Notes: generated by a model from the sequence alone, not told the origin. A stretch of DNA of 64,000 nt from Erythrobacteraceae bacterium (GCA_024642525.1 JAHEAX010000002.1:1-64000), one strand, 5' to 3'; shown: positions 1-64,000, counted from the stretch's first letter. Made by a program: numbers and translations.

Positions 1-221
1 AGGATGTGATGGAGCAATATCAGCTGCGCTATATTTCGCGGGCAGATCAGAAAGACCGCACCGCGACCACGCGGATCGCCATCAAGTCGTTCAACAAGCT
101 GATTGACCTGATCGAGGCGGGCGACCCTGATGCGGCAGAGCGGCACTGGTGCCTGCACCTGGCCAATTCGAACAAGCAATGGGCCACCGACAAGACCCTT
201 CGCGAAATTCTGGCAGACTGA
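1..221 (+). CDS. GntR-family regulator, C-terminal FCD domain fragment (5' end outside window)
   Basis: The reading frame is already open at the window edge, so the GTG at position 6 is probably internal and only the 3' end of the gene is seen. The visible residues end in a helix of the type AIKSFNKLIDLIEAGDPDAAE followed by a histidine-containing RHWCLHL segment. This resembles the last helices of the FCD ligand-binding domain of FadR/GntR regulators (family pattern: ...A(I/L)xxGDxxAAExxxxxHL). The gene lies 42 bp upstream of, and on the same strand as, an SDR oxidoreductase, so it may belong to the same catabolic locus. The N-terminal winged helix is not in the window, so the assignment rests on the C-terminus alone. 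Confidence 0.55.
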   Translation, partial: DVMEQYQLRYISRADQKDRTATTRIAIKSFNKLIDLIEAGDPDAAERHWCLHLANSNKQWATDKTLREILAD

Positions 222-263
222 TCGCTGCTGAACGCGCCGCCTGAAATCTAAGGAGGAACGCCA

Positions 264-1028
264 ATGAAACCCGATCTTGCCAGCCGCACTGTCATGCTGA
301 GCGGGGCATCGTCCGGCATCGGTGAACATCTGGCGGAGGTTCTGGCCCATGCGGGTGCCAATGTCGTGCTCGGCGCGCGGCGGACAGACCGGACAGAAGC
401 GCTTGCAAAGCGTATTCAGGCTGGCGGCGGCAAGGCCCTGGCGGTTCGGCTGGATGTGACGGACGAAGCATCGGTGATCGCTGCCTATGATGCGGCTGAA
501 AGCGCCTTTGGCATGGTGGACACGGTAATTGCCAATGCGGGCATTTCATCTGCTGGCCGCGCGACCGATGTGACTGAAGCCGGCCTGCGGGCTGTGCTCG
601 ATACCAACCTGCTCGGCGTTTACCTGCTTGCCCGAGAAGGCGCGAAGCGAATGATCGCAGGCGATATCCGCCAGACCCAAGCAGGGCGCGTCGTCCTGAT
701 TGGCTCGATCACGGCGGAGATGACTGCGCAGGGGGACGCCGCCTACGCCGCCAGCAAGGCGGCAGTGGCACATCTTGGCCGTCAGTTCGCGCGCGAATGG
801 GTGCGGCAGGGCATCAACGTCAACACCATCCAGCCCGGCTATATCCGCACCGAGATTTCCGGCGACTGGTTCGACACCGAGGGCGGCGCGCGGCAGATTG
901 GCAGCTGGCACCGCAAGCGGCTGATGGATATCGATGCGCTGGACGATGTGACGCTTTATCTATGTTCGGATGCCGCGCGCTATGTCACCGGTTCCACCAT
1001 CACCATCGATGACGGCCAATCGCTGTAG
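264..1028 (+). CDS. SDR-family NAD(P)-dependent oxidoreductase
   Basis: Protein of 254 aa, the normal length for a classical short-chain dehydrogenase. The nucleotide-binding motif GASSGIG lies at about residues 14-20, the structural NAG motif (IANAGIS) near 92-96, the catalytic serine in LIGSIT near 148, and the catalytic YxxxK as YAASK near 161-165. The C-terminus has the usual Y-V-T-G-S-x-I-x-I-D-D-G end. A strong ribosome-binding site AAGGAGG sits 8 bp before the ATG, which fixes the start. It is expected to be a soluble cytoplasmic enzyme using NAD(P)H on a small alcohol or ketone. The substrate cannot be read from the sequence. Co-orientation with a GntR-type regulator suggests a catabolic role. 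Confidence 0.9.
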   Translation: MKPDLASRTVMLSGASSGIGEHLAEVLAHAGANVVLGARRTDRTEALAKRIQAGGGKALAVRLDVTDEASVIAAYDAAESAFGMVDTVIANAGISSAGRATDVTEAGLRAVLDTNLLGVYLLAREGAKRMIAGDIRQTQAGRVVLIGSITAEMTAQGDAAYAASKAAVAHLGRQFAREWVRQGINVNTIQPGYIRTEISGDWFDTEGGARQIGSWHRKRLMDIDALDDVTLYLCSDAARYVTGSTITIDDGQSL

Positions 1029-1093
1029 CCGCGAGCATCCAGCCCTGAGGCCAGAACGATGCAAATCACCAAATTAGTGCCGGGGCTGACGAA

Positions 1094-1169
1094 TGGTGGG
1101 CGCTGACGGGCTCGAACCGCCGACCCTCTCGGTGTAAACGAGATGCTCTACCAACTGAGCTAAGCGCCC
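1094..1169 (-). tRNA. tRNA-Val (anticodon TAC)
   Basis: On the minus strand the 76-nt segment reads GGGCGCTTAGCTCAGTTGG... and ends GTCAGCGCCCACCA. The 7-bp acceptor stem GGGCGCT/AGCGCCC closes, the D-arm begins GCTCAGTTGG, and the anticodon stem CTCGT/ACGAG carries the loop TTTACAC with anticodon TAC. The T-arm contains GGTTCGAACC, and the CCA is encoded. TAC reads GUA and related valine codons. The gene stands alone between an SDR and a divergent asparaginase gene. Confidence 0.96.
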
Positions 1170-1261
1170 AAACTTTGCGTTCGGAAAGGCGCTAATAGCG
1201 TCCGAAATTTCAAAAGCAATTGGTATTGGTGAAAATCGTGCCGGATCGCTACGGCAAGTGC

Positions 1262-2242
1262 ATGACGGACACGCATATCGAAGTTTTTGCCACTGGGGGC
1301 ACCATCGCAGGCATGGCCGGGTCGGCGACAAGGCGGGATTATCGCCCGGGACAGATCGGTATCGACGATCTGCTGGCGGGAATGGCTGCGCTGGGCCTGC
1401 CTGCCAAGCTGGTGGGCCACCAGTTTGCGAACATCGGATCGGAAGACATCGGGCCGGAATTGTGGCGCAAATTGCATGAAGCGGCTGCCCAAAGGATGGG
1501 CGATTCGGCGTGTCAGGGCATCATCATCACCCATGGCACCGATACGGCAGAAGAAACCGCCTTCCTGTTCGACCAGACTTTGCCGACCACAAAGCCGGTT
1601 GTGCTGGTGGGCGCAATGCGTCCGGCTGATGCTGTTGGCAGCGATGGAATGCGCAATTTTGCCAATGCAGTGCGCGTAGCCAGTGACCCGGAAGCGGCGG
1701 GGCGCGGCGTATTGCTGGTGATGAGCGACCATATCTTTGCCGCACGCGATGCCCGCAAGGCGCGGACCGAGGGCGCAAATGCATTTCGTGGTTTTCCGCG
1801 CGGGCCGGTTGGCCATGTTACCCCTGCATCGCTGGAATGGTTCGGGCCGCCATGGCGCGTGGATGAACCGGCACGTTTCGAATTTCACGAGAATATGCCG
1901 AAAGTCTCCATCCTTTACGCCTATGCCGGAATGTCGGCTGAAAACGTGGTGCAGGCGCTGGAAGGCGGGGCAAAAGGCCTTGTGCTGGCCGGGTTTGGCC
2001 ATGGTAATGCATCAGGGGGCATCCGGGCAGCGCTGGCAGATGCTGTGGCTGCAGGGGTGCCCGTTGTGCGGGCATCACGCGTGGATGAAGGGTTGGTGGA
2101 CCGCGAACCTGATGATGATGCCCATGGCTTTATTGCCGCCCGCGCCCTGGGGCCGCCCAAGGCGCGGATATTGCTGCAACTGCTGCTCGCAAACGGGATC
2201 AACGACCCCGTCCGCGCGCAACAGGCGTTTGACCGGCGTTAA
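1262..2242 (+). CDS. Asparaginase (L-asparaginase type I/II family)
   Basis: Protein of 326 aa. The N-terminal motif TGGTIAG (about residues 10-16) contains the nucleophilic threonine of the family. A second catalytic block ITHGTDTAEETAF (near 90) supplies the Thr-Asp pair. GAMRPADAVGSDGMRN near 115-130 matches the family block VGAMRP. The ATG at 1262 is preferred over the longer TTG/GTG frame because the family begins only a few residues before the TGGT strand. No signal peptide is visible, so the enzyme should be cytoplasmic and convert L-asparagine to aspartate plus ammonia, possibly with a preference for another N-substituted amide. The 3' end overlaps the convergent dehydrogenase gene by 4 bp. 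Confidence 0.88.
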   Translation: MTDTHIEVFATGGTIAGMAGSATRRDYRPGQIGIDDLLAGMAALGLPAKLVGHQFANIGSEDIGPELWRKLHEAAAQRMGDSACQGIIITHGTDTAEETAFLFDQTLPTTKPVVLVGAMRPADAVGSDGMRNFANAVRVASDPEAAGRGVLLVMSDHIFAARDARKARTEGANAFRGFPRGPVGHVTPASLEWFGPPWRVDEPARFEFHENMPKVSILYAYAGMSAENVVQALEGGAKGLVLAGFGHGNASGGIRAALADAVAAGVPVVRASRVDEGLVDREPDDDAHGFIAARALGPPKARILLQLLLANGINDPVRAQQAFDRR

Positions 2243-3345
2243 GGCGTTACGAGATATTTCTCGCCCGTGTGCATGGCACGGTAATCGGTTGCCGCTTCCT
2301 TGGTCAGCATTTCTTCCAGCGATACCTTCGCCTTGTAGCTGCTGGCAAATGTCGTCGTCAGATTATCCAACACGCGCTTGCGCATACGGACCATAGTTTC
2401 CATCCCTGCGTTGGCGAGGAATGGGGTCAGCAACCAACCTGACAGCGTGAAGCCGAAGCCGTAAGACGGCGTAAGGATGGTCGGCCCGAGGTCGAGGCGG
2501 CCATAGATATACATCTTCTTCTGCTGGTTCGAACCGTAGCGATTATAGTCGGTCATCTTGCTGACGGCGACTTGTTCCATCGCCTTGAAGACTGTGTCCA
2601 CCATGGTGCCGCCGCCAATCGGATCGAAACCGAAGAAAGCGTCGGTTTCATCAATTGCACTGCGCAATTGGTGCATGAAATCATCATCCGACGAATTCAC
2701 GACATATTTCGCGCCGATGCCCTTGAGCAGATCGACCTGTTCCTGCTTGCGGACGATATTGATCAGTTCAAGCCCGTCTTCCTGGCAGATTTTGTTGAGC
2801 ATCTGGCCAAGGTTGGATGCAGCAGCCAGATGTACGATGGCTTTCTGGCCTTCCATCCGTGCGGTTTCGGCGAAGCCCAGCGCTGTCATCGGATTGACGA
2901 AGGCAGATGCGCCGTCTTCACATGAAACATCACCCAGCGGCAGGCACATGGCTGCTTCTGCGATGGCATATTGCGAAAATGCATTGCCCGGAACGCAGGC
3001 AACGCGCTGGCCGACCAGTGCCTGCGCCATTTCGCTGTCACCTGCCGCGATGACGGTGCCTGCACCTTCGTTGCCAACCGGCAGGCGCTGGCCGTGACGA
3101 CCCTTTGCTCCGCTGGCGAATGGTTCGGGCATTTTTGCCACGATCTTGCCGGGCGAATATTGCGCATTTTCAAGGTCAGCCGGGCCAAACAGCAAGGCAA
3201 GATCGGACGGGTTGATGGGCGCAGCTTCCATGCGGACCAGAACCTGTGTCGGCTTGGGATCGGGGAAGGTGCTTTCCGCAACTTCCACCGTCAGAGTGCC
3301 GTCAGCTTCCAGCGTTGTGAAAATCTGTTTTCCGGTAGTGCTCAT
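2239..3345 (-). CDS. Zinc-independent MDR-superfamily dehydrogenase/quinone oxidoreductase-like protein
   Basis: Protein of 368 aa starting [12 protein letters not shown]. The N-terminal half is a GroES-like MDR fold: VLVRMEAAPINPSDLALL, then NEGAGTVIAAGD and a GQRVACV strand. The C-terminal half is a Rossmann domain (AIVHLAAASNLGQM...GAKYVVNSSDDDF). The structural and catalytic zinc cysteine clusters of alcohol dehydrogenases are absent, which is typical of the quinone-reductase/enoyl-reductase branch. The ATG overlaps the truA stop codon by one base (TGATG), so it is probably translated by coupling as the last gene of fmt-truA-MDR. The substrate is unknown. The ORF-track start at 3633 lies inside truA and is rejected. 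Confidence 0.83.
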   Translation of the reverse strand: MSTTGKQIFTTLEADGTLTVEVAESTFPDPKPTQVLVRMEAAPINPSDLALLFGPADLENAQYSPGKIVAKMPEPFASGAKGRHGQRLPVGNEGAGTVIAAGDSEMAQALVGQRVACVPGNAFSQYAIAEAAMCLPLGDVSCEDGASAFVNPMTALGFAETARMEGQKAIVHLAAASNLGQMLNKICQEDGLELINIVRKQEQVDLLKGIGAKYVVNSSDDDFMHQLRSAIDETDAFFGFDPIGGGTMVDTVFKAMEQVAVSKMTDYNRYGSNQQKKMYIYGRLDLGPTILTPSYGFGFTLSGWLLTPFLANAGMETMVRMRKRVLDNLTTTFASSYKAKVSLEEMLTKEAATDYRAMHTGEKYLVTP

Positions 3346-4115
3346 CAAATGTGCTCCTGCATTGTGTCTTGTTCTTCGGGATAATCGGCATGGACGAAGT
3401 AGAGCCCATGGGGCGGGGCGTTCAAGCCCAATTCCTGCCTGTCGCGCGCTTGCAGCGCATCGGCAATCCGGTTTTCTTCCCACCGGCCCATGCCAACCAG
3501 TGCAAGACACCCTACCATGGATCGAACCTGGTGATGCAAGAAACTGCGGGCAGCGGTTTCCACCAGCACCCATTCGCCTTCGCGGCGGATGTCCAGCCGG
3601 TCCAGCGTCTTGACCGGACTTTCCGACTGGCAATGGACCGAGCGGAAAGTGGTGAAATCGTGCAAGCCCACCAGCGATCGTGCGGCGCGCTGCATCGCAT
3701 CTGCGTCCAGGTCTGGCCGGATATGCCAGGCCCGCTTCTTGTCGAGCGTAAGCGGAGCGCGGCGGTTGAGTATCTTGTAGATGTAACTGCGCCCGATGCA
3801 GGAAAAACGGGCATGCCAGTCATCAGGTTTGATCTCGCAGCGGGTCACGGCGATTGGCGCAGGACGCAATTTTGCGTTCAATGCCTCTGCCAGTCGGAAC
3901 GGGGATATATCCTTGGCAATGTCGACATGGCTGCGCATCGCCAGCGCGTGAACGCCGGAATCCGTACGCCCCGCTGAATGGAGTATCGCTTCCTCGCCCG
4001 TCACATCGAAAATCGCCTGTTCCAGCGATTGCTGGATAGTTGACCCATGTTTCTGGCGTTGCAGGCCCTGAAAGGGCGTGCCGTCAAATTCGAGAGTAAG
4101 CGAAAATCGGGTCAC
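3345..4115 (-). CDS. truA: tRNA pseudouridine(38-40) synthase TruA
   Basis: Protein of 256 aa. The start is taken as the GTG at 4115 because the family begins (M)[20 protein letters not shown], and this GTG overlaps the fmt stop codon (GTGA, 4 bp). The catalytic aspartate lies in the diagnostic [10 protein letters not shown] motif at about residue 50. The C-terminal block [12 protein letters not shown] also fits TruA. The enzyme isomerises uridines 38-40 in the anticodon arm of many tRNAs. The gene sits between fmt and an MDR dehydrogenase on the minus strand with overlapping junctions, consistent with one transcript. The neighbourhood groups it with other translation genes (fmt, def nearby). 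Confidence 0.96.
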
Positions 4116-5017
4116 CCCAGCTTCGTCCCGCAGGGGACGGTTCGGCCGCGCAGGAAAGCGCCCAGTTCCATCACCGGCTTGCCTGCCCGCTGAATACTGA
4201 CCGGGCGCAGTGCCTGCTGACCGCAAGCAATCGTCATGGCATCGTCAATCGTGGCGCCAGCCTCGCCCGAACCTTCGACCACTTCGGCTTTCAGCAGCTT
4301 GATCCGCTCCCCATCCAGATCGAACCATGCGCCGGGGAAGGGGGCAAAGGCGCGAACCTGCCGTTCGATTTCTTCGGCGCTGTGCGCAAAGTCGATTTTG
4401 GCCTCGGCCTTGTCGATCTTGGGGGCGTAGCTTGCCTCGGCATCATCCTGCGCAACAGCTTGCAGCATCGGTAGGTCGATAAGGGTGCCGACCATCAATT
4501 GCGCGCCCAGTTCGGCCAGTTCCTCGGTGAGTTCGCCAGCGGTCTTGTCCTCGATCGGGGTGCGAAGGGTTGCCAGCATCGGGCCGGTATCTAGCCCGGC
4601 TTCCATTTGCATTATGGTGATGCCGGTCACCTTGTCGCCTGCAAGGATGGATCGTTGTATCGGCGCGGCGCCGCGCCAGTGGGGCAGCAGCGATGCATGG
4701 ACGTTGAGGCAGCCGTGACGCGGCATATCCAGCACTGCTTGCGGTAATATCATGCCATAGGCCGCCACGACTGCGAGGTCGGCATCGAGCGCGGCAAACG
4801 CTGCTTGCGCCTCTGCATCCTTCAGCGAAGCGGGGCTGCGCACTTCGATGCCTCGAATCTCCGCCTCGATCTGGACTGGCGAAGGTTGCAGTTTCTTGCC
4901 CCTGCCCGCGCGGCGGGGCGGCTGGGTGTAGGCAGCGACGATAGTGTGATTGGCCTCGTCCAGCGCGGCCAGTGTCGGCACGGCGAATTCGGGCGTTCCC
5001 ATGAAAATGATGCGCAT
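4112..5017 (-). CDS. fmt: Methionyl-tRNA formyltransferase
   Basis: Protein of 301 aa beginning [16 protein letters not shown], the standard Fmt N-terminus. The catalytic and folate-binding block is visible as [20 protein letters not shown] (about residues 103-122), followed by [17 protein letters not shown]. The C-terminal OB-like domain contains [16 protein letters not shown]. The enzyme formylates initiator Met-tRNA using 10-formyl-THF. It is transcribed divergently from recR, with 53 bp between the start codons. The peptide deformylase gene that removes the formyl group lies only 0.7 kb away on the opposite strand, whereas in many bacteria def and fmt form one operon. Confidence 0.97.
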
Positions 5018-5070
5018 GACCCGCTAGGTCGGACTTCCTATTGCGCGGCGCAAGCCCTATCTTTCATTCC

Positions 5071-5667
5071 ATGGCATCCCAAGAGATCGAGACACTGGCA
5101 TCGGCGCTTGCGCGGCTTCCCGGATTAGGGCCGCGTTCTGCGCGCCGTGCAGTGCTTTGGCTGGTTAAACGGCGCGAAACAGCGCTGGTCCAATTACTGG
5201 ATGCGCTGACACAGGTTCGTGACAGGCTGGTGGAATGCGAAACCTGCGGCAATGTCGATACGATGAACCCGTGCGGAATCTGTTCCGATCCGCGCCGTGA
5301 CCAGACTTCCATCTGCGTGGTGGAAGACGTGGCCGACCTGTGGGCGCTGGACCGGGCGAAGCTGTTCACTGGCCGCTATCACGTGCTGGGCGGCAAATTG
5401 TCCGCCATGGACGGGGTGCGGCCTGAGGACCTTAATATCGGTGCATTGCTCGACCGGGCGGCCCAAGGCGGCATCGACGAGATCGTGCTCGCCATGAATG
5501 CGACGTTGGAAGGGCAGACGACAGCCCATTACCTTGCCGAACGGCTGGAACGTTATCCGGTGCGCATCACCCGGCTGGCACATGGCCTGCCGGTGGGGGG
5601 CGAGCTTGATTATCTGGATGAAGGCACGCTGGCGCAGGCATTGCGCGCCAGAAAGCCGATGATCTGA
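5071..5667 (+). CDS. recR: Recombination mediator protein RecR
   Basis: Protein of 198 aa from the ATG at 5071 ([20 protein letters not shown]), the usual RecR length; the upstream in-frame start is not supported by family alignment. An N-terminal helix-hairpin-helix ([13 protein letters not shown]) is followed by a C4 zinc finger [16 protein letters not shown] at about residues 57-72. A Toprim domain follows, with [13 protein letters not shown] and [19 protein letters not shown]. RecR acts with RecF/RecO to load RecA on gapped DNA. No dnaX or YbaB gene is adjacent, unlike the most common recR context. It is co-oriented with def downstream. Confidence 0.96.
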
Positions 5668-5730
5668 CCGCTTGCCGAATGACCTGCCAATGGCATTGCG
5701 AAATTGGCAGACGCGCACTATCTGGCACCT

Positions 5731-6300
5731 ATGGCTATCCGTGAAATCCTAGAAGTGCCGGACCCCCGGCTAAAAACCGTGTCGACGCCGGTCGAAAAGT
5801 TCGATGACGAACTCAAGACCCTGGTCGAAGACATGTTCGAAACAATGTATGATGCGCCAGGCATCGGCCTTGCGGCCATTCAGGTGGGCGTACCCTTGCG
5901 CGTGCTGGTAATCGACCTTCAGCCGGACGATCCCGATGCCGAACCGGAAGTATGTACCGCGCATGGCGGCCACCATCACACGCATCAGCCGACGCTGAAA
6001 GAACCGCGGGTTTTCATCAATCCGGAAATTCTCGACCCGGCAGAAGAACTGGCCACATACCAGGAAGGCTGCCTGTCGGTGCCGGATATCTATGCCGATG
6101 TCGATCGGCCGGCCACGTGCCGCGTGCGTTATCAGGACCTCGACGGCAAGTTGCATGAAGAAGATCTTGATGGCTTGATGGCGACGTGCATCCAGCACGA
6201 GATGGACCACCTTGAAGGCATACTGTTCATCGACCATCTCAGCAAATTGAAGCGCGGAATGGCGCTTAAGAAGCTGGACAAGATGCGCAAGGCCGCCTGA
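5731..6300 (+). CDS. def: Peptide deformylase
   Basis: Protein of 189 aa from the ATG at 5731 (MAIREILEVPDPRLKTV). All three deformylase motifs are present: GIGLAAIQVG (about 46-55), EGCLSVP (about 112) and QHEMDHLEG (about 155-163). They supply the metal ligands Cys, His, His and the catalytic Glu. It removes the formyl group from nascent N-termini. Unusually, the loop between motifs 1 and 2 carries a Cys/His-rich insert, VCTAHGGHHHTHQPT, not expected in the minimal enzyme. The gene follows recR by 63 bp and is closed by a strong intrinsic terminator. Confidence 0.96.
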   Translation: MAIREILEVPDPRLKTVSTPVEKFDDELKTLVEDMFETMYDAPGIGLAAIQVGVPLRVLVIDLQPDDPDAEPEVCTAHGGHHHTHQPTLKEPRVFINPEILDPAEELATYQEGCLSVPDIYADVDRPATCRVRYQDLDGKLHEEDLDGLMATCIQHEMDHLEGILFIDHLSKLKRGMALKKLDKMRKAA

Positions 6301-6323
6301 CCGGTCTTGACCTGCCCAACAAG

Positions 6324-6348
6324 AACCCCGGCCACTGGCCGGGGTTTT
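6324..6348 (+). terminator. Rho-independent terminator after def
   Basis: A perfect 10-bp stem AACCCCGGCC/GGCCGGGGTT with a 3-nt ACT loop runs directly into TTTT. It lies 23 bp after the def stop codon. Because its A/T ends are symmetrical it may also act on transcripts from the convergent copper-binding gene. Confidence 0.9.
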
Positions 6349-6352
6349 CGTT

Positions 6353-6751
6353 TCAGCCGTTGCGGTTCATCACTTCAAGCGCGCGGCGGCAATCATCCGC
6401 ACATTCCTGGCACATCTGGGCGCAGCGCTGGCAATGCGGATTGTCATGCCTGGAACATTCGCCTTCGCAGGCGACGCACGCCTCGATGCAGGTTTCCAGC
6501 ATGGCCTTGAGAACCGCGACATTGCCTGCCGTACGCCGTGTGGCCACGCGATAGGTCGCAGTGCAAATGTCCGAACAGTCGGAACATACGCGGATGCATT
6601 CGGCCATGGCCATCGCCTCGGCACTGCAGGCATCTGCGCAGCTGTTGCAAATGGCCGCACAATACATGGCATGCTTGACCGCTTCGGCCAGTTCTTCGTT
6701 GAAGTTGGCACCGACTTGGGGATGGTCGGCAATCATTTCCTTGATCGACAT
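6353..6751 (-). CDS. Four-helix-bundle copper-storage-like protein (DUF326/Csp3 type)
   Basis: Protein of 132 aa with about 20 cysteines arranged as CxxxC and CxxC pairs along predicted helices: CAAICNSCADAC, CIRVCSDCSDIC, CIEACVACEGEC, CQRCAQMCQECADDC. This is the signature of DUF326 proteins and of the Csp copper-storage proteins, in which Cys-lined four-helix bundles hold many Cu(I) ions. No signal peptide or Tat motif is present, so it would be a cytosolic Csp3-like member. An upstream divergent gene, rmuC, is unrelated. No copper ATPase or CopZ/CueR gene is in the window. Metal binding is inferred from the family. Confidence 0.87.
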   Translation of the reverse strand: MSIKEMIADHPQVGANFNEELAEAVKHAMYCAAICNSCADACSAEAMAMAECIRVCSDCSDICTATYRVATRRTAGNVAVLKAMLETCIEACVACEGECSRHDNPHCQRCAQMCQECADDCRRALEVMNRNG

Positions 6752-6866
6752 GGAACTTCCTATTTTTGCTGGGTTTCACCTATCAAGCGAGCCAGCCTTG
6801 CGGTTGTTCCACAATAATCGGGAAACCCCTCTTCCCGACCACGCCTGTTCCAGCTATGTTCCATTT

Positions 6867-8288
6867 ATGGATATCATAGCACTTATCGTTGGAATTGTTG
6901 CTCTTATCATTGGCGCGGCGGCTGGCTGGCTTGCCGGATCACGGCCTGTGGCGGATTGGAAAACGCGCCATGCGGAACGCGATGCAGAGGCGAAAGACCT
7001 GTCTGAAAAACTGTCGCGCATGGCGCCGGAACTGGCGACGATGAGCGACCGCGCAGCCCGCGCAGATGGCCTTGCAGCGCAGCTCGATAGTGCCCGTGCT
7101 GATAAGGAAGGCCTTGCAGCCGAACTGGCGACATTGAAGGCCAATGCCGCCAATTTCGAAGAGCAGAAACGTCTGTTGGTCGAAGCCAAGGAAGCCATGC
7201 TCAAGGAATTCAAGCTGACTGGGTCCGATGTGCTTGGCCGCGCGCAGGAAGAATTCCTCAAAAATGCCAGCGAACGTTTCGGAAATTCGGAAAAGACTAA
7301 CAAGGAAGCGGTCGCAGCCTTGCTCGAACCGGTGAACCAGCGCCTCAAATCCTATGAAGACCAGGTCACCAACCTTGAAAAGCAGCGGGTCGAGGCGTTC
7401 GGCGGCCTGCGCGACCAGATCGAACAGATGCGTCTGGGGCAGGAAGAAGTCCGGCGCGAGGCGCAGCGGCTTGGCAATTCGCTCACCAATGCACCAAAGG
7501 CGCGGGGCCGCTGGGGTGAACGCGCGCTTCAGAACGTGCTGGAGCAATGCGGCCTGTCTCAGCATACCGATTTCAATCTCGAACAGTCAGTCGATACGGC
7601 AGATGGCCGCCTGCGCCCCGATGCCATCGTCAATGTGCCGGGCCAGAAGAAACTGGTGATCGATGCCAAGGTTTCGCTCAACGCCTATCAGGAGGCGTTC
7701 GAGGCGGACGATGATGATGTGCGCAAGGCAGCATTGGTGGCCCACGCCAAATCCATGCGCAGCCATGTGCAAACGCTCGGTGCCAAAAGCTACCAGAGCC
7801 AGTTCGAAGACGCACCCGACTATGTGGTGATGTTCGTGCCGGGCGAACATTTCGTCGCAGCCGCGCTGGAAACAGACCCTGAACTGTGGGACTTTGCCTT
7901 CAAGAACGGTGTGTTGCTGGCCACACCGACCAATCTGGTGGCGATTGCCCGCACGGTGGCGCAAGTCTGGCGGCAGGACCAGCTGGCTGATGAAGCCCGC
8001 GAAATCGGCCGCATGGGCAGCGAGCTATACGATCGTCTCCGCACAGCCTCGGAACATCTGAAAAGAATGGGGTCCGGGCTTGAAAGCGCCGTCGGCAATT
8101 ACAACAAGTTTGTCGGCAGCTTTGAACGCAATGTGCTCACCTCGGGCAAGCGCCTGGCGGAAAAAGGTATTGAAATCGGCAAGAAGGAAATCGAGGAAGT
8201 GCCGCTGGTCGAAAGCTTACCACGCTACACTTCTGCCGATGTCACGGAACAGGCCGCACTGCCATCTGTTGATGATACGCAAACATAA
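6867..8288 (+). CDS. rmuC: DNA recombination protein RmuC
   Basis: Protein of 473 aa beginning MDIIALIVGIVALIIGAAAGWLAG, a single N-terminal membrane anchor that fixes the start at 6867; the longer ORF-track frame runs back into the antisense of the copper gene. A long coiled-coil region (about 40-190, rich in Ala/Glu/Leu/Lys) precedes the RmuC nuclease-like core. That core contains PKARGRWGERALQNVLEQCG, KKLVIDAKVSLNAY and YVVMFVPGEHFVAAAL. RmuC limits inversion between short inverted repeats in E. coli and is predicted to be a PD-(D/E)XK-related nuclease; the D...DAK motif is visible. It is followed after 15 bp by a lipoprotein gene. Confidence 0.94.
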   Translation: MDIIALIVGIVALIIGAAAGWLAGSRPVADWKTRHAERDAEAKDLSEKLSRMAPELATMSDRAARADGLAAQLDSARADKEGLAAELATLKANAANFEEQKRLLVEAKEAMLKEFKLTGSDVLGRAQEEFLKNASERFGNSEKTNKEAVAALLEPVNQRLKSYEDQVTNLEKQRVEAFGGLRDQIEQMRLGQEEVRREAQRLGNSLTNAPKARGRWGERALQNVLEQCGLSQHTDFNLEQSVDTADGRLRPDAIVNVPGQKKLVIDAKVSLNAYQEAFEADDDDVRKAALVAHAKSMRSHVQTLGAKSYQSQFEDAPDYVVMFVPGEHFVAAALETDPELWDFAFKNGVLLATPTNLVAIARTVAQVWRQDQLADEAREIGRMGSELYDRLRTASEHLKRMGSGLESAVGNYNKFVGSFERNVLTSGKRLAEKGIEIGKKEIEEVPLVESLPRYTSADVTEQAALPSVDDTQT

Positions 8289-8303
8289 TGGTCGGAGTTG
8301 GAA

Positions 8304-9017
8304 ATGCGGTATTCAATCGGTGCAGTCCTCCTGTTGTTGTCCCTTGCTGGCTGCAAACGGGACGAAGCGCCAGCCGACAAGATCAAGGATGCCGCTGAAG
8401 AACTGGTCGAAAGCGTCGACGGCAATGGTCCGGCCATGCTGCAGGAAGGGCTTTATGCCCCGCGCGATGAATGCACGTCGATTGCCGGCGCCAGCGCTTT
8501 CCGCGAACGGCTGGCAAGCGTAGTCGAAGCGCGCGATATTGATGGCCTCGTCGCCTTGGCGGCAAATGATGTCCAGCTTGATTTTGGCGGCGGGTCAGGC
8601 GCGCAGGAATTGCGCAAGCGGCTTGCCGACAAGGACTGGAAGCTGTGGGACGAACTCGACACGCTCCTTACACTGGGCTGTGCTGCCAACGATCAGGGCG
8701 GCATTACTCTGCCTTGGTATTTCAACCAGAAGATTGAAAAGATTGATCCGATGATGGGGATGATCGTGATGGGGCAGGATGTGCCTCTACGCGCCGGTCC
8801 GGGCGACAAAGACAAGCCCGTGCGGATGCTATCATGGGATGCAGTAGAACTGGCCGCTGGCTTGCAGCCGGACAAGCCCTACCAGAATGTGAAACTGCCC
8901 GATGGCACCCTTGGCTTTGTAGAAACCTCGAAATTGCGCAGCCTGATCGCCTATCGGATGATTGCGTCGAGCCGTGATGGCGACTGGCGCTTCACGACGC
9001 TGATTGCGGGGGATTGA
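8304..9017 (+). CDS. Lipoprotein with C-terminal SH3-like domain
   Basis: Protein of 237 aa from the ATG at 8304. A TTG two codons earlier is possible but less likely. The N-terminus is a lipoprotein signal, MRYSIGAVLLLLSLAGC, with lipobox LAGC at about 14-17. The last third contains GQDVPLRAGPGDKDKPVRMLSWDAVEL, a bacterial SH3-like repeat of the kind that binds cell-wall or surface ligands. The middle portion (EARDIDGLVALAANDVQLDFGGG) resembles the NTF2/DUF4440-like 'conditional' domains of secreted proteins, but only weakly. It is co-oriented with rmuC. Function is unknown. The 3' end overlaps the remnant META gene on the other strand. Confidence 0.8.
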   Translation: MRYSIGAVLLLLSLAGCKRDEAPADKIKDAAEELVESVDGNGPAMLQEGLYAPRDECTSIAGASAFRERLASVVEARDIDGLVALAANDVQLDFGGGSGAQELRKRLADKDWKLWDELDTLLTLGCAANDQGGITLPWYFNQKIEKIDPMMGMIVMGQDVPLRAGPGDKDKPVRMLSWDAVELAAGLQPDKPYQNVKLPDGTLGFVETSKLRSLIAYRMIASSRDGDWRFTTLIAGD

Positions 9018-9429
9018 CCTGTTCCAGCACGGCAACATGACCCCTTGATCGCAGGAAAGGACGATTGGATGCGCGTTCGATTGTCGGGGCGGCGGCCAGC
9101 AACGCTTCGATAGACTGTTCCTGACTATACACCTGCTGCGGGCAAAAGCTGCGTGAACCTTTCATCGGGCCCGGCAATCAGCCGGTCCTGTTTGATGCGC
9201 CATACGCCATCGGTCTGATCGCAGCCGACACCCGCGTTCAGCGTATCATCGTGAAAATGCAGCTTGGCATCTGCTGGTTCAGCAGGTGCCGGATTGTCAA
9301 TTTCAAGAATGCGCCAATGGCTGCGCCTGCCAACTGGCTTTCGAGCGAGCCATGTGCAGTGCAGGCCGCCAGCAGACAAGCAAGGTTGAGGGGCAGGGTA
9401 TGCGCATGGCGGGCCATTATGGCCGCCAT
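8992..9429 (-). pseudogene. Frameshifted META-domain (HslJ-like) lipoprotein relic
   Basis: Three short minus-strand frames read consecutively reconstruct one META/HslJ-type lipoprotein. Frame 1 (from 9429 or 9414) gives a lipoprotein signal ending LACLLAAC and then TAHGSLESQL. Around 9320 the frame changes and continues HWRILEIDNPAPAEPADAKL with LNAGVGCDQTDGVWRIKQDRL. Around 9170 it changes again to PGPMKGSRSFCPQQVYSQEQ and SIEALLAAAPTIERA. These blocks follow the META order W-R-L-x-x-I, AGCN-like, G-P-M-x-x-T-R-x-x-C-P, QExxLxxLL. Two indels are needed, so the gene is broken unless the assembly has errors here. No single ORF in the track represents it. Confidence 0.7.
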
Positions 9430-9452
9430 CCCTGGTTGCCGCTGAATGCAGT

Positions 9453-10253
9453 TCAGTTTTCGAGGCTGTGCAGCACTTCATAGGCGAGTACGGCACCGGC
9501 CACAGCAGCATTAAGGCTGTCTGCACGTCCGCGCATAGGCATCGTCACGCGCAGGTCGCAGGCCGTTTCATAATCTTCCGGCAGGCCGCGGGATTCGTTG
9601 CCGACAAGCATGAAGCACGGTGCCGTGTAAGGCGCACCGCGATAATCCTGCGAATCGCGCAAGGAAGCTGCCACCAGCTGCCCTTCGCCTTCGCGCAGCC
9701 AACTGATAAAATCATCCCATCCGGCCTGCGCGATCTGCTGTGTGAAGACAGCACCCATGCTGGCCCGCACGGCCTCCACGGAAAACGGATCTGCGCAATC
9801 ATCCACCAGTATCAGGCCGCCAGCGCCCACTGCATCGCAAGTGCGCAGCATGGTGCCCAGATTACCCGGATCACGCAAAGCCTGAGCCACCATCCAGATC
9901 GGTCCGGCGCTCCTGTCGAGCGATTGCAGGGATGTATCGAACTCTGAAAACATCCCGGCAACTGCCTGCGGATTGTCCTTGCCGGTTATCTTGGAAAGAA
10001 TGTCGGCGCTGGTTTCGATGATTTCGCCGCCCGCCATCATAACAGCGCGTTCCAGATCATCCAGCAAGGGGTGCGGGTCGCGGCCCGTTGCCATCACCAG
10101 CATTTCAGGCACTTTGCCGGTTTCTCGCGCATCGGTCAGCAAGCGCAGCCCTTCGACGAGAAATTTGCCTTCCCTGCGGCGGTTCTTCTTGTCGCGGAGG
10201 CCCCGCAGATATTTGACGGTCGGATTGGAAAAACCGGTAATCTCGCGGCGCAT
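9453..10253 (-). CDS. TrmH/SpoU-family RNA 2'-O-methyltransferase
   Basis: Protein of 266 aa starting MRREITGFSNPTVKYL; the ATG overlaps the ptsH stop codon (TGATG), which selects this start over the longer frame. An N-terminal substrate-binding domain (RRREGKFLVEGLRLL) precedes a SPOUT knot domain. The three SPOUT motifs are seen as RDPGNLGTMLRTCDAVGAGGLIL, FMLVGNESRGLPEDY and VTMPMRGRADSLNAAVAGAVLAYE. The family methylates ribose 2'-OH in rRNA or tRNA with SAM; the precise target (for example 23S G2251 as in RlmB) cannot be decided. It is the last gene of the PTS-containing minus-strand block. Confidence 0.88.
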   Translation of the reverse strand: MRREITGFSNPTVKYLRGLRDKKNRRREGKFLVEGLRLLTDARETGKVPEMLVMATGRDPHPLLDDLERAVMMAGGEIIETSADILSKITGKDNPQAVAGMFSEFDTSLQSLDRSAGPIWMVAQALRDPGNLGTMLRTCDAVGAGGLILVDDCADPFSVEAVRASMGAVFTQQIAQAGWDDFISWLREGEGQLVAASLRDSQDYRGAPYTAPCFMLVGNESRGLPEDYETACDLRVTMPMRGRADSLNAAVAGAVLAYEVLHSLEN

Positions 10254-10531
10254 CAGTCCTCGCCGAACCCGTCGCCGACCAGGGTGCACAATTGTTCCAG
10301 CACATGGTCACTGCCATCGCCATTGACGATCAGTTCCACCGTGTCGCCCTTGGCAGCGCCCAGCATCATGAGACCCAGAATGGAGCCGCCGACGGCTTCA
10401 TTGCCATCCTTGGCAACGCGCACGTCCAGCCCTTCGGGCAACTGGCTTACCAGATTGACGAATTTGGCGCTGGCCCGTGCATGAAGCCCGCGCTGGTTAA
10501 CGATCATGATCTTGCGTCGATGTTCGCTCAT
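10253..10531 (-). CDS. ptsH: HPr family phosphocarrier protein (nitrogen PTS)
   Basis: Protein of 92 aa. The active-site histidine lies in the motif NQRGLHARASAKFVNLV (His at about residue 17). The regulatory serine region is preserved as GGSILGLMMLGAAKGD at about 49-64, the site phosphorylated by HprK. It overlaps the upstream EIIA gene by 4 bp and the downstream methyltransferase by one base. No sugar permease (EIIB/EIIC) and no EI gene is in the window. By analogy with other alphaproteobacteria this HPr is likely regulatory rather than transport-linked. Confidence 0.95.
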   Translation of the reverse strand: MSEHRRKIMIVNQRGLHARASAKFVNLVSQLPEGLDVRVAKDGNEAVGGSILGLMMLGAAKGDTVELIVNGDGSDHVLEQLCTLVGDGFGED

Positions 10532-10941
10532 CCTGCATTCTCGCTCTGGCCGAGGAATTCCGATGCCACGGTGATGTAGGTGCGCCCTGCATCCCTTGCC
10601 GCGGCAACTGCTTCCTTGATGGGGCAGGTCTTGCGCGTTCCTGAAAGGCGGATGAGCATCGGCAGGTTGATCCCTGCAATGACTTCGACCCGGCCCGCTT
10701 CGAGAAGGGAAATCGCGAGGTTGGACGGTGTGCCGCCGAACAGGTCGGTAAGTATCACCACACCCTGGCCCTGATCGACTTTCTCGATCGCCGAGGCGAT
10801 TTCGAGGCGGCGCTTTTCCATGTCGTCATTGGGGCCGATGCACACGGTCGCCACTGCGTCCTGCTGACCCACGACATGTTCCATCGCATGGACGAATTCT
10901 TCCGCCAGCTGGCCATGCGTTACCAGGATCATTCCGATCAT
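10528..10941 (-). CDS. PTS EIIA component, mannose/EIIA-Man family
   Basis: Protein of 137 aa beginning MIGMILVTHGQLAEEFVHA; the histidine in VTHG (residue 9) is the conserved phosphoacceptor of EIIA-Man proteins. The family block VVILTDLFGGTPSNLAISLL at about 62-81 is intact. No EIIB/C/D sugar components are nearby. It lies between rapZ and ptsH, with a 4-bp overlap into ptsH. In alphaproteobacteria this soluble EIIA belongs to an incomplete PTS thought to sense metabolic state. Phosphate presumably flows EI (elsewhere)-HPr-EIIA. Confidence 0.93.
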   Translation of the reverse strand: MIGMILVTHGQLAEEFVHAMEHVVGQQDAVATVCIGPNDDMEKRRLEIASAIEKVDQGQGVVILTDLFGGTPSNLAISLLEAGRVEVIAGINLPMLIRLSGTRKTCPIKEAVAAARDAGRTYITVASEFLGQSENAG

Positions 10942-11013
10942 GATTGGCAGCTGCAGCTAGGGAAATGGGTGGGGGAAACTATCGAAATTGTCATATTGAG
11001 GCCTGGTGCAACC

Positions 11014-11970
11014 TTATGATGGGGGGCCTTCGATCTGATCGGCGGCACGCGACCCCAAATTGCGGTGCAGAACCGTGGGCGAAAATCCGGCTTCGCGCAA
11101 GGCCTGCGCCATAGTCTCTGCCGTAAAGACCGAACGGTGCCGCCCGCCGGTGCAGCCAAAGGCAATGTTTACATAGCTTTTCCCCTGCGCCTGATAGCGA
11201 GGCAGCAAGGTCATCAGCAGATCGCGAATCTGTCCGAATGCCTGTTCGAATGCAGGGTCCGTGCGCACGTGTTCGCCAACCGCTTCGTCCAGACCTGTCT
11301 GCTCGCGTAATTCAGGCACCCAATGCGGGTTGTCGAGAAAGCGCATATCAAACACCAGATCAGCCAGAGGCGGCGTGCCGCGGGCAAATCCGAAGCTGGA
11401 TACGATGACCGACATGTCCTGCGGCGCTGTATCGGCAAACCTTTCGCGGATATCCTGCTGCAACTGGTTGGTTGCAAATTCCGTCGTGTCCACCACGGCA
11501 TCGGCCCAGCTTCGCAGCGGTTCGAGCAATTCGCGTTCTGCCTGAATGCCGACCCGTACCGGACGGCCATGCGCCATAGGGTGGCGGCGCCGCGTTTCAT
11601 TATAACGCCGTTCCAGCTCGCCGCTGGTGCAATCGAGAAACAGGGTCGTTACCAGCAAGTCATCCCGCTCGCTCAGCTCGCGCACCTGCGCAATGATATC
11701 GGGCGGATTGAAGCCACGCGTCCGGGAATCGAAGCCGATCGCCAGCGGATGACCGTGCCCCTTGTTTCCGGCTTTCGGGATAAGCCTGCCCAGCAGCCTG
11801 ATCGGGAAATTGTCGATCGCCTCCCAGCCAAGGTCTTCCAGCACGCGCAGTGCAGTGGTCTTGCCTGCGCCCGAAAGGCCGGTAACCAGCAGGATGCGCT
11901 GGCGCGAATCTTCGACACTGGCGGGGGAATTTTGCGACATGGACCGGTTCTGATCTGAAATTTCGGTCAT
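11014..11970 (-). CDS. rapZ: RapZ/YvcJ-type nucleotide-binding RNase adapter
   Basis: Protein of 318 aa from the ATG at 11970, which overlaps the hprK stop codon (ATGA); an in-frame ATG at 11940 is an alternative. The P-loop VTGLSGAGKTTALRVLEDLG is near residues 30-48, followed by IDNFPIRLLGRL. The C-terminal RapZ block VNIAFGCTGGRHRSVF is near 275-290. In E. coli RapZ guides RNase E to the GlmZ sRNA to control glmS. In this lineage its role is less clear, but the hprK-rapZ-EIIA-ptsH order is the conserved one. Interestingly, a glmS gene is also in this window, about 50 kb away and unlinked. Confidence 0.95.
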   Translation of the reverse strand: MTEISDQNRSMSQNSPASVEDSRQRILLVTGLSGAGKTTALRVLEDLGWEAIDNFPIRLLGRLIPKAGNKGHGHPLAIGFDSRTRGFNPPDIIAQVRELSERDDLLVTTLFLDCTSGELERRYNETRRRHPMAHGRPVRVGIQAERELLEPLRSWADAVVDTTEFATNQLQQDIRERFADTAPQDMSVIVSSFGFARGTPPLADLVFDMRFLDNPHWVPELREQTGLDEAVGEHVRTDPAFEQAFGQIRDLLMTLLPRYQAQGKSYVNIAFGCTGGRHRSVFTAETMAQALREAGFSPTVLHRNLGSRAADQIEGPPS

Positions 11971-12395
11971 GGGAAGGGCACACCGTGCATCTGCAAGGCA
12001 TATTCGGCTCGGATGGCTGCAGCTTCTCCGCGTATATCGAATGCGATGGTGGGAACTGGAATTCCGGAAATATCTGTCTTTCCAACCGCTTCCACAAAGC
12101 GCGGCGCATTGTCCTGAGCCTGGATCAGCAGAGCAACGGGTGCCTGTGTTGTGGGCAGGGAAACGAAGCCGATATTGCGAATTTCCATCATACCGGCCGT
12201 GTTGGGCGGCGGTGCGGCCCATAATTCGCCGTTGCGGACCGACAGGGTTACGCCATCATCACCGATCAACCGAGCACCGCGGTCTATCAGCATCAACGCA
12301 AGGCTGGTTTTGCCGCTGCCAGGCGCACCTTCGATCAGCAATGCGCGCCCGCCAATTTCGACACAGCCTGCCTGCCGGATGTGGGCCTGTTCCAC
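11967..12395 (-). CDS. hprK: HPr kinase/phosphorylase, short C-terminal-domain form
   Basis: Protein of about 142 aa from the GTG at 12395. A GTG at 12437 would overlap chvG by 37 bp and add 14 residues not typical of the family. It contains the P-loop LIEGAPGSGKTSLALML at about 22-38, RLIGDDGVTL, and the C-terminal signature region GMMEIRNIGFV. The N-terminal domain of the Firmicutes enzyme is missing, as is normal in alphaproteobacteria. It phosphorylates HPr on the serine corresponding to Ser46. It is placed immediately after chvG and overlaps rapZ by 4 bp, linking the two-component system to the PTS in one transcript. Confidence 0.9.
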   Translation of the reverse strand: MEQAHIRQAGCVEIGGRALLIEGAPGSGKTSLALMLIDRGARLIGDDGVTLSVRNGELWAAPPPNTAGMMEIRNIGFVSLPTTQAPVALLIQAQDNAPRFVEAVGKTDISGIPVPTIAFDIRGEAAAIRAEYALQMHGVPFP

Positions 12396-12400
12396 AGTGC

Positions 12401-13972
12401 CTAGCGCACCAGTTCCGGCAAACGCAGGACAAGACACGCACCAGCGCTGCCATCCTTGCGGCCCTGCGCCACCAGCGTTCCATCATGCGCTTCCGCGATG
12501 GATCGGGCGATGGCGAGCCCAAGGCCGCTGTGGTCGCCAAATGCTTCGGCATCGGGGCGCAGCGAATGGAACCGTTCAAAGACCTTTTCCCGCGCATCTT
12601 CAGGAATGCCGGGGCCATTGTCGCACACGCTGAGAACGACATTATTGCCCTCGTGGCCAATTGTGACCTCGATTGTTCCGTCAGGCGGTGTGAACGACAC
12701 GGCATTGTCCAAAAGGTTCTCGATCACCCGTTCCAGCCGTGCTGGAACGCCGCGCACTTTGGCACCGCCAAGCGGTTTTTGCAGGGTGACTTCGCGGCCA
12801 TCATTCTCGGCCCGGTTTTCTCGCGTGCCGATAATCGCGCGGGTCAGGTGGACCAAGTCCATTTCTTCAAAAATTGCGCGCGACATTTCGGAATCGATCC
12901 TGCTGGCATCGGCAATTTCTGTCACCAACCGGTCAATCCGGCGCACATCATGTGAGGCTATCTGGGTCAGCTGCGCCCGCAATTCAGGGTCTTCCACGCG
13001 GGTGAGCGATTCAATCGCGCTGCGCAGCGATGCGAGCGGGTTCTTGATTTCGTGGGCTACGTCGGCGGCGAAATGGTCCACCGCGTCAATTCGCTGGCGC
13101 AGGGCAGTGGTCATGTCGGAAATGGCACGGGCCAGCTGGCCGATTTCGTCGCGCCGTTCGGGCAGGCGCGGCACTTCCACTTCGCGGTCACGGCCCAACC
13201 GGACGCGGGTGGCGGCCTTGGCCAGCAATTGCAGCGGGCGGACAATGGTCCGCGCCATGAACAGCGACAGGGCGATCGACACCAGCAGGGCGAGGAAAAC
13301 CGCACTGACCAGGGTGGAGCGCGCACTACGCACCGAATCCGTGATATCGACCGCATTGCGGGTGGTGAGCAGGGTCGAGCCCTTAAGCCCGACTGGCGCT
13401 GCGGCATTGATCACCGGCGTGCCATCGGGCGCATCGCGCAGCTGGATCTGTGACAGACCTTCTTCGCGTGCACGGGCGAGTTCAGGCCAGGAATTGGCCT
13501 TGGCTTCGGCTGGTTCGATATAGTCGGGGATGGGGTCGGCACCGACAATCGTATCAACCGCCCGGTCCAGCATCCGGGCGAAATCTTCGTTCCACGGTTC
13601 CTTCACCGGATCATCGAAAGTGAAGGCAGGCGTATCCAGCGCAAAGCTGTCTGCCCAAAGGTTGCCTTCAGCATCGAACATCCTGAGCCGCATCCGCTGT
13701 TCCTTGCCGATCTGGATCAGCAAGGCTTCCTGCCGTTCGCGGCTGGCACCGGCCAGTGCCTCTGCGGTGATCTGCGCCTCTATTCGCGCCAGCTTGTACC
13801 GCTCGCCGAGCAATTGTTTGCGATAACCATCGAGATAGAAAATGCCGCCGCCCAGCAGTGCCAGCGGCAGGATGTTGACCGCAAGGATGCGCGCCGTCAG
13901 CGACATTCCGCGCGACCAGATAAGGCGCGCCGGCCACGCGCCGGTCCGGCCAATCATGTCAGCATTAGCCAT
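12401..13972 (-). CDS. chvG: ChvG-type sensor histidine kinase
   Basis: Protein of 523 aa from the ATG at 13972. A first membrane segment ([19 protein letters not shown], about 25-43) and a second ([19 protein letters not shown], about 230) flank a periplasmic sensor region of about 180 residues. A HAMP linker follows, then the HisKA H-box [17 protein letters not shown], the N-box [15 protein letters not shown] and the G-box [18 protein letters not shown]. The family (ChvG/ExoS) responds to acid and envelope stress and phosphorylates ChvI. The gene overlaps chvI by 8 bp and is followed within 6 bp by hprK. Confidence 0.95.
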
Positions 13973-14711
13973 CGGTGAAGCTGTAACCTGCCCCATAGAG
14001 CGTTTCGATGGCGCCAAAATCCCTGTCTACGGCGCGGAACTTGCGGCGGATACGCTTTATATGGCTGTCTACCGTCCGGTCATCCACGAACATGTCTTCG
14101 GTATAGGCCGCGTCCATCAACTGGTTGCGCGACTTGATGACGCCGGGCCGGATCGCCAGCGCTTCAAGGATGAGGAATTCGGTCACTGTCAGCGAAACCG
14201 GCTTGCCGTCCCAGCTGACATGGTGCCGTGCCGGGTCCATCAGCAACCGGCCACGCGACAGCGTTTCTACCGCGCCATCCTGCTTGGACGCATTTTCAGG
14301 GTCTGCATCGGCTGCAAGGGCCGCACTGCGGCGCAATATCGCGCGGATCCGCGCCAGCAGCAGGCGCAGGCTGAACGGTTTGGCGATGTAATCATCAGCG
14401 CCCAGTTCCAGGCCCATTTCCTCGTCCTGCTCGTCATCCTTGCTGGTGAGGAAAATGACCGGCAGGTTCGAATGGCGGCGCAACTGGCGCAGCAGTTCCA
14501 TGCCGTCCATTCGCGGCATCTTGATATCGAATACCGCAAGATCAGGCGGGTTTTCCAGCAACGCCTTCAACGCTGCCTCGCCATCGGAATAGAGGCGCGT
14601 GGCATAACCTTCAGCCTGCAAGGCAATTGAAACGGTGGTCAGGATGTTGCGGTCATCATCGACCAGCGCAATCACCTTCTGACCGGTTTCGCGCAGTGGC
14701 GGTTCGGTCAT
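13965..14711 (-). CDS. chvI: ChvI-type response regulator (OmpR family)
   Basis: Protein of 248 aa if started at [12 protein letters not shown] (14711), the usual family length; ATGs at 14759 and 14789 would add a Gly/Ala/Thr-rich leader and cannot be excluded. The receiver domain has acidic residues LVDDDRN, phosphoacceptor Asp in [13 protein letters not shown], the switch FLTSKD and the lysine in YIAKPFS. The C-terminal winged helix includes [13 protein letters not shown] and [15 protein letters not shown]. Partner of ChvG. In other alphaproteobacteria ChvI controls acid-response, exopolysaccharide and central carbon genes. Located divergently from pckA. Confidence 0.94.
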
Positions 14712-14999
14712 TGTCGCTGTTGTTCCCGTGCCCGCGCCAATGGCGGCAGCAGGAGCCATAACGTCTTTGTCAGGTGCACCGTTGTCCATGACTCGAGAGG
14801 GTAAACGTTTCGGCACCGCGAAACAACGAATTGGCGCGCCTGAAGATAAGTTTTCATACTGTTTCGCCGCAGGGTTTGACGCAGCGGCAAGGCGCGATTA
14901 TGCGCAAGCCCGCCGAACGTGCATTCGTATGCACCCGAATCGGACGCAGCCCCGGCATTATCCACGGGCGCTACTATCCGACCCGATCAGGAGAATTCA
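14712..14999. promoter_or_regulatory. Divergent chvI/pckA intergenic control region
   Basis: A gap of 288 bp (210 bp if chvI starts at 14789) separates the divergent start codons of chvI and pckA and must hold both promoters. On the pckA side a clear ribosome-binding site, AGGAGA, lies at 14989-14994, and this picks the GTG at 15000. Short frames in both directions in this gap look non-coding. I could not identify a confident ChvI-binding direct repeat by eye. Confidence 0.6.
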
Positions 15000-16604
<1,605 letters not shown>

Positions 16605-16645
16605 ATGATGCCGGCTTGACCGGCATCTGACAGGTTGGAGAGGAG

Positions 16646-16688
16646 GCCCTCTTCCCCCCTAATCATCGGTGGGAAGAGGGCTTTTTCT
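16646..16688 (+). terminator. Rho-independent terminator after pckA
   Basis: An 11-bp perfect stem GCCCTCTTCCC/GGGAAGAGGGC with a 14-nt loop is followed by TTTTTCTT. It begins 41 bp after the pckA stop codon and lies just before the end of the convergent DUF885 gene. Confidence 0.92.
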
Positions 16689-16704
16689 TGTGCTGCTGCC
16701 GCGA

Positions 16705-18552
16705 TCAGGCGGTTGCAATGTACCGGGCGACATTTTTCGCCAGCACGTCGAGCGGCGCATTACCGCCCAGCACGACCGCATCGTTGAATGCCTTGAAGTC
16801 ATAGGCGCTGCCCATTGCGCTTTGCGCCAATGCGCGCTGTCGGATGATTTCGCTATGGCCGACCTTGTAACCGCACGCCTGGCCCGGCCAACTGCAATAA
16901 CGGTCCACTTCGCTGGCGACTTCTTCCACCTTGCTGCCGTTGCGCTGGACAAAGAAGTCCACTGCCTGCTGGCGGCTCCACCGCCTGGAATGGAGGCCCG
17001 TGTCCACCACCATGCGGCAGGCACGGAATGCCAGCGACTGGAGATATCCCAGCTTGCCGACGGCAAAATCGTCATAGGCACCAAGTTCGTCGGCCAGCTG
17101 TTCACCATAGAGCGCCCAGCCTTCGGAGAATGCGTTGAATTTAAGCATCGAGCGGATCAGCGGCAGGCTGTTGGAAAATTCGCCCTCCCAGACGTGGCCG
17201 GGAATGGATTCGTGGAAGGTCAGGTCTGCCAGATCATATTTGCGGTGAAGATCGGTGGTCCGCAGGTTGATCCACATCCGGCCGGGTATGGAGCCATCCT
17301 TCGACCCCGCACCGCCATAGGCACCCGGCGCGCCGATTTCTTCAGCAAGCGGGATGCGTTTCACTTCCAGATTGGGGTCGACCAGCGTGTTGAAGGCACG
17401 CGGCATCTGCGCCTTGATCCAACTTATCCGGTCATTGATGAATGCGGTAATTTCCGCACGGCCTGCATCGCCTTCTGCAAATTTGAAGCGCGGATCGCTG
17501 CCCAGCGCGGTCATCCGGCTGCCGACAGAGCCGGAAGTATAGCCAAGATCGCGCAGAATAGGGTCCATTCTGGCATGGAGTGTTTCAAGTTCTTCCAGCC
17601 CGCGTTCATGCACTTCGTCAGGGGTCATGCGCGTGGTGGTGCTAGCCCGTAGCGCCCATGCATAGAATTCGTCCCCACCGGGCCGCGCCCACATGCCGGG
17701 ATCGCCCGTGGCGGCTTTCTGCTGGCGGTACAGTTCAGCCAGCTGCGCTTCGAATGCAGGGGCAATATCCCGCGTGACGATATCGTGCGCCGCTTGCTGC
17801 CACTTCGCGCCGCCGGGAAGCTCTCCTGCCTTCTTGGCAAGAGGCTTTACCAGTTCGCCGCCTTTCATTGCATCTTCCAGTGTGCTGCGCATCTGGCGCA
17901 CGGCCTTCGCCAGCAGGAAGTCAGGCGGGACAACGCCCATGTCGGTTGCGCTGCGCATCCGGTCCAGCTCCCCCGCCAGCACGGAAGGCACCGCGGCCAG
18001 CCGGTCGATATAGGCTTGAGCATCATCGTCATTGCGCAGCGGATGGGTGGAACCCATGAAGCGCGGCAAATCGATGTATGCACCTACGTTCTGGATCACC
18101 ACATAGGGCGCATTGCGCCATCCGCCCACCGCGACATCGCCATAGGGCAGGGCAAATCCATCAAGCGCGGTGGAATAAGCGCTTTCGACCACTTCGAAAC
18201 TGGTCCGCGTGGCGGCATCCAGCCCCCCGATGTCTGCCGCGCGCACCCGCTCCAGATTTGACCGCAAAGTTTCCGCAAGTGCCTGCCGACCAGCCTGTGT
18301 CTTATCGCCAAGACGGGACCGAAGGCCGGCATATTTCCCGGTGTCGACACCAAGACTGGTGGCACCCTGCGGCTGGTGGTTCAGCAGGTTATAGGCAATG
18401 TCATCCAGCAGGCCAGCGGCGGCAGATTGGCCGATAGCGCCGGGCTGTGAAAGGCTGCGAGCACAGCCCGGCAATGCCAGAACGGAAACACCCGCCCCCA
18501 GTCCTGCAAGGGTCTGGCGGCGGGTGAGATTTTGCGTTTTCAGGAATGTCAT
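16705..18552 (-). CDS. DUF885 family putative metallopeptidase, Tat/lipoprotein signal
   Basis: Protein of 615 aa from the ATG at 18552. The N-terminus LTRRQTLAGLGAGVSVLALPGC combines a twin-arginine motif with a lipobox-like end, so the protein is probably exported folded and may be lipidated. The body is the alpha-helical DUF885 domain. The diagnostic motif TFHESIPGHVWE (about residue 450) corresponds to the HExxGH-type zinc site of this family, and a downstream RACRMVVDTGLH(S) block matches the family end. DUF885 proteins are predicted zinc peptidases, but substrates are mostly unknown. The flanking genes offer no functional hint. Confidence 0.88.
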   Translation of the reverse strand: MTFLKTQNLTRRQTLAGLGAGVSVLALPGCARSLSQPGAIGQSAAAGLLDDIAYNLLNHQPQGATSLGVDTGKYAGLRSRLGDKTQAGRQALAETLRSNLERVRAADIGGLDAATRTSFEVVESAYSTALDGFALPYGDVAVGGWRNAPYVVIQNVGAYIDLPRFMGSTHPLRNDDDAQAYIDRLAAVPSVLAGELDRMRSATDMGVVPPDFLLAKAVRQMRSTLEDAMKGGELVKPLAKKAGELPGGAKWQQAAHDIVTRDIAPAFEAQLAELYRQQKAATGDPGMWARPGGDEFYAWALRASTTTRMTPDEVHERGLEELETLHARMDPILRDLGYTSGSVGSRMTALGSDPRFKFAEGDAGRAEITAFINDRISWIKAQMPRAFNTLVDPNLEVKRIPLAEEIGAPGAYGGAGSKDGSIPGRMWINLRTTDLHRKYDLADLTFHESIPGHVWEGEFSNSLPLIRSMLKFNAFSEGWALYGEQLADELGAYDDFAVGKLGYLQSLAFRACRMVVDTGLHSRRWSRQQAVDFFVQRNGSKVEEVASEVDRYCSWPGQACGYKVGHSEIIRQRALAQSAMGSAYDFKAFNDAVVLGGNAPLDVLAKNVARYIATA

Positions 18553-18608
18553 GCAGCGGCGTTTGGCGGGGCCAGCGGCTGCTGTCAAACCTCATTAGCG
18601 GTGGGTAC

Positions 18609-19001
18609 TTAGTCGATAAATTCAGCAGGCACCTTGCCGCCATTGCGGGCCAGTTCCTGCATCGTCTTGCGGTGCAGCCAGATGTTCATTTCGGCCGAAC
18701 CATCGAGCTCACCGGTATAGCCGAGTTCCTGCGCCAGCGCCTTGCGTGCAGTCAGGCTGGAATCGACACCGATGAGCTTCATCAGGTCGACAATGGATGT
18801 CCGCCAGTTGAGCCGGTCTGCGCCCGCCATGGAATCGAGGCGGCTTTCCACATCCACTTCGCTGATGGCAGCGCTGGTGTTTGGTGTGCCGACTGGTGTG
18901 GGCGTGACGATAGGGCCGTTGCTGGATGGGGCGGCGTTGGGCGCAGGATCGGCCTTTTTCTTGCCGAAAATCGCGTCCTTTATGCTGCTGAAAATACCCA
19001 T
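18609..19001 (-). CDS. DUF3597 domain protein
   Basis: Protein of 130 aa from the ATG at 19001, with GGGAG about 10 bases upstream; the ORF-track start at 19025 adds eight unlikely residues. It begins with an amphipathic MGIFSSIKDAIFGKKK and has a Pro/Thr/Asn-rich linker to about residue 45. The DUF3597 domain follows: VDVESRLDSMAG, NWRTSIVDLMKLIGVDSSL, ARKALAQELGYTGE, MNIWLHRKTMQELARNGGKVP. That domain also occurs next to LysM/peptidoglycan-related proteins, but its function is not known. Divergent from a small membrane protein gene. Confidence 0.85.
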   Translation of the reverse strand: MGIFSSIKDAIFGKKKADPAPNAAPSSNGPIVTPTPVGTPNTSAAISEVDVESRLDSMAGADRLNWRTSIVDLMKLIGVDSSLTARKALAQELGYTGELDGSAEMNIWLHRKTMQELARNGGKVPAEFID

Positions 19002-19123
19002 GATAAAACTCCCGTTCGCTGGCACCGAAATGATGCTGTATGATGGTCTAACGGTTCTATCGGGCCGGAGGTTCCTGCCGATGCGGGTTCACCTTTGTCA
19101 CACAGCACGCTAGCAGGGTCTTC

Positions 19124-19330
19124 ATGGCTACAAGCACGGTTCTATCGATACTCGTCCTGGCTGCGATTGCGCTGCTGGTCGGGGCGTTTGTTCTCTGGCG
19201 TAAAGGCGGCGCCAGTCGCCAGGCCACGCTGATGGTGATCCTGGCGCTGGTTGCCATTGCGAATGTGGCAATCTGGACCGTGCCCGATGCTGACGGCAAT
19301 GCGCCGATTGGGCAGATAGGCACGGATTAG
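19124..19330 (+). CDS. Small two-helix inner-membrane protein
   Basis: Protein of 68 aa. Two hydrophobic segments are visible: VLSILVLAAIALLVGAFVLW (about 6-25) and ATLMVILALVAIANVAIWTV (about 34-53). Between them lies a short basic loop RKGGASRQ, and a polar Asp/Gly tail follows, giving a hairpin with the loop in the cytoplasm by the positive-inside rule. It ends 5 bp before the stop of the convergent tonB gene. No family recognised; similar small proteins are common in sphingomonads. It is accepted as a gene for its membrane pattern and clean spacing. Confidence 0.62.
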   Translation: MATSTVLSILVLAAIALLVGAFVLWRKGGASRQATLMVILALVAIANVAIWTVPDADGNAPIGQIGTD

Positions 19331-19335
19331 GCCCG

Positions 19336-20013
19336 TCAGGGCAGCTGCCACCTCACTGAATTGGTGAATGTGCCAGCAGTCTTTTCGCCTGCCCTGTCAC
19401 GCGCAGGGTCGAACCGGGCGCGGCGGGTCACAAGGTCGCAGGTTGCCTTATCCAGCACATCATGGCCGCTTGAACGCGTGATTAGGCAGGATTCCACCCT
19501 TCCATTGGCGCCGACCTGAAGCTTGAAGCCTGCGGTTCCGGTCAATTCACGGTTTATCCAGCTGGTCCGGTAATCCTGCGTGGTTACCCAGCTTGCCGGA
19601 TCGTTCCGGGGCGATACCGCCACAGGCTCAAAGGCCGGTTTCATCTTGCCAGTGCCGCCCGGCACAGGGGTGATGTTGGGCGTGGCCTTGGGGATGATGT
19701 CAGGCAAGGGCGGAAGTAGCAAGTCAGTGGTATCGACCAGCGGCGGCTGCGGCTGCAGGGTGATGGGCGGCTGCGGCGTGAAGATGGGCGGGGCGGCCGA
19801 GTCTGCACGCGGCGTGTCCACTTCCGGCACTGGCGGCGGTTCGGGCGGCTTGGGTGTAATAATGGTCGCTTCGGGGTTTTTCTGGATGATGGTTTCCACA
19901 AAATCCACGGCCATCCCGCTCACCAGCAAATAGCCGATGGCAGCATGGATGGCGATTACGCCAACGACAGCCTTGCTGCGACCTTCCGTAAGCCTCTGGT
20001 CAACATATGCCAT
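19336..20013 (-). CDS. Energy transducer TonB
   Basis: Protein of 225 aa with the classic TonB plan. A short cytoplasmic start is followed by one N-terminal membrane anchor (AVVGVIAIHAAIGYLLVSGMAV, about 15-36). A long Pro/Glu/Thr-rich periplasmic spacer (KPPEPPPVPEV ... PPITLQPQPPL) spans about 52-125. The C-terminal TonB domain runs from about 150, with GTAGFKLQVGANGRVESCLITRSSG. It couples the proton-motive force to outer-membrane receptors. No exbB/exbD is adjacent. AAAGGAGAG precedes the ATG, and a dyad-symmetric element lies about 60 bp upstream. Confidence 0.92.
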   Translation of the reverse strand: MAYVDQRLTEGRSKAVVGVIAIHAAIGYLLVSGMAVDFVETIIQKNPEATIITPKPPEPPPVPEVDTPRADSAAPPIFTPQPPITLQPQPPLVDTTDLLLPPLPDIIPKATPNITPVPGGTGKMKPAFEPVAVSPRNDPASWVTTQDYRTSWINRELTGTAGFKLQVGANGRVESCLITRSSGHDVLDKATCDLVTRRARFDPARDRAGEKTAGTFTNSVRWQLP

Positions 20014-20068
20014 GTCTCTCTCCTTTCATGTCATGTCCGCCTTGCCGTTTTCGGAATCGCGGATTGCT

Positions 20069-20085
20069 ATGTTACAACATAACAT
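20069..20085. promoter_or_regulatory. Inverted repeat upstream of tonB
   Basis: ATGTTA-CAACA-TAACAT is a perfect 6-bp inverted repeat with a 5-bp spacer, 56 bp upstream of the tonB start codon, in an AT-rich patch. It has operator geometry. It does not match a Fur 19-mer well, so the binding protein is unknown. Confidence 0.4.
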
Positions 20086-20202
20086 GACACTGGAGATTGA
20101 GACGGACAAGAAAAATCGCGTGGCAAACTGCCACTTAAACCGGTCAAAACATTGGGAAAGCTGCCGGTAGCGAGGGCAGGCCCCCGCTACCGGAAGATTG
20201 AT

Positions 20203-20859
20203 CTACTTGATCGGGCAGTCCGGAGACAGGCGGAAATCGAGGTAATTGTCAACCGATCCCATCAGGTCTTCGATTTCGTTTTCGAAGAAATGGTTGGCCC
20301 GCGGGATCTCTTCGTGATGGATGGTGATGTGCTTCTGCGTGCGCAGCTTGTCGACCAGTTTCTGCACTGCGCTTGGCTGCACAACCGTGTCGGCAACGCC
20401 CTGGATGAAGATGCCTGATGCAGGGCAAGGGGCGAGGAACGAGAAGTCATACATGTTGGCTGGCGGGGCAATGGAGATGAAGCCGCGCACTTCCGGGCGG
20501 CGCATAAGCAATTGCATGCCAATCAGCGCGCCGAAGCTGACGCCGGCAACCCAGGTCGTCTGCGCTTCCGGGTGGATCGATTGCACCCAGTCAAGCGCCG
20601 CTGCAGCATCGGACAATTCGCCAATGCCATTGTCGAAGCTGCCCTGGCTGCGGCCTACGCCGCGAAAGTTGAAGCGCAATGTGGCAAAGCCGCGATCGGT
20701 AAAGGTCTTGAACAGGCGCTGGGTAATACGCTCGTTCATCGTGCCGCCGCCCTGTGGGTGCGGGTGCAGGATCATGGCAACCGGTGCGCGCGGGCGGGGT
20801 GCAGGAGTGTAACGGCCTTCAAGACGGCCCTCAGGGCCGGGAAAAATCACAGATGGCAT
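20203..20859 (-). CDS. Alpha/beta hydrolase (dienelactone-hydrolase-like)
   Basis: Protein of 218 aa. The oxyanion-side motif HPHPQGGGTMNE (about 32-43) and FRGVGRSQG (about 65-73) are characteristic of a widespread alphaproteobacterial hydrolase family. The nucleophile elbow is GVSFGA (Ser at about 106), with the acid residue in QGVADTVVQP (about 156-165) and the catalytic His in ANHFFE (about 192). A signal peptide is absent, so it is cytoplasmic. The substrate is unknown. It is divergent from the cysteine desulfurase genes with a 127-bp intergenic region. Confidence 0.85.
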   Translation of the reverse strand: MPSVIFPGPEGRLEGRYTPAPRPRAPVAMILHPHPQGGGTMNERITQRLFKTFTDRGFATLRFNFRGVGRSQGSFDNGIGELSDAAAALDWVQSIHPEAQTTWVAGVSFGALIGMQLLMRRPEVRGFISIAPPANMYDFSFLAPCPASGIFIQGVADTVVQPSAVQKLVDKLRTQKHITIHHEEIPRANHFFENEIEDLMGSVDNYLDFRLSPDCPIK

Positions 20860-20986
20860 AATTGACCTGTCAGAAGAGTGCGGGTGCGCGGGTAGCGCGG
20901 ACCATATGCTAAGCTATATAGTGATAAACCCGCTTTTCGCAATTCCCGCGATCATGCCGCCCCATTAGTAGACGAGTTAGCCAATC

Positions 20987-22057
20987 TTGCGCACATATCT
21001 TGACCATGCAGCCACTTCGCCGCTTCGTCCGCAAGCGGCAGAAGCATTGCGCGATGGCTTTGAAATATGGGCAAATCCGTCCAGCCCGCACGCCGAAGGG
21101 CGAAAGGCGCGGGCTGCGCTGGAAGATGCGCGGGCGCGGATAAAATCAGCCCTTGGCTGGACGGGCGAGATCATCCTCACCAGCGGCGCGAGCGAGGCGG
21201 CGGAACTGGCCATGAGCCGTGCAAACGGCGGTGCCCGTCTGGTGAGTGCGGTCGAACATGATGCCGTGCTCAAGGCAGCGCCGACAGCAGAGCGGCTGCC
21301 GGTATTGCCCGATGGCATGGTGGATGCGGAAATCCTGCGTGAAGCTGTCGATGGGCGGGGCGCACCTGTCGTTGCCATCCAGCAGGTAAATTCCGAGACA
21401 GGTTGCCAGCAGGACATCGGCGCATTGTCGCAAGTGGTGCATGATGCAGGCGGGCTGATGGTGGTGGACTGCGCGCAGAGTGCTGGCAAAATAGCACTAG
21501 ATGGCGGAACGGACATGGCCATCGTGTCAGCCCATAAATTTGGCGGGCCAATCGGCATCGGCGCACTGCTGGTGCGCGATTTTGCCATGCTGGAACCTGT
21601 TGGCGGGCAGGAGCGCGGATATCGCCGCGGCACGGAAAACTTGCCTGGCGCAATGGCCATGGCGGCCGCGTTGGAAGCCTGCGATATACCCTATGTTGGC
21701 GAAGATGTGCTTGAACCGCTGGAACTGTTCCGGGACGAAGTCATTGCGCTGGGCGGTGTGTGGCTTTCAGACCGGCTTGGCGCGTCCACGCCCTATATCC
21801 GCGCGGTTGCGATGCCGGGCATGTCGGGCAGCGCCCAGCTGATGCGGTTCGACATGGCGGGCATCGCCGTTAGCCAGGGGTCTGCCTGTTCGTCGGGCAG
21901 CCTGCGGCAAAGCCATGTGCTGGAGGCAATGTCACTGGAAGATGATTTGATAGCGCGCACCATCCGTGTCAGCTTCGGGTGGAATACCGCACGCGCCGAT
22001 GTCGAGCGGTTTTGCGAGGTTTGGCTGGAAATGGCGCGGCAAGGGAAAACCACCTGA
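20987..22057 (+). CDS. Cysteine desulfurase (NifS/IscS family), first of a tandem pair
   Basis: Protein of 356 aa, started at the TTG at 20987 because the family begins (M)RTYLDHAATSPLRP. The PLP-binding lysine lies in VSAHKFGGPIG (about 184) and the persulfide-forming cysteine in SQGSACSSGSLRQSH (about 305), so all key residues are present. Family class V aminotransferase. It shares the overall plan, but only moderate identity by eye, with the next gene, two bases downstream. It takes sulfur from cysteine for Fe-S clusters or thio-modification. The substrate acceptor cannot be told from the sequence. Confidence 0.92.
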   Translation: MRTYLDHAATSPLRPQAAEALRDGFEIWANPSSPHAEGRKARAALEDARARIKSALGWTGEIILTSGASEAAELAMSRANGGARLVSAVEHDAVLKAAPTAERLPVLPDGMVDAEILREAVDGRGAPVVAIQQVNSETGCQQDIGALSQVVHDAGGLMVVDCAQSAGKIALDGGTDMAIVSAHKFGGPIGIGALLVRDFAMLEPVGGQERGYRRGTENLPGAMAMAAALEACDIPYVGEDVLEPLELFRDEVIALGGVWLSDRLGASTPYIRAVAMPGMSGSAQLMRFDMAGIAVSQGSACSSGSLRQSHVLEAMSLEDDLIARTIRVSFGWNTARADVERFCEVWLEMARQGKTT

Positions 22058-22059
22058 GC

Positions 22060-23136
22060 ATGATCTATCTCGACTATCAGGCAACCACGCCCCTTGCGCC
22101 CGAAGCGCGCGAGGCGATGCTTCGCTGGCTGGACGGGCCGGACGGCACAGGATTTGCCAATCCGCATAGCCCGCATGCGCTTGGGCGGCAGGCCCATGCG
22201 GCGATTGAACTGGCGAGGGAACGGGTCGCCGGCCTCTTTCCAGCAGGCGGCAGGGTAATCTTCACAGGATCTGCAACAGAGGCGATCAACCTTGCCATCC
22301 GTGGCAGCGCAGCAGGCCCGTCTGCAATTTCCGCCATCGAACATGCCGCCGTGCGCGACACCGCAATGTCTATGGGCGACTGCCGGAATTTGCCCGTCAA
22401 TTCTGCCGGGATTGTCGATGCGGAAGTGCCGATTGCCGAAGGCACAAAGCTGGTCGCGGTGATGCAGGTCAATAATGAGATCGGCACGATCCAGCCGGTG
22501 GAACGGCTTGCGCAACGTGCCACTGCCATGGGCGCGCTATTCCTGTGCGATGCGGTGCAGGGCGCAGGAAAACTGGATGCGCCGCGCGGGGCAGACATGA
22601 TCGCCATCAGCGCACATAAATTTCATGGCCCCAAGGGTGTTGGTGCCTTGTGGCTGCGCGACGGGCTGGAAATATCGTCGATGATCACTGGCGGTGGGCA
22701 GGAACAGGGGCTTCGTTCAGGCACATTAAGCCCTGCGCTGATTGCAGGAATGGGCGTGGCAGCCCAGCTTGCGGTAGAGCGCAAGAACGAAGACGCGGCC
22801 CATGTCGAGCAGCTGTGGCAACGCGCGCGCGAATGTTTTTCCGGCTGGACCCTGAATGGCAGCGAGGAACAGCGCTGGCATGGCAATCTCAACCTGCGGC
22901 GTGAAGGCGTGGATGTGTCCCGCCTGATGAGCGATTGCAGGGACATCATGTTCAGCGCCGGTTCTGCCTGCGCCAGCGGCTCTGGCAGGCCTAGCCATGT
23001 GCTGAAAGCAATTGGGCTTGACGATCGGGCGGCGAAAGGCTCGATAAGACTTGGATTCGGGCGCTACACGACGCTTGACCAGATCGAGGATGCCGCAAAC
23101 AGGATCAATGCCGCAGCAGCGGCACAGGAGGTCTGA
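22060..23136 (+). CDS. Cysteine desulfurase (NifS/IscS family), second of a tandem pair
   Basis: Protein of 358 aa from the ATG at 22060, two bases after the preceding stop; the longer ORF-track frame runs back into the first desulfurase. It begins MIYLDYQATTPLAPEA. The PLP lysine is in ISAHKFHGPKG (about 186) and the catalytic cysteine in SAGSACASGSGRPSH (about 306). Both copies therefore appear catalytically complete, and this is not a decayed duplicate. The stop codon overlaps the start of a [2Fe-2S] ferredoxin (TGATG), suggesting one transcript feeding Fe-S assembly or a sulfur-transfer pathway. Confidence 0.93.
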   Translation: MIYLDYQATTPLAPEAREAMLRWLDGPDGTGFANPHSPHALGRQAHAAIELARERVAGLFPAGGRVIFTGSATEAINLAIRGSAAGPSAISAIEHAAVRDTAMSMGDCRNLPVNSAGIVDAEVPIAEGTKLVAVMQVNNEIGTIQPVERLAQRATAMGALFLCDAVQGAGKLDAPRGADMIAISAHKFHGPKGVGALWLRDGLEISSMITGGGQEQGLRSGTLSPALIAGMGVAAQLAVERKNEDAAHVEQLWQRARECFSGWTLNGSEEQRWHGNLNLRREGVDVSRLMSDCRDIMFSAGSACASGSGRPSHVLKAIGLDDRAAKGSIRLGFGRYTTLDQIEDAANRINAAAAAQEV

Positions 23137-23468
23137 TGGTTCGCGTGCGCTTCATTACCGCCCGGGGTGAAACAGTCGATACCGAAGGGGCAGAAGGCTC
23201 GTCATTGCTCGAAGCCGGGCAGGCCGCCGGTATGCCGCTGGAAGGCACCTGCGAAGGCCAGATGGCCTGTTCCACCTGCCATGTCATCATAGCTCCGGAT
23301 TGGTTCGGCAAACTGGATGAAGCGTGTGAGGAAGAAGAAGACATGCTCGACCTTGCAGCAGGAATAACCCGCACAAGCCGCCTGTCATGCCAGATAACCC
23401 TGACTTCCGACCTCGACGGTATAGAAGTGAACATCCCGCCTGAAAGCAGGGATATGCAGGGCCGCTGA
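23136..23468 (+). CDS. [2Fe-2S] ferredoxin, adrenodoxin/ISC type
   Basis: Protein of 110 aa. Cluster ligands are arranged C-x5-C-x2-C plus a distant Cys: GTCEGQMACSTCHVII (about 45-60) and LSCQITLT (about 88), the spacing of vertebrate-type/ISC ferredoxins. An acidic patch ACEEEEDMLDL lies in the recognition helix. It likely donates electrons to Fe-S assembly or to a cytochrome P450. The adjacent cysteine desulfurases favour the first role. The start codon overlaps the desulfurase stop. Confidence 0.93.
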   Translation: MVRVRFITARGETVDTEGAEGSSLLEAGQAAGMPLEGTCEGQMACSTCHVIIAPDWFGKLDEACEEEEDMLDLAAGITRTSRLSCQITLTSDLDGIEVNIPPESRDMQGR

Positions 23469-23472
23469 AGAC

Positions 23473-23510
23473 GTGGGGGCGGGGCCAGTGATTATGGCCG
23501 TAACCCCCAC
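23473..23510. terminator. Nested hairpin between convergent genes
   Basis: An outer stem GTGGGGG/CCCCCAC (7 bp) encloses an inner stem GGCCA/TGGCC, 4 bp after the ferredoxin stop. There is no long T-run on either strand, so it may stabilise 3' ends or act as a weak bidirectional terminator. Confidence 0.55.
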
Positions 23511-23526
23511 ATCATCGTCGGCAAAT

Positions 23527-24438
23527 TCAGGTTGAGGGTGCCTGTGATTTGCCTGCGGCCAAGCGGCGCTGAAGCCGCAATCCGCCAAGCCCGATCGCGC
23601 CAACCGGCACGGCGACCGCCAGCATTACGATAAGCGCCGCAATCATCATTCCAAGGATGGAACCAAGCGACCCCAGCGCGCTGCGGATCGGGTCGATGAA
23701 CCCGCCCGAAGCGGGGCTGGGGGATTCGTATGAAATACTGATCCGGCTGTAGGCGACACGTCCGCGCATTTCCTCCAGCCAGCTTCGCGCCTGATCGATT
23801 TCCTCGTTTACGCGGGCAACACCGCGTTCGGCTTCCACCAGTTCGGAAACCTTACCCTGCCGTGTTTCCAGCACGTTGAGCAGCCGGTCACGCAGCACCG
23901 TGCGGGCGCGCAGGCGGGCTTCGGTGTCGATAATCTGCTTTGACAATTCCTCGCCCTGCATGGTGGCCGAAACCTGGTCACCGCCAGCGCGTGATGCAGC
24001 AGCTGCCAGTTTCTTGCCAAAATCGCGGGCCTTGGGCGCGGCCACCGCCAATTGCAGCTGGCCCGAGGCATATTCCCCTTCCTGGCCGGAATGGGTCATC
24101 GACAGGATCTGGCAGGTGTAGGGGCCCTGCGCTTCGCAGAGATCGGCATGGTCCTGCTGAAGGCTGGCAATGTCATCGCCCGGCAGCCTGTATCCATAAT
24201 CATAGACATAGGCGACCTTGGGCATAGTGACGGGGATATCGGCGCGGCTGTCGATGCCGGACAAAGCGCCTGCCTGAGGGCTTTCGGCCTGCTCCGGCTC
24301 ATCCACGGCCATTCCTGCGTCTGCTGCGGCTTCCGCCATATCCGTCGTTGCATTGCCCACAGGTGCCTCTTCACATGCAGCTAGCATTAAAAGTGGGGCG
24401 CACCCCATGATCAAACCGCGATTAAAAGCCTGCCTCAT
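23527..24438 (-). CDS. DUF4349 domain lipoprotein
   Basis: Protein of 303 aa from the ATG at 24438, preceded by AAAGGAGG; the ORF-track start at 24543 lies upstream of this Shine-Dalgarno site. It has lipoprotein signal GLIMGCAPLLMLAAC with lipobox at about 18-21. An acidic Ala/Glu linker follows, then the DUF4349 domain (VAYVYDYGYRLPGDDIASLQ ... LQLAVAAPKARDFGKKLAA). A coiled-coil heptad-rich part (VSELVEAERGVARVNEEIDQARSWLEEM, about 205-232) and a C-terminal membrane segment (ILGMMIAALIVMLAVAVPVGAIG) complete it. It would be anchored at both ends. Function unknown. Confidence 0.88.
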   Translation of the reverse strand: MRQAFNRGLIMGCAPLLMLAACEEAPVGNATTDMAEAAADAGMAVDEPEQAESPQAGALSGIDSRADIPVTMPKVAYVYDYGYRLPGDDIASLQQDHADLCEAQGPYTCQILSMTHSGQEGEYASGQLQLAVAAPKARDFGKKLAAAASRAGGDQVSATMQGEELSKQIIDTEARLRARTVLRDRLLNVLETRQGKVSELVEAERGVARVNEEIDQARSWLEEMRGRVAYSRISISYESPSPASGGFIDPIRSALGSLGSILGMMIAALIVMLAVAVPVGAIGLGGLRLQRRLAAGKSQAPST

Positions 24439-24510
24439 TTCAGCCTCCTTTATGCCACAATTTCGCCATAATTGAGCCTGGATTTCAGTTTTGGCAAGCG
24501 CAAAATGCGA

Positions 24511-24550
24511 AATGGCCCTGCTGCACGGTTGCAGCAGGGCCATTTTTACA
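24511..24550 (-). terminator. Strong hairpin terminator of the DJ-1-like gene
   Basis: A 15-bp perfect inverted repeat AATGGCCCTGCTGCA/TGCAGCAGGGCCATT with a 4-nt loop lies 17-23 bp after the stop codon of the minus-strand DJ-1-like gene. On the minus strand it is followed by TTTCGCATTTT. On the plus strand it is followed by TTT. Confidence 0.85.
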
Positions 24551-24566
24551 GTTTAAGTTGAGTTGT

Positions 24567-25109
24567 TTAGGCCGGTTCTTTGGCCATTTCGTTCATGCTG
24601 TCGATCAGCGCTTGCGAAAAGGCCGGAATATCGTCCGGGCAGCGGCTGGTGATGAGATTGCCATCTTTGGCCACTTGCTGATCGACCACATTCGCGCCTG
24701 CATTGCGAAGATCCGTGCGGATGGATTTCCAGCCCGTCACCGTCCGTCCGCTGACGATATCTGCTTCAATAAGCAGCCATGGCGCGTGGCAGATTGCGGC
24801 AATCGGTTTTCCCGCACGATCAAATTCGCGGACAATGCCGACAGCCTTTTCGTTGGTCCGCAAAATGTCGGGGTTGATTTGTCCACCGGGCAGCAACAGC
24901 GCATCGAACTCTGCGACATTCACATCGTCCAAAGTAGCATCGACATCGACAGAATCGCCCCAGTCATCATCATCCCATCCCTGGATCTCGCCCGGTTCGA
25001 TGCTGACAACAGTGGTTTGGATGCCAGCCTTTTCCAGTTTGGCCTTCGGCCCTGTCAGTTCCGATTGTTCATAGCCATCGGTCGCGAGGATCATTACCCG
25101 CTGAGTCAT
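24567..25109 (-). CDS. DJ-1/PfpI family protein (type 1 glutamine amidotransferase-like)
   Basis: Protein of 180 aa from the ATG at 25109 with AAGGAGC upstream. It starts MTQRVMILATDGYEQSEL, the standard DJ-1/PfpI beginning (strand, then D-G-x-E-x-x-E). The nucleophile elbow IAAICHAPWLLIEAD has the conserved Cys at about 106, preceded by LLLPGGQINPD (about 74) and followed by TGWKSIRTDLRNAGA. Family members include general stress protein YhbO/Gsp18, proposed to act in deglycation or as a chaperone/protease. It has its own terminator and is divergent from parC. Confidence 0.9.
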   Translation of the reverse strand: MTQRVMILATDGYEQSELTGPKAKLEKAGIQTTVVSIEPGEIQGWDDDDWGDSVDVDATLDDVNVAEFDALLLPGGQINPDILRTNEKAVGIVREFDRAGKPIAAICHAPWLLIEADIVSGRTVTGWKSIRTDLRNAGANVVDQQVAKDGNLITSRCPDDIPAFSQALIDSMNEMAKEPA

Positions 25110-25207
25110 ATTTAGCTCCTTGAATTGGTGTCGTTTGTTCAACGGGCGGGGAAAGCGAGTGGTTCCCTTATTGTTAGGCGAGCCGTGGCGGTGATAGGGC
25201 AAGCCGC

Positions 25208-27517
25208 ATGGCCACTACCGACATTGAAAAATCCGATTCCGACCCTGCCGATTCCATCGTCAATGAATCCTTCGATTCCGCCTTGTCGGAACGGTATCTT
25301 GTCTATGCGATGTCCACGATCACGGCGCGTTCGCTGCCTGATCTGCGCGATGGGCTGAAGCCGGTTCACCGCCGCCTGTTGTGGGCGATGCGGCAATTGA
25401 AGCTGGCGCCGACCGATGCATTCAAGAAATCGGCGCGCGTGGTGGGCGATGTCATCGGCAAATATCACCCGCATGGCGATGCCTCTGTCTATGATGCGAT
25501 GGTCCGCCTGGCGCAGAGTTTTGCGCTGCGTTATCCGCTGGTCGAAGGGCAGGGCAATTTCGGCAATATCGACGGCGATAATGCCGCTGCCTATCGCTAC
25601 ACCGAAGCACGCCTGACCAAGACGGCCATCACCCTGATGCAGGGCCTGGATGAAGGTACGGTCGACTTCATTCCTACCTATAATGGCGAGGAAGAAGAGC
25701 CGGAGATTTTCCCCGGCATCTTTCCCAATCTGCTGGCCAATGGCGCCAGCGGTATCGCCGTGGGCATGGCGACATCGATACCGAGCCACAATGTCGCCGA
25801 AGTCATCGATGCGACGCTGGAACTGATCGATAACCCCCATGTCGAACATGCCCGGTTGATGGAACTGTTCCACGGGCCCGACTTTGCCACCGGCGGGCTG
25901 GTGGTGGACAGCGCAGACGCCATTTCCCACGCCTATGAAACGGGGCGCGGGTCGTTCCGTGTCAGGGGCAGGTTCCATGCTGCAGAAGCGGAAAACGAAG
26001 CAGACCGTGATGCGGGTATCGAACGCCTTGGTGGCGGACAGTGGCAGCTGGTCATCAGCGAAATCCCCTACATGGTCCAGAAGGGCAAGTTGATTGAACA
26101 GATCGCCCAGGCAATTGCGGACAAGAAGCTGCCCATCCTCGAAGACGTGCGCGACGAAAGTGACGAAGCAATTCGCATCGTGCTGGTGCCGCGCAGCCGC
26201 AATGTCGATCCTGAACTGCTGAAGGAATCGATTTACAAGCTGACCGACCTGGAAAACCGTTTCGGCCTCAATTTGAACGTGCTGGATGCGACCCGCACTC
26301 CGATGGTGATGGGGCTGAAGGAATTGCTGGGCAACTGGCTCACCAGCCAGATCGACATTCTTCAGCGGCGCACGCAGCACCGGTTGGAAAAGATTGCCGC
26401 ACGTCTCGAACTGCTCGAAGGCTATATCATCGCCTTCCTCAATCTTGACCGCGTTATCGAGATTATCCGGACAGAAGACGAGCCCAAGCCCGTGATGATG
26501 GCCGAATTCAGCCTGACTGACCGTCAGACCGAAGCCATCCTGAACATGCGCCTGCGGTCTTTGCGCAAGCTGGAAGAAATGCAGCTGCGCAATGAACACG
26601 ACGAGTTGATCAAGGAGCAGGGCGAGCTTGAGACGCTGCTGGCTTCGCCTGCCCGCCAGCGCACACGGATCAAGCGTGATCTGACGGCCTTGCGCAAGGA
26701 ATATAGCGAGGAAACCGCGATCGGTGCGCGGCGCACGACCATTGCAGAAGCGTCCCCTACGGTCGAATTTTCGATGGATGCGATGATCGAGAAGGAACCG
26801 GTGACCGTAATCCTGTCAGCCAAGGGCTGGATCAGGGCAGCGCGCGGCCATGTTGACCTCGGGCCAGATGGCAAGGGCGCTGACTTCAAGTTCAAGGAAG
26901 GCGATGGCCCGGCGTTCGCTCTTCATGCGCAGACGACTGACAAGCTGCTGATTGCGGTGGATACGGGCCGCTTCTACACCATCGGCTGTGACAAGCTGCC
27001 GGGTGCACGCGGCTTTGGTGAACCGATCCGCAACATGCTGGATATAGAGGCGGAGGCCAATATTGCCGGGCTGGTGTTGCACCGGCCCAAGGGCCAGTTG
27101 CTGCTTGCCGCGACGACCGGAAAGGGCTTTGCTGCCGAAACTGACGAGATTTTGGCAGAAACCCGAAAGGGGCGGCAGGTCGTCAACCTCAAGGGCGACA
27201 ACAAGCTGGTCGTGGTCCGCGAAATTTCTGCTGAACATGACCACGTGGCCGTGGTGGGTGACAACCGCAAACTGGTTATCTTCAGCCTTGAAGAATTGCC
27301 GATACTGGGCCGCGGGCAGGGCGTAACCTTGCAGCGTTACCGCGATGGCGGCCTGTCTGATGCGACCACCTTCACGCTTGAAGATGGCCTAAGCTGGGCA
27401 ATGGGCGGCGACAGCGGTCGCACGCGCACGGAAAAGGACGTGTGGCAGTGGAAAGTGGCGCGCGGCGCAGCGGGCCGCTTGCCGCCGCAAGGCTTCCCGC
27501 GCGACAACAGGTTCTAG
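25208..27517 (+). CDS. parC: DNA topoisomerase IV subunit A
   Basis: Protein of 769 aa, the typical length of alphaproteobacterial ParC. It starts with an acidic leader and then ALSERYLVYAMSTITARSLPDLRDGLKPVHRRLLWAM. The winged-helix QRDR block is DVIGKYHPHGDASVYDAMVRLAQ, and the catalytic tyrosine lies in AAAYRYTEARLT (about residue 130). The later GyrA-box repeats of gyrase are poorly conserved, and the C-terminal beta-pinwheel contains KGWIRAARGHVDLG. With ParE (elsewhere) it decatenates daughter chromosomes. It is monocistronic and followed by a bidirectional terminator. Confidence 0.94.
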   Translation: MATTDIEKSDSDPADSIVNESFDSALSERYLVYAMSTITARSLPDLRDGLKPVHRRLLWAMRQLKLAPTDAFKKSARVVGDVIGKYHPHGDASVYDAMVRLAQSFALRYPLVEGQGNFGNIDGDNAAAYRYTEARLTKTAITLMQGLDEGTVDFIPTYNGEEEEPEIFPGIFPNLLANGASGIAVGMATSIPSHNVAEVIDATLELIDNPHVEHARLMELFHGPDFATGGLVVDSADAISHAYETGRGSFRVRGRFHAAEAENEADRDAGIERLGGGQWQLVISEIPYMVQKGKLIEQIAQAIADKKLPILEDVRDESDEAIRIVLVPRSRNVDPELLKESIYKLTDLENRFGLNLNVLDATRTPMVMGLKELLGNWLTSQIDILQRRTQHRLEKIAARLELLEGYIIAFLNLDRVIEIIRTEDEPKPVMMAEFSLTDRQTEAILNMRLRSLRKLEEMQLRNEHDELIKEQGELETLLASPARQRTRIKRDLTALRKEYSEETAIGARRTTIAEASPTVEFSMDAMIEKEPVTVILSAKGWIRAARGHVDLGPDGKGADFKFKEGDGPAFALHAQTTDKLLIAVDTGRFYTIGCDKLPGARGFGEPIRNMLDIEAEANIAGLVLHRPKGQLLLAATTGKGFAAETDEILAETRKGRQVVNLKGDNKLVVVREISAEHDHVAVVGDNRKLVIFSLEELPILGRGQGVTLQRYRDGGLSDATTFTLEDGLSWAMGGDSGRTRTEKDVWQWKVARGAAGRLPPQGFPRDNRF

Positions 27518-27537
27518 GCTGGTTCCGGAAACGAAAA

Positions 27538-27575
27538 GGGCCAGGCACGATCATCATCGTGCCTGGCCCAATCCT
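27538..27575 (-). terminator. Bidirectional hairpin between parC and 27605 gene
   Basis: A perfect 14-bp stem GGGCCAGGCACGAT/ATCGTGCCTGGCCC with a CATC loop lies between the two convergent genes. On the minus strand it is followed by TTTTCGTTT, so it terminates the minus-strand gene best and probably also parC. Confidence 0.88.
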
Positions 27576-27604
27576 GCTTTCAGCCTATGCGGGCTGGGAA
27601 AAAC

Positions 27605-28129
27605 TTAACCTTCGGCCTTGGCAGCAGCAGCGGCTTCTGCAGCAGCTTCGATCTGCGCCATGGTGAACAGGGCGATCAGCGTGCCATTGGCATCAACCGC
27701 GAAATGTTCGCGCTGAAGGGCAACCGGACCCGTTTCGATTTCAACCACGACATTGTCGCCATCAACTGATTTTACAGTGCCGAGCATGGCATTCTTGGCC
27801 GTGTGGACCATTGCGCCAGGGATAAGTGCAGCATCGCGCTGCGCCGCAGCTGCGGCCAGCTGTTCGTCCAGCATGGCGTTGATCTGCGCCTGCGTCACGG
27901 TGATGGTCGGGCCATTTTCACCGGCGCCAAATGCGTTGGCAGGCAGCGGTGCCTTGTGCTTGCCAGTGTCCACGGTGACAACACCGTCAGCCACTGATTC
28001 GACAGTGCCCACTACGTTGCCCTGCGGGCCATAAACGGTTGCGCCAGCGACGATTTTGCCATCGGCAGCAAGCGCAGCAACGCTGGAAAGGGCAAGGGCC
28101 GTTGCAGCAGCCATTTTGAGAAATTTCAT
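27605..28129 (-). CDS. Secreted protein with two tandem beta-rich repeats
   Basis: Protein of 174 aa with a cleavable signal peptide MKFLKMAAATALALSSVAALA. The mature part has two similar units of about 70 residues. The first is GATVYGPQGNVVGTVESVADGVVTVDTG ending TQAQINAML. The second is GAMVHTAKNAMLGTVKSVDGDNVVVEIETG ending TMAQIEAAA. The repeated V-x-G-x-V-x-x-V-x-x-x-x-V-V pattern resembles PRC-barrel-like folds. Probably periplasmic; function unknown. A GGAG site precedes the ATG, and a strong terminator follows. Confidence 0.78.
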   Translation of the reverse strand: MKFLKMAAATALALSSVAALAADGKIVAGATVYGPQGNVVGTVESVADGVVTVDTGKHKAPLPANAFGAGENGPTITVTQAQINAMLDEQLAAAAAQRDAALIPGAMVHTAKNAMLGTVKSVDGDNVVVEIETGPVALQREHFAVDANGTLIALFTMAQIEAAAEAAAAAKAEG

Positions 28130-28416
28130 GAATTAACTCCAGTCAGAATTCGTCATGCGGCGCGACCACGCTGCCACCGGAAGTGCGGTGCGGCGATCGG
28201 CCAGGGATGGGTGCGCATATCGGTGCAGGTCGCCCCGCAGAAAAATCAGCCCCGGGGATAAGACCATCGGGACCAGTCAAATGCGCTGTCTCGCTGTAAG
28301 CAAGGGGCCAAGCCTTAGCCATGATAGCCAAGGCTTGGCAACCGTCATCCTTTTATCGCGCCGAACATGAAGCAGGACTGAAGCAATTGCTGGGCCGGAA
28401 TTCATCCGGCCCGCAA
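28130..28416. other. Intergenic stretch with one hairpin, no gene seen
   Basis: The gap of 287 bp holds only short frames whose composition looks non-coding. It must carry the promoter of the 27605 gene. It contains a 10-bp inverted repeat GCCAAGCCTT/AAGGCTTGGC (28307-28339) that lies about 80 bp downstream of rhlE on the minus strand. No T-run follows, so it is a possible but unproven rhlE terminator. Confidence 0.5.
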
Positions 28417-29877
28417 TCAATAGGAAGGGCGACCGCGCGAACGACGGTCACCGCCGCCGCGTTCGTCGCGCGGCTTGGCTGAAGTCACCGGGTTGGTCAC
28501 CGGACCACGCCCACCATCGCTGCGCCCGCCGCTGCGTGCACCGCCATTGGCGCCGCCACGTTTGCCGCCGCCACCGGGGGTGCCACGGCTTGCGCCATCA
28601 CGGCCGCGGCCACCGTTGTTGCTGCGGCCATTGCCGCCCGGGCCACGCCCGCGATTGTGCTGGCCGCCGCCTGGCGCACGTTCCGCGCCGGAACGCTTTG
28701 GTGCAGGTGCGGGCAGGGTGCGTGCCTGCAACTGGAAATCGGATGGAAGCGGCATCGGGGTCAGCTTCACGCCGGTCAGGCGCTCGATACCCTTGATATA
28801 CGGCTTTTCGTCAGCCGCGATGTAGGAAATGGCAATGCCGTCTGCGCCGGCACGGGCCGTGCGGCCGATGCGGTGGACATATTGTTCCGACACGTTGGGG
28901 ATTTCAAAGTTGAACACATGGCTCACGCCTGAAACATCGATACCGCGTGCAGCAATATCGGTGGCGACCAGAACCGGCACAGTGCCGTTGCGGAAGCCGT
29001 CCAATGCGCGGGTGCGCTGGGCCTGTGTCTTGTTGCCGTGGATCGCAGCGGCATTGATACCGGCTGCAACCAGGTGGCGAACAACCTTGTCTGCACCATG
29101 CTTGGTGCGGGTAAAGACCAGGCTGCGGTCAATGCTCTTGTCATCAAGGCCGGCGCGCAGGGTCAGCGTCAGCAGTGCCTGCTTTTCAGCCTGGTTGATG
29201 AAAGTGCCATATTGTTCAACCCGTTCAGCCGTGGTCGACTGCGGGGCAACTTCAACCCGAACGGGGTTCTTGATGAAGCGCTTGCCAAGGTCGGCAATCG
29301 CCTTGGGCATGGTGGCAGAGAAGAACAGGCTCTGGCGGTCTTCAGGCAGCATCGCCGCAATGCGGGTCAGCGGCTTGATAAAACCGAGGTCCATCATCTG
29401 GTCAGCTTCGTCGAGAACGAAGATTTCGACGTGACGCAAGGTGAGGGCGCGCTGTTCGATAAGGTCAAGCAGGCGGCCAGGCGTTGCCACCAGCACATCG
29501 CAGCCAGGCACGAGCTTGCGGGCCTGCTTGCTGGCGGGAAGACCGCCGAAAATGCACTGGACCGACAGGTCGAGGAACTTGGCATAACCGCGCATATTGT
29601 CGGCAATCTGCGCTGCCAGTTCGCGCGTGGGAGACAGCACCAGCATCCGGCAACCGGACGGGTAACGGCCCGTCGGGTTCTTCGCCAGATGGTGCAGGGA
29701 TGGCAGGGAGAAAGCAGCGGTCTTGCCGGTGCCGGTCTGTGCGATCCCCAACAGGTCGCGGCCTTCCATCAGCGCAGGAATAGCCTGCTTCTGAATCGGC
29801 GTAGGGTCTGCATAGCCCTTGTCATTGAGGGCGCGGAGAATAGGTTCGGCAAGGCCGAGTTGTTCAAAATAGGACAT
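28417..29877 (-). CDS. DEAD-box RNA helicase, RhlE-like
   Basis: Protein of 486 aa. The helicase core motifs appear in order: Q-motif (PTPIQKQAIP), I (AQTGTGKTAAF), Ia (PTRELAAQI), Ib (TPGRLLDL), II (VLDEADQMMDLGF), III (FSATMP), IV (LVFTRTKHGADK), V (ATDIAARGID) and VI (HRIGRTARAG). A Gly/Arg/Asn-rich tail of about 100 residues from near residue 390 (RGRGPGGNGRSNNGGRGRDG) is typical of RNA-binding extensions. It should remodel ribosomal precursors or mRNAs, often with a cold-response role. A structured 5' leader precedes it. Confidence 0.93.
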   Translation of the reverse strand: MSYFEQLGLAEPILRALNDKGYADPTPIQKQAIPALMEGRDLLGIAQTGTGKTAAFSLPSLHHLAKNPTGRYPSGCRMLVLSPTRELAAQIADNMRGYAKFLDLSVQCIFGGLPASKQARKLVPGCDVLVATPGRLLDLIEQRALTLRHVEIFVLDEADQMMDLGFIKPLTRIAAMLPEDRQSLFFSATMPKAIADLGKRFIKNPVRVEVAPQSTTAERVEQYGTFINQAEKQALLTLTLRAGLDDKSIDRSLVFTRTKHGADKVVRHLVAAGINAAAIHGNKTQAQRTRALDGFRNGTVPVLVATDIAARGIDVSGVSHVFNFEIPNVSEQYVHRIGRTARAGADGIAISYIAADEKPYIKGIERLTGVKLTPMPLPSDFQLQARTLPAPAPKRSGAERAPGGGQHNRGRGPGGNGRSNNGGRGRDGASRGTPGGGGKRGGANGGARSGGRSDGGRGPVTNPVTSAKPRDERGGGDRRSRGRPSY

Positions 29878-29901
29878 AAATTACTTTCAGCATGCGCCAT
29901 G

Positions 29902-29952
29902 CGGACTCCGGAAAAACCGGGAGTCCGGGCGCAGAATTTGGGTCTGCGACCC
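29902..29952 (-). promoter_or_regulatory. Hairpins in the 5' leader of the DEAD-box helicase gene
   Basis: Between 29878 and 30131 there are two inverted repeats: CGGACTCC/GGAGTCCG (8 bp, 29902-29927) and GGGTC/GACCC (29940-29952). They lie 25-75 bases upstream of the helicase start codon on the minus strand. Structured leaders that respond to temperature or to the helicase itself are known for this class, but that function is inference here. The remainder of the 254-bp gap shows nothing else. Confidence 0.4.
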
Positions 29953-30131
29953 AAGCGTGAAAAGGGAAGCTTAGCGAATAACGCTTGCCGTAGGTCGGGT
30001 GCCGGACTTCTGCCTTTTTGTGTGGCGAAGTTCACGCTCGCAGCCGATTGCGCATAGTCGTTATGCGCCGGACGTTGCGGGCCATGTAGTGCGACTTGTG
30101 TGAATAAGCAATGAAATTACGCTGGCCTTGG

Positions 30132-31310
30132 TTATTCTTGTGCCAGCTCTTCATCAAGAATGGCGGAAACGCGTGCTTTGTCGGGGAAACCTTCGTCCAG
30201 CCAGCGTGTCTCCACAGCGTGTAGGATGCGGGCAACTGCAGGCCCGGCCTTGATGCCGCGGCGGACAATTTCGCCTCCCTTAAGTGGCAATTCGGGTGCA
30301 TCCCATCCGATGATGGTGGCAGGGTCAGCGCCGGTCAGCAGCAAGCGGTCCACCGCGCAATCCATACCTTCGCGATAAGCAAGTGCACGGGGGTTTTCGC
30401 CATCACGCATGTCGCGCGCTGCCACGCAGGCAAGGCGCGACCGCTGGCTGCGCGATAGGCGCAGCCGCGTGGTGACTGCTGATGCGATGGCGGGCAGGGC
30501 TGGCAACAGGGCGGCCATGCGCCGCATTGCATCGGGTTTTATCCCTGCTGCCTTTTCTGCCGCTACCAGCTTGGCCAATTGGGCAATTTCATGCTTGCCG
30601 GTTTCCGGCAGGACAACCTGCAACACGTGCAATTTATGCATCCGCGCCACGGTTTCGGACGGGTCGGGCAGGGCCAGCAGGTTCTGCAATTCCCAGCCCA
30701 CCCGTTCGCGCGAAAGACCTTTCAGCGTTTCGGCCAGATCGGCGCAGGCACTTTCTGCCTCTTCATCCAGGCTTGACCCGAAGCGCGTCTGGAACCGGAA
30801 ATAGCGCAAGATACGCAAGTGATCTTCGCGGATACGTTGCCGTGCATCACCGATGAAGCGCACGCGGCGCTGTGCGAGGTCTTCCAACCCGCCGAAATAA
30901 TCGCTGATGTCCAGCGTTTGCGGATGGGCATAGAGCGCATTGATGGTGAAATCGCGCCGCGATGCATCATCGCGCCAGTCGCTGGCATATTTGACGGTTG
31001 CCCGCCTGCCATCGGTGGTGACATCGTGGCGCAAGGTTGTGATCTCGACATTGCTGCCGCTGACAATGGCCGTGATGGTCCCATGGTCGATGCCGGTAGG
31101 TATGGTCCGCACGCCTATCGCATCAAGGCGGTTGATGACATCCTGCGGTTCCAGCGGAGTGGCGGCATCAATATCATGCACATCCACGCCCAGAATGGTG
31201 TCGCGCACGGCGCCGCCCACCCAGCGCACATTGTCTGCGCCAAGGGCTGCCACCAGTTCCGCAAGATCAGCGCGGCTGGTCCATTTGGCAGCAGGTAAAC
31301 GGTCAGCCAT
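30132..31310 (-). CDS. CCA tRNA nucleotidyltransferase
   Basis: Protein of 392 aa of the class II nucleotidyltransferase family. The N-terminal motif WVGGAVRDTILGVDVHDIDAAT (about 30-51) contains GGxVRD and the catalytic DxD. Later blocks DWRDDASRRDFTINALY and FIGDARQRIREDHLRILRYFRF form the head/neck nucleotide-selection region (EDxxR as REDHLR). It adds or repairs CCA on tRNA 3' ends. No HD domain is apparent. It overlaps the upstream Nudix gene by 8 bp, and the pair continues a run of minus-strand genes from DUF1285. Confidence 0.93.
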   Translation of the reverse strand: MADRLPAAKWTSRADLAELVAALGADNVRWVGGAVRDTILGVDVHDIDAATPLEPQDVINRLDAIGVRTIPTGIDHGTITAIVSGSNVEITTLRHDVTTDGRRATVKYASDWRDDASRRDFTINALYAHPQTLDISDYFGGLEDLAQRRVRFIGDARQRIREDHLRILRYFRFQTRFGSSLDEEAESACADLAETLKGLSRERVGWELQNLLALPDPSETVARMHKLHVLQVVLPETGKHEIAQLAKLVAAEKAAGIKPDAMRRMAALLPALPAIASAVTTRLRLSRSQRSRLACVAARDMRDGENPRALAYREGMDCAVDRLLLTGADPATIIGWDAPELPLKGGEIVRRGIKAGPAVARILHAVETRWLDEGFPDKARVSAILDEELAQE

Positions 31311-31908
31311 GGTCGAGCGCCCTATGTGAAATACGCCGGGATAGGTTGGCTATTATAGCGGCAGTTACGCCCCAGATGCGATTTCCCTGCCACGCAATTT
31401 CTAGATATTCACGCGTCTCGCCTTGCCAGAAGGCGCTTTGCGGAACGTGATTGGCAGGGTCCAGCACGAACCTCAGCGGGGCTTCGAACCAGTCTGCGAC
31501 TTCTGCCGGATTGGGGATCAGCGGCAAATCGGGCGGCACAGTGGCCAACACTGGTGTCACATCAAACCCGCTGCCTGTGCCGAACCGGTCGGTTGCGCCG
31601 ATGATCTTCACATCGGCAGACAGGATGCCCAGTTCCTCGTTCGCTTCGCGCAGGGCAGCTTCCACGGCATTCTCGCCCGGGTCGATCTTGCCGCCAGGAA
31701 ACGCAACCTGGCCGGGGTGCGAACGCATATCGTGTGGCCGGTGGATCAACAGGACACCCGGATCAGCCCGTTCGGTAACTGCAATCAGCACCGCGGCAGG
31801 GCGCGGCGTGACCTTGGGGCCAAGATGGCTGTCATCGTGCAAGTCGGGCAGGTCCAGACCGTGGCCTTCGTCAAACAGGGCAGAAAGATGGTCGAACAAT
31901 GCGCTCAT
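31303..31908 (-). CDS. Nudix hydrolase, CoA pyrophosphatase type
   Basis: Protein of 201 aa. The Nudix box GGKIDPGENAVEAALREANEELGI (about 72-95) is complete. It is preceded by the CoA-pyrophosphatase (UPF0035) signature LLIHRPHDMRSHPGQVAFPGG, which distinguishes NudL-like enzymes cleaving CoA to 3',5'-ADP and 4'-phosphopantetheine. It overlaps DUF1285 upstream by 4 bp and the CCA-transferase downstream by 8 bp, indicating coupled translation. Cytoplasmic. Confidence 0.91.
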   Translation of the reverse strand: MSALFDHLSALFDEGHGLDLPDLHDDSHLGPKVTPRPAAVLIAVTERADPGVLLIHRPHDMRSHPGQVAFPGGKIDPGENAVEAALREANEELGILSADVKIIGATDRFGTGSGFDVTPVLATVPPDLPLIPNPAEVADWFEAPLRFVLDPANHVPQSAFWQGETREYLEIAWQGNRIWGVTAAIIANLSRRISHRALDHG

Positions 31909-32471
31909 GCGGGAGGCATCAGCGAAAAAATCGCGCCCTGGGTGCTGACCGTCCAGTCGTCTCCCTCAGCCAGCGCAATATCGGCCAGTTGCTGATACGT
32001 GCTGCGGTTAAGCCGCGCTTCCAGCCCGCGGCGGACCAGAAGGTAAAGCGCAGGCGTTTCGCTGCTGCCTCTGGCCAGCAGAGGATTTTCCGGCCCGGCG
32101 GCCACCAGTTCATCGGTGTTCAGCCGGAAACCTATTGCCTTGCCGCCATCAGCAGCTTCTTTCAGCGACACGTCGGTGGCGATAAAGGCTGCGTCTTCGA
32201 CTTCGATAGAAAGTTTCTCGAACGGCGTGACCAGCCAGTGCTGGCCATCATCATCGCGCGTTAACAAGCCGGAAAAGGCGCGCACCATCGCCTGCCGCTT
32301 TATCGGGCCGCCATCGTGGTACCACGTGCCGTCAGCGGCAATCCGCATCAGGCTGTCGCCCATGTTCTGCGGCGCCCAGCCTTCGACCGGAGGCAGCTTG
32401 CGCTGCGCCACCTGTTCGGCAATCTGGGCAAGGGTGAGGCCGGCAAGTTCTGGCGGTGGTTCATATGGCAT
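31905..32471 (-). CDS. DUF1285 family protein
   Basis: Protein of 188 aa. It contains the DUF1285 pattern: an N-terminal LPPVEGWAPQNMGDSLMRIAADGTWYHDGGPIKR, then LLTRDDDGQHWLVTPFEKLSIEVEDAAFIA. The family has a known structure but no assigned biochemical role. It leads the coupled group DUF1285-Nudix-CCA transferase, an arrangement recurring in alphaproteobacteria, with a 4-bp overlap into the Nudix gene. No signal peptide. Confidence 0.9.
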   Translation of the reverse strand: MPYEPPPELAGLTLAQIAEQVAQRKLPPVEGWAPQNMGDSLMRIAADGTWYHDGGPIKRQAMVRAFSGLLTRDDDGQHWLVTPFEKLSIEVEDAAFIATDVSLKEAADGGKAIGFRLNTDELVAAGPENPLLARGSSETPALYLLVRRGLEARLNRSTYQQLADIALAEGDDWTVSTQGAIFSLMPPA

Positions 32472-32523
32472 CAGCGTTCAGATGCCAGATGCGCGGGCAG
32501 CAAACAATCCCGGCCTTGCATGG

Positions 32524-33048
32524 CTAGTTGCCTGATGCTGCGCCCAGCCACGGGCCGATCATCCCCTTGGGCGGCAATATGGCTGGATTGTCGCAGCGGA
32601 CCAGCAGTCGGTCACGTTCAAACGGGCCGGGGCAGTACCATTCGCCGGTGTGATCTGCGCTGAAGCCGAAGAAGCGGCCATAATAATCCGCATCGCCAAT
32701 CAGCACCTGCGGCAATGCTGCCTTGGGGTCGAGCGCGCGCAGGGCTGCCAGCATCAGCGCCTTGCCGAACCCTTCCTGCTGGCGTTCCGGCATCACGGCC
32801 ACTGGTCCCACCATCAGCATGGGGTGCGCACGCCCTTCAGGGTCGGTCAGCGCAACTGGCCAAAGCTGAATTGTTCCGACCAGATAATCATCATCGTCCA
32901 GCGCAGCAAAGCTGAGGCGCGGCAACCATTCCACCCCTTCGCGCATCCGGTATGCCGTGCGCGCATGGCGATCCGGCCCGAAAGCACGGTCGAGCAATTC
33001 CTCGACAAGCGCAGGGTCGATATTGGCAAGGGGTACTATGGTGGACAT
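32524..33048 (-). CDS. GNAT-family N-acetyltransferase
   Basis: Protein of 174 aa from the ATG at 33048 (MSTIVPLANIDPALVEELLDRAFG); the longer ORF-track frame is not supported. GNAT features are the strand VGTIQLWPVAL, VGPVAVMPERQQEGFGKALML (motif A, the Q/R-x-x-G-x-G/A acetyl-CoA loop as RQQEGFGKAL at about 100) and QVLIGDADYYGRFFGF (motif B). The latter resembles the YhbS-type acetyltransferases. The substrate is unknown. Minus-strand neighbour of a sugar dehydrogenase-like gene. Confidence 0.88.
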   Translation of the reverse strand: MSTIVPLANIDPALVEELLDRAFGPDRHARTAYRMREGVEWLPRLSFAALDDDDYLVGTIQLWPVALTDPEGRAHPMLMVGPVAVMPERQQEGFGKALMLAALRALDPKAALPQVLIGDADYYGRFFGFSADHTGEWYCPGPFERDRLLVRCDNPAILPPKGMIGPWLGAASGN

Positions 33049-33127
33049 GCGTGCTCCTGAAGCGAGCGCGCCGATAGGTGGCGCAAACGCCCCTGTCGAC
33101 AATAATTCGCCTATGGGCGCATCATTC

Positions 33128-34315
33128 TCAGCTTGGGGTCAGGCGCAGCAGACGGCCCTTTTCACCATCTTCCAGCAGCCAGATTGCACCGTCGGGGCCT
33201 TCCACGATCTCGCGAATGCGGTTGCCCATGTCGTACCGGCCAACTTCGGTCGCCTTTTCGCCGTTGATTTTCACATTGACGACCGCGTTGGTTTTCAGCC
33301 CGGCAATCAGCGCATGGCCGCGCCAGTCACCGAACATCTTGCCGCTGTAGAAAATCATGTCCCCCGGCGCGATGACCGGGGTCCAGCCAATGGCAGGCCC
33401 AGCAAGATCGGGGCGGGTGTTATTGTCGGGGATGACCTTGCCATCGTAATGGTCGCCGTCCGACACCACTGGCCAGCCGTAATTCTGGCCTGCCTTGACC
33501 AGGTTGAGTTCATCACCCCCTGCCGGGCCGTGCTCCACATCCCACAGCCTGCCTTGGGCATCGAACTGGAGACCAAGGATATTGCGATGGCCATAAGACC
33601 AGATCTGGCTGGTTACCCCGCCTTCTGCGGCAAAGGGGTTTCCGGCAGCGGGTTTGCCATCCAGAGTGAGGCGGACGATGCTGCCCAGATTGTTAGACCT
33701 GTCTTGCGCAGGTTCGCCCTTCTGGCGTTCACCGCTGGCGACGAAGAGGTATTTGCCGTCAGGCGAAAAAGTGATGCGGTGTGAATAATGCCCCCGGCCT
33801 GTGACCTTGGGCGCCTGGCGCCAGATGACGGACAATTGATCTATCCGGCAGGCATCTGCCGTGCCGCAAACCAGCGTTCCGCGGCCAACCACTGCGCCGC
33901 GCGTATCCCCATCACCTGCCTCTGCCCAGCTGAGATAGACCGTGCGCCGGTCCAGCTTTGCGCTGGCCTCGGATGGAAGGAAGGCAATGTCGCCAAGGCC
34001 GCCCTGGCCGCCGTAATCCACGGTTGGCACACCGCTGACGGTGCCTGTCCGTCCGCTGGACGAATCGACGAATTTGATCGCGCCTGCCTGTTCCGTGATG
34101 AACAGCACATTCGTGCCAGGCGCAAAGTCAGCAGCCCAAGGTTCAGCAAAGGCGCCATGTTCCGTCACCGAAAACGGCCCGACCGTGCGCGCATTTGCTG
34201 GCGCCGGGGTCGACTGCGTTTCCTGCATCCTGTCCACCGATGCTTCGCTCCCGCAGCTTGCGAGGGAAATGGAGGCGGTGGATAGAAGTGCGGCAATGAG
34301 TTTCGATTTGGACAT
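33128..34315 (-). CDS. PQQ-dependent sugar dehydrogenase-like lipoprotein (GSDH family)
   Basis: Protein of 395 aa from the ATG at 34315. A lipoprotein signal MSKSKLIAALLSTASISLASC has its lipobox at about 18-21. The body is a six-bladed propeller of the glucose/sorbosone dehydrogenase family: LFITEQAGAIKFVD, GQGGLGDIAFLP, GRGHYSHRITFSPDGKYLFVASGER, YGHRNILGLQFDAQGRLWDVEHGPAGGDELN, GPDGAIWLLEDGEKGRLLRL. The YGHRNxxGL motif with WxxEHGP is diagnostic. Such proteins oxidise aldoses in the periplasm or are structural homologues without known substrate. No PQQ biosynthesis genes are in the window. Its 5' end overlaps rnhB. Confidence 0.88.
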   Translation of the reverse strand: MSKSKLIAALLSTASISLASCGSEASVDRMQETQSTPAPANARTVGPFSVTEHGAFAEPWAADFAPGTNVLFITEQAGAIKFVDSSSGRTGTVSGVPTVDYGGQGGLGDIAFLPSEASAKLDRRTVYLSWAEAGDGDTRGAVVGRGTLVCGTADACRIDQLSVIWRQAPKVTGRGHYSHRITFSPDGKYLFVASGERQKGEPAQDRSNNLGSIVRLTLDGKPAAGNPFAAEGGVTSQIWSYGHRNILGLQFDAQGRLWDVEHGPAGGDELNLVKAGQNYGWPVVSDGDHYDGKVIPDNNTRPDLAGPAIGWTPVIAPGDMIFYSGKMFGDWRGHALIAGLKTNAVVNVKINGEKATEVGRYDMGNRIREIVEGPDGAIWLLEDGEKGRLLRLTPS

Positions 34316-34943
34316 ATCCGGGCTTTCTGGCTCAGCTGAACTGCAATGCGATTCCGAAACATTGGTTTTCGGCGTGGATGAAGCGGGGCGTGGCCCGCTG
34401 GCGGGGCCAGTTGTGGCGGCTGCTGTGGCGCTTTGCAAGCCGCGCCCTGCCGGGCTCGACGATTCCAAGAAATTGACGGCCAAAAGACGGGCGGAACTGG
34501 ATATTTCCATCCGCCGCCGCTGCGCATGGGCAGTAGGCGTGGTGGATGTGGAGGCGATTGACCGGATCAACATATTGGCGGCCACCATGCTGGCAATGAC
34601 GCAGGCGGTGGAGCGGCTGTCCAGGGCGCTTGGCCATGACCCCAAAACCGTCCTGATCGATGGCAACATGACGCCGCGGGGGCGCGCTGATGGCTGGCGC
34701 TGGGATGGCCGGGCCATTGTGGGCGGAGACGCAATCGAACCTGCCATTTCCGCAGCATCGATCGTGGCGAAGGAATGGCGTGACCGGATCATGCTGGAGG
34801 CAGCAGGGCAGCATCCGCAATATGGTTGGGAACGGAACAAGGGCTATGGCACGCGGGACCATATGGCGGCCCTGGCCGAACATGGCCCGTGCCCGATGCA
34901 CCGGCGCAGTTTTGCGCCTGTTTCCCAGATGGTGCTGCTCTAG
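34296..34943 (+). CDS. rnhB: Ribonuclease HII
   Basis: Protein of 215 aa from the ATG at 34296 (MSFDLDISGLSG), which overlaps the divergent sugar-dehydrogenase gene by 20 bp; a TTG at 34362 would give the core with no overlap. Catalytic acidic residues: FGVDEAGRGPLAGPVVAAAV (D and E), LIDGNMTPRG and the later GDAIEPAISAASIVAKEWRD. The substrate-recognition loop DDSKKLTAKRR is also intact. It removes ribonucleotides and RNA primers from RNA/DNA hybrids. The convergent 3' end overlaps the LysR gene stop by 4 bp. Confidence 0.94.
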   Translation: MSFDLDISGLSGSAELQCDSETLVFGVDEAGRGPLAGPVVAAAVALCKPRPAGLDDSKKLTAKRRAELDISIRRRCAWAVGVVDVEAIDRINILAATMLAMTQAVERLSRALGHDPKTVLIDGNMTPRGRADGWRWDGRAIVGGDAIEPAISAASIVAKEWRDRIMLEAAGQHPQYGWERNKGYGTRDHMAALAEHGPCPMHRRSFAPVSQMVLL

Positions 34944-35839
34944 CCCAGAATTTCCGATGCTTCGGCGGCAATCACGGCAGCAATCGCGGCATAGGTATCG
35001 CTGAATGCCGCATCCTTGCGCCAGACGGCAGCAATCGACCGTTTTGCTTCCCACCCCTTGATTTCGAAGCGTTTAACCATGTCTTCGCCGCCTGTTTCGG
35101 AGCGGACATAGAGTTCGGGCAAGACAGCCAGCCCAAGACCCGATCCAGCCATCTGGCGCAGACTGTCGAGGCTGGTGCCTTCGTAATCTCGCAGCAATTG
35201 CGCGCCCAGAGCCGAACAGATTTGTGCAGTCTGCCGGTGAAAATGGTGGCGCGGGTCGAGGCTGAGGACGGGCTGTCCGGAAAAATCCGAAGGTTCGAGA
35301 TGTGCCCTTGCGTGCAGTGGATGATCGGGCGCACCGAACATGTGAAGTTCTTCAAGAAACAGCGGCTGCACGGTGAGTCCGGGCGATGCATCGGGCGCGG
35401 GGCCGAGCACCATGTCAAGCTTGCCATTAAGCAATTCGGTCTTCTGTTCGTCGGGAATCCCCTCGCGTATATACAGGCGGAGGGAAGGGTGTTCGCGGTG
35501 CAACCTGACCACGGCGTGGGGAATGAGATAAGGGCCAAGCGTGGGTGTCACGCCAAAGCGAATGGTGCCTGCCATGCCGCGATTGCTGGCTTCAGCCACA
35601 TGGCGGATTTCCGCGACATCCAGCAGCACGCGGCGTGCACGGCTGGCAATTTCCCTGCCAATTGGTGTCAGCCTTACGGGCCGGCCGCGTTCCACCAGTT
35701 TTACGCCAAGCCGGGCCTCCAGCTCTTTCAACTGCTGGCTCAGCGTGGGCTGGGTCACGGGGATACTGTCCGCCGCGCGCCCGAAATGTTGGGTTTCTTC
35801 CAGGGCGACCAGATATCGAAGCTGTCTTAATGTAGGCAT
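34940..35839 (-). CDS. LysR-family regulator, OxyR-like but lacking the peroxidatic cysteine
   Basis: Protein of 299 aa. The N-terminal LysR helix-turn-helix is TLRQLRYLVALEETQHFGRAADSIPVTQPTLSQQLKELEARLG (about 3-45). The effector domain aligns with OxyR: VTPTLGPYLIPHAV, then LSLDPRHHFHRQTAQIC, then EGTSLDSLRQMAGSGLGLAVLPE. In E. coli OxyR the matching segment is LxLxDGHCLRDQAMGFC. Here the first cysteine (Cys199) is replaced by His, while the second (Cys208) is kept, so the disulfide switch should not form. It may respond to another signal or use His/Cys metal binding. An ATAG-N7-CTAT element abuts the start codon. Confidence 0.88.
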   Translation of the reverse strand: MPTLRQLRYLVALEETQHFGRAADSIPVTQPTLSQQLKELEARLGVKLVERGRPVRLTPIGREIASRARRVLLDVAEIRHVAEASNRGMAGTIRFGVTPTLGPYLIPHAVVRLHREHPSLRLYIREGIPDEQKTELLNGKLDMVLGPAPDASPGLTVQPLFLEELHMFGAPDHPLHARAHLEPSDFSGQPVLSLDPRHHFHRQTAQICSALGAQLLRDYEGTSLDSLRQMAGSGLGLAVLPELYVRSETGGEDMVKRFEIKGWEAKRSIAAVWRKDAAFSDTYAAIAAVIAAEASEILG

Positions 35840-35840
35840 G

Positions 35841-35855
35841 ATAGGATTTATCTAT
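35841..35855. promoter_or_regulatory. OxyR-type half-operator ATAG-N7-CTAT at the LysR start codon
   Basis: ATAG-GATTTAT-CTAT matches one half of the E. coli OxyR operator (ATAG-N7-CTAT repeated) and also the general LysR T-N11-A rule. It begins two bases from the ATG of the divergent LysR gene, consistent with negative autoregulation. Binding is inferred. Confidence 0.6.
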
Positions 35856-35871
35856 CAAATGTCGATGTAAC

Positions 35872-35883
35872 TTCCAATTGGAA
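35872..35883. repeat. Perfect 12-bp palindrome in LysR/DUF465 gap
   Basis: TTCCAATTGGAA is a perfect palindrome centred about 75 bp upstream of the DUF465 start codon and about 38 bp upstream of the LysR start. It is a plausible second operator. No known regulator can be named. Confidence 0.35.
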
Positions 35884-35949
35884 TTATCACCGCCGACCTG
35901 CCATTCCAATCGGGACAGGGAAATGATCTTGCCGACAAAGGAGGCTTGA

Positions 35950-36123
35950 ATGAACACCCATCTTGACCGTCTGACCAAACGACACCGGCGACTTGATCGC
36001 CTGATCGACACCAGCAAGGCAGCGGGCAAACAGGAAGATCTCAAGTTGCTCAAGCGCGTGCGACTGCGCTTGCGTGACGAGATTGCCGAACTCAGGAATG
36101 GCAAGAAACCAGTCATGTCATAG
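35950..36123 (+). CDS. DUF465 (YdcH-like) small protein, missing from the ORF track
   Basis: Protein of 57 aa: start ATG at 35950, stop TAG at 36121-36123. It is highly charged and helical (MNTHLDRLTKRHRRLDRLID and LKLLKRVRLRLRDEIAEL). The leading L-x-x-x-H-x-x-L-D-x-x-I pattern is that of the DUF465/YdcH family of small cytoplasmic coiled-coil proteins. A strong AAGGAGG lies 6 bases before the ATG, and an intrinsic terminator closes the transcript. Too short for the supplied ORF list. Function unknown. Confidence 0.87.
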   Translation: MNTHLDRLTKRHRRLDRLIDTSKAAGKQEDLKLLKRVRLRLRDEIAELRNGKKPVMS

Positions 36124-36195
36124 TTCGGTTGGCGGCGCGCATCTCTCTCCCCCTCCTCATGGGGTGCGCGTCGCCGCAATTTCTGCAACACTCTC

Positions 36196-36236
36196 AGGCG
36201 GCGTTTCCGGAGTATATCCGGCGCCGCCTTCGTTTT
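36196..36236 (+). terminator. Intrinsic terminator after DUF465
   Basis: Stem AGGCGGCG/CGCCGCCT with an inner CCGGA/TCCGG pair is followed by TCGTTTT, about 73 bp after the DUF465 stop and before nhaA. Confidence 0.85.
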
Positions 36237-36292
36237 GATCTTGCCGCCGCTCTGGCGCCGCCACCTGCCACATATGAACCAAGGACAACACA

Positions 36293-37486
36293 TTGCCCCT
36301 GATGCCGACAAAGCTTGCCGGAAATGCCGCCCAGTCTATGCGCGACTTTCTGAAGGAAGAAAGCGCAGGCGGCATCGTGCTGATGGTCGCCGCTGCCTGC
36401 GCGCTGTTTCTTGCCAACAGCCCCTGGGCTGGGTGGTATAATTCGGCGCTGGCGACGGAAATTGCGCTGACCGTGGGCGGCGCAGGCATCGAAAAGCCTG
36501 CCCTGCTGTGGATCAACGACGGGTTGATGGCGCTTTTCTTCTTCCTCGTCGGGCTGGAGGTTAAACGCGAAGTGCTGACTGGCCAGCTTTCCAGCTGGAA
36601 ACAATCGTCCCTGCCTCTGTTTGCCGCGATTGGCGGCATGGTGCTGCCGGCGCTGGTGTTCACGGCAATCAACTGGAACCAGCCTGAAAACCTGGCGGGC
36701 TGGGCCATTCCTGCCGCCACCGACATCGCCTTTGCGCTCGGCATTCTGGCGCTATTGGGCAGCCGCGTTCCGGTGGCGCTGAAGGCGTTGTTGCTGGCGA
36801 TTGCAGTGATCGACGACATCGGCGCAATCATTATTATCGCATTGTTCTATACGCCTTCGGTCGATGGCACCATGCTGGCCTTTGCCGCCGCCATATTTGC
36901 ACTGCTGACGATGATCGGCAAGGCGCGCGTCGGATCGTCGCTGCCCTATGTAATCCTGGGCGTTGCCTTGTGGTTTTTCGTTCTGAAATCGGGCGTTCAT
37001 GCCACCTTGGCAGGCGTGGCGCTCGCGATAACGGTGCCCCTGTCAGACCGCCGCGGGCGCGATGTGCTGGAACGTATGGAACACGGCCTCCACCCGTGGG
37101 TGGCGTTCATGGTGGTGCCGATTTTCGCGTTGGCCAATGCGGGTGTTTCCTTTGCCGGTATGGAACTGGCCGCATTTGCAGCGCCGCTGCCGCTGGGCAT
37201 TGCGCTGGGCTTGTTCCTCGGCAAGCAATTGGGCATTTTCGGATTTGCCTGGGCCGCAGCCAGGACCGGCATTGCCAGCCTGCCCGAAGGCATCAGCTGG
37301 AAACAGCTTTACGGCCTGTCGCTCATCGCCGGCATCGGCTTTACGATGAGCCTGTTCATCGGCAATCTTGCCTTTGCATCTGCTGACCAGATCGCTGCTG
37401 TAAAACTGGGCGTGATCTGCGGTTCGCTTGTGGCGGCCCTTGCCGGAATTTTCATTCTTCGAAATTCAGAAAGTAATGCGCGATGA
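36293..37486 (+). CDS. nhaA: Na+/H+ antiporter NhaA
   Basis: Protein of 397 aa. The TTG at 36293 has AAGGA 7 bases upstream; the ATG at 36302 is too far from it, so TTG is preferred. Typical NhaA features: SAGGIVLMVAAACALFLANSPW, NDGLMALFFFLVGLEVKRE, the essential aspartates in AIPAATDIAFALGILALLG and AIAVIDDIGAIIIIA, and GISWKQLYGLSLIAGIGFTMSLFIG. Twelve hydrophobic segments are visible. It exports sodium in exchange for protons. It overlaps the next antiporter gene by 4 bp (ATGA). Confidence 0.95.
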   Translation: MPLMPTKLAGNAAQSMRDFLKEESAGGIVLMVAAACALFLANSPWAGWYNSALATEIALTVGGAGIEKPALLWINDGLMALFFFLVGLEVKREVLTGQLSSWKQSSLPLFAAIGGMVLPALVFTAINWNQPENLAGWAIPAATDIAFALGILALLGSRVPVALKALLLAIAVIDDIGAIIIIALFYTPSVDGTMLAFAAAIFALLTMIGKARVGSSLPYVILGVALWFFVLKSGVHATLAGVALAITVPLSDRRGRDVLERMEHGLHPWVAFMVVPIFALANAGVSFAGMELAAFAAPLPLGIALGLFLGKQLGIFGFAWAAARTGIASLPEGISWKQLYGLSLIAGIGFTMSLFIGNLAFASADQIAAVKLGVICGSLVAALAGIFILRNSESNAR

Positions 37487-38406
37487 CTGCGTCAATTCTC
37501 TTATGCCTTGCCGGGCTGGTTGGCCTAGGGCTGGGTGGTGACTGGCTGGTGAAGGGCGCTGTGGGCATTGCTCGGCGCGCTGGCATATCCAGCTTGCTGA
37601 CCGGCCTTGTCATCGTCGGTTTCGCTACCTCCATGCCGGAACTTGTGACCAGCGTCAGGGCGGCGCTGGCAGGATCGCCCGGCATTGCATGGGGTAATGT
37701 CATCGGTTCCAACATCGCGAACACTCTCCTCATCCTTGGTGCAACCGCACTGGTCGCGCCGATTATCCTGACCGGCACCGGCCGCCGCGATGCAGTGGTG
37801 GCACTCGTGGCGTCTGCCCTTGTCTGGATATTGGCGGTGCAGGGTCTGGCTTCTGTGTGGCTGGGTCTGCTGCTCATGGGGCTGACCGCGGCCTATGTCT
37901 TCTGGCGCTATCGCTATCCGCGCAACGACGAAGGCGAAGAAGAAGATGACGAGCCGATGCAATCGCTGCCGCGTTCCTTATTCTGGTTGGTTGTGGGCCT
38001 CGCGGCACTGGTTGCAGGCGGCCATTTTCTGGTCGAGGGCGCGATTGACCTCGCGAGCATGGCAGGCGTGAGCGAAACCGTAATCGGCCTTACCGTGGTG
38101 GCTGTTGGCACTTCGCTGCCGGAACTGGCCGCATCGATTGCGGCGGCCATGCGTGGCAAATCCGCTCTGGCCATTGGCAATGTCGTGGGTTCCAACATCT
38201 ACAATCTGTTGGCCATTGGCGGCGTTACGCTGGCGATTGCGCCGCTGCCTATTCCGCAGGAAATGGCCGATGTGGAACTGCCGGTCATGGTCGGCAGCGC
38301 ATTGATGCTGCTGGTGATGTGCTGGTTCGGCAGGCGGATCAGCAGGGTTGGGGGCGCGCTGCTGGTCGGGGCCTTTTCCATCAATACACTCATCCTGTTC
38401 GTTTAA
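37483..38406 (+). CDS. Calcium/sodium antiporter (CaCA family, YrbG-like)
   Basis: Protein of 307 aa with two homologous halves. Each half carries the alpha-repeat of CaCA exchangers: GFATSMPELVTSVRAAL plus GNVIGSNIANTLLILG, and AVGTSLPELAASIAAAM plus GNVVGSNIYNLLAIGG. Acidic loop EGEEEDDEP separates them. It is expected to exchange Na+ for Ca2+ (or K+-dependent) across the inner membrane. It is translationally coupled to nhaA (ATGA overlap), so the two may form a sodium-management operon. Confidence 0.94.
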   Translation: MTASILLCLAGLVGLGLGGDWLVKGAVGIARRAGISSLLTGLVIVGFATSMPELVTSVRAALAGSPGIAWGNVIGSNIANTLLILGATALVAPIILTGTGRRDAVVALVASALVWILAVQGLASVWLGLLLMGLTAAYVFWRYRYPRNDEGEEEDDEPMQSLPRSLFWLVVGLAALVAGGHFLVEGAIDLASMAGVSETVIGLTVVAVGTSLPELAASIAAAMRGKSALAIGNVVGSNIYNLLAIGGVTLAIAPLPIPQEMADVELPVMVGSALMLLVMCWFGRRISRVGGALLVGAFSINTLILFV

Positions 38407-39753
<1,347 letters not shown>

Positions 39754-39772
39754 TCAGGACATTCCTGACTTT

Positions 39773-40885
39773 ATGGACCAGCTATACATTCGCCCGATCG
39801 GCCTGACGGCCAGCCCGCAAAGCGAGGACGGCGATGCTGTGCGCCTTGCCGGCGGCATGGTCTATGCGCACCGCTTCGCCATCCTGCTGCGCCGGAATGG
39901 CGAAGTCACATTGCGTGACCGGGTCACGCCATCCGGAATGGCGCAGGCTTTGGGCCATTTGCCCGACAGCGTGGGGGCAGAGGCAGAGGCCCAGTGGTCG
40001 GCGCTCCGTTTTGCGCATCCTGCTCTTCAGTTGGGGGAACGCACCGTGCGGCTGGACCAGCCGCAAGTGATGGGAATTCTGAATGTAACGCCTGACAGTT
40101 TTTCGGATGGCGGCGCTTTTCTGGATAATCCCGAAGCAGGGCGCGCCCACGCTGCTGCCATGCTCGAAAGCGGCGCTGCGCTGGTCGATATTGGCGGTGA
40201 AAGCACACGGCCCGGTGCGCCTGCCACATGGGAAGGTGACGAGCTGGAACGGGTGCTGCCTGCGGTTGAATATTGTGCAACCATGGGCGCTGCAATCAGC
40301 GTGGACACGCGCCGGCCTGCCGTGATGGAAGCTGCGCTGGCCAAGGGTGCGCATATTTTCAACGATGTTTCCGCCCTGCGCCACGATCCGCGCAGCATCG
40401 AACTGGCAGCTGCCAGCAGATGCCCGGTGGTGTTGATGCATTCACCCGGGGTGGGCGACGATCTGCATGCAGATGCTGACTACGGGAATGTCGTGTTCGA
40501 CGTGTTCGACTGGCTCAAAGCGGCCAGGGACCGAGCGCTTGAAGCAGGTATCCTGCGCGAAAACATCATCCTCGATCCCGGCGTCGGTTTTGGCAAGACG
40601 CTGGCAGAAAACCTGTCCTTGATGAACGCACTGCCGTTGTTCCATGCCTTGGGCCAGCCTCTGCTGCTGGGCGCGAGCCGCAAACGGATGATCGGCGCCC
40701 TGTCGAACGAGGCTGATGCCGAACATCGCTTGGGCGGCAGCATCGCGCTGGCGATGGCGGGCATGGATGCAGGCGTGCAATTGCTGCGCGTCCATGATGT
40801 TGCCGAAACGGTGCAGGCCCGCAATGTCTGGCGCGGGCTGAGAGATGCCGCGCTGACGGACTTTTCCGACATTCCTGCGGATTGA
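39773..40885 (+). CDS. folP: Dihydropteroate synthase with N-terminal extension
   Basis: Protein of 370 aa, longer than the usual 270-290. About 95 residues precede the core, which starts QVMGILNVTPDSFSDGG. Other DHPS motifs: GGESTRPGA, ISVDTRRPAVMEAAL, IFNDVSAL, DPGVGFGKTLAENL, and GASRKRMIG. All substrate residues look intact. The enzyme condenses p-aminobenzoate with the pterin pyrophosphate in folate synthesis. The extension has no recognised domain but is continuous with the core. Its start codon follows ccrM by 19 bp, perhaps cotranscribed. Confidence 0.94.
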   Translation: MDQLYIRPIGLTASPQSEDGDAVRLAGGMVYAHRFAILLRRNGEVTLRDRVTPSGMAQALGHLPDSVGAEAEAQWSALRFAHPALQLGERTVRLDQPQVMGILNVTPDSFSDGGAFLDNPEAGRAHAAAMLESGAALVDIGGESTRPGAPATWEGDELERVLPAVEYCATMGAAISVDTRRPAVMEAALAKGAHIFNDVSALRHDPRSIELAAASRCPVVLMHSPGVGDDLHADADYGNVVFDVFDWLKAARDRALEAGILRENIILDPGVGFGKTLAENLSLMNALPLFHALGQPLLLGASRKRMIGALSNEADAEHRLGGSIALAMAGMDAGVQLLRVHDVAETVQARNVWRGLRDAALTDFSDIPAD

Positions 40886-40941
40886 CCTGATGCGTTAGGG
40901 ACGAGCGAAAAGCTGAACGACCTCGCCCTTGGCTGGCAGCG

Positions 40942-41346
40942 TTACTGCGCGGCCTCCACGCGGCTGATGAGGTCCCTGAAGGTGGCTTCCATCCAGCTTT
41001 CGTCCACCGCATCGAATGTGCTGGATACAGGCGATGTGTCCCGAAGCGTATATTTGCTGCGTTCAATCTGTTCTGCAGCCACCATCGCCCGCCCGTTTTC
41101 GAGATAGATCAGTATGGCGACAATGCGGTTGCCGTGCACTTTCAGGATGAACCGCTTGATATCGGCGGTCGCGCCTTCTTCGGTCAGCGAGAAATCTCCG
41201 CGCGGCTCCAGCGTGGCGTGGGCAAGGGCCACCAGTTTGGCCAACATCGGACCTTCCTCGCGGTCCCAGCGAAGGCGTTCAAACAGGAAGCTGTCGACAT
41301 CCTTGGAAAGGCGGTCGCATTCTGATTGCAGGCTGTCTTGGGACAC
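40942..41346 (-). CDS. Hypothetical protein, 134 aa
   Basis: A charged protein of 134 aa with no signal or membrane segment. It starts MSQDSLQSECDRLSKDVDSFLFERLRWDREEGP and later has DIKRFILKVHGNRIVAILIYLENGRAMVAAEQIER with a helical end FRDLISRVEAAQ. No family is recognised. Coding status is supported by length, GC-rich third positions and its position in a gene-free convergent gap between folP and an SDR. A role cannot be suggested. Confidence 0.6.
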   Translation of the reverse strand: MSQDSLQSECDRLSKDVDSFLFERLRWDREEGPMLAKLVALAHATLEPRGDFSLTEEGATADIKRFILKVHGNRIVAILIYLENGRAMVAAEQIERSKYTLRDTSPVSSTFDAVDESWMEATFRDLISRVEAAQ

Positions 41347-41476
41347 AGGATTTCCAAAAGATCATGGACGCGGCGGCATTGCCTGCCGGTCGGTTGAACA
41401 GGTGACTGCCATAGCCGGCATTCCCTAACAACTTGCATGACTTCCTGTGAAAATCATGGCCTAGAGGCGCGCGGCC

Positions 41477-42256
41477 CTAGAGCGAATATCCACCATCGCT
41501 GACCAGCACCGTGCCGGTAATATTGGCCGCGGCATCAGACAGCAGGAAGCCGATTTCGCCAGCCAGTTCATCCGGCGTGGAAAATTGCCCGCGCGGCGTG
41601 GTGGCAGCCATGGCTTTCATCGTTGCATCGCGGCCATGTTCGGCCACGGCTTTGCGAAAATCCTCACCTCCATCCCAGATGGCCGTGTCCACCCCGCCTG
41701 GCGCAATGGCATTTACGCGGATGGAGTGCTGGGCATTTTCTGCCGCAGCGATCCGCGCCATGTGGGCCACGGCGGCCTTGGCAACACCATATGGCCCGAT
41801 GCCCGGCACAGGTTTGATGCCGGTGACGGACGATGTCAGCACCACGCTGCCGCCCTTGATACCGCCTCCGTCTTTCCTGATGGCGCGCAGGCCCGCTGCC
41901 ATGGTCAGGAATGCGCCATCAAGGTTGACGTCCATCACCCGCCGCCATTCGGCAAAGGAGAGATCGGCAAACTGCCCGCTGCCCGAAATGCCTGCATTCA
42001 CCACCACATGGTCGAGCGGGCCGATGCTCTCTTCCAGCTTTTCCCAATTTGCCGGGTCGGCAACGTCGAATGCATGGCGTTCTACCTTGCCCTCCAGGCG
42101 CAGCGTATCCAGCGCCGCCTTGTCGCGGTCCACCAGTACAAGCCGCGCTGCGCCATGGGCAGACAGCCACCGCGCCACGCCTGCGCCAATTCCTGATGCT
42201 GCGCCTGTCACCAATGCGCTGCGGCCTGAAAAGTCGAGCGGGTTGGGAATGGCCAT
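41477..42256 (-). CDS. SDR-family oxidoreductase
   Basis: Protein of 259 aa from the ATG at 42256, preceded by GGAGA. The nucleotide motif is VTGAASGIGAGVARWLSAHG (about 14-33), with DVADPANW for NAD(P) and VVNAGISGSG at about 82. The catalytic Ser is in VVLTSSVTG and the YxxxK is GPYGVAKAAVAHMAR (about 155-169). It ends with the SDR tail TGTVLVSDGGYSL. An NAD-type acidic residue after strand 2 (LVDRDKAAL) suggests NAD(H). Substrate unknown; divergent from the deacetylase-like gene. Confidence 0.9.
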   Translation of the reverse strand: MAIPNPLDFSGRSALVTGAASGIGAGVARWLSAHGAARLVLVDRDKAALDTLRLEGKVERHAFDVADPANWEKLEESIGPLDHVVVNAGISGSGQFADLSFAEWRRVMDVNLDGAFLTMAAGLRAIRKDGGGIKGGSVVLTSSVTGIKPVPGIGPYGVAKAAVAHMARIAAAENAQHSIRVNAIAPGGVDTAIWDGGEDFRKAVAEHGRDATMKAMAATTPRGQFSTPDELAGEIGFLLSDAAANITGTVLVSDGGYSL

Positions 42257-42380
42257 GCATAATCTCCGGGAAAACGTATTCGCGCGCCCTACAGCTTCAG
42301 CGTTGGCAGAGGCAACGGGCAAGGTGAAAACGCAGCGAGCGTGCAACGCTATTTTAAAGCAAATCTGCCAGATCAAGGCG

Positions 42381-43349
42381 ATGCTGCCCGTGCTGATCAC
42401 CATTGATACCGAATATTCGTCCGGCCTGTACCGCAGGGGCGAGGCGCAGGATCGTGCCGCGAATTTCGGGCGAACCATCGCGTGCCGGTCTGCGGCGGGC
42501 GAATCCGGCATATTCTACCAGATGGATTTGTTCGAAAGGCACGGCATCAAGGCTGTGTTCTTTGTCGATCCGATGCCGGCAATGGTGTGGGGGCAGGTTG
42601 CCGTCGATGAAGTTGTGCAGCCCATTCTGCAACGGGGGCACGAAATCCAGTTGCATTGCCACACCGAATGGCTGGATTTTGCGCAGGATAGCCCGGTGGA
42701 TGACCGTCGCGGGCAACATATCCGCAATTTCAGCCAATCGGACCAGGCCATCTTGCTGGAATGGTGCCTCGCGCGGATCGAAGCGGCTGGCGCGCCAAGG
42801 CCGATTGCCTTTCGGGCCGGAAATTACAGCGCCAACGATGACACGCTGCGCGCGCTTGCCAGCCTTGGCCTGCGCTGGGACAGCAGCTTTCCTGCCGGAT
42901 ATGATGGGTCGCTGTGCGAGATTTCCTTGCCCAAGGGCGATTGCAGGCCGGTGAGGCACTGCGAGATGCAGGAATTTCCGGCAAGCGCGATCGCTGCACA
43001 TGGCACGTGGCGCCATGCCCAGCTGACAGCCTTGTCCTTTGCGGAAATCCGTAGCGCGATTGAACATGCAGCCGCCCATGATTGGCCGGGCTTCTGCCTC
43101 GTGTCCCATTCGTTTGAATTGTATAACCGCCAGAGCGAACGGCCCAACCGGCTGTTGTGCCGCAGGTTTGAAAAACTATGCGAATGGCTCGGGCGGTCAG
43201 ACATCGCGCACAGCGCAGGCTTTGCCGATCTGGCAGGCGACATTTCGGACCGGTCAGCAGAGCGTGAATTACTGCTGATGCCGCATAGCGCGTGGCGCAC
43301 AGGTGCAAGGATGGCAGAACAATTCGCTGCCAACACGCTGTTCAGATGA
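42381..43349 (+). CDS. Polysaccharide-deacetylase-like protein
   Basis: Protein of 322 aa from the ATG at 42381; upstream in-frame residues lie antisense to the SDR. Starts MLPVLITIDTEYSSGLYRRG (catalytic-type Asp in TIDTEY). It continues FFVDPMPAM, a His-rich HEIQLHCHTEWLDF (metal-ligand H-x-H spacing) and FRAGNYSANDDTLRALASLG (R-x-G-x-Y motif) before the final SHSFELYNRQ. These match the NodB/CE4-like order of motifs, though some are divergent. Possible role: modifying an exopolysaccharide or lipid-linked sugar. It is coupled to the next gene (ATGA). Confidence 0.72.
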   Translation: MLPVLITIDTEYSSGLYRRGEAQDRAANFGRTIACRSAAGESGIFYQMDLFERHGIKAVFFVDPMPAMVWGQVAVDEVVQPILQRGHEIQLHCHTEWLDFAQDSPVDDRRGQHIRNFSQSDQAILLEWCLARIEAAGAPRPIAFRAGNYSANDDTLRALASLGLRWDSSFPAGYDGSLCEISLPKGDCRPVRHCEMQEFPASAIAAHGTWRHAQLTALSFAEIRSAIEHAAAHDWPGFCLVSHSFELYNRQSERPNRLLCRRFEKLCEWLGRSDIAHSAGFADLAGDISDRSAERELLLMPHSAWRTGARMAEQFAANTLFR

Positions 43350-43906
43350 CAGGCGCGGTTTCCCGGAATTTCGGCACGATGCGCGGGTTGGTGCGGCTCG
43401 GCCTGTCCTATGGCCAGTCCTTGCCGTTCCTCTCCCGCGCCAATGCGCCTGCGCCTTGCGCGGTGAAACGGCTGGTCTTCGTCTGCCACGGCAACATCTG
43501 CCGCAGCGCATTTGCCGAAGGTGTGGCGCGCGATCTCGGCCTTGCGACGGCATCGTTCGGCCTTTCCACCAGCAGCGGCAAACCTGCGCATGAACCCGCC
43601 CGGGAACTGGCAGAAGCGCTCGGCCACCCGATTGAAGGTCACCTAACGACGCGGGTGGAGGATTTCGTGCCACAGGCAGGGGATTACCTCCTGTGCATGG
43701 AACATCGCCACCTCGCAAAACTGGCTGGCAATGCTGAATTGTCCGCCTATCCGCGCGGTCTGCTGGGGCAATATGCAGCAGTGCCGGTGCCGCATCTGCA
43801 CGATCCCTACCAGCTCGACCCGGCCTATATGGAAGTGTGCTTCCGCCGGATTGAAACCGCGGTGAACGGTCTTTCTAGGCGCTACCGCGGCGCAAGGCTT
43901 TCCTGA
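43346..43906 (+). CDS. Low-molecular-weight protein tyrosine phosphatase-like protein
   Basis: Protein of 186 aa with the start codon overlapping the deacetylase stop (ATGA). After an N-terminal extension of about 40 residues, the LMW-PTP signature VFVCHGNICRSAFAEG (C-x5-R-S) is at about 44-58. The general-acid region HLHDPYQLDP is near residue 150, and STSSGKPAHEPARELAE covers the segment before it. LMW-PTPs commonly control tyrosine kinases of capsule/exopolysaccharide export. Convergent 3' end overlaps the ATP-grasp gene by 32 bp. Confidence 0.85.
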   Translation: MTGAVSRNFGTMRGLVRLGLSYGQSLPFLSRANAPAPCAVKRLVFVCHGNICRSAFAEGVARDLGLATASFGLSTSSGKPAHEPARELAEALGHPIEGHLTTRVEDFVPQAGDYLLCMEHRHLAKLAGNAELSAYPRGLLGQYAAVPVPHLHDPYQLDPAYMEVCFRRIETAVNGLSRRYRGARLS

Positions 43907-45062
43907 CGATTGCCGCCGCATCGGCAAAGAACGGGCGCGGATCGCGCAGGGACCAGACATAATAGGCTGTCGACGGGTCGAAATAGCGCAGAATGAAGCT
44001 GCCGAGCAGTTTCAGCTTTGCCGCAAAGGCGACATCGTCTGATTTGATCTGTGCTGCCAGATGCTTTGTATCCGGCACCATGTAACGCGCACGCCGGTGG
44101 CGAATGGGCGCCGCCTCAACCGCGCCCAGCCCATGCGCGCAGCGCCAGCTTTCCCACACGAAATGCGCGCCGGAATGGTAGGCAAGGGGAATGCTGCCCC
44201 AGAACCGCCCGTTGATTTCCATCAGGCAATAACGCCCGGTGGAAGGATCATGGCGATATTCGACCATGGCCGGACCTTCCCAGCCTATTTCGCTCAGCAG
44301 CGCTTCGGAAAGGTCCATTTGCGCTGAATGCCGGCCAAGCGGGACAGACGCGCAATAGGTCGAAACGCCGCCCGACGGGGGCCATTCACGAAGCCTCTGG
44401 TGCTGGAATTTCAGCGTGGCGCGGCCCTGATGCATATTGATCATCTGCCCAAGGCCGTACCCCGCAGCATATTCCTGCACGAGTGGATAGGCACCCAGCC
44501 GGTCATATCTTGCCAGCACTTGCTGCAATTGCATGGGGCTGGATGCATATTCGATCTTTTCCAGCGGAAGTCCTGCATCCGCTATTTGTCCCGCCATGCT
44601 GACCGGATCTGCCCATTTCACCGCGACAGGGTAGGTGAGCGGCTGCGATGCAATGTCGGCCGCCAGGGAAGAGCGCGGCTGCCAGCCTGCGGGAATATTG
44701 ATGCCCACCTTGCGGGCCACGTCCATCGTCGCCTGCTTGTCGAGAACCAAGGCCAGTTTAGCTGGTTCGGGCGCAATGATGGTGCAATCTGGCATGGCAG
44801 ACGCCAATTGCGACAGTTCCACCAATGTCCCTTCGGACACGGCCATGACTGCGCCAATATCGTTATCGCGCACGAATGCGGGCAGCCACCCGGCCACCGG
44901 CTGCGATGGCCTGACGGTGAATGCGGCTGCAAAGCGCGATGACGCGCCAAGGGAATCCTTGCGTGAACCGATCGCGTGGACAGGAACGCCATGTTCGCCA
45001 AGTTCGCGCACCATTGTAAGCCCGATCGGACTATCGGTGCCGATGATGGCCGTTTTGTTCAT
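43875..45062 (-). CDS. ATP-grasp fold protein
   Basis: Protein of 395 aa from the ATG at 45062; the longer frame runs into the antisense of the NtrC-like gene. N-terminal Rossmann-like half: MNKTAIIGTDSPIGLTMVREL and SEGTLVELSQLASAM. ATP-grasp features: LVLDKQATMDVARKVGINIPAG, PVAVKWADPVSMAG (central lysine) and the metal-binding end YRHDPSTGRYCLMEINGRFWGSIPLAYHSG (E and N ligands). The family ligates carboxylates to amines or thiols; similar proteins occur in exopolysaccharide clusters. Four bp separate it from the regulator gene. Confidence 0.85.
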   Translation of the reverse strand: MNKTAIIGTDSPIGLTMVRELGEHGVPVHAIGSRKDSLGASSRFAAAFTVRPSQPVAGWLPAFVRDNDIGAVMAVSEGTLVELSQLASAMPDCTIIAPEPAKLALVLDKQATMDVARKVGINIPAGWQPRSSLAADIASQPLTYPVAVKWADPVSMAGQIADAGLPLEKIEYASSPMQLQQVLARYDRLGAYPLVQEYAAGYGLGQMINMHQGRATLKFQHQRLREWPPSGGVSTYCASVPLGRHSAQMDLSEALLSEIGWEGPAMVEYRHDPSTGRYCLMEINGRFWGSIPLAYHSGAHFVWESWRCAHGLGAVEAAPIRHRRARYMVPDTKHLAAQIKSDDVAFAAKLKLLGSFILRYFDPSTAYYVWSLRDPRPFFADAAAIVRKALRRGSA

Positions 45063-45066
45063 GGGT

Positions 45067-46485
45067 TCAGGCCGCGTCGCCGATGCCCAGGTCGCCAAGC
45101 TTGCGGTAAAGAGTGGAGCGGCCAATGCCGAGGCGGCGTGCAACTTCGGTCATGCGGCCACGATAATGGCCGATGGCAAGGCGGATGACATCAGCTTCGA
45201 TCTCTTCCAGCGGGCGCAGATTTCCGTCGGACGTATAAAGCATGACGCCCACGCCTTCCTGCATCGGATTGATGGTTTCCTCAAAATCGCCGAGCATTTC
45301 GGACAATTGCGGGAAGCTTTCCGCCGTAAGTGTTTCGCCATCGCAGAATACGGCTGCGCGGAACAACACCGCTTGCAGCTGGCGGACATTGCCCGGCCAG
45401 TCGAATGCGGCCAGCAGCGCCAGCGCCTGATCGGTGATGGACAAGGTGCGCAGACCCGGCTGATCGCCGATGCGCGCGAGGAAATGGCGGGTGAGGGCGG
45501 AAATATCGCCCTGCCGTTCACGCAGGGGCGGCAGCACGATCTTGGTCGCTGAGATAGCCTTGTAGAGCCCTTCGTCGAAATGGCCCGCGGCAACCAGGTC
45601 AGCCAGCGGCAGGTTGCTGGCAGCGAGAAGGCGCACATCCACCCTGAAACCATGCTTTGCGCCAACGGGCCGCACGATTCCGCTGGTGAGCGCTTCGGCC
45701 AGCACTTCCTGCAACGGCAACGCCAGCCGGTCGATTTCGTCCAGCACCAGGGTCCCCCCGTCACAATGCTGTAACGCGCCGATCTGACGGTCGAATGCGC
45801 CGGGAAAGGCGTTTTGTTCATGCCCGAAGAGGGCCGATTCAATCGAATTGGCTGGAACGCCGCCAATATTGATGATGCGCAGCGATGCCTTGGACCGCGT
45901 GCTGGCCGAATGCATGGCGCGCACCAGCATTTCCTTGCCTGTGCCGCTTTCCCCTTCAATCAATACAGGACCGTGGCCGCGCGCGGTCTTGGCCGCATTG
46001 GCCAAAGCTGCGCGGAATGATGGCGCTGTGCCGATCATTGCGTCAAAATCCAGTACTGCCGGCATTTTCTCGGTCAGCGGCTGCAATTCGTCTTTTGGTG
46101 GTTCCAGCCGTGTCGCGCTGCGCAGGGCCGTCATCAGGCGGTCGGGTGCGACCGGTTTCACCAGATAATCGGTTGCCCCGGCGCGCATTGCCTCGACTGC
46201 CAGTAAGGGCGATGCGCTGGTCGTCAGCATCAGGATTGGCATGGCCGGCCTGCGAGCCTTCAATTCCGAAATGAGGTCGCAGGCATCGTCGCCCGGCACC
46301 CACTGGTCGAGAATGATGGCAGACAGCTGCATTCCCTGGCGCGTGCCAAGGGTGGCAATCGCGGTTTCAGCGTCATTTACCACCAAAACCCGCCATCCTT
46401 CACGCGCGGCCAACGCCGTGATCAACCGGCTTTGCGCCGGTTCATCATCGATCAGCATCAGCAAGCGCGTAGCGTCTTCTGCCAT
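45067..46485 (-). CDS. NtrC-family response regulator with degenerate sigma-54 loop
   Basis: Protein of 472 aa. Receiver domain: LIDDEP, phosphoacceptor Asp in AIILDQWVPGDD, switch MLTTSAS, lysine in LVKPVAP. The AAA+ domain has Walker A LIEGESGTGKEMLV, Walker B GGTLVLDEIDRL, sensor regions, and an R-finger part LPPLRERQGDIS. The sigma-54 contact motif, normally GAFTGA, reads NAFPGA here (GHEQNAFPGAFD). C-terminal Fis-type helix-turn-helix: ARRLGIGRSTLYRKLGDL. It may act without sigma-54. Cognate kinase not seen nearby; likely links to the adjacent envelope genes. Confidence 0.9.
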   Translation of the reverse strand: MAEDATRLLMLIDDEPAQSRLITALAAREGWRVLVVNDAETAIATLGTRQGMQLSAIILDQWVPGDDACDLISELKARRPAMPILMLTTSASPLLAVEAMRAGATDYLVKPVAPDRLMTALRSATRLEPPKDELQPLTEKMPAVLDFDAMIGTAPSFRAALANAAKTARGHGPVLIEGESGTGKEMLVRAMHSASTRSKASLRIINIGGVPANSIESALFGHEQNAFPGAFDRQIGALQHCDGGTLVLDEIDRLALPLQEVLAEALTSGIVRPVGAKHGFRVDVRLLAASNLPLADLVAAGHFDEGLYKAISATKIVLPPLRERQGDISALTRHFLARIGDQPGLRTLSITDQALALLAAFDWPGNVRQLQAVLFRAAVFCDGETLTAESFPQLSEMLGDFEETINPMQEGVGVMLYTSDGNLRPLEEIEADVIRLAIGHYRGRMTEVARRLGIGRSTLYRKLGDLGIGDAA

Positions 46486-46710
46486 AGTCCCTCAAAACCG
46501 TCCCGTTGCGGTACACCGGCACGATCTAGCCAAAACGGGTAAAGGTCCGATTAAGGACAAGGACAATTGCTTTTCAAAAGAGCGAAAATGGGCGGTCAGC
46601 CCGAAATTCACGCAGGTTGGTGCGGGGTAAGTGCGATTGTGAGGGTTGATGCTGTTGGCGCTGCGCGATAGACAACAGCGCAACAGTTTTTACGACAAGG
46701 GAAATGTAAG

Positions 46711-46836
46711 ATGGCTTCCGCAAACGACATGAACGCAGCGAAAAAGACCTATGGCGGTTTCATCAGCCTGCTCAAATGGTCGGTCCCGCTCATTGCCATC
46801 ATCACGATGCTCATTGTCATCCTGATTGCTGATTGA
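46711..46836 (+). CDS. aa3-type cytochrome c oxidase subunit IV (small, missing from ORF track)
   Basis: Protein of 41 aa. It has a soluble lead MASANDMNAAKKTYGGFISLL and a single transmembrane helix KWSVPLIAIITMLIVILIAD, the pattern of the bacterial aa3 subunit IV family (COX4_pro_2). GGGAAATGTAAG is upstream. It lies directly before pntAA, where this family is typically found in sphingomonads. The pntAA start codon (TTG) overlaps its stop. The oxidase core genes are elsewhere. Confidence 0.9.
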   Translation: MASANDMNAAKKTYGGFISLLKWSVPLIAIITMLIVILIAD

Positions 46837-47969
46837 GCGAATATAGCTTGCGTATTGCTGTCCTGAAGGAACGCGCTGCCGGCGAGGCCCGCGTTGCCAT
46901 CATTCCTGAAACGGTGAAGAAATTCGCCGCTCTGGGCGCGACCCTTGCGATTGAGGAGGGGGCAGGCGGCGACGCTTCCATTTCAGACCAGTCCTACGCT
47001 GATGCGGGGGCCGAAATAACCTCCGCGGCGAAAGCTGTCGAAGGTGCCGACATCGTGCTGGCCGTGCAGGCGCCTGATGTCGCGCAGCTAAATGGTGCAA
47101 AGCCCGGTGCCTGGGTTGCGGCCACTTTCGACCCGTTCGGCCAGAAAGACCGCGTGGAAGCATACGCCAAGGCGGGGTTTGAAGCGCTGTCGATGGAATT
47201 CATGCCGCGCATCACGCGCGCGCAATCCATGGATGTGCTTTCCAGCCAGTCCAATCTGGCTGGATACAAGGCCGTGCTGGCTGCGGCCGATGAATTCGGG
47301 CGTGCATTCCCGATGATGATGACGGCTGCCGGTACAATTACCGCAGCGCGCGCATTCATCATGGGCGTTGGCGTTGCCGGTTTGCAGGCAATTGCCACAG
47401 CGCGGCGGCTGGGCGCACAGGTCAGCGCCACCGACGTGCGTTCCGCCACGAAGGAACAGATCCAGTCATTGGGCGCAAAGCCGATTTTCGTCGAGAATGT
47501 CGCTGGCATCGAAGGCGAAGGCAGCGGCGGCTATGCCACCGAAATGAGCGAGGAATACCAGAAGGCACAGGCTGAACTGGTGTCCAGCCATATCGCCAAG
47601 CAGGATATTGTCATTACCACCGCGCTGATCCCCGGACGTGCCGCGCCGCGCCTCATTTCCGATGCGCAGATCGCCACAATGAAGCCGGGCAGTGTCATAT
47701 TCGATCTTGCCGTGGCGCAGGGCGGCAATGTCGAAGGCAGCGTCCCCGATCAGGTGGTCGTGAAGCACGGCGTCAAGATCATGGGCTATTCCAATACGCC
47801 GGCCCATCTGGCGGCGGATGCATCGGCGCTGTTTTCCCGCAATCTGTTCAATTTCCTCAGTGCGTTCTGGGATGAAGACACCAGGCGGCCTGTGCTGGAT
47901 GAAGAAATCGGCGATGCTGTCCGGCTGACCCGTGATGGCAAGATCGTCAATGAGCGGTTGCTCGGCTGA
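46833..47969 (+). CDS. pntAA: NAD(P) transhydrogenase subunit alpha part 1
   Basis: Protein of 378 aa beginning at the TTG at 46833, which overlaps the preceding stop; the family N-terminus SLRIAVLKERAAGEARVAIIPETVKKF follows. NAD-binding region: GVGVAGLQAIATARRLGAQVSATDVRS (about 170-196), with the mobile loop GEGSGGYATEMSEEYQ near 230 and ITTALIPGRAAPRLI. This is the soluble NAD(H)-binding domain (dI) of proton-translocating transhydrogenase. Split from part 2 as in Rhodospirillum. Confidence 0.95.
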   Translation: MSEYSLRIAVLKERAAGEARVAIIPETVKKFAALGATLAIEEGAGGDASISDQSYADAGAEITSAAKAVEGADIVLAVQAPDVAQLNGAKPGAWVAATFDPFGQKDRVEAYAKAGFEALSMEFMPRITRAQSMDVLSSQSNLAGYKAVLAAADEFGRAFPMMMTAAGTITAARAFIMGVGVAGLQAIATARRLGAQVSATDVRSATKEQIQSLGAKPIFVENVAGIEGEGSGGYATEMSEEYQKAQAELVSSHIAKQDIVITTALIPGRAAPRLISDAQIATMKPGSVIFDLAVAQGGNVEGSVPDQVVVKHGVKIMGYSNTPAHLAADASALFSRNLFNFLSAFWDEDTRRPVLDEEIGDAVRLTRDGKIVNERLLG

Positions 47970-47980
47970 AGGGGGTAACC

Positions 47981-48298
47981 GTGGATTTCATTTCAATTCT
48001 CTCGATCTTCGTAATGGCCTGTTTTGTAGGCTATTATGTCGTCTGGTCAGTCACTCCTGCGCTGCACACGCCGCTGATGGCCGTTACCAACGCGATTTCT
48101 TCCGTCATCATCGTTGGAGCGCTGATTGCTGCTGCTGGTGCAGGTAACCCTGTTGCCAAGTGGCTGGGGCTGGCAGGCATCGTGCTGGCCAGCGTAAACA
48201 TTTTCGGCGGCTTTGCTGTCACGGCGCGGATGCTGGCCATGTATAAAAAGAAGGAACGGCCAGCGGCTGCTTCTTCGGCAAAAGGGGAGAAAAGCTGA
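47981..48298 (+). CDS. pntAB: NAD(P) transhydrogenase subunit alpha part 2
   Basis: Protein of 105 aa from a GTG start. Three hydrophobic segments are visible: FISILSIFVMACFVGYYVVW, TNAISSVIIVGALIAAAG, and WLGLAGIVLASVNIFGGFAVTARML. The signature TPLMAVTNAISSVIIVGAL is characteristic of PntAB. A polar Lys/Ala tail follows. Membrane part of domain dII. Its stop codon overlaps the pntB start. Confidence 0.95.
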   Translation: MDFISILSIFVMACFVGYYVVWSVTPALHTPLMAVTNAISSVIIVGALIAAAGAGNPVAKWLGLAGIVLASVNIFGGFAVTARMLAMYKKKERPAAASSAKGEKS

Positions 48299-49812
48299 TG
48301 CTTCCTGCCCCACCGCCTTCACCACAACAGATGCCCGCAATTCCCGCCATTGGCGATGCATTGGCCAGCCACGCGGTGAACCCCTGGGTCGCGCTTGCCT
48401 ATCTTGCATCGGGCGTATTGTTCATTCTGGCCCTGCGCGGGCTTTCCTCGCCATCCACCAGCCGTGCGGGTAACCGCTTCGGCATGGCAGGGATGCTGAT
48501 TGCCGTTGCGACCACGCTGGTGACGCATCAGCTGGCCAGCTTGCCTGAAATCCTCGGTGCAATCGCGATTGGTGGCGGTATCGGCTGGGTCATCGCGCGG
48601 CGCATTGCAATGACGGACATGCCGCAGCTGGTGGCTGCGTTCCATTCGCTGGTCGGCCTTGCCGCCGTGCTGGTGGGCTGGGCAGCGTTTCTCAATCCCG
48701 AAGCGTTCGATCTGCTGGTCGTAACAGGAGTCAGCAGCAATCAGGACCTGATCAGCATCAAGACTGCCATCGGCCCTGTCAGCCGTGTGGAAATGGCGCT
48801 GGGCGTGGCCATCGGCGCGCTGACATTTTCCGGTTCCGTGATCGCCTTCCTGAAACTGGCAGGCAAGATGAGCGGCGCGCCCATCCTTTTGCCCGGGCGG
48901 CACATCATCAATCTCGGCACGATTGTCGCCATTCTCGGCCTGACGGCGGCTTTCGCCATGGGTGAGGTGGATAATACGACCTATTTCGTGGCTATTACCG
49001 TGCTGGCGTTTCTGGTCGGTTTCCTGTTAATCATTCCCATCGGCGGCGCGGATATGCCGGTCGTCGTGTCGATGCTGAACAGCTATTCGGGTTGGGCGGC
49101 AGCGGCGATGGGCTTCACCCTGCATAACACGGCAATGATTATCACCGGCGCGCTGGTCGGCAGTTCGGGCGCGATCCTGTCCTACATCATGTGCAAGGCC
49201 ATGAACCGTAGCTTCATTTCGGTTATTGCCGGCGGATTCGGCGCCGAGGCAGGATCATCCGGCGATGGCGCGAAAACCGACCGCCCGTGGAAGCGCGGCA
49301 GTGCAGAAGATGCGGCTTTCCTGCTGAAGGAAGCAGAAAATGTCATCATCATCCCTGGCTATGGCATGGCCGTGGCGCAGGCCCAGCACGCCTTGCGCGA
49401 AATGGGCGATGTGCTGAAAGACCATGGCGTCAACGTGCGCTATGCAATTCACCCTGTTGCAGGGCGTATGCCCGGCCACATGAACGTGCTGCTGGCAGAG
49501 GCCAATGTCCCTTACGACGAAGTATTCGAGCTGGAGGATATCAACAGCGAGTTCGCGCAGACTGACGTGGCATTCATTATCGGTGCGAATGACGTGGTCA
49601 ATCCGGCGGCCAAGACTGACAAAAGCAGCCCCATTTACGGAATGCCGGTGTTCGATGTGGAAAAGGCAAAAACCGTCATGTTCATCAAGCGCAGCATGGG
49701 CGGGGTCGGTTATGCCGGTGTCGACAATGACGTTTTCTACATGGACCAGACCATGATGCTGCTCGCTGATGCCAAGAAGATGGTCGAAGAGATCATCAAG
49801 AACCTGGACTGA
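48298..49812 (+). CDS. pntB: NAD(P) transhydrogenase subunit beta
   Basis: Protein of 504 aa. The N-terminal half has several transmembrane segments (ALAYLASGVLFILALRGL, GMAGMLIAVATTLVTH) and the conserved PQLVAAFHSLVGLAAVLVG. The NADP-binding dIII domain is at the C-terminus: VIIIPGYGMAVAQAQHALREMG, HPVAGRMPGHMNVLLAEANVPYDEV, GANDVVNPAA. With pntAA/AB it exchanges hydride from NADH to NADP+ driven by protons. The N-terminal leader of about 25 residues is longer than usual. Confidence 0.95.
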   Translation: MLPAPPPSPQQMPAIPAIGDALASHAVNPWVALAYLASGVLFILALRGLSSPSTSRAGNRFGMAGMLIAVATTLVTHQLASLPEILGAIAIGGGIGWVIARRIAMTDMPQLVAAFHSLVGLAAVLVGWAAFLNPEAFDLLVVTGVSSNQDLISIKTAIGPVSRVEMALGVAIGALTFSGSVIAFLKLAGKMSGAPILLPGRHIINLGTIVAILGLTAAFAMGEVDNTTYFVAITVLAFLVGFLLIIPIGGADMPVVVSMLNSYSGWAAAAMGFTLHNTAMIITGALVGSSGAILSYIMCKAMNRSFISVIAGGFGAEAGSSGDGAKTDRPWKRGSAEDAAFLLKEAENVIIIPGYGMAVAQAQHALREMGDVLKDHGVNVRYAIHPVAGRMPGHMNVLLAEANVPYDEVFELEDINSEFAQTDVAFIIGANDVVNPAAKTDKSSPIYGMPVFDVEKAKTVMFIKRSMGGVGYAGVDNDVFYMDQTMMLLADAKKMVEEIIKNLD

Positions 49813-49815
49813 TCA

Positions 49816-50139
49816 TTGCGCGGCAGATTTCTGCTCGTCCTGGCATTTTCCATCGCGACATCGGGCTGCATCGACCGCGTGGTGGAAAGCCGCTTGCGTT
49901 CTGCCCTGTCTGAAGCGGGGCTGTCGGACCGCAATTCATCCTGCATGGCAACGCGCATGGTTGACCGGCTGACAATTGGCCAATTGCGCAAGTTGGAAGA
50001 ATTGAAGGACCGCGAAGGCGAGGCTGCAAAGCCGGTTGGCCTGCGCGATTATGTCGAGCGGGTCCGCCGGGTGGGTGATGCAGAAGTCATAGCCGTAACC
50101 GCAAGTTCAGCCGCGCTTTGTGCAACGGGCCTTGGCTGA
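49816..50139 (+). CDS. Small lipoprotein
   Basis: Protein of 107 aa started at a TTG only 4 bp after pntB. The start MRGRFLLVLAFSIATSGC is a lipoprotein signal with lipobox TSGC. The body is helical and charged: VVESRLRSALSEAGLSD and KLEELKDREGE. Two Cys residues lie in the mature part (SSCMATRM and ALCATGL). No family recognised. It is probably the distal gene of the pnt transcript. Function unknown. Confidence 0.65.
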   Translation: MRGRFLLVLAFSIATSGCIDRVVESRLRSALSEAGLSDRNSSCMATRMVDRLTIGQLRKLEELKDREGEAAKPVGLRDYVERVRRVGDAEVIAVTASSAALCATGLG

Positions 50140-50145
50140 CACTCT

Positions 50146-50562
50146 TCAGAATTTCGTGAAATTCACGGATTTGCAGAACATCATGACGCAGCCTTTGACT
50201 TTCAGCTTGCTGCCATCCCGCGCGACATCGGCGTTGAAATAGCGGCCATCTTCAGGGCTGTATCCCTTGCCTTCATAGCTGTTGGCATCCGGGGCGAGGT
50301 TCCAGAAAATTGGCATTCCCAACAATTTGCGGTCGCGCTTCATTTTGTCGGGGTTCTTTGAATCGAGCGCGCCACCCTTGGGTTCAGGCACCAGGAACCG
50401 GTCAATCTTGCCGCACATCGCATTGCCACATTCGTAAAAGGAAATGACCGAGCGGCCGTCATCGGTCTTCCACTTGCCGGCAATGGATGCAGGCGCAGCC
50501 AGCGCAGGCGTGGCGGCAAGGCCGGCAGCAATCATGGCAATGGCAAGTGAAGCATTTCGCAT
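50146..50562 (-). CDS. DUF2147 family secreted protein
   Basis: Protein of 138 aa with a cleavable signal peptide MRNASLAIAMIAAGLAATPALA. The mature DUF2147 domain runs GKWKTDDGRSVISFYECGNAMCGKIDRFL ... GKGYSPEDGRYFNADVARDGSKLKVKGCVMMFCKSVNFTKF. Four cysteines could form disulfides. The domain is lipocalin-like; no biochemical function is known. AAAGGAT precedes the ATG. Divergent from the beta-helix gene. Confidence 0.9.
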   Translation of the reverse strand: MRNASLAIAMIAAGLAATPALAAPASIAGKWKTDDGRSVISFYECGNAMCGKIDRFLVPEPKGGALDSKNPDKMKRDRKLLGMPIFWNLAPDANSYEGKGYSPEDGRYFNADVARDGSKLKVKGCVMMFCKSVNFTKF

Positions 50563-50698
50563 GGTTTATCCTTTGATTGGCAGGTCTTGTGGCATCAGTT
50601 CGAATGGGCCGAAAGTATTTTCCTCATAACGTTTGGTACTGCGCCTTGGTTTCATGGCAAAATTCGCGCATCATGACTTTCAGGAGAGAGGACCTGCC

Positions 50699-51913
50699 AT
50701 GCAAAACCTGAACGCTGCCTGTTTGTCTGCCTTGATTATGGGCGTATTCGCCCAGCCTGCCGCCGCCGGAGTAATCGAGATTGCCGCCGGGGAAGGCGCG
50801 CAGGAACGGTTGCAGGAAGCGTTGATAATGGCGCAGCCGGGTGACGAGATCGTCCTTGGCGCAGGGCGATTTGAATTGTCCGACGGGCTTTCGCTGGATG
50901 TCGATAGTGTAACTGTTCGCGGCGCAGGCATGGATGCCTCCATTCTCGATTTCACATCGCAGCAAGGCGCTGGCGAGGGGCTGCTGGTCACGTCAGACTT
51001 TGTCACCCTGCGCGATTTCGCCCTGGAAAATCCCAAGGGAGACGGGGTCAAATCCAAGGGCGCAGATGCCATTGTTTATCACCGCATCAGGGTGACATGG
51101 ACAAATGGCCCCGCCGCCACAAATGGTGCTTATGGCATTTATCCGGTTGAAAGCACCGGTATCCTGATCGACGGCAGCAAGGTTTCCGGCGCGTCCGATG
51201 CGGGCATCTATGTGGGCCAGAGCCGCGCGATCACCGTTCGCAATTCCATCGCGGAAGCCAATGTGGCCGGTATCGAGATTGAAAACAGCCGCGACGCATT
51301 GGTTGAAGGGAATATCGCCACCCGCAATACCGGCGGCATTTTGGTGTTTGACCTGCCCAACCTGCCTGTGATGGGCGGGGGCAATGTAATCCTTCGCAAC
51401 AATCTGGTCGTCGCCAATGACGAACCCAATTTTGCACCGCCGGGCAATATCGTCGCAGGGGTCCGCCGCGGCACCGGCATTTTGGTGATGGCGAATGATG
51501 GCGTGCTGGTCGAAGGCAATATCCTGAAAGACAATCCGACCGCCCATGTGATGGTGGTCGCCTATACCCAGCAATATGATGACACGCGTTACAACCCCTA
51601 TGCCCGCAATGTGGTGGTAGGGCCCAATAGTTTCGGCCGCGGCGGGGACGATCCGCAGCTGGACGGGGCAGCACAATTGCTGGCTGCATTTGGCGGCGCG
51701 TTGCCACCGGTCCTGTGGGATGGTCTGGCCCAGGGCGCTACCGGCCTCACGGCTGTGTCGGGCGTGGCAGGTTGGTCCCTTAACCTTACTGCGGTGGGCC
51801 AAGGGCTGGCAGGCGCGCAGCCAGGGCCTTTGACAGTGCCTGCCCCCACGTTTGCATTCGATGATGCAACTGTGGGCGCACCGGCAGAGCTGGAAGCGCG
51901 CCTCACCAGATGA
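50699..51913 (+). CDS. Secreted parallel beta-helix repeat protein (TIGR03805-like)
   Basis: Protein of 404 aa from the ATG at 50699, with a GAGAGGA site upstream. Signal peptide MQNLNAACLSALIMGVFAQPAAA. The body shows repeated beta-helix turns: GVIEIAAGEGAQERLQEALI, SVTVRGAGMDASILDF, GILIDGSKVSGASDAGIYVG, AITVRNSIAEANVAGIEIEN, GILVFDLPNLPVMGGGN, GVLVEGNILKDNP. This is the family catalogued as 'parallel beta-helix repeat protein' that occurs as a pair with a diheme cytochrome; function unknown. Stop overlaps the next gene (ATGA). Confidence 0.85.
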   Translation: MQNLNAACLSALIMGVFAQPAAAGVIEIAAGEGAQERLQEALIMAQPGDEIVLGAGRFELSDGLSLDVDSVTVRGAGMDASILDFTSQQGAGEGLLVTSDFVTLRDFALENPKGDGVKSKGADAIVYHRIRVTWTNGPAATNGAYGIYPVESTGILIDGSKVSGASDAGIYVGQSRAITVRNSIAEANVAGIEIENSRDALVEGNIATRNTGGILVFDLPNLPVMGGGNVILRNNLVVANDEPNFAPPGNIVAGVRRGTGILVMANDGVLVEGNILKDNPTAHVMVVAYTQQYDDTRYNPYARNVVVGPNSFGRGGDDPQLDGAAQLLAAFGGALPPVLWDGLAQGATGLTAVSGVAGWSLNLTAVGQGLAGAQPGPLTVPAPTFAFDDATVGAPAELEARLTR

Positions 51914-52914
51914 TCGGGCGCTGGCTTTTCGGGCTGGCGCTGACAGCCGCTGTCGGCGCGATGGCAACTGCGTCACAGCCGCTTTCTGGCGTCAGCGATG
52001 CCGCCATTACCGATGGTGGTCTGGTTCGCAGCCTGTCGGATTTCGGCTTTTTTGCCGATGCGAATGCGCAGATCCCGGCATCCGGCGTCATTCCCTACAG
52101 GCTGAACACGCCGCTGTTTTCTGACGGGGCCGAGAAGCTGCGCTTCCTCTATCTGCCACCCGGCGCACAGGCCGCAGCAAATGGCGAGGGGCTGCTGTCG
52201 CTTCCCGTGGGCGCGGCACTGATCAAGACTTTTGCCTTCAGGCAGGATGGGGAACGCCGCCTGATCGAAACGCGGGTGTTGCTGCACCGCGCGGATGGCT
52301 GGGTTGCCCTGCCATACCAATGGGATGAAGCGCAGCAGGAAGCACGGCTGGTGATCGCAGGTGCGCGGCTCACCGTCGCCACGCCTGCGGGTGAAACCAT
52401 CAGCTACCGCGTGCCCAACAAGAACCAATGCAAGGAATGTCACGGCCTTGGCGGAGCGGTCATACCCATCGGCCCCAAGGCAAGGAACCTGTCGGGGGAA
52501 TGGCTGGCTTCGCTGGTTTCGGCAGGCAAGATGGACCAGATGCCGCAGGTGGCCGCCAGCTTGCCCCTATGGGAAGCGCGCGAAGGAGAGCCCGCTGCGG
52601 CAGTGGCGCGTGCATATCTCGATGTGAATTGCGCCCACTGCCACCGGCCGGGCGCCACCGCGTCCAATTCCGGTCTCGATCTACGCTGGGAACAAGATGA
52701 TGCACACGCAATCGGCATCGGCAAGCGGCCCGTCGCCGCGGGGCGCGGTTCCGGCGGGCATGAATTTGATATCGTCCCGGGCCGGAGCGATGCTTCGATA
52801 CTGGTTCACCGCATGAAAAGCCTAGAGGGCGGGGTGGCCATGCCCGAACTTGGCAAATCGACTGTGGACGAGGAAGGCGTAGCTGCCGTTGAACGCTGGA
52901 TCGGGGGGATGTGA
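51910..52914 (+). CDS. Diheme c-type cytochrome, SO2930/TIGR03806-like
   Basis: Protein of 334 aa with a Sec signal (MIGRWLFGLALTAAVGAMATA). Two heme c motifs: CKECH (about 176) in NKNQCKECHGLGG, and CAHCH (about 241) in LDVNCAHCHRPGA. Motif TPLFSDGAEKLRFLYLPPGA belongs to a family known to pair with the beta-helix gene. The first heme motif is preceded by a beta-rich domain of about 170 residues. It is expected to act in the periplasm as an electron carrier or sensor. The partner's substrate is unknown. Confidence 0.87.
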   Translation: MIGRWLFGLALTAAVGAMATASQPLSGVSDAAITDGGLVRSLSDFGFFADANAQIPASGVIPYRLNTPLFSDGAEKLRFLYLPPGAQAAANGEGLLSLPVGAALIKTFAFRQDGERRLIETRVLLHRADGWVALPYQWDEAQQEARLVIAGARLTVATPAGETISYRVPNKNQCKECHGLGGAVIPIGPKARNLSGEWLASLVSAGKMDQMPQVAASLPLWEAREGEPAAAVARAYLDVNCAHCHRPGATASNSGLDLRWEQDDAHAIGIGKRPVAAGRGSGGHEFDIVPGRSDASILVHRMKSLEGGVAMPELGKSTVDEEGVAAVERWIGGM

Positions 52915-52918
52915 CCAG

Positions 52919-53881
52919 ATGAAGAAACTTGGCAAAATCGCGCTGGTGGTGCTCGTCTTGCTGGTGGCAGCATTTGTGATTTTCCGCACGCCTGACACCG
53001 ATCCGGCTGAAATGCGGGCGAAATATGCATCCGCACCTTCACAGTTCCTTGCTCTTGGAACAGGGCAGGAACTGCATCTGCGGGATGAAGGCCCGCGCGA
53101 TGCGCCGGTCATCATGCTGCTGCATGGGTCGAACGCAGATCTGAGCGCATGGGACGACTGGGCAGAGCGCCTGACAGATCAATATCGGGTCGTCCGTTAT
53201 GACCAGATTGGCCACGGCCTGACGGGCCCTGCGCCCGATGGTGATTACAGCCAGGCAGCCTTTGCCGCGATGCTGGGGCAAGTGGCGGACAGGCTGAAAA
53301 TCGACAAGTTCATCCTCGGCGGAAATTCCATGGGTGGCGGCGTTGCAATGGCATATGCACTAGCCCACCCCGAAAGGTTGAACGGGCTGGTGCTGGTCGA
53401 TGCAGCGGGCGCACCAATCAAGCGCGAAGGCGGCGGAAATATCGGCTTTACGTTGGCAAGGACCCCGGGGATCAACCTGCTGATGACGCAGATCACGCCG
53501 CGTTCGCTGGTAGAGCGCAGCCTTGCGCAAAGCGTGTCGAACAAGGCAGTCGTGACACCTGCTGCGGTTGACCGATACTGGGAAATGCTTCGCTACCCCG
53601 GCAACAGGGGGGCCACTGCAACGCGCTTCGGGACGGAGCGGAAGCCGTTTTCAGCCGGCGAAGTGCAGGCGATGCAGGTCCCCACCCTTGTCATGTGGGG
53701 CGAGGAAGACGCGCTCATCCCATTTGCGGCGGCCGGATGGTTTGCCGAAAACCTCCCATCGGCCAGCAGCGTGTCCTATGCGGGCATCGGCCATTTGCCA
53801 ATGAATGAAGCGCCAGATCGAAGTGCGGCAGACCTGCGCGGCTGGCTTGATGAATTGCCGTTAAGCACGCAAGACCGCTGA
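52919..53881 (+). CDS. Membrane-anchored alpha/beta hydrolase
   Basis: Protein of 320 aa. N-terminal anchor MKKLGKIALVVLVLLVAAFVIF. Hydrolase motifs: VIMLLHGSNADLSAW (oxyanion HG), nucleophile elbow LGGNSMGGGVAMAYALAHPERL (Ser at about 141), acid in VMWGEEDALIP (about 262) and His in GIGHLPMNEAP (about 293). The active domain should face the periplasm. It follows the cytochrome gene after 4 bp, so all three genes probably form one transcript; the substrate is unknown. Confidence 0.88.
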   Translation: MKKLGKIALVVLVLLVAAFVIFRTPDTDPAEMRAKYASAPSQFLALGTGQELHLRDEGPRDAPVIMLLHGSNADLSAWDDWAERLTDQYRVVRYDQIGHGLTGPAPDGDYSQAAFAAMLGQVADRLKIDKFILGGNSMGGGVAMAYALAHPERLNGLVLVDAAGAPIKREGGGNIGFTLARTPGINLLMTQITPRSLVERSLAQSVSNKAVVTPAAVDRYWEMLRYPGNRGATATRFGTERKPFSAGEVQAMQVPTLVMWGEEDALIPFAAAGWFAENLPSASSVSYAGIGHLPMNEAPDRSAADLRGWLDELPLSTQDR

Positions 53882-53980
53882 AAGCGCGGTGTTCGCGATG
53901 CGGCTAGACGATTGGAAAAGGCCTGCGTAAGCCGGTATCGGGAATTTGAGTGAAGTTATTTCAACAAGGGGCAAGATTCG

Positions 53981-54676
53981 TTGCGTAAACTGGGGCTGAT
54001 CGGCGGGCTGAGCTGGGTTTCGACCGCGACCTATCTTGAACAGATAAACCGTGTGGTGCAGCGCCGCACAACGCGCCGGACCACTGCGCCCCTGCTCATC
54101 GAAAGCCTCGATTTCGCGGATGCCTACGATCTGCGCGAAGGCAGCAATTGGGACCGGTACGGCACAGAACTGGCCAATTCGGCAAAGCGGCTGGAACAGG
54201 CAGGCGCAAGCGGCGTGATCATCTGCGCCAATTCCATGCACAAGGTTTATGACCAGGTTGCGGCCGCCGTTGACATTCCCGTCATCCACAGCGCGGACTG
54301 CATCGGCGCGAAGATGGCGAAAGACGGGGTGACCAATGTTGCCCTGATCGGGCGGCGCAGCGTGATGATCGAGAATTTCTACCGCCAGCGGCTGGTTTCC
54401 CATGGGGTCGACCTGATGGCGCCCGACATAGACAACGTCGAACTGGTCGACCGGATCATTTCGGATGAACTGATGGTCGGCAAGACGAGCCGCAACGCCG
54501 AGAGGGAATTGCGCACCATTATCGCCAAAAAGGCGCAAGCAGGCGCGCGCGCAATCGTGCTGGCCTGCACAGAGCTGGAACTGGTGGTGGATGTGGATGC
54601 CAACGTGCTGCCGATATATGATTCCGCACGTATCCACTGCGAAGCGGCAGCTGACTGGATTCTGGGCGAAACGTAG
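53981..54676 (+). CDS. Aspartate/glutamate racemase family protein
   Basis: Protein of 231 aa from a TTG at 53981 with AAGGGG upstream. Two catalytic cysteines are seen: GVIICANSMHKVYDQ (about 83) and IVLACTELELVV (about 192), in the racemase pattern xCxNxMH and CTE. The start GLIGGLSWVSTATYLEQIN matches aspartate racemases (YgeA-like). It interconverts D- and L-amino acids, probably aspartate or a broad set, in the cytoplasm. No neighbours suggest a pathway. Confidence 0.9.
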   Translation: MRKLGLIGGLSWVSTATYLEQINRVVQRRTTRRTTAPLLIESLDFADAYDLREGSNWDRYGTELANSAKRLEQAGASGVIICANSMHKVYDQVAAAVDIPVIHSADCIGAKMAKDGVTNVALIGRRSVMIENFYRQRLVSHGVDLMAPDIDNVELVDRIISDELMVGKTSRNAERELRTIIAKKAQAGARAIVLACTELELVVDVDANVLPIYDSARIHCEAAADWILGET

Positions 54677-54806
54677 TTTTCAACAGCCTTGCTTGTCGCT
54701 TGCCTGCGCGGCTGATAGCAAGATGCCAAGGCAGGGGTGTTTCGGCGCAATTGCTGCATGATTTTCGAGATTACCGGCGCTGCTTTCACATCGACCGGAA
54801 AACTCT

Positions 54807-54834
54807 GGGCCGTCAGTCGCAAGATTGACGGCCC
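54807..54834 (+). terminator. Hairpin between racemase and dgt
   Basis: Stem GGGCCGTCA/TGACGGCCC (9 bp) with a 10-nt loop, followed by TTCTTG. About 130 bp after the racemase stop in a 241-bp gap otherwise without a gene; a weak terminator or attenuator. Confidence 0.5.
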
Positions 54835-54917
54835 TTCTTGGTCCAGCGCGCTGATTTGCGATGTTGCCCGATTGTTCCCGTTGTTTGATGCCGCAGCCTC
54901 TCGTAAGCCCGCGCAAC

Positions 54918-56078
54918 ATGACACGTGCCCCTTTCGCCGCCGATCCAACCGCTTCGCGCGGCCGTGAATTCCCCGAAAACCGCGAGGGAACACGCGGACC
55001 GCGCAGCGAATTCCAGCGCGACCGCGATCGTATCATCCATTCCATCGCTTTCAGGCGTCTGCGCAGCAAGACGCAGGTCTTCATTTCGCCCGACGGGGAC
55101 CATTACCGCACCCGCCTGACACACAGCCTGGAAGTTGCCCAGATTGGCCGCGTCATTGCCCGCGCATTGGGCCTTGATGAAGACCTGACCGAGGCCCTGT
55201 GTCTGGGGCATGACATCGGCCATCCTCCTTTCGGCCATGCCGGTGAAACCGCGCTGTCGCAGGCGATGGAACGCCACGGCGGTTTCGATCACAATGCCCA
55301 GACGCTGCGGATGTTGATGCGGCTGGAAAGCCCCTATTGCGATCATGAAGGGCTGAACCTGACGTGGGAGTTGCTGGAAGGCATGGCCAAGCACAATGGC
55401 CCTGTCACAAACCCCGGCTGGGCGCTGGCGGAACTCGACCGCGATTTTCCGCTGGAACTGGACCAGTATCCATCGCTGGAAGCGCAGATCGCCGCAATTG
55501 CTGACGATATCGCCTATGACAATCATGACATCGACGACGGTCTGCGTGCCGGAATGCTGGAACTGGATGATCTGCTGACGCTCGATTTTGTTGCTGACCA
55601 GTGGCGGCATGTAGAACGCCGTTTCCAGCGCGCCCCGCACGACCGCCAGTTGCGCGAACTTGTCCGGGGCCAGATCGGGGTGATGGTCAACGATGTGATC
55701 GAGCAGACGCGCGGCGCAGTGGCAGGTTGTGACAGCGTCGATGCGGTGCGAAGCGCGGGCAGGGCGCTCGGCACATTTTCGCCGCAGATGCAGGCGGACG
55801 AACGGCGGCTGAAGCAGTTCATGTATGAACGGCTCTATTACCACCCTGAACAAGTGGTCACATCAGAACGGGCGCGCGATGTGGTTGCGCGGTTGTATGC
55901 GGCCTATGAACAGGACGGCTCTCTGCTGCCCGATGGCTGGCGGCAGGCTTTGCCGCCTTCAGAGCCAGAACGCAGTCGCCATATCGCTGATTTCATTGCC
56001 GGGATGACAGACCGTTATGCCATCGATCAATGCGCCCGTATCTATGGCCGGATACCCGAAGGTCTGAGCAATGTCTGA
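54918..56078 (+). CDS. Deoxyguanosinetriphosphate triphosphohydrolase-like (HD domain)
   Basis: Protein of 386 aa from the ATG at 54918. The metal-binding HD motifs are visible: RTRLTHSLEVAQIGRVIARALG (His at about 69) and CLGHDIGHPPFGHAGETAL (HD at about 100). It continues with NAQTLRMLMRLE, ADDIAYDNHDIDDGL and a C-terminal helical region. The family hydrolyses dNTPs to deoxynucleoside and triphosphate. The overlap with the next gene is 8 bp. A housekeeping dNTP-balancing role fits the context; a defence role is not indicated. Confidence 0.9.
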   Translation: MTRAPFAADPTASRGREFPENREGTRGPRSEFQRDRDRIIHSIAFRRLRSKTQVFISPDGDHYRTRLTHSLEVAQIGRVIARALGLDEDLTEALCLGHDIGHPPFGHAGETALSQAMERHGGFDHNAQTLRMLMRLESPYCDHEGLNLTWELLEGMAKHNGPVTNPGWALAELDRDFPLELDQYPSLEAQIAAIADDIAYDNHDIDDGLRAGMLELDDLLTLDFVADQWRHVERRFQRAPHDRQLRELVRGQIGVMVNDVIEQTRGAVAGCDSVDAVRSAGRALGTFSPQMQADERRLKQFMYERLYYHPEQVVTSERARDVVARLYAAYEQDGSLLPDGWRQALPPSEPERSRHIADFIAGMTDRYAIDQCARIYGRIPEGLSNV

Positions 56079-56769
56079 TCCGCTGCGCATTGCCCTTGTC
56101 GGTGCCACGGGCCTTGTCGGCCGCGCCGTTGTCCATGCAGCAACGGGCCGCGAGGATATGCGGCTGGTGGCGATTGCACGGCGCGAAATGAAGCTGCCGA
56201 CGGGCGCGCGAATGGAAATGTTCGTCGCAGAACCGTCCCATTGGGGCGAGGTGATCGAAGCAGTGAAGCCTGATGTGCTGATCAATGCGCTGGGCACCAC
56301 ATGGAACAAATCCGGCAAGGATGAAGCGGCATTTCGCGCAGTGGACCAGGACCTGGTGCTGGATGTTGCCCGTGCGGCACACAAGGCAGGCGTGAAGCGC
56401 TTTATCTCGATCAGTTCAGTGGGTGCCAGCCTCGCGGCCAAGAACTTCTACCTGCAGGTGAAAGGCGAGGTCGAACGCGATCTGGCCAAGGTCGGATTCA
56501 AGCGGCTCGACATATTGCGGCCCGGGCTGCTCCGCGGCAGCCGCGAAAATGACGTGCGTGCGGCAGAGGGCCTAGGCAGAATTGCAGCGCCTCTCCTCAA
56601 CATGGCCCTGCATGGCAAATTCAGGCAATATCGCGCAATCAAGGCAGAAACGGTTGCCGATGCGGCACTTTCGCTGGCAATGAAGAAGGCTGGCGGCAAA
56701 TTCGCCCATGACAACGATGCGATTATTCGCGCCGCGCAATCACTGACAAGGCCCGAACTGGCCCCCTAG
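56071..56769 (+). CDS. NAD(P)-binding atypical SDR/epimerase-like protein
   Basis: Protein of 232 aa. N-terminal Rossmann motif IALVGATGLVGRAVVHAA (G-x-x-G-x-x-G at about 10-16), then VLINALGTTWNKSGKDEAAF and FISISSVGASLAAKNFYLQVKGEVER. The Y-x-x-x-K motif appears as YLQVKG. It resembles the HTATIP2/TIP30-type atypical SDRs. Substrate and role unknown. The start overlaps the dgt stop by 8 bp. Confidence 0.84.
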   Translation: MSDPLRIALVGATGLVGRAVVHAATGREDMRLVAIARREMKLPTGARMEMFVAEPSHWGEVIEAVKPDVLINALGTTWNKSGKDEAAFRAVDQDLVLDVARAAHKAGVKRFISISSVGASLAAKNFYLQVKGEVERDLAKVGFKRLDILRPGLLRGSRENDVRAAEGLGRIAAPLLNMALHGKFRQYRAIKAETVADAALSLAMKKAGGKFAHDNDAIIRAAQSLTRPELAP

Positions 56770-56787
56770 CCCGAGAGGAACATTGCC

Positions 56788-57243
56788 ATGTGGCAGACAA
56801 TTTTCAGCGCGGCGAACCTGGTGGCAATGGCGGGGTGGGTTGTGCTCATTTTCCTGCCGCGCAGGCCATTGCCGCTGACGGCTGTGCTGTATCTGGGCGT
56901 TGGACTGCTGTGCATGGTCTATAGCGCCGGTCTGATTGCGCTGCTGTCAGGTGCGGTGGATGCTGGCGGTGGGCCCGATGCGGCCATGAACTTTTCCACT
57001 ATCGAGGGTGTTCGCGCCATCTTTGCATCTGATGGCGGGGTTACCATCGGCTGGACGCATTATCTGGCCTTTGACCTTTTTACCGGCCTGTGGATTGCGC
57101 GCGATGCAGATGCGAAAGATTTCTCTCGGTTCATCCAGGCCCCCGTTCTGTTTGCCACTTTCATGGCTGGTCCGCTGGGCTTGTTCGTGTGGCTGATCGT
57201 GCGCGAAAGGCGCGCGCGCAAACATGGCCGGATGAAAGTCTGA
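56788..57243 (+). CDS. ABA4-like integral membrane protein (DUF4281)
   Basis: Protein of 151 aa with four hydrophobic segments: TIFSAANLVAMAGWVVLIFL, LPLTAVLYLGVGLLCMVYSAGLIALLSG, GWTHYLAFDLFTGLWIA and APVLFATFMAGPLGLFVWLIV. The sequence LAFDLFTGLWIARDA and FMAGPLGL match the ABA4-like family, plant members of which are required for neoxanthin synthesis. In bacteria the role is unknown; a carotenoid link is only suggestive. Neighbour to a methyltransferase 16 bp downstream. Confidence 0.82.
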   Translation: MWQTIFSAANLVAMAGWVVLIFLPRRPLPLTAVLYLGVGLLCMVYSAGLIALLSGAVDAGGGPDAAMNFSTIEGVRAIFASDGGVTIGWTHYLAFDLFTGLWIARDADAKDFSRFIQAPVLFATFMAGPLGLFVWLIVRERRARKHGRMKV

Positions 57244-57259
57244 CTGGTCTGCCCGCGCA

Positions 57260-57853
57260 ATGAAGCGCCACGCCCCGGCCACGGCGCGCAACAGCGCGGC
57301 CATCGCGCAGGTCCTGCAAATGGAATTGCCCGGCCAGGGCCAAGTGCTGGAAGTGGCCAGCGGCACCGGCGAACACGCCGTCTATTTTGCGAAAGCGTTT
57401 CCGCAATTGAACTGGCAGCCCAGCGATCAGGACCCAGAAGCGTTGCTGTCGATCGAGGAATGGAGCGCTGAAGCGGGCCTTGTAAACCTGTTGCCGCCGG
57501 TCAGGATAAATGCCGCTGATGTTGAATGGGCGGTGGCTGATGCCTCGGCAATCCTGTGCATCAACATGGTGCATATCAGCCCGTGGCAATCAGCCGAGGG
57601 GCTGTTTCGAAATGCGGGCCGCATATTGGCCAAAGGCGCGCCGCTGGTGCTTTATGGGCCGTTTCTGGAAGCGGGTGTTGAAACGGCCCCGTCCAATACG
57701 GATTTCGATGCCAGCCTGAAGGCCCGAGATAAGCGATGGGGGCTGCGCGAACTGCCTCGGTTGGACATGCTGGCCGAAGAATGCGGGCTCGGTCGAACAG
57801 CGCGCCATCCCATGCCGGCCAACAATCTGACGCTTGTCTATCGGCGGACTTGA
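57260..57853 (+). CDS. DUF938 SAM-dependent methyltransferase
   Basis: Protein of 197 aa. Starts MKRHAPATARNSAAIAQVL, the usual DUF938 beginning. SAM motif I: VLEVASGTGEHAVYFAKAF (about 30-48), followed by WQPSDQDPEAL. Further family blocks: CINMVHISPWQSAEGLFRNAG and LVLYGPFLEAG. The methyl acceptor is not known. Last gene of the plus-strand series dgt-SDR-ABA4-DUF938. Confidence 0.9.
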   Translation: MKRHAPATARNSAAIAQVLQMELPGQGQVLEVASGTGEHAVYFAKAFPQLNWQPSDQDPEALLSIEEWSAEAGLVNLLPPVRINAADVEWAVADASAILCINMVHISPWQSAEGLFRNAGRILAKGAPLVLYGPFLEAGVETAPSNTDFDASLKARDKRWGLRELPRLDMLAEECGLGRTARHPMPANNLTLVYRRT

Positions 57854-57882
57854 AGCCCCTAGAGCGGCCTTGAAAAAGGGAA

Positions 57883-57908
57883 CGCCCGCCGGATCTCTCC
57901 GACGGGCG
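57883..57908 (-). terminator. Hairpin terminator downstream of the entericidin gene
   Basis: Stem CGCCCGCCGGA/TCCGACGGGCG with one mismatch and a TCTC loop. On the minus strand it is followed by TTCCCTTTTTC, so it ends the small minus-strand lipoprotein transcript and may also stop the plus strand. Confidence 0.7.
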
Positions 57909-57949
57909 CCCTGCGACCCTACAGACGTAGGGTGAGAATGTTTTTGAAA

Positions 57950-58078
57950 TCAGGTGATGTCGTCGCCTGCCTGGCCGACAGATTCGATGTCGTTGCCAAG
58001 GCCTTTGACCGTGTTGCAGGCTGCAGCAGACATGGTCATTGCGGTGATGCCAACGGCGATAAGAATTTTACGAACCAT
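57950..58078 (-). CDS. Entericidin A/B family small lipoprotein
   Basis: Protein of 42 aa from the ATG at 58078. Signal MVRKILIAVGITAMTMSAAAC with lipobox SAAAC, then a short mature part NTVKGLGNDIESVGQAGDDIT. The C-N-T-x-x-G-x-G-x-D-I-x-x-x-G pattern is that of entericidins, membrane lipoproteins first described as a toxin/antidote pair in E. coli. Only one is present here. The longer ORF-track frame includes unlikely residues. Confidence 0.9.
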   Translation of the reverse strand: MVRKILIAVGITAMTMSAAACNTVKGLGNDIESVGQAGDDIT

Positions 58079-58145
58079 TTTCAGTCTCCGAATTATGCCT
58101 GATGCAGGCAATCGGATACATAACGCGTGTTCTGTGCCAAGGTTC

Positions 58146-59051
58146 CTAATCACCTGCGATTAATTGCGGGGCGGTTTTAGACAGGCGGTGTTCTCGCCAT
58201 GCGATGAGCAGGCCCGCGCCAACAATCAGCGGCGCGCCAAACCATGTTGCAGCAGGCGGCAACCGGTCAAAAACAGCCCATCCAAACAAAGTCGCCCAGA
58301 TCAGCGCGGAATAATCCATCACGATCACGCTGGCGACTGCGCCAATACGCAAGGCCGCTGTAAGCAGAAACTGGCCGAGAATGCCGAACAGGGCGAGGCC
58401 GCCCAGCAGCATCCATTCATAAGGCGTGTGCGACCGCGCCACAAATGGCAGCGCCAGCGCCAGAACAGGTGTGCTGAAGGCGGAAAAATAGAAGACAGTC
58501 GTCAGCGGATGCTCGGTCTTGCCAAGATCGCGGATCTGGATCGAGATGAGTGCGATCATGAAGGCGGCAGACAGGGATACAATCGCGCCCAGTAGCGGAA
58601 TGTCGCCCTTGCCGGGCTGGGCAATAACCAGCACCCCGGCAAACCCCATCAGCACTGCCGCCCAGCGATAACGGCCTACCTTTTCATGCAGCAGCAGCGC
58701 GGAAAGGATGACGGCCCAGATGGCAGAGGTGAAATTGAAAGTGGTTGCCTCGGCCAGCGGCAACAGCAGTACGCCGCCAAAATTGAGGAACATGCCGATC
58801 AGGCCGTATATCGCCCTCTTGCCGTGCAGGGTGATGCGCTCGGTCCTGAGCAGATACATCGTGCCGCTGGCAAAGAACCAAGCGCCGAGAACGGGCAGAG
58901 TGACAACTTGCCGCCAGAACAGGATTTCCGCGAGATGAACCCCGCTTTCCCCAAGCAGCTTGACGAAGACCAGCATCACCGACAGCACGAATGCCGCGCC
59001 CAACCGGACGACGAGTGCAAATACCGGCCTTTGAAGGGGAACCTCGCTCAT
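58146..59051 (-). CDS. DMT-superfamily (EamA) transporter
   Basis: Protein of 301 aa with ten hydrophobic segments, for example LVVRLGAAFVLSVMLVFVKLLG, AIWAVILSALLLHEKV and FGAPLIVGAGLLIAWREH. Two EamA repeats are seen. Motif LLPLAEATTFNFTSAIWAVILSALLLHEK is typical. A drug/metabolite exporter of unknown substrate. A second EamA gene in this window (61221) has a similar layout but is not adjacent. It is convergent with DUF938 across the entericidin gene. Confidence 0.9.
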   Translation of the reverse strand: MSEVPLQRPVFALVVRLGAAFVLSVMLVFVKLLGESGVHLAEILFWRQVVTLPVLGAWFFASGTMYLLRTERITLHGKRAIYGLIGMFLNFGGVLLLPLAEATTFNFTSAIWAVILSALLLHEKVGRYRWAAVLMGFAGVLVIAQPGKGDIPLLGAIVSLSAAFMIALISIQIRDLGKTEHPLTTVFYFSAFSTPVLALALPFVARSHTPYEWMLLGGLALFGILGQFLLTAALRIGAVASVIVMDYSALIWATLFGWAVFDRLPPAATWFGAPLIVGAGLLIAWREHRLSKTAPQLIAGD

Positions 59052-59148
59052 CCAGCGGCCTTAAGCGCTGCGTCCTGATTCTCAAGCAACAAGAATTTCC
59101 GGTCGCCCGTTGTCCTGCTGCCGGAAAGTGACCATATCGCGCTGCGCG

Positions 59149-59379
59149 ATGAAACTGCACGAATTCCTGACCTTTGCCAGCGAAGCTGAAATTGCCGGCC
59201 TGTGGGGTCTTGGGATGATCGGTATCGCCCTTCTGGCCCTGCTGGGCGAGCGCAGGCGCATGAAGCGCGCGCGCATTGACGGGGTCGGCTGGGTGCCGTG
59301 GACCAGCATTTTCATGACCAGCGCCATCATCGGCGCGGGTCTGCTGGCCTTGGCAGCCAAGGGACTTATGGCAGGCTGA
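59149..59379 (+). CDS. Small membrane protein, 76 aa
   Basis: Protein of 76 aa from the ATG at 59149. Two hydrophobic segments: AGLWGLGMIGIALLALLG and WTSIFMTSAIIGAGLLALAAKGL, separated by a basic loop ERRRMKRARIDGVG. It ends 3 bp before the convergent cpaF stop. No family recognised. It is accepted on membrane pattern and position; moderate confidence. Confidence 0.55.
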   Translation: MKLHEFLTFASEAEIAGLWGLGMIGIALLALLGERRRMKRARIDGVGWVPWTSIFMTSAIIGAGLLALAAKGLMAG

Positions 59380-59382
59380 GCC

Positions 59383-60915
59383 TTAGAGGCAGGCTTCCAG
59401 ATAGGCCTGGTCAAAACCGAACTGGCGCGCCTTTTCCAGCGTGTATGGACGCAGGCCTGACGAACGATATTCGCCAAGGATCTTGCCGTCGTCGCTTTCT
59501 TCCAGATATTCGAATTTGAACAGTTCCTGCGTAACGATCACGTCGCCTTCCATCCCGATGACTTCGGTGATGTTGGTGGTGCGGCGCGAACCGTCGCGCA
59601 GACGCTTTACCTGCACGATAAGATCGACAGATTCTGCAATCTGGCGCGAAATCGCTTCCTTCGGAATCTTGATGTCGCCCATCAGGATCATGTTTTCCAT
59701 ACGGCCAAGGCATTCGCGCGGGCTGTTGGCGTGAAGCGTACACATGGACCCGTCATGGCCGGTGTTCATGGCGGCCAGAAGATCGAAGCATTCCGCGCCG
59801 CGGATTTCGCCCAGGATGATGCGGTCAGGTCGCATACGCAGGGCGTTCTTCACAAGATCGCCAATGGTAATCGCGCCCTGTCCTTCAAGGTTTGGCGGGC
59901 GGGTTTCCAGCGGCAGCCAGTGTGGCTGCTGCAGGCGAAGTTCGGCGGCATCTTCAATCGTCAGCACGCGTTCGCCGGGGTCGATCATTTTCGACAAGGC
60001 GTTGAGCATCGTGGTTTTACCCGAACCGGTACCGCCCGAAATGACGACATTCATCCGGCACGCACCGGCAATTTTCAGCGCGGTTGCCATTTTGTCGCTC
60101 ATCGAGCCGAACTCCTTGAGCATATCGATGGTGATAGGCTTCTCGGAGAATTTACGAATCGAGATCGCCGTGCCGCGCAGCGACAGTGGCGGGACGATGA
60201 CGTTGACGCGGCTGCCGTCCTTGAGACGGGCGTCAGCCAGCGGCGTGGTCTGGTCGACGCGGCGGCCAACCTGGTTCACGATGCGCTGGGCGATCTGGAA
60301 CAGGTGCTGTTCGTCGCGGAACTGGATCGGGGCAAGCATCAGCTTGCCCTTCTTTTCGATGTAGGTCTGGTCAGGCCCGTTGACCATGATGTCCGAAACA
60401 TCAGGGTCGCCGAGCAATTCTTCCAGCGGACCGAAGCCCAGCAATTCGTCGATCAGCACCTTTTCCAGCGCAAATTGCTCGCGCCGGTTGAGGGTGATTT
60501 TCAGCTCGGCCAGCACTTCCAGAATGATCGGCCGGAATTCTTCCGACAGTTCATCTTTGGACAGCGTGGCAGCAGCTTCGGGGTCAACACGTTCGAGCAG
60601 GCGGGGAAGTACCTGCTCCTTGATCTTGTGGACGCTTTGTTCAAATCCGCCGACATTCGACTGGTTGTCGACGACGTTATTGGCGCGTTCAGCCAGACGG
60701 CTCATTGCGTCGGCCTGAGGTGCGCCGCCATTGCCGCCAACAGCGTCCATCCCTTCGCCCGGCAGGGGCGGGAATTGCTCGCCACCTTGCGGCGAAGCGG
60801 GATTCTGGCTTGGGGCAGGGGCGCCGCCGCCCTTCATGGGCTTGGCAACACCGAAAGAAGGGCGCGCACCGGGCTTCATGGCCCCTGGGCCGCTTTTTCG
60901 TCCGAATGCGCTCAT
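59383..60915 (-). CDS. cpaF: CpaF-type secretion ATPase (Flp/Tad pilus)
   Basis: Protein of 510 aa from the ATG at 60915. A Pro/Gly-rich N-terminal stretch of about 80 residues precedes the CpaF core. Walker A is VVISGGTGSGKTTMLNALSKM, Walker B RMRPDRIILGEIRGAECFDLLAAMNTGHDGSMCTLHAN, and the Asp/His boxes LTIEDAAELRLQQPHWLPLETRPPN. The family powers Tad pilus assembly. No other cpa/tad gene is in the window, so it is either an orphan or its partners are elsewhere. A small hairpin is in the leader. Confidence 0.94.
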   Translation of the reverse strand: MSAFGRKSGPGAMKPGARPSFGVAKPMKGGGAPAPSQNPASPQGGEQFPPLPGEGMDAVGGNGGAPQADAMSRLAERANNVVDNQSNVGGFEQSVHKIKEQVLPRLLERVDPEAAATLSKDELSEEFRPIILEVLAELKITLNRREQFALEKVLIDELLGFGPLEELLGDPDVSDIMVNGPDQTYIEKKGKLMLAPIQFRDEQHLFQIAQRIVNQVGRRVDQTTPLADARLKDGSRVNVIVPPLSLRGTAISIRKFSEKPITIDMLKEFGSMSDKMATALKIAGACRMNVVISGGTGSGKTTMLNALSKMIDPGERVLTIEDAAELRLQQPHWLPLETRPPNLEGQGAITIGDLVKNALRMRPDRIILGEIRGAECFDLLAAMNTGHDGSMCTLHANSPRECLGRMENMILMGDIKIPKEAISRQIAESVDLIVQVKRLRDGSRRTTNITEVIGMEGDVIVTQELFKFEYLEESDDGKILGEYRSSGLRPYTLEKARQFGFDQAYLEACL

Positions 60916-61220
60916 CTGGCGTAACCCCCATTGTGGCAAAAGCCACATCAAACATGTGTGTCTGCTTCGTGTGATATGGCGAAGCAGTTCTGATCAAGAA
61001 TGGTGAATAATTCGGAAACCTTATTTTTTCTTAAACATCGGGCCGGCTTTCGGGCTGGCGGGCATTTTTTTGAATGATGGGCGTGGCGAAGCGTGTTGCG
61101 GGTCTTTTCGTGCCTGTTCCAATGGTCAAACCGGCCAACAGGCGGTAAGGGCACGCTTCGCGCTGCGGCATCGTCTTGTGCGGGGGCAACCCATTTTCTC
61201 TGACATCGCAGGAGCAACGC
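60916..61220. other. Divergent intergenic region between cpaF and an EamA gene
   Basis: The 305-bp gap carries promoters for both flanking genes. It contains the 6-bp hairpin TGTGGC-AAAA-GCCACA (60932-60947) in the cpaF leader and AT-rich patches such as TTATTTTTTCTTAAA (about 61021). A GC hairpin GCCGGC/GCTGGC (61042-61059) is followed by GGGCATTTTTTT. That last element could be the end of a small RNA, but no start is identified. No protein-coding gene is seen. Confidence 0.45.
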
Positions 61221-62120
61221 GTGCAAAAGAATGAAGAGAGCGGGCTACTTCTTGCTCTCGCTGGCTTTGCCCTGCTGTCTTGCGGTGATGCCATTATAAA
61301 GTCGATGGCGGGCGAGATCTCGCCCCTTGTGGTTGCAGCGCTGCGGTTTACCATCGGTGCAATCGGCCTTTCGGTCATCCTTGCAATAAGGGAAGGGGCG
61401 CAGGCGTTTCGTCCCCGGCGGCCATGGCTGCAGGCTGCACGCGGCATGTTTCTTGCAGCGGCCACCATCTGCTTCTTTTCTGCATTGTTCGTCATGCCGC
61501 TTGCCGAAGCGACTGCATTGATATTCGTCGCGCCCATCATAACCGCCTTGCTCAGCGGGCCTGTGTTGGGAGAAAAAGTCCCTCCTGCAACATGGATCGC
61601 ATCGGTGGTGGCATTTGGCGGGGTCATTCTCATCCTGCGGCCAAATCTGGCCGAACTGGGCATTGTCGCAATGCTGCCGCTTGGTTCTGCCGTGGCGTTC
61701 AGCATGATGATGCTGGCGAACCGCGCTGTTGCAGGCGATGGCAGCGCCTTGTCGATGCAGGTCTTCATGGCACTGGGAGCAGCGCCGATCCTGATTTTCT
61801 GCGCTTTGCTCGGTGGGGCCAGCGGAGCGCCGGTTCTGGCACTCAGCATGCCTGACTGGACGGTCGTTGCACGCTGCGCAGTCGTTGCTGTCAGCGCCAG
61901 CACTGCGCATTGGCTGGTCTATCTTGGGACGACGCGGGCCGGCGCAGCGACTGTTGCCCCCATGACTTATGCGCAGCTGCTGGTGGCTATCAGCCTTGGC
62001 TGGATCATGTTCGGTGATGCACCTGATGTGATAACTCTGATAGGCTCGGCCATCATCATCGGCGCGGGTCTGTTCCTGTGGAACAGCGGGCGAAGGCCAC
62101 AAAATCCAATCCTTGATTGA
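61221..62120 (+). CDS. DMT-superfamily (EamA) transporter
   Basis: Protein of 299 aa from the GTG at 61221, supported by GGAG upstream; the longer TTG frame has no RBS. Ten hydrophobic segments in two EamA halves: LLLALAGFALLSCGDAIIKS, FVMPLAEATALIFVAPIITALLSG, VAFGGVILILRP, LSMQVFMALGAAPILIFCALLG, VAPMTYAQLLVAISLGWIMFGD. Motif LAEATALIFVAPIITALLSG is family-typical. Substrate unknown. 89 bp upstream of glmS. Confidence 0.9.
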   Translation: MQKNEESGLLLALAGFALLSCGDAIIKSMAGEISPLVVAALRFTIGAIGLSVILAIREGAQAFRPRRPWLQAARGMFLAAATICFFSALFVMPLAEATALIFVAPIITALLSGPVLGEKVPPATWIASVVAFGGVILILRPNLAELGIVAMLPLGSAVAFSMMMLANRAVAGDGSALSMQVFMALGAAPILIFCALLGGASGAPVLALSMPDWTVVARCAVVAVSASTAHWLVYLGTTRAGAATVAPMTYAQLLVAISLGWIMFGDAPDVITLIGSAIIIGAGLFLWNSGRRPQNPILD

Positions 62121-62209
62121 ACATGGCGCACATCACGCTAAATCAGGCACCAATTCATGCCCGCGATTTCCGATGCAGGCAAAAAACCCTTGAATGAAAG
62201 CAGTTATTT

Positions 62210-64000
62210 ATGTGCGGAATTATCGGCATCGTCAGCAATCAGGCCGTAACCGACCGGTTGGTGGATGGACTGCGCCGCATGGAATATCGCGGCTATGACA
62301 GTGCCGGTGTCTGCACGATTGACGATGGCAAGCTGGTGCGCCGCCGAGCACAGGGCAAGCTGAACAATCTGGTGGAAGAACTGGCCGGAAACCCTGCGCC
62401 CGGCAATATCGGTATCGCACATACACGCTGGGCCACCCATGGCGCGCCTACCACCCATAATGCACACCCCCATGCCACTGACCACGTGGCGCTGGTGCAC
62501 AATGGCATCATCGAGAATTTCAAGCATCTGCGCGATGAACTGCTGGGACGCGGCCGTGTGCTCGAAAGCGAAACCGATAGCGAAGTGGTCGCGCATCTCA
62601 TTTCCGAACAGGTCGAGAATGGCGCATCGCCCACCGATGCGGTGAAAACCGTGTTGCCGCGTCTGCGCGGCGCTTTCGCACTGGCCATCACTTTCAAGCA
62701 GCACCCTGATTTGCTGATCGGTGCGCGGTTGGGTTCGCCATTGGTGGTGGGATACGGCGAAGGCGAGATGTATCTTGGCTCTGACGCGCTTGCGCTGGCG
62801 CCGCTGACGCAGCAGATCGCCTATCTGGAAGAAGGCGACTGGGTGGTCATCACCCGCGATGAAGCCAGAATTTTCGATTCAGAAAACCAGCCTGTCGAAC
62901 GTGAAATAACCACGTCTGGCGCATCGGCGGCTTCTGTCGAAAAGGGCAATTACCGCCATTACATGCAGAAAGAGATTTTCGAGCAGCCAACCGTGGTTGC
63001 CCAGACTCTTGGCAGCTATATTCACCAGTCAGACAACAGCGTGGCCCTGCCGCAGATCGATTTTGACCTGTCGGCAATCAAGCGGATCACCATCGTTGCT
63101 TGCGGCACGTCCTATTATGCGGGGATGGTGGCGAAGTACTGGTTTGAACAATTCGCGCGGGTGCCGGTCGATATCGATGTTGCCAGCGAATTTCGTTACC
63201 GCGATCCGGTGCTGGAAGATGGCGGCCTGGCGCTATTCATTTCGCAATCCGGCGAAACCGCCGATACGCTGGCCGCGCTCCGCCATTGCAAACAGGCCGG
63301 TCAAACCATTGCGGTAGTGGTGAATGTGCCGACCAGTTCGATGGCCCGCGAAGCCGATTTGCTGTTGCCCACCCATGCAGGCCCTGAAATCGGCGTTGCA
63401 TCGACCAAGGCATTCACCTGCCAGCTGGCAGTTCTGGCCGCGCTTGCCGCGCATCTGGCTGTCCGCAAGGGACGGATGGGCCGGGACGAAGAACAGGAAG
63501 TTGTGAAACATCTTCTTGAAGCGCCAGCCGCGCTTAATTCCGCGCTCGATCATGATGATGATATTGCCGCAATGGCGCCGCTGATCGCGCCAGCACGTGA
63601 CGTGCTCTACCTGGGCCGCGGGCCGGATTATCCCCTGGCCATGGAAGGCGCGCTCAAGCTGAAGGAAATCAGCTACATCCACGCTGAAGGTTACGCGTCG
63701 GGTGAAATGAAACATGGCCCGATTGCGCTTATCGACGAGGCCGTTCCGGTCATCGTTCTTGCGCCATCAGGCCCGCTGTTTGAAAAGACCGTTTCCAACA
63801 TGGAAGAAGTGCGCGCTCGCGGCGGCCAGATCGTTCTGATTTCCGACCGCGAGGGCCTCGAACAAGCGGGCGAGGGCTGCCTTGCCACGATCGAGATGCC
63901 GCGTGTGCATCCGCTGATTGCGCCGCTGGTCTATGCGGTCCCTGTCCAACTGCTCGCCTATCATACGGCTTGTGTTAAGGGTACGGACGTCGATCAGCCA
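62210..64000 (+). CDS. glmS: Glutamine-fructose-6-phosphate aminotransferase GlmS (3' end cut by window)
   Basis: The frame from ATG 62210 stays open to the window end (597 codons), so the gene is about 10 codons short of the family length; the ORF track misses it. N-terminal nucleophile Cys in MCGIIGIV, glutaminase block EYRGYDSAGVC, HTRWATHG, ending at NGIIENF. The two SIS isomerase domains follow: VACGTSYYAGMVAKYWFE, FISQSGETADTLAALR and LGRGPDYPLAMEGALKLKEISYIHAEGYASGEMKHGPIAL. It makes glucosamine-6-phosphate for peptidoglycan and LPS. No glmU is adjacent, and no ribozyme is seen in the 89-bp leader. Confidence 0.96.
   Translation, partial: MCGIIGIVSNQAVTDRLVDGLRRMEYRGYDSAGVCTIDDGKLVRRRAQGKLNNLVEELAGNPAPGNIGIAHTRWATHGAPTTHNAHPHATDHVALVHNGIIENFKHLRDELLGRGRVLESETDSEVVAHLISEQVENGASPTDAVKTVLPRLRGAFALAITFKQHPDLLIGARLGSPLVVGYGEGEMYLGSDALALAPLTQQIAYLEEGDWVVITRDEARIFDSENQPVEREITTSGASAASVEKGNYRHYMQKEIFEQPTVVAQTLGSYIHQSDNSVALPQIDFDLSAIKRITIVACGTSYYAGMVAKYWFEQFARVPVDIDVASEFRYRDPVLEDGGLALFISQSGETADTLAALRHCKQAGQTIAVVVNVPTSSMAREADLLLPTHAGPEIGVASTKAFTCQLAVLAALAAHLAVRKGRMGRDEEQEVVKHLLEAPAALNSALDHDDDIAAMAPLIAPARDVLYLGRGPDYPLAMEGALKLKEISYIHAEGYASGEMKHGPIALIDEAVPVIVLAPSGPLFEKTVSNMEEVRARGGQIVLISDREGLEQAGEGCLATIEMPRVHPLIAPLVYAVPVQLLAYHTACVKGTDVDQP

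Follow-up and report, generated by a model that had tools for sequence, protein, structure and literature searches.

A conserved beta-helix and diheme cytochrome c gene pair with an optional hydrolase gene in an Erythrobacteraceae bacterium: a possible envelope redox module

The closest described relatives of the genes analyzed here are the paired families TIGR03805 and TIGR03806 of NCBIfam, whose names (for instance "SO2930 family diheme c-type cytochrome") carry no function. PA4926 is taken by us to be related to these families. In the open-licence papers searched, no functional study of TIGR03805 or TIGR03806 proteins was found: PA4926 is mentioned a single time, as a growth-impairing insert and without function, and the papers on Shewanella SO_2930 and SO_2931 provide only an outer-membrane cytochrome listing, a multi-gene deletion or expression values. 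AupB of Marinobacter was considered as a characterised homologue, as suggested by the FadL-type porin gene which precedes one gene coding for a fused beta-helix and cytochrome. This candidate was rejected, because the corresponding paper gives a protein of unknown function and neither a beta-helix nor a cytochrome.

In the window, a stretch of 64 kb from Erythrobacteraceae bacterium, three genes follow each other on the + strand and code for a beta-helix protein (BH), a diheme cytochrome (CY) and an alpha/beta hydrolase (HY), in this order (Table 1). BH matched TIGR03805 over the whole profile (1-314 of 314) with 419.4 bits, above the curated cut-off of 141.5 bits, and CY, with its two CxxCH motifs, reached 359 bits for TIGR03806, above the curated cut-off of 313.3 bits. 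The assignment to both families made in a preliminary description of this DNA is in agreement with these values, and the gene order, the ATGA overlap, the 4-bp gap between the CY stop codon (TGA, 52912-52914) and the HY start codon (ATG, 52919) and the two CxxCH motifs that it gave are exact to the base. The locus had also been put forward as an undescribed system, which is true of its function only and not of the families, since both are already named. The BH-CY pair is an ordinary member of the recognised family pair, with which it shares the gene order and the overlapping reading frames, whereas the adjacent hydrolase gene is an addition limited to a part of the sphingomonads.

As read from the sequence, the N-termini of BH and CY are hydrophobic and secretion-signal-like, that of HY is a hydrophobic anchor, and the BH and CY of the window look soluble. 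The three genes are flanked on the 5' side by genes which, named by sequence appearance, are pntA/pntB transhydrogenase-like, and by a DUF2147 gene on the opposite strand; an Asp/Glu racemase-like gene is found on the 3' side. This flanking gene order recurs in relatives, and the nearest named genome found is that of Allopontixanthobacter confluentis, with a CY of 82% identity. Promoter and terminator scans of the locus gave results no better than those obtained with shuffled sequences.

Table 1. Coordinates of the genes and features of the BH-CY-HY locus, numbered from the first nucleotide of the window.
Feature	Position	Strand	Details and basis
BH: secreted parallel beta-helix protein, TIGR03805 (beta_helix_1)	50699..51913	+	404 aa; 419.4 bits
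BH signal-peptide-like N-terminus, about residues 1-23, ending in AQPAAA	50699..50767	+	sequence reading
BH conserved patch: Y145, P149, D167, Y171, E193, E195, N196	51131..51286	+	alignment, invariant in 53/53
ATGA shared by the BH stop and the CY start codons	51910..51913	+	sequence; recurs in homologous loci
CY: secreted diheme c-type cytochrome, TIGR03806 (SO2930 family)	51910..52914	+	334 aa; 359 bits
CY heme-binding motif 1, CKECH, residues 174-178	52429..52443	+	sequence
CY heme-binding motif 2, CAHCH, residues 241-245	52630..52644	+	sequence
CY M311-P312, possible axial ligand to one of the two hemes	52840..52845	+	invariant in 43 sequences
HY: membrane-anchored alpha/beta hydrolase, accessory	52919..53881	+	320 aa; PF00561, 95 bits
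HY catalytic triad: S137 (GNSMG), D264, H292	53327..53794	+	invariant in 24 homologues

The preliminary description stated that BH and CY regularly co-occur, and the association turned out to be stronger than this. In a sample of 399 genomes drawn across the phylum, BH was above its cut-off in all 37 genomes where CY was above its own. BH was detected above cut-off in 45 of the 399 genomes; beyond the 37, two of them contain a BH-CY fusion of which the cytochrome part is below the cut-off, and six hold a divergent BH without CY. The pair is present in about 9% of the sampled genomes. Among 80 named sphingomonad loci, two end at a contig edge and 78 reach far enough to be read; BH adjoins CY in all of these 78, with the ATGA (-4) overlap in 65. 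In other orders and classes, BH is found directly 5' of CY and on the same strand at all readable loci. In seven family-level groups (G387/G275/G349, G302, G252, G138, G475, G488 and G558), BH and CY are even produced as a single polypeptide (loci L141-L143, L161, L162, L163, L179, L180 and L185); the fused protein of L141 has 881 aa. Outside the sphingomonads, lipobox-like motifs are carried by many BH, CY and fused proteins, which are probably lipoproteins; such a motif is absent from the BH of the window. BH-CY is a conserved two-gene core module, and since the obligate pairing and the natural fusions support one physical unit, we infer that BH and CY form a physical complex in this species.

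The situation of the third gene is different. HY is intact in 55 of the 78 sphingomonad loci whose sequence extends far enough beyond CY, and 23 have no intact copy. In three of these 23 (L049, L077 and L104), a broken or truncated remnant of HY lies beside an intact BH-CY pair, which suggests recent losses. When the presence of HY was mapped on the CY tree, 12 changes were counted, of which at least 8 are forced by well-supported branches, and at 32 loci elsewhere in the phylum no HY match was found near BH-CY. Where HY is present, a 4-base overlap with CY is usual (39 of the 57 loci with an HY match), and HY is for this reason regarded as a genuine operon member. The recurrence of the -4 overlaps, both between BH and CY and between CY and HY, indicates that the arrangement is not due to chance. 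At eight loci (L042, L050, L061, L090, L094, L095, L097 and L106), HY was observed 165-189 nt 3' of CY, with no overlap. HY is thus a genuine but optional operon member, a clade-level add-on in sphingomonads, and because it is missing at many BH-CY loci and was not found at those of lineages outside the sphingomonads, the core is the two-gene module. The proposal of a tight three-gene unit, which was to be given up if genomes were found where the three genes are not kept together, is contradicted by these counts.

HY is a generic alpha/beta hydrolase (PF00561) for which no equivalog model was above its cut-off. By phmmer, its nearest solved relative is 6i8w, aligned with residues 10-312, N-terminal segment included (E = 2.1e-24). 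This structure is that of PlaF (PA2949), a membrane-anchored phospholipase A of Pseudomonas aeruginosa (PMC9132575). HY shares with PlaF the N-terminal anchor and the Ser-Asp-His triad but the identity is low and other esterases score almost as high, so that a PlaF-type activity of HY is at most predicted. Several related genera have their sole close hydrolase elsewhere in the genome, and in four genomes, including one that has no BH, an HY-like hydrolase lies beside members of one protein family. At these loci (L213, L216, L217 and L218), away from BH-CY, this hydrolase (about 48-52% identity with HY) adjoins a P450-type gene, confirmed by Pfam in L217, the one scanned. Apart from this P450-type gene, the surroundings of the HY-like genes at non-adjacent sites had no sugar or redox theme in common. 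These data bear on a lipid path formed by the three genes, in which a PlaF-like phospholipase HY would free lipid products that BH and CY would bind and oxidise. The almost complete alignment of HY with PlaF, anchor segment included, the 4-base overlap with CY in most loci that keep HY and the FadL-type porin gene in front of one fused BH-CY are compatible with such a path. It is nevertheless highly improbable in view of the 23 loci where HY is absent or broken, of its repeated changes on the CY tree, of the failure to find it at the BH-CY loci of other lineages, of the similar hydrolases located beside a P450-type gene and of the resemblance of HY to many other esterases.

The two proteins of the core are also found with exchanged partners. 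In seven of seven scanned fusions devoid of BH (loci L178, L181, L182, L186, L191, L192 and L164), a TIGR03806-like CY-type domain is located C-terminal to a PQQ glucose/sorbosone dehydrogenase domain (GSDH, PF07995). The position of the cytochrome module relative to its partner is the same as in BH-CY, but the partner is a PQQ-type propeller instead of a beta-helix and the cytochrome part is below the TIGR03806 cut-off. Some of these fusions also hold F5/8-type or Calx-beta domains. On the other side, a second architecture (type II, the BH-CY module being type I) consists of a divergent BH, with about 180-200 bits for TIGR03805, carrying a C-terminal monoheme cytochrome motif. At the nine type II loci (L221-L228 and L174, the latter on the Ruegeria pomeroyi megaplasmid), this protein is always coupled to a CCP_MauG-type diheme enzyme, the gene of which directly adjoins that of BH in eight cases and is separated from it by one tetratricopeptide gene in R. 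pomeroyi. The type II members tested have at their side an enzyme of the MauG, MbnH and diheme cytochrome c peroxidase kind, yet it scores below both the MauG and the MbnH cut-offs, MbnH being the nearest family (216 bits vs 363). No MauG-type diheme enzyme gene is present in the type I locus of the window.

Since BH is strictly paired with heme proteins in both architectures, and shows a weak similarity to the copper-related beta-helix protein NosD, it could be argued that BH is a non-catalytic, NosD-like factor for the assembly or maturation of CY or of another envelope metalloprotein. However, with 42.8 bits BH is far below the cut-off of 300 of the NosD family TIGR04247 and does not belong to it. 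A permanent fusion of such a factor to its client would moreover be rare, yet fusions of BH with CY and with other heme domains recur, and this role of BH appears quite unlikely.

The fold of BH was predicted with AlphaFold2 (mean pLDDT 93.1, pTM 0.91). The best match among solved structures was the mannuronan C5-epimerase AlgE4 (2pyg; Foldseek E = 4.5e-8, TM about 0.55), followed by polysaccharide lyases, and the model has the right-handed parallel beta-helix fold of the AlgE/AlgG enzymes. When the sequences were aligned by eye, the AlgG strand YGIDPHD corresponded to YGIYPVE in BH, with a common YGI-x-P motif. The catalytic DPH(D) of the epimerases is replaced by YPV(E), so that their catalytic Asp and His are lost in BH. 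The residues of BH that are invariant, namely Y145, P149, D167, Y171, E193, E195 and N196 (all 53 of the diverse type I and type II domains aligned), differ from those of AlgE4 and AlgG. According to the DSSP register of the model, residues 148, 171 and 193 are in one stack and residues 150, 173 and 195 in the next, and the patch sits on the strands where the related epimerases hold their active site; in the model, its residues may form one outward-exposed face. In type II, W134 and Q174 are either absent or altered. A tryptophan-derived cofactor at W134 was considered as a general idea and rejected, because type II lacks this residue.

In CY, the two cysteines and the histidine of each heme motif (C174, C177 and H178; C241, C244 and H245), as well as M311-P312, are invariant in 43 diverse sequences. 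By analogy with class I cytochromes c, the M311 region is a candidate for the axial ligand of one heme. The CY model has a pLDDT of 83; no meaningful Foldseek match and no solved fold for the whole chain were obtained with it, and the solved relatives of CY are short cytochrome c segments only.

The surroundings of the module in other genomes were also compared. As a raw count, nine of the 32 loci from elsewhere in the phylum have a TonB receptor gene within 1 kb of the type I module. Such a gene is also found in the vicinity of five of the nine type II loci, where diheme cytochrome c and AraC regulator genes are frequent as well. AraC regulators and TonB receptors are often present in both the GSDH and the type II-related contexts, and one type II locus carries an aldehyde dehydrogenase. 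The receptors of L168 (type I) and L228 (type II) share 42% identity over about 790 aa, nearly their full length; the receptor of L169 and L170 is unrelated to them. On plasmid pABRDHK22 of Novosphingobium sp. EMRT-2 (L173), a divergent BH-CY copy lies amid alcohol and aldehyde dehydrogenases, in a cluster that also contains a PQQ-dependent dehydrogenase, TonB receptor genes and arsenic resistance genes. One of the TonB receptor genes of this plasmid is apparently split by an IS5-family transposase. On a Hymenobacter plasmid, a BH for which no cytochrome is listed is found amid glycan hydrolase genes, and radical SAM and MscS genes are among the scanned neighbours of the Pseudomonas-like BH-CY loci.

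For the receptors beside both architectures, the closest family is TIGR01783 (siderophore receptor), with 134 and 103 bits against a cut-off of 223.5. Because of these siderophore-like receptors and of the MbnH and NosD resemblances, a role in metal acquisition has been kept alive: a TonB receptor would import a ferric or cupric chelate, BH would bind it and CY would reduce the metal, leading to its release in the periplasm, with electrons running from the cytochrome to the ligand. However, no TonB receptor is present in the locus of the window, and the L168/L228 receptor subfamily was found in at least two of 61 relatives when the best 16 candidates per genome were considered. The GSDH fusions and the alcohol and aldehyde dehydrogenase neighbours point instead to the oxidation of organic compounds, and the invariant patch is made of Asp, Glu, Tyr and Asn, with no His/Cys/Met cluster common to both BH types in the 53 domains. 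On balance, metal acquisition seems rather unlikely.

Owing to the exchange of BH for GSDH, to the carbohydrate-active type of fold and to the TonB receptor and dehydrogenase surroundings, we favour an envelope oxidation module, with a probability of roughly 0.4 for a BH-CY redox complex in which BH holds an organic ligand, CY accepts electrons and HY is accessory. BH and CY would be two subunits of this complex. BH, as a beta-helix of carbohydrate-active type, would hold a small organic ligand at the invariant Tyr/Asp/Glu site; this ligand would be glycan-like, most likely an oligosaccharide, a polyol or a similar compound. CY would dock on BH, its two hemes would take electrons from the oxidation of the ligand, and these would be passed to the periplasmic cytochrome pool, so that electron flow would be directed from the ligand to CY. 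BH-CY would work like the dehydrogenase-cytochrome fusions, where a PQQ-type propeller stands in the place of BH. HY, held in the inner membrane by its anchor and exposed to the periplasm, might cleave an ester or a lactone that the BH-CY pathway forms or presents.

An envelope oxidation role of BH-CY fits the evidence as a whole. Three observations count against it. A likeness in shape alone links beta-helix folds to many carbohydrate enzymes, and no significant profile match between BH and AlgG was obtained with hhalign. The TonB families nearest to the neighbouring receptors are of siderophore type, and below cut-off. Finally, no sugar gene adjoins BH-CY in the window or among the scanned neighbours at the Pseudomonas-like loci. 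The exit of electrons from the BH ligand is left unexplained, since to our knowledge no redox cofactor has been described for a beta-helix. A further proposal, which we consider very unlikely, is that BH itself catalyses the redox reaction. It would then be a dehydrogenase of a new class that gives electrons directly to the diheme cytochrome or, in type II, to the MauG-like enzyme, and a cofactor, either bound or self-made, might sit at the Tyr145/Asp167/Tyr171/Glu193/Glu195 patch. Should BH prove catalytic, it would represent a new oxidoreductase fold. The exchange of partners, with either a beta-helix or a PQQ propeller before the same cytochrome module and, on the other side, the same beta-helix with a cytochrome module or a MauG-like enzyme, turns an orphan gene pair into a testable claim.
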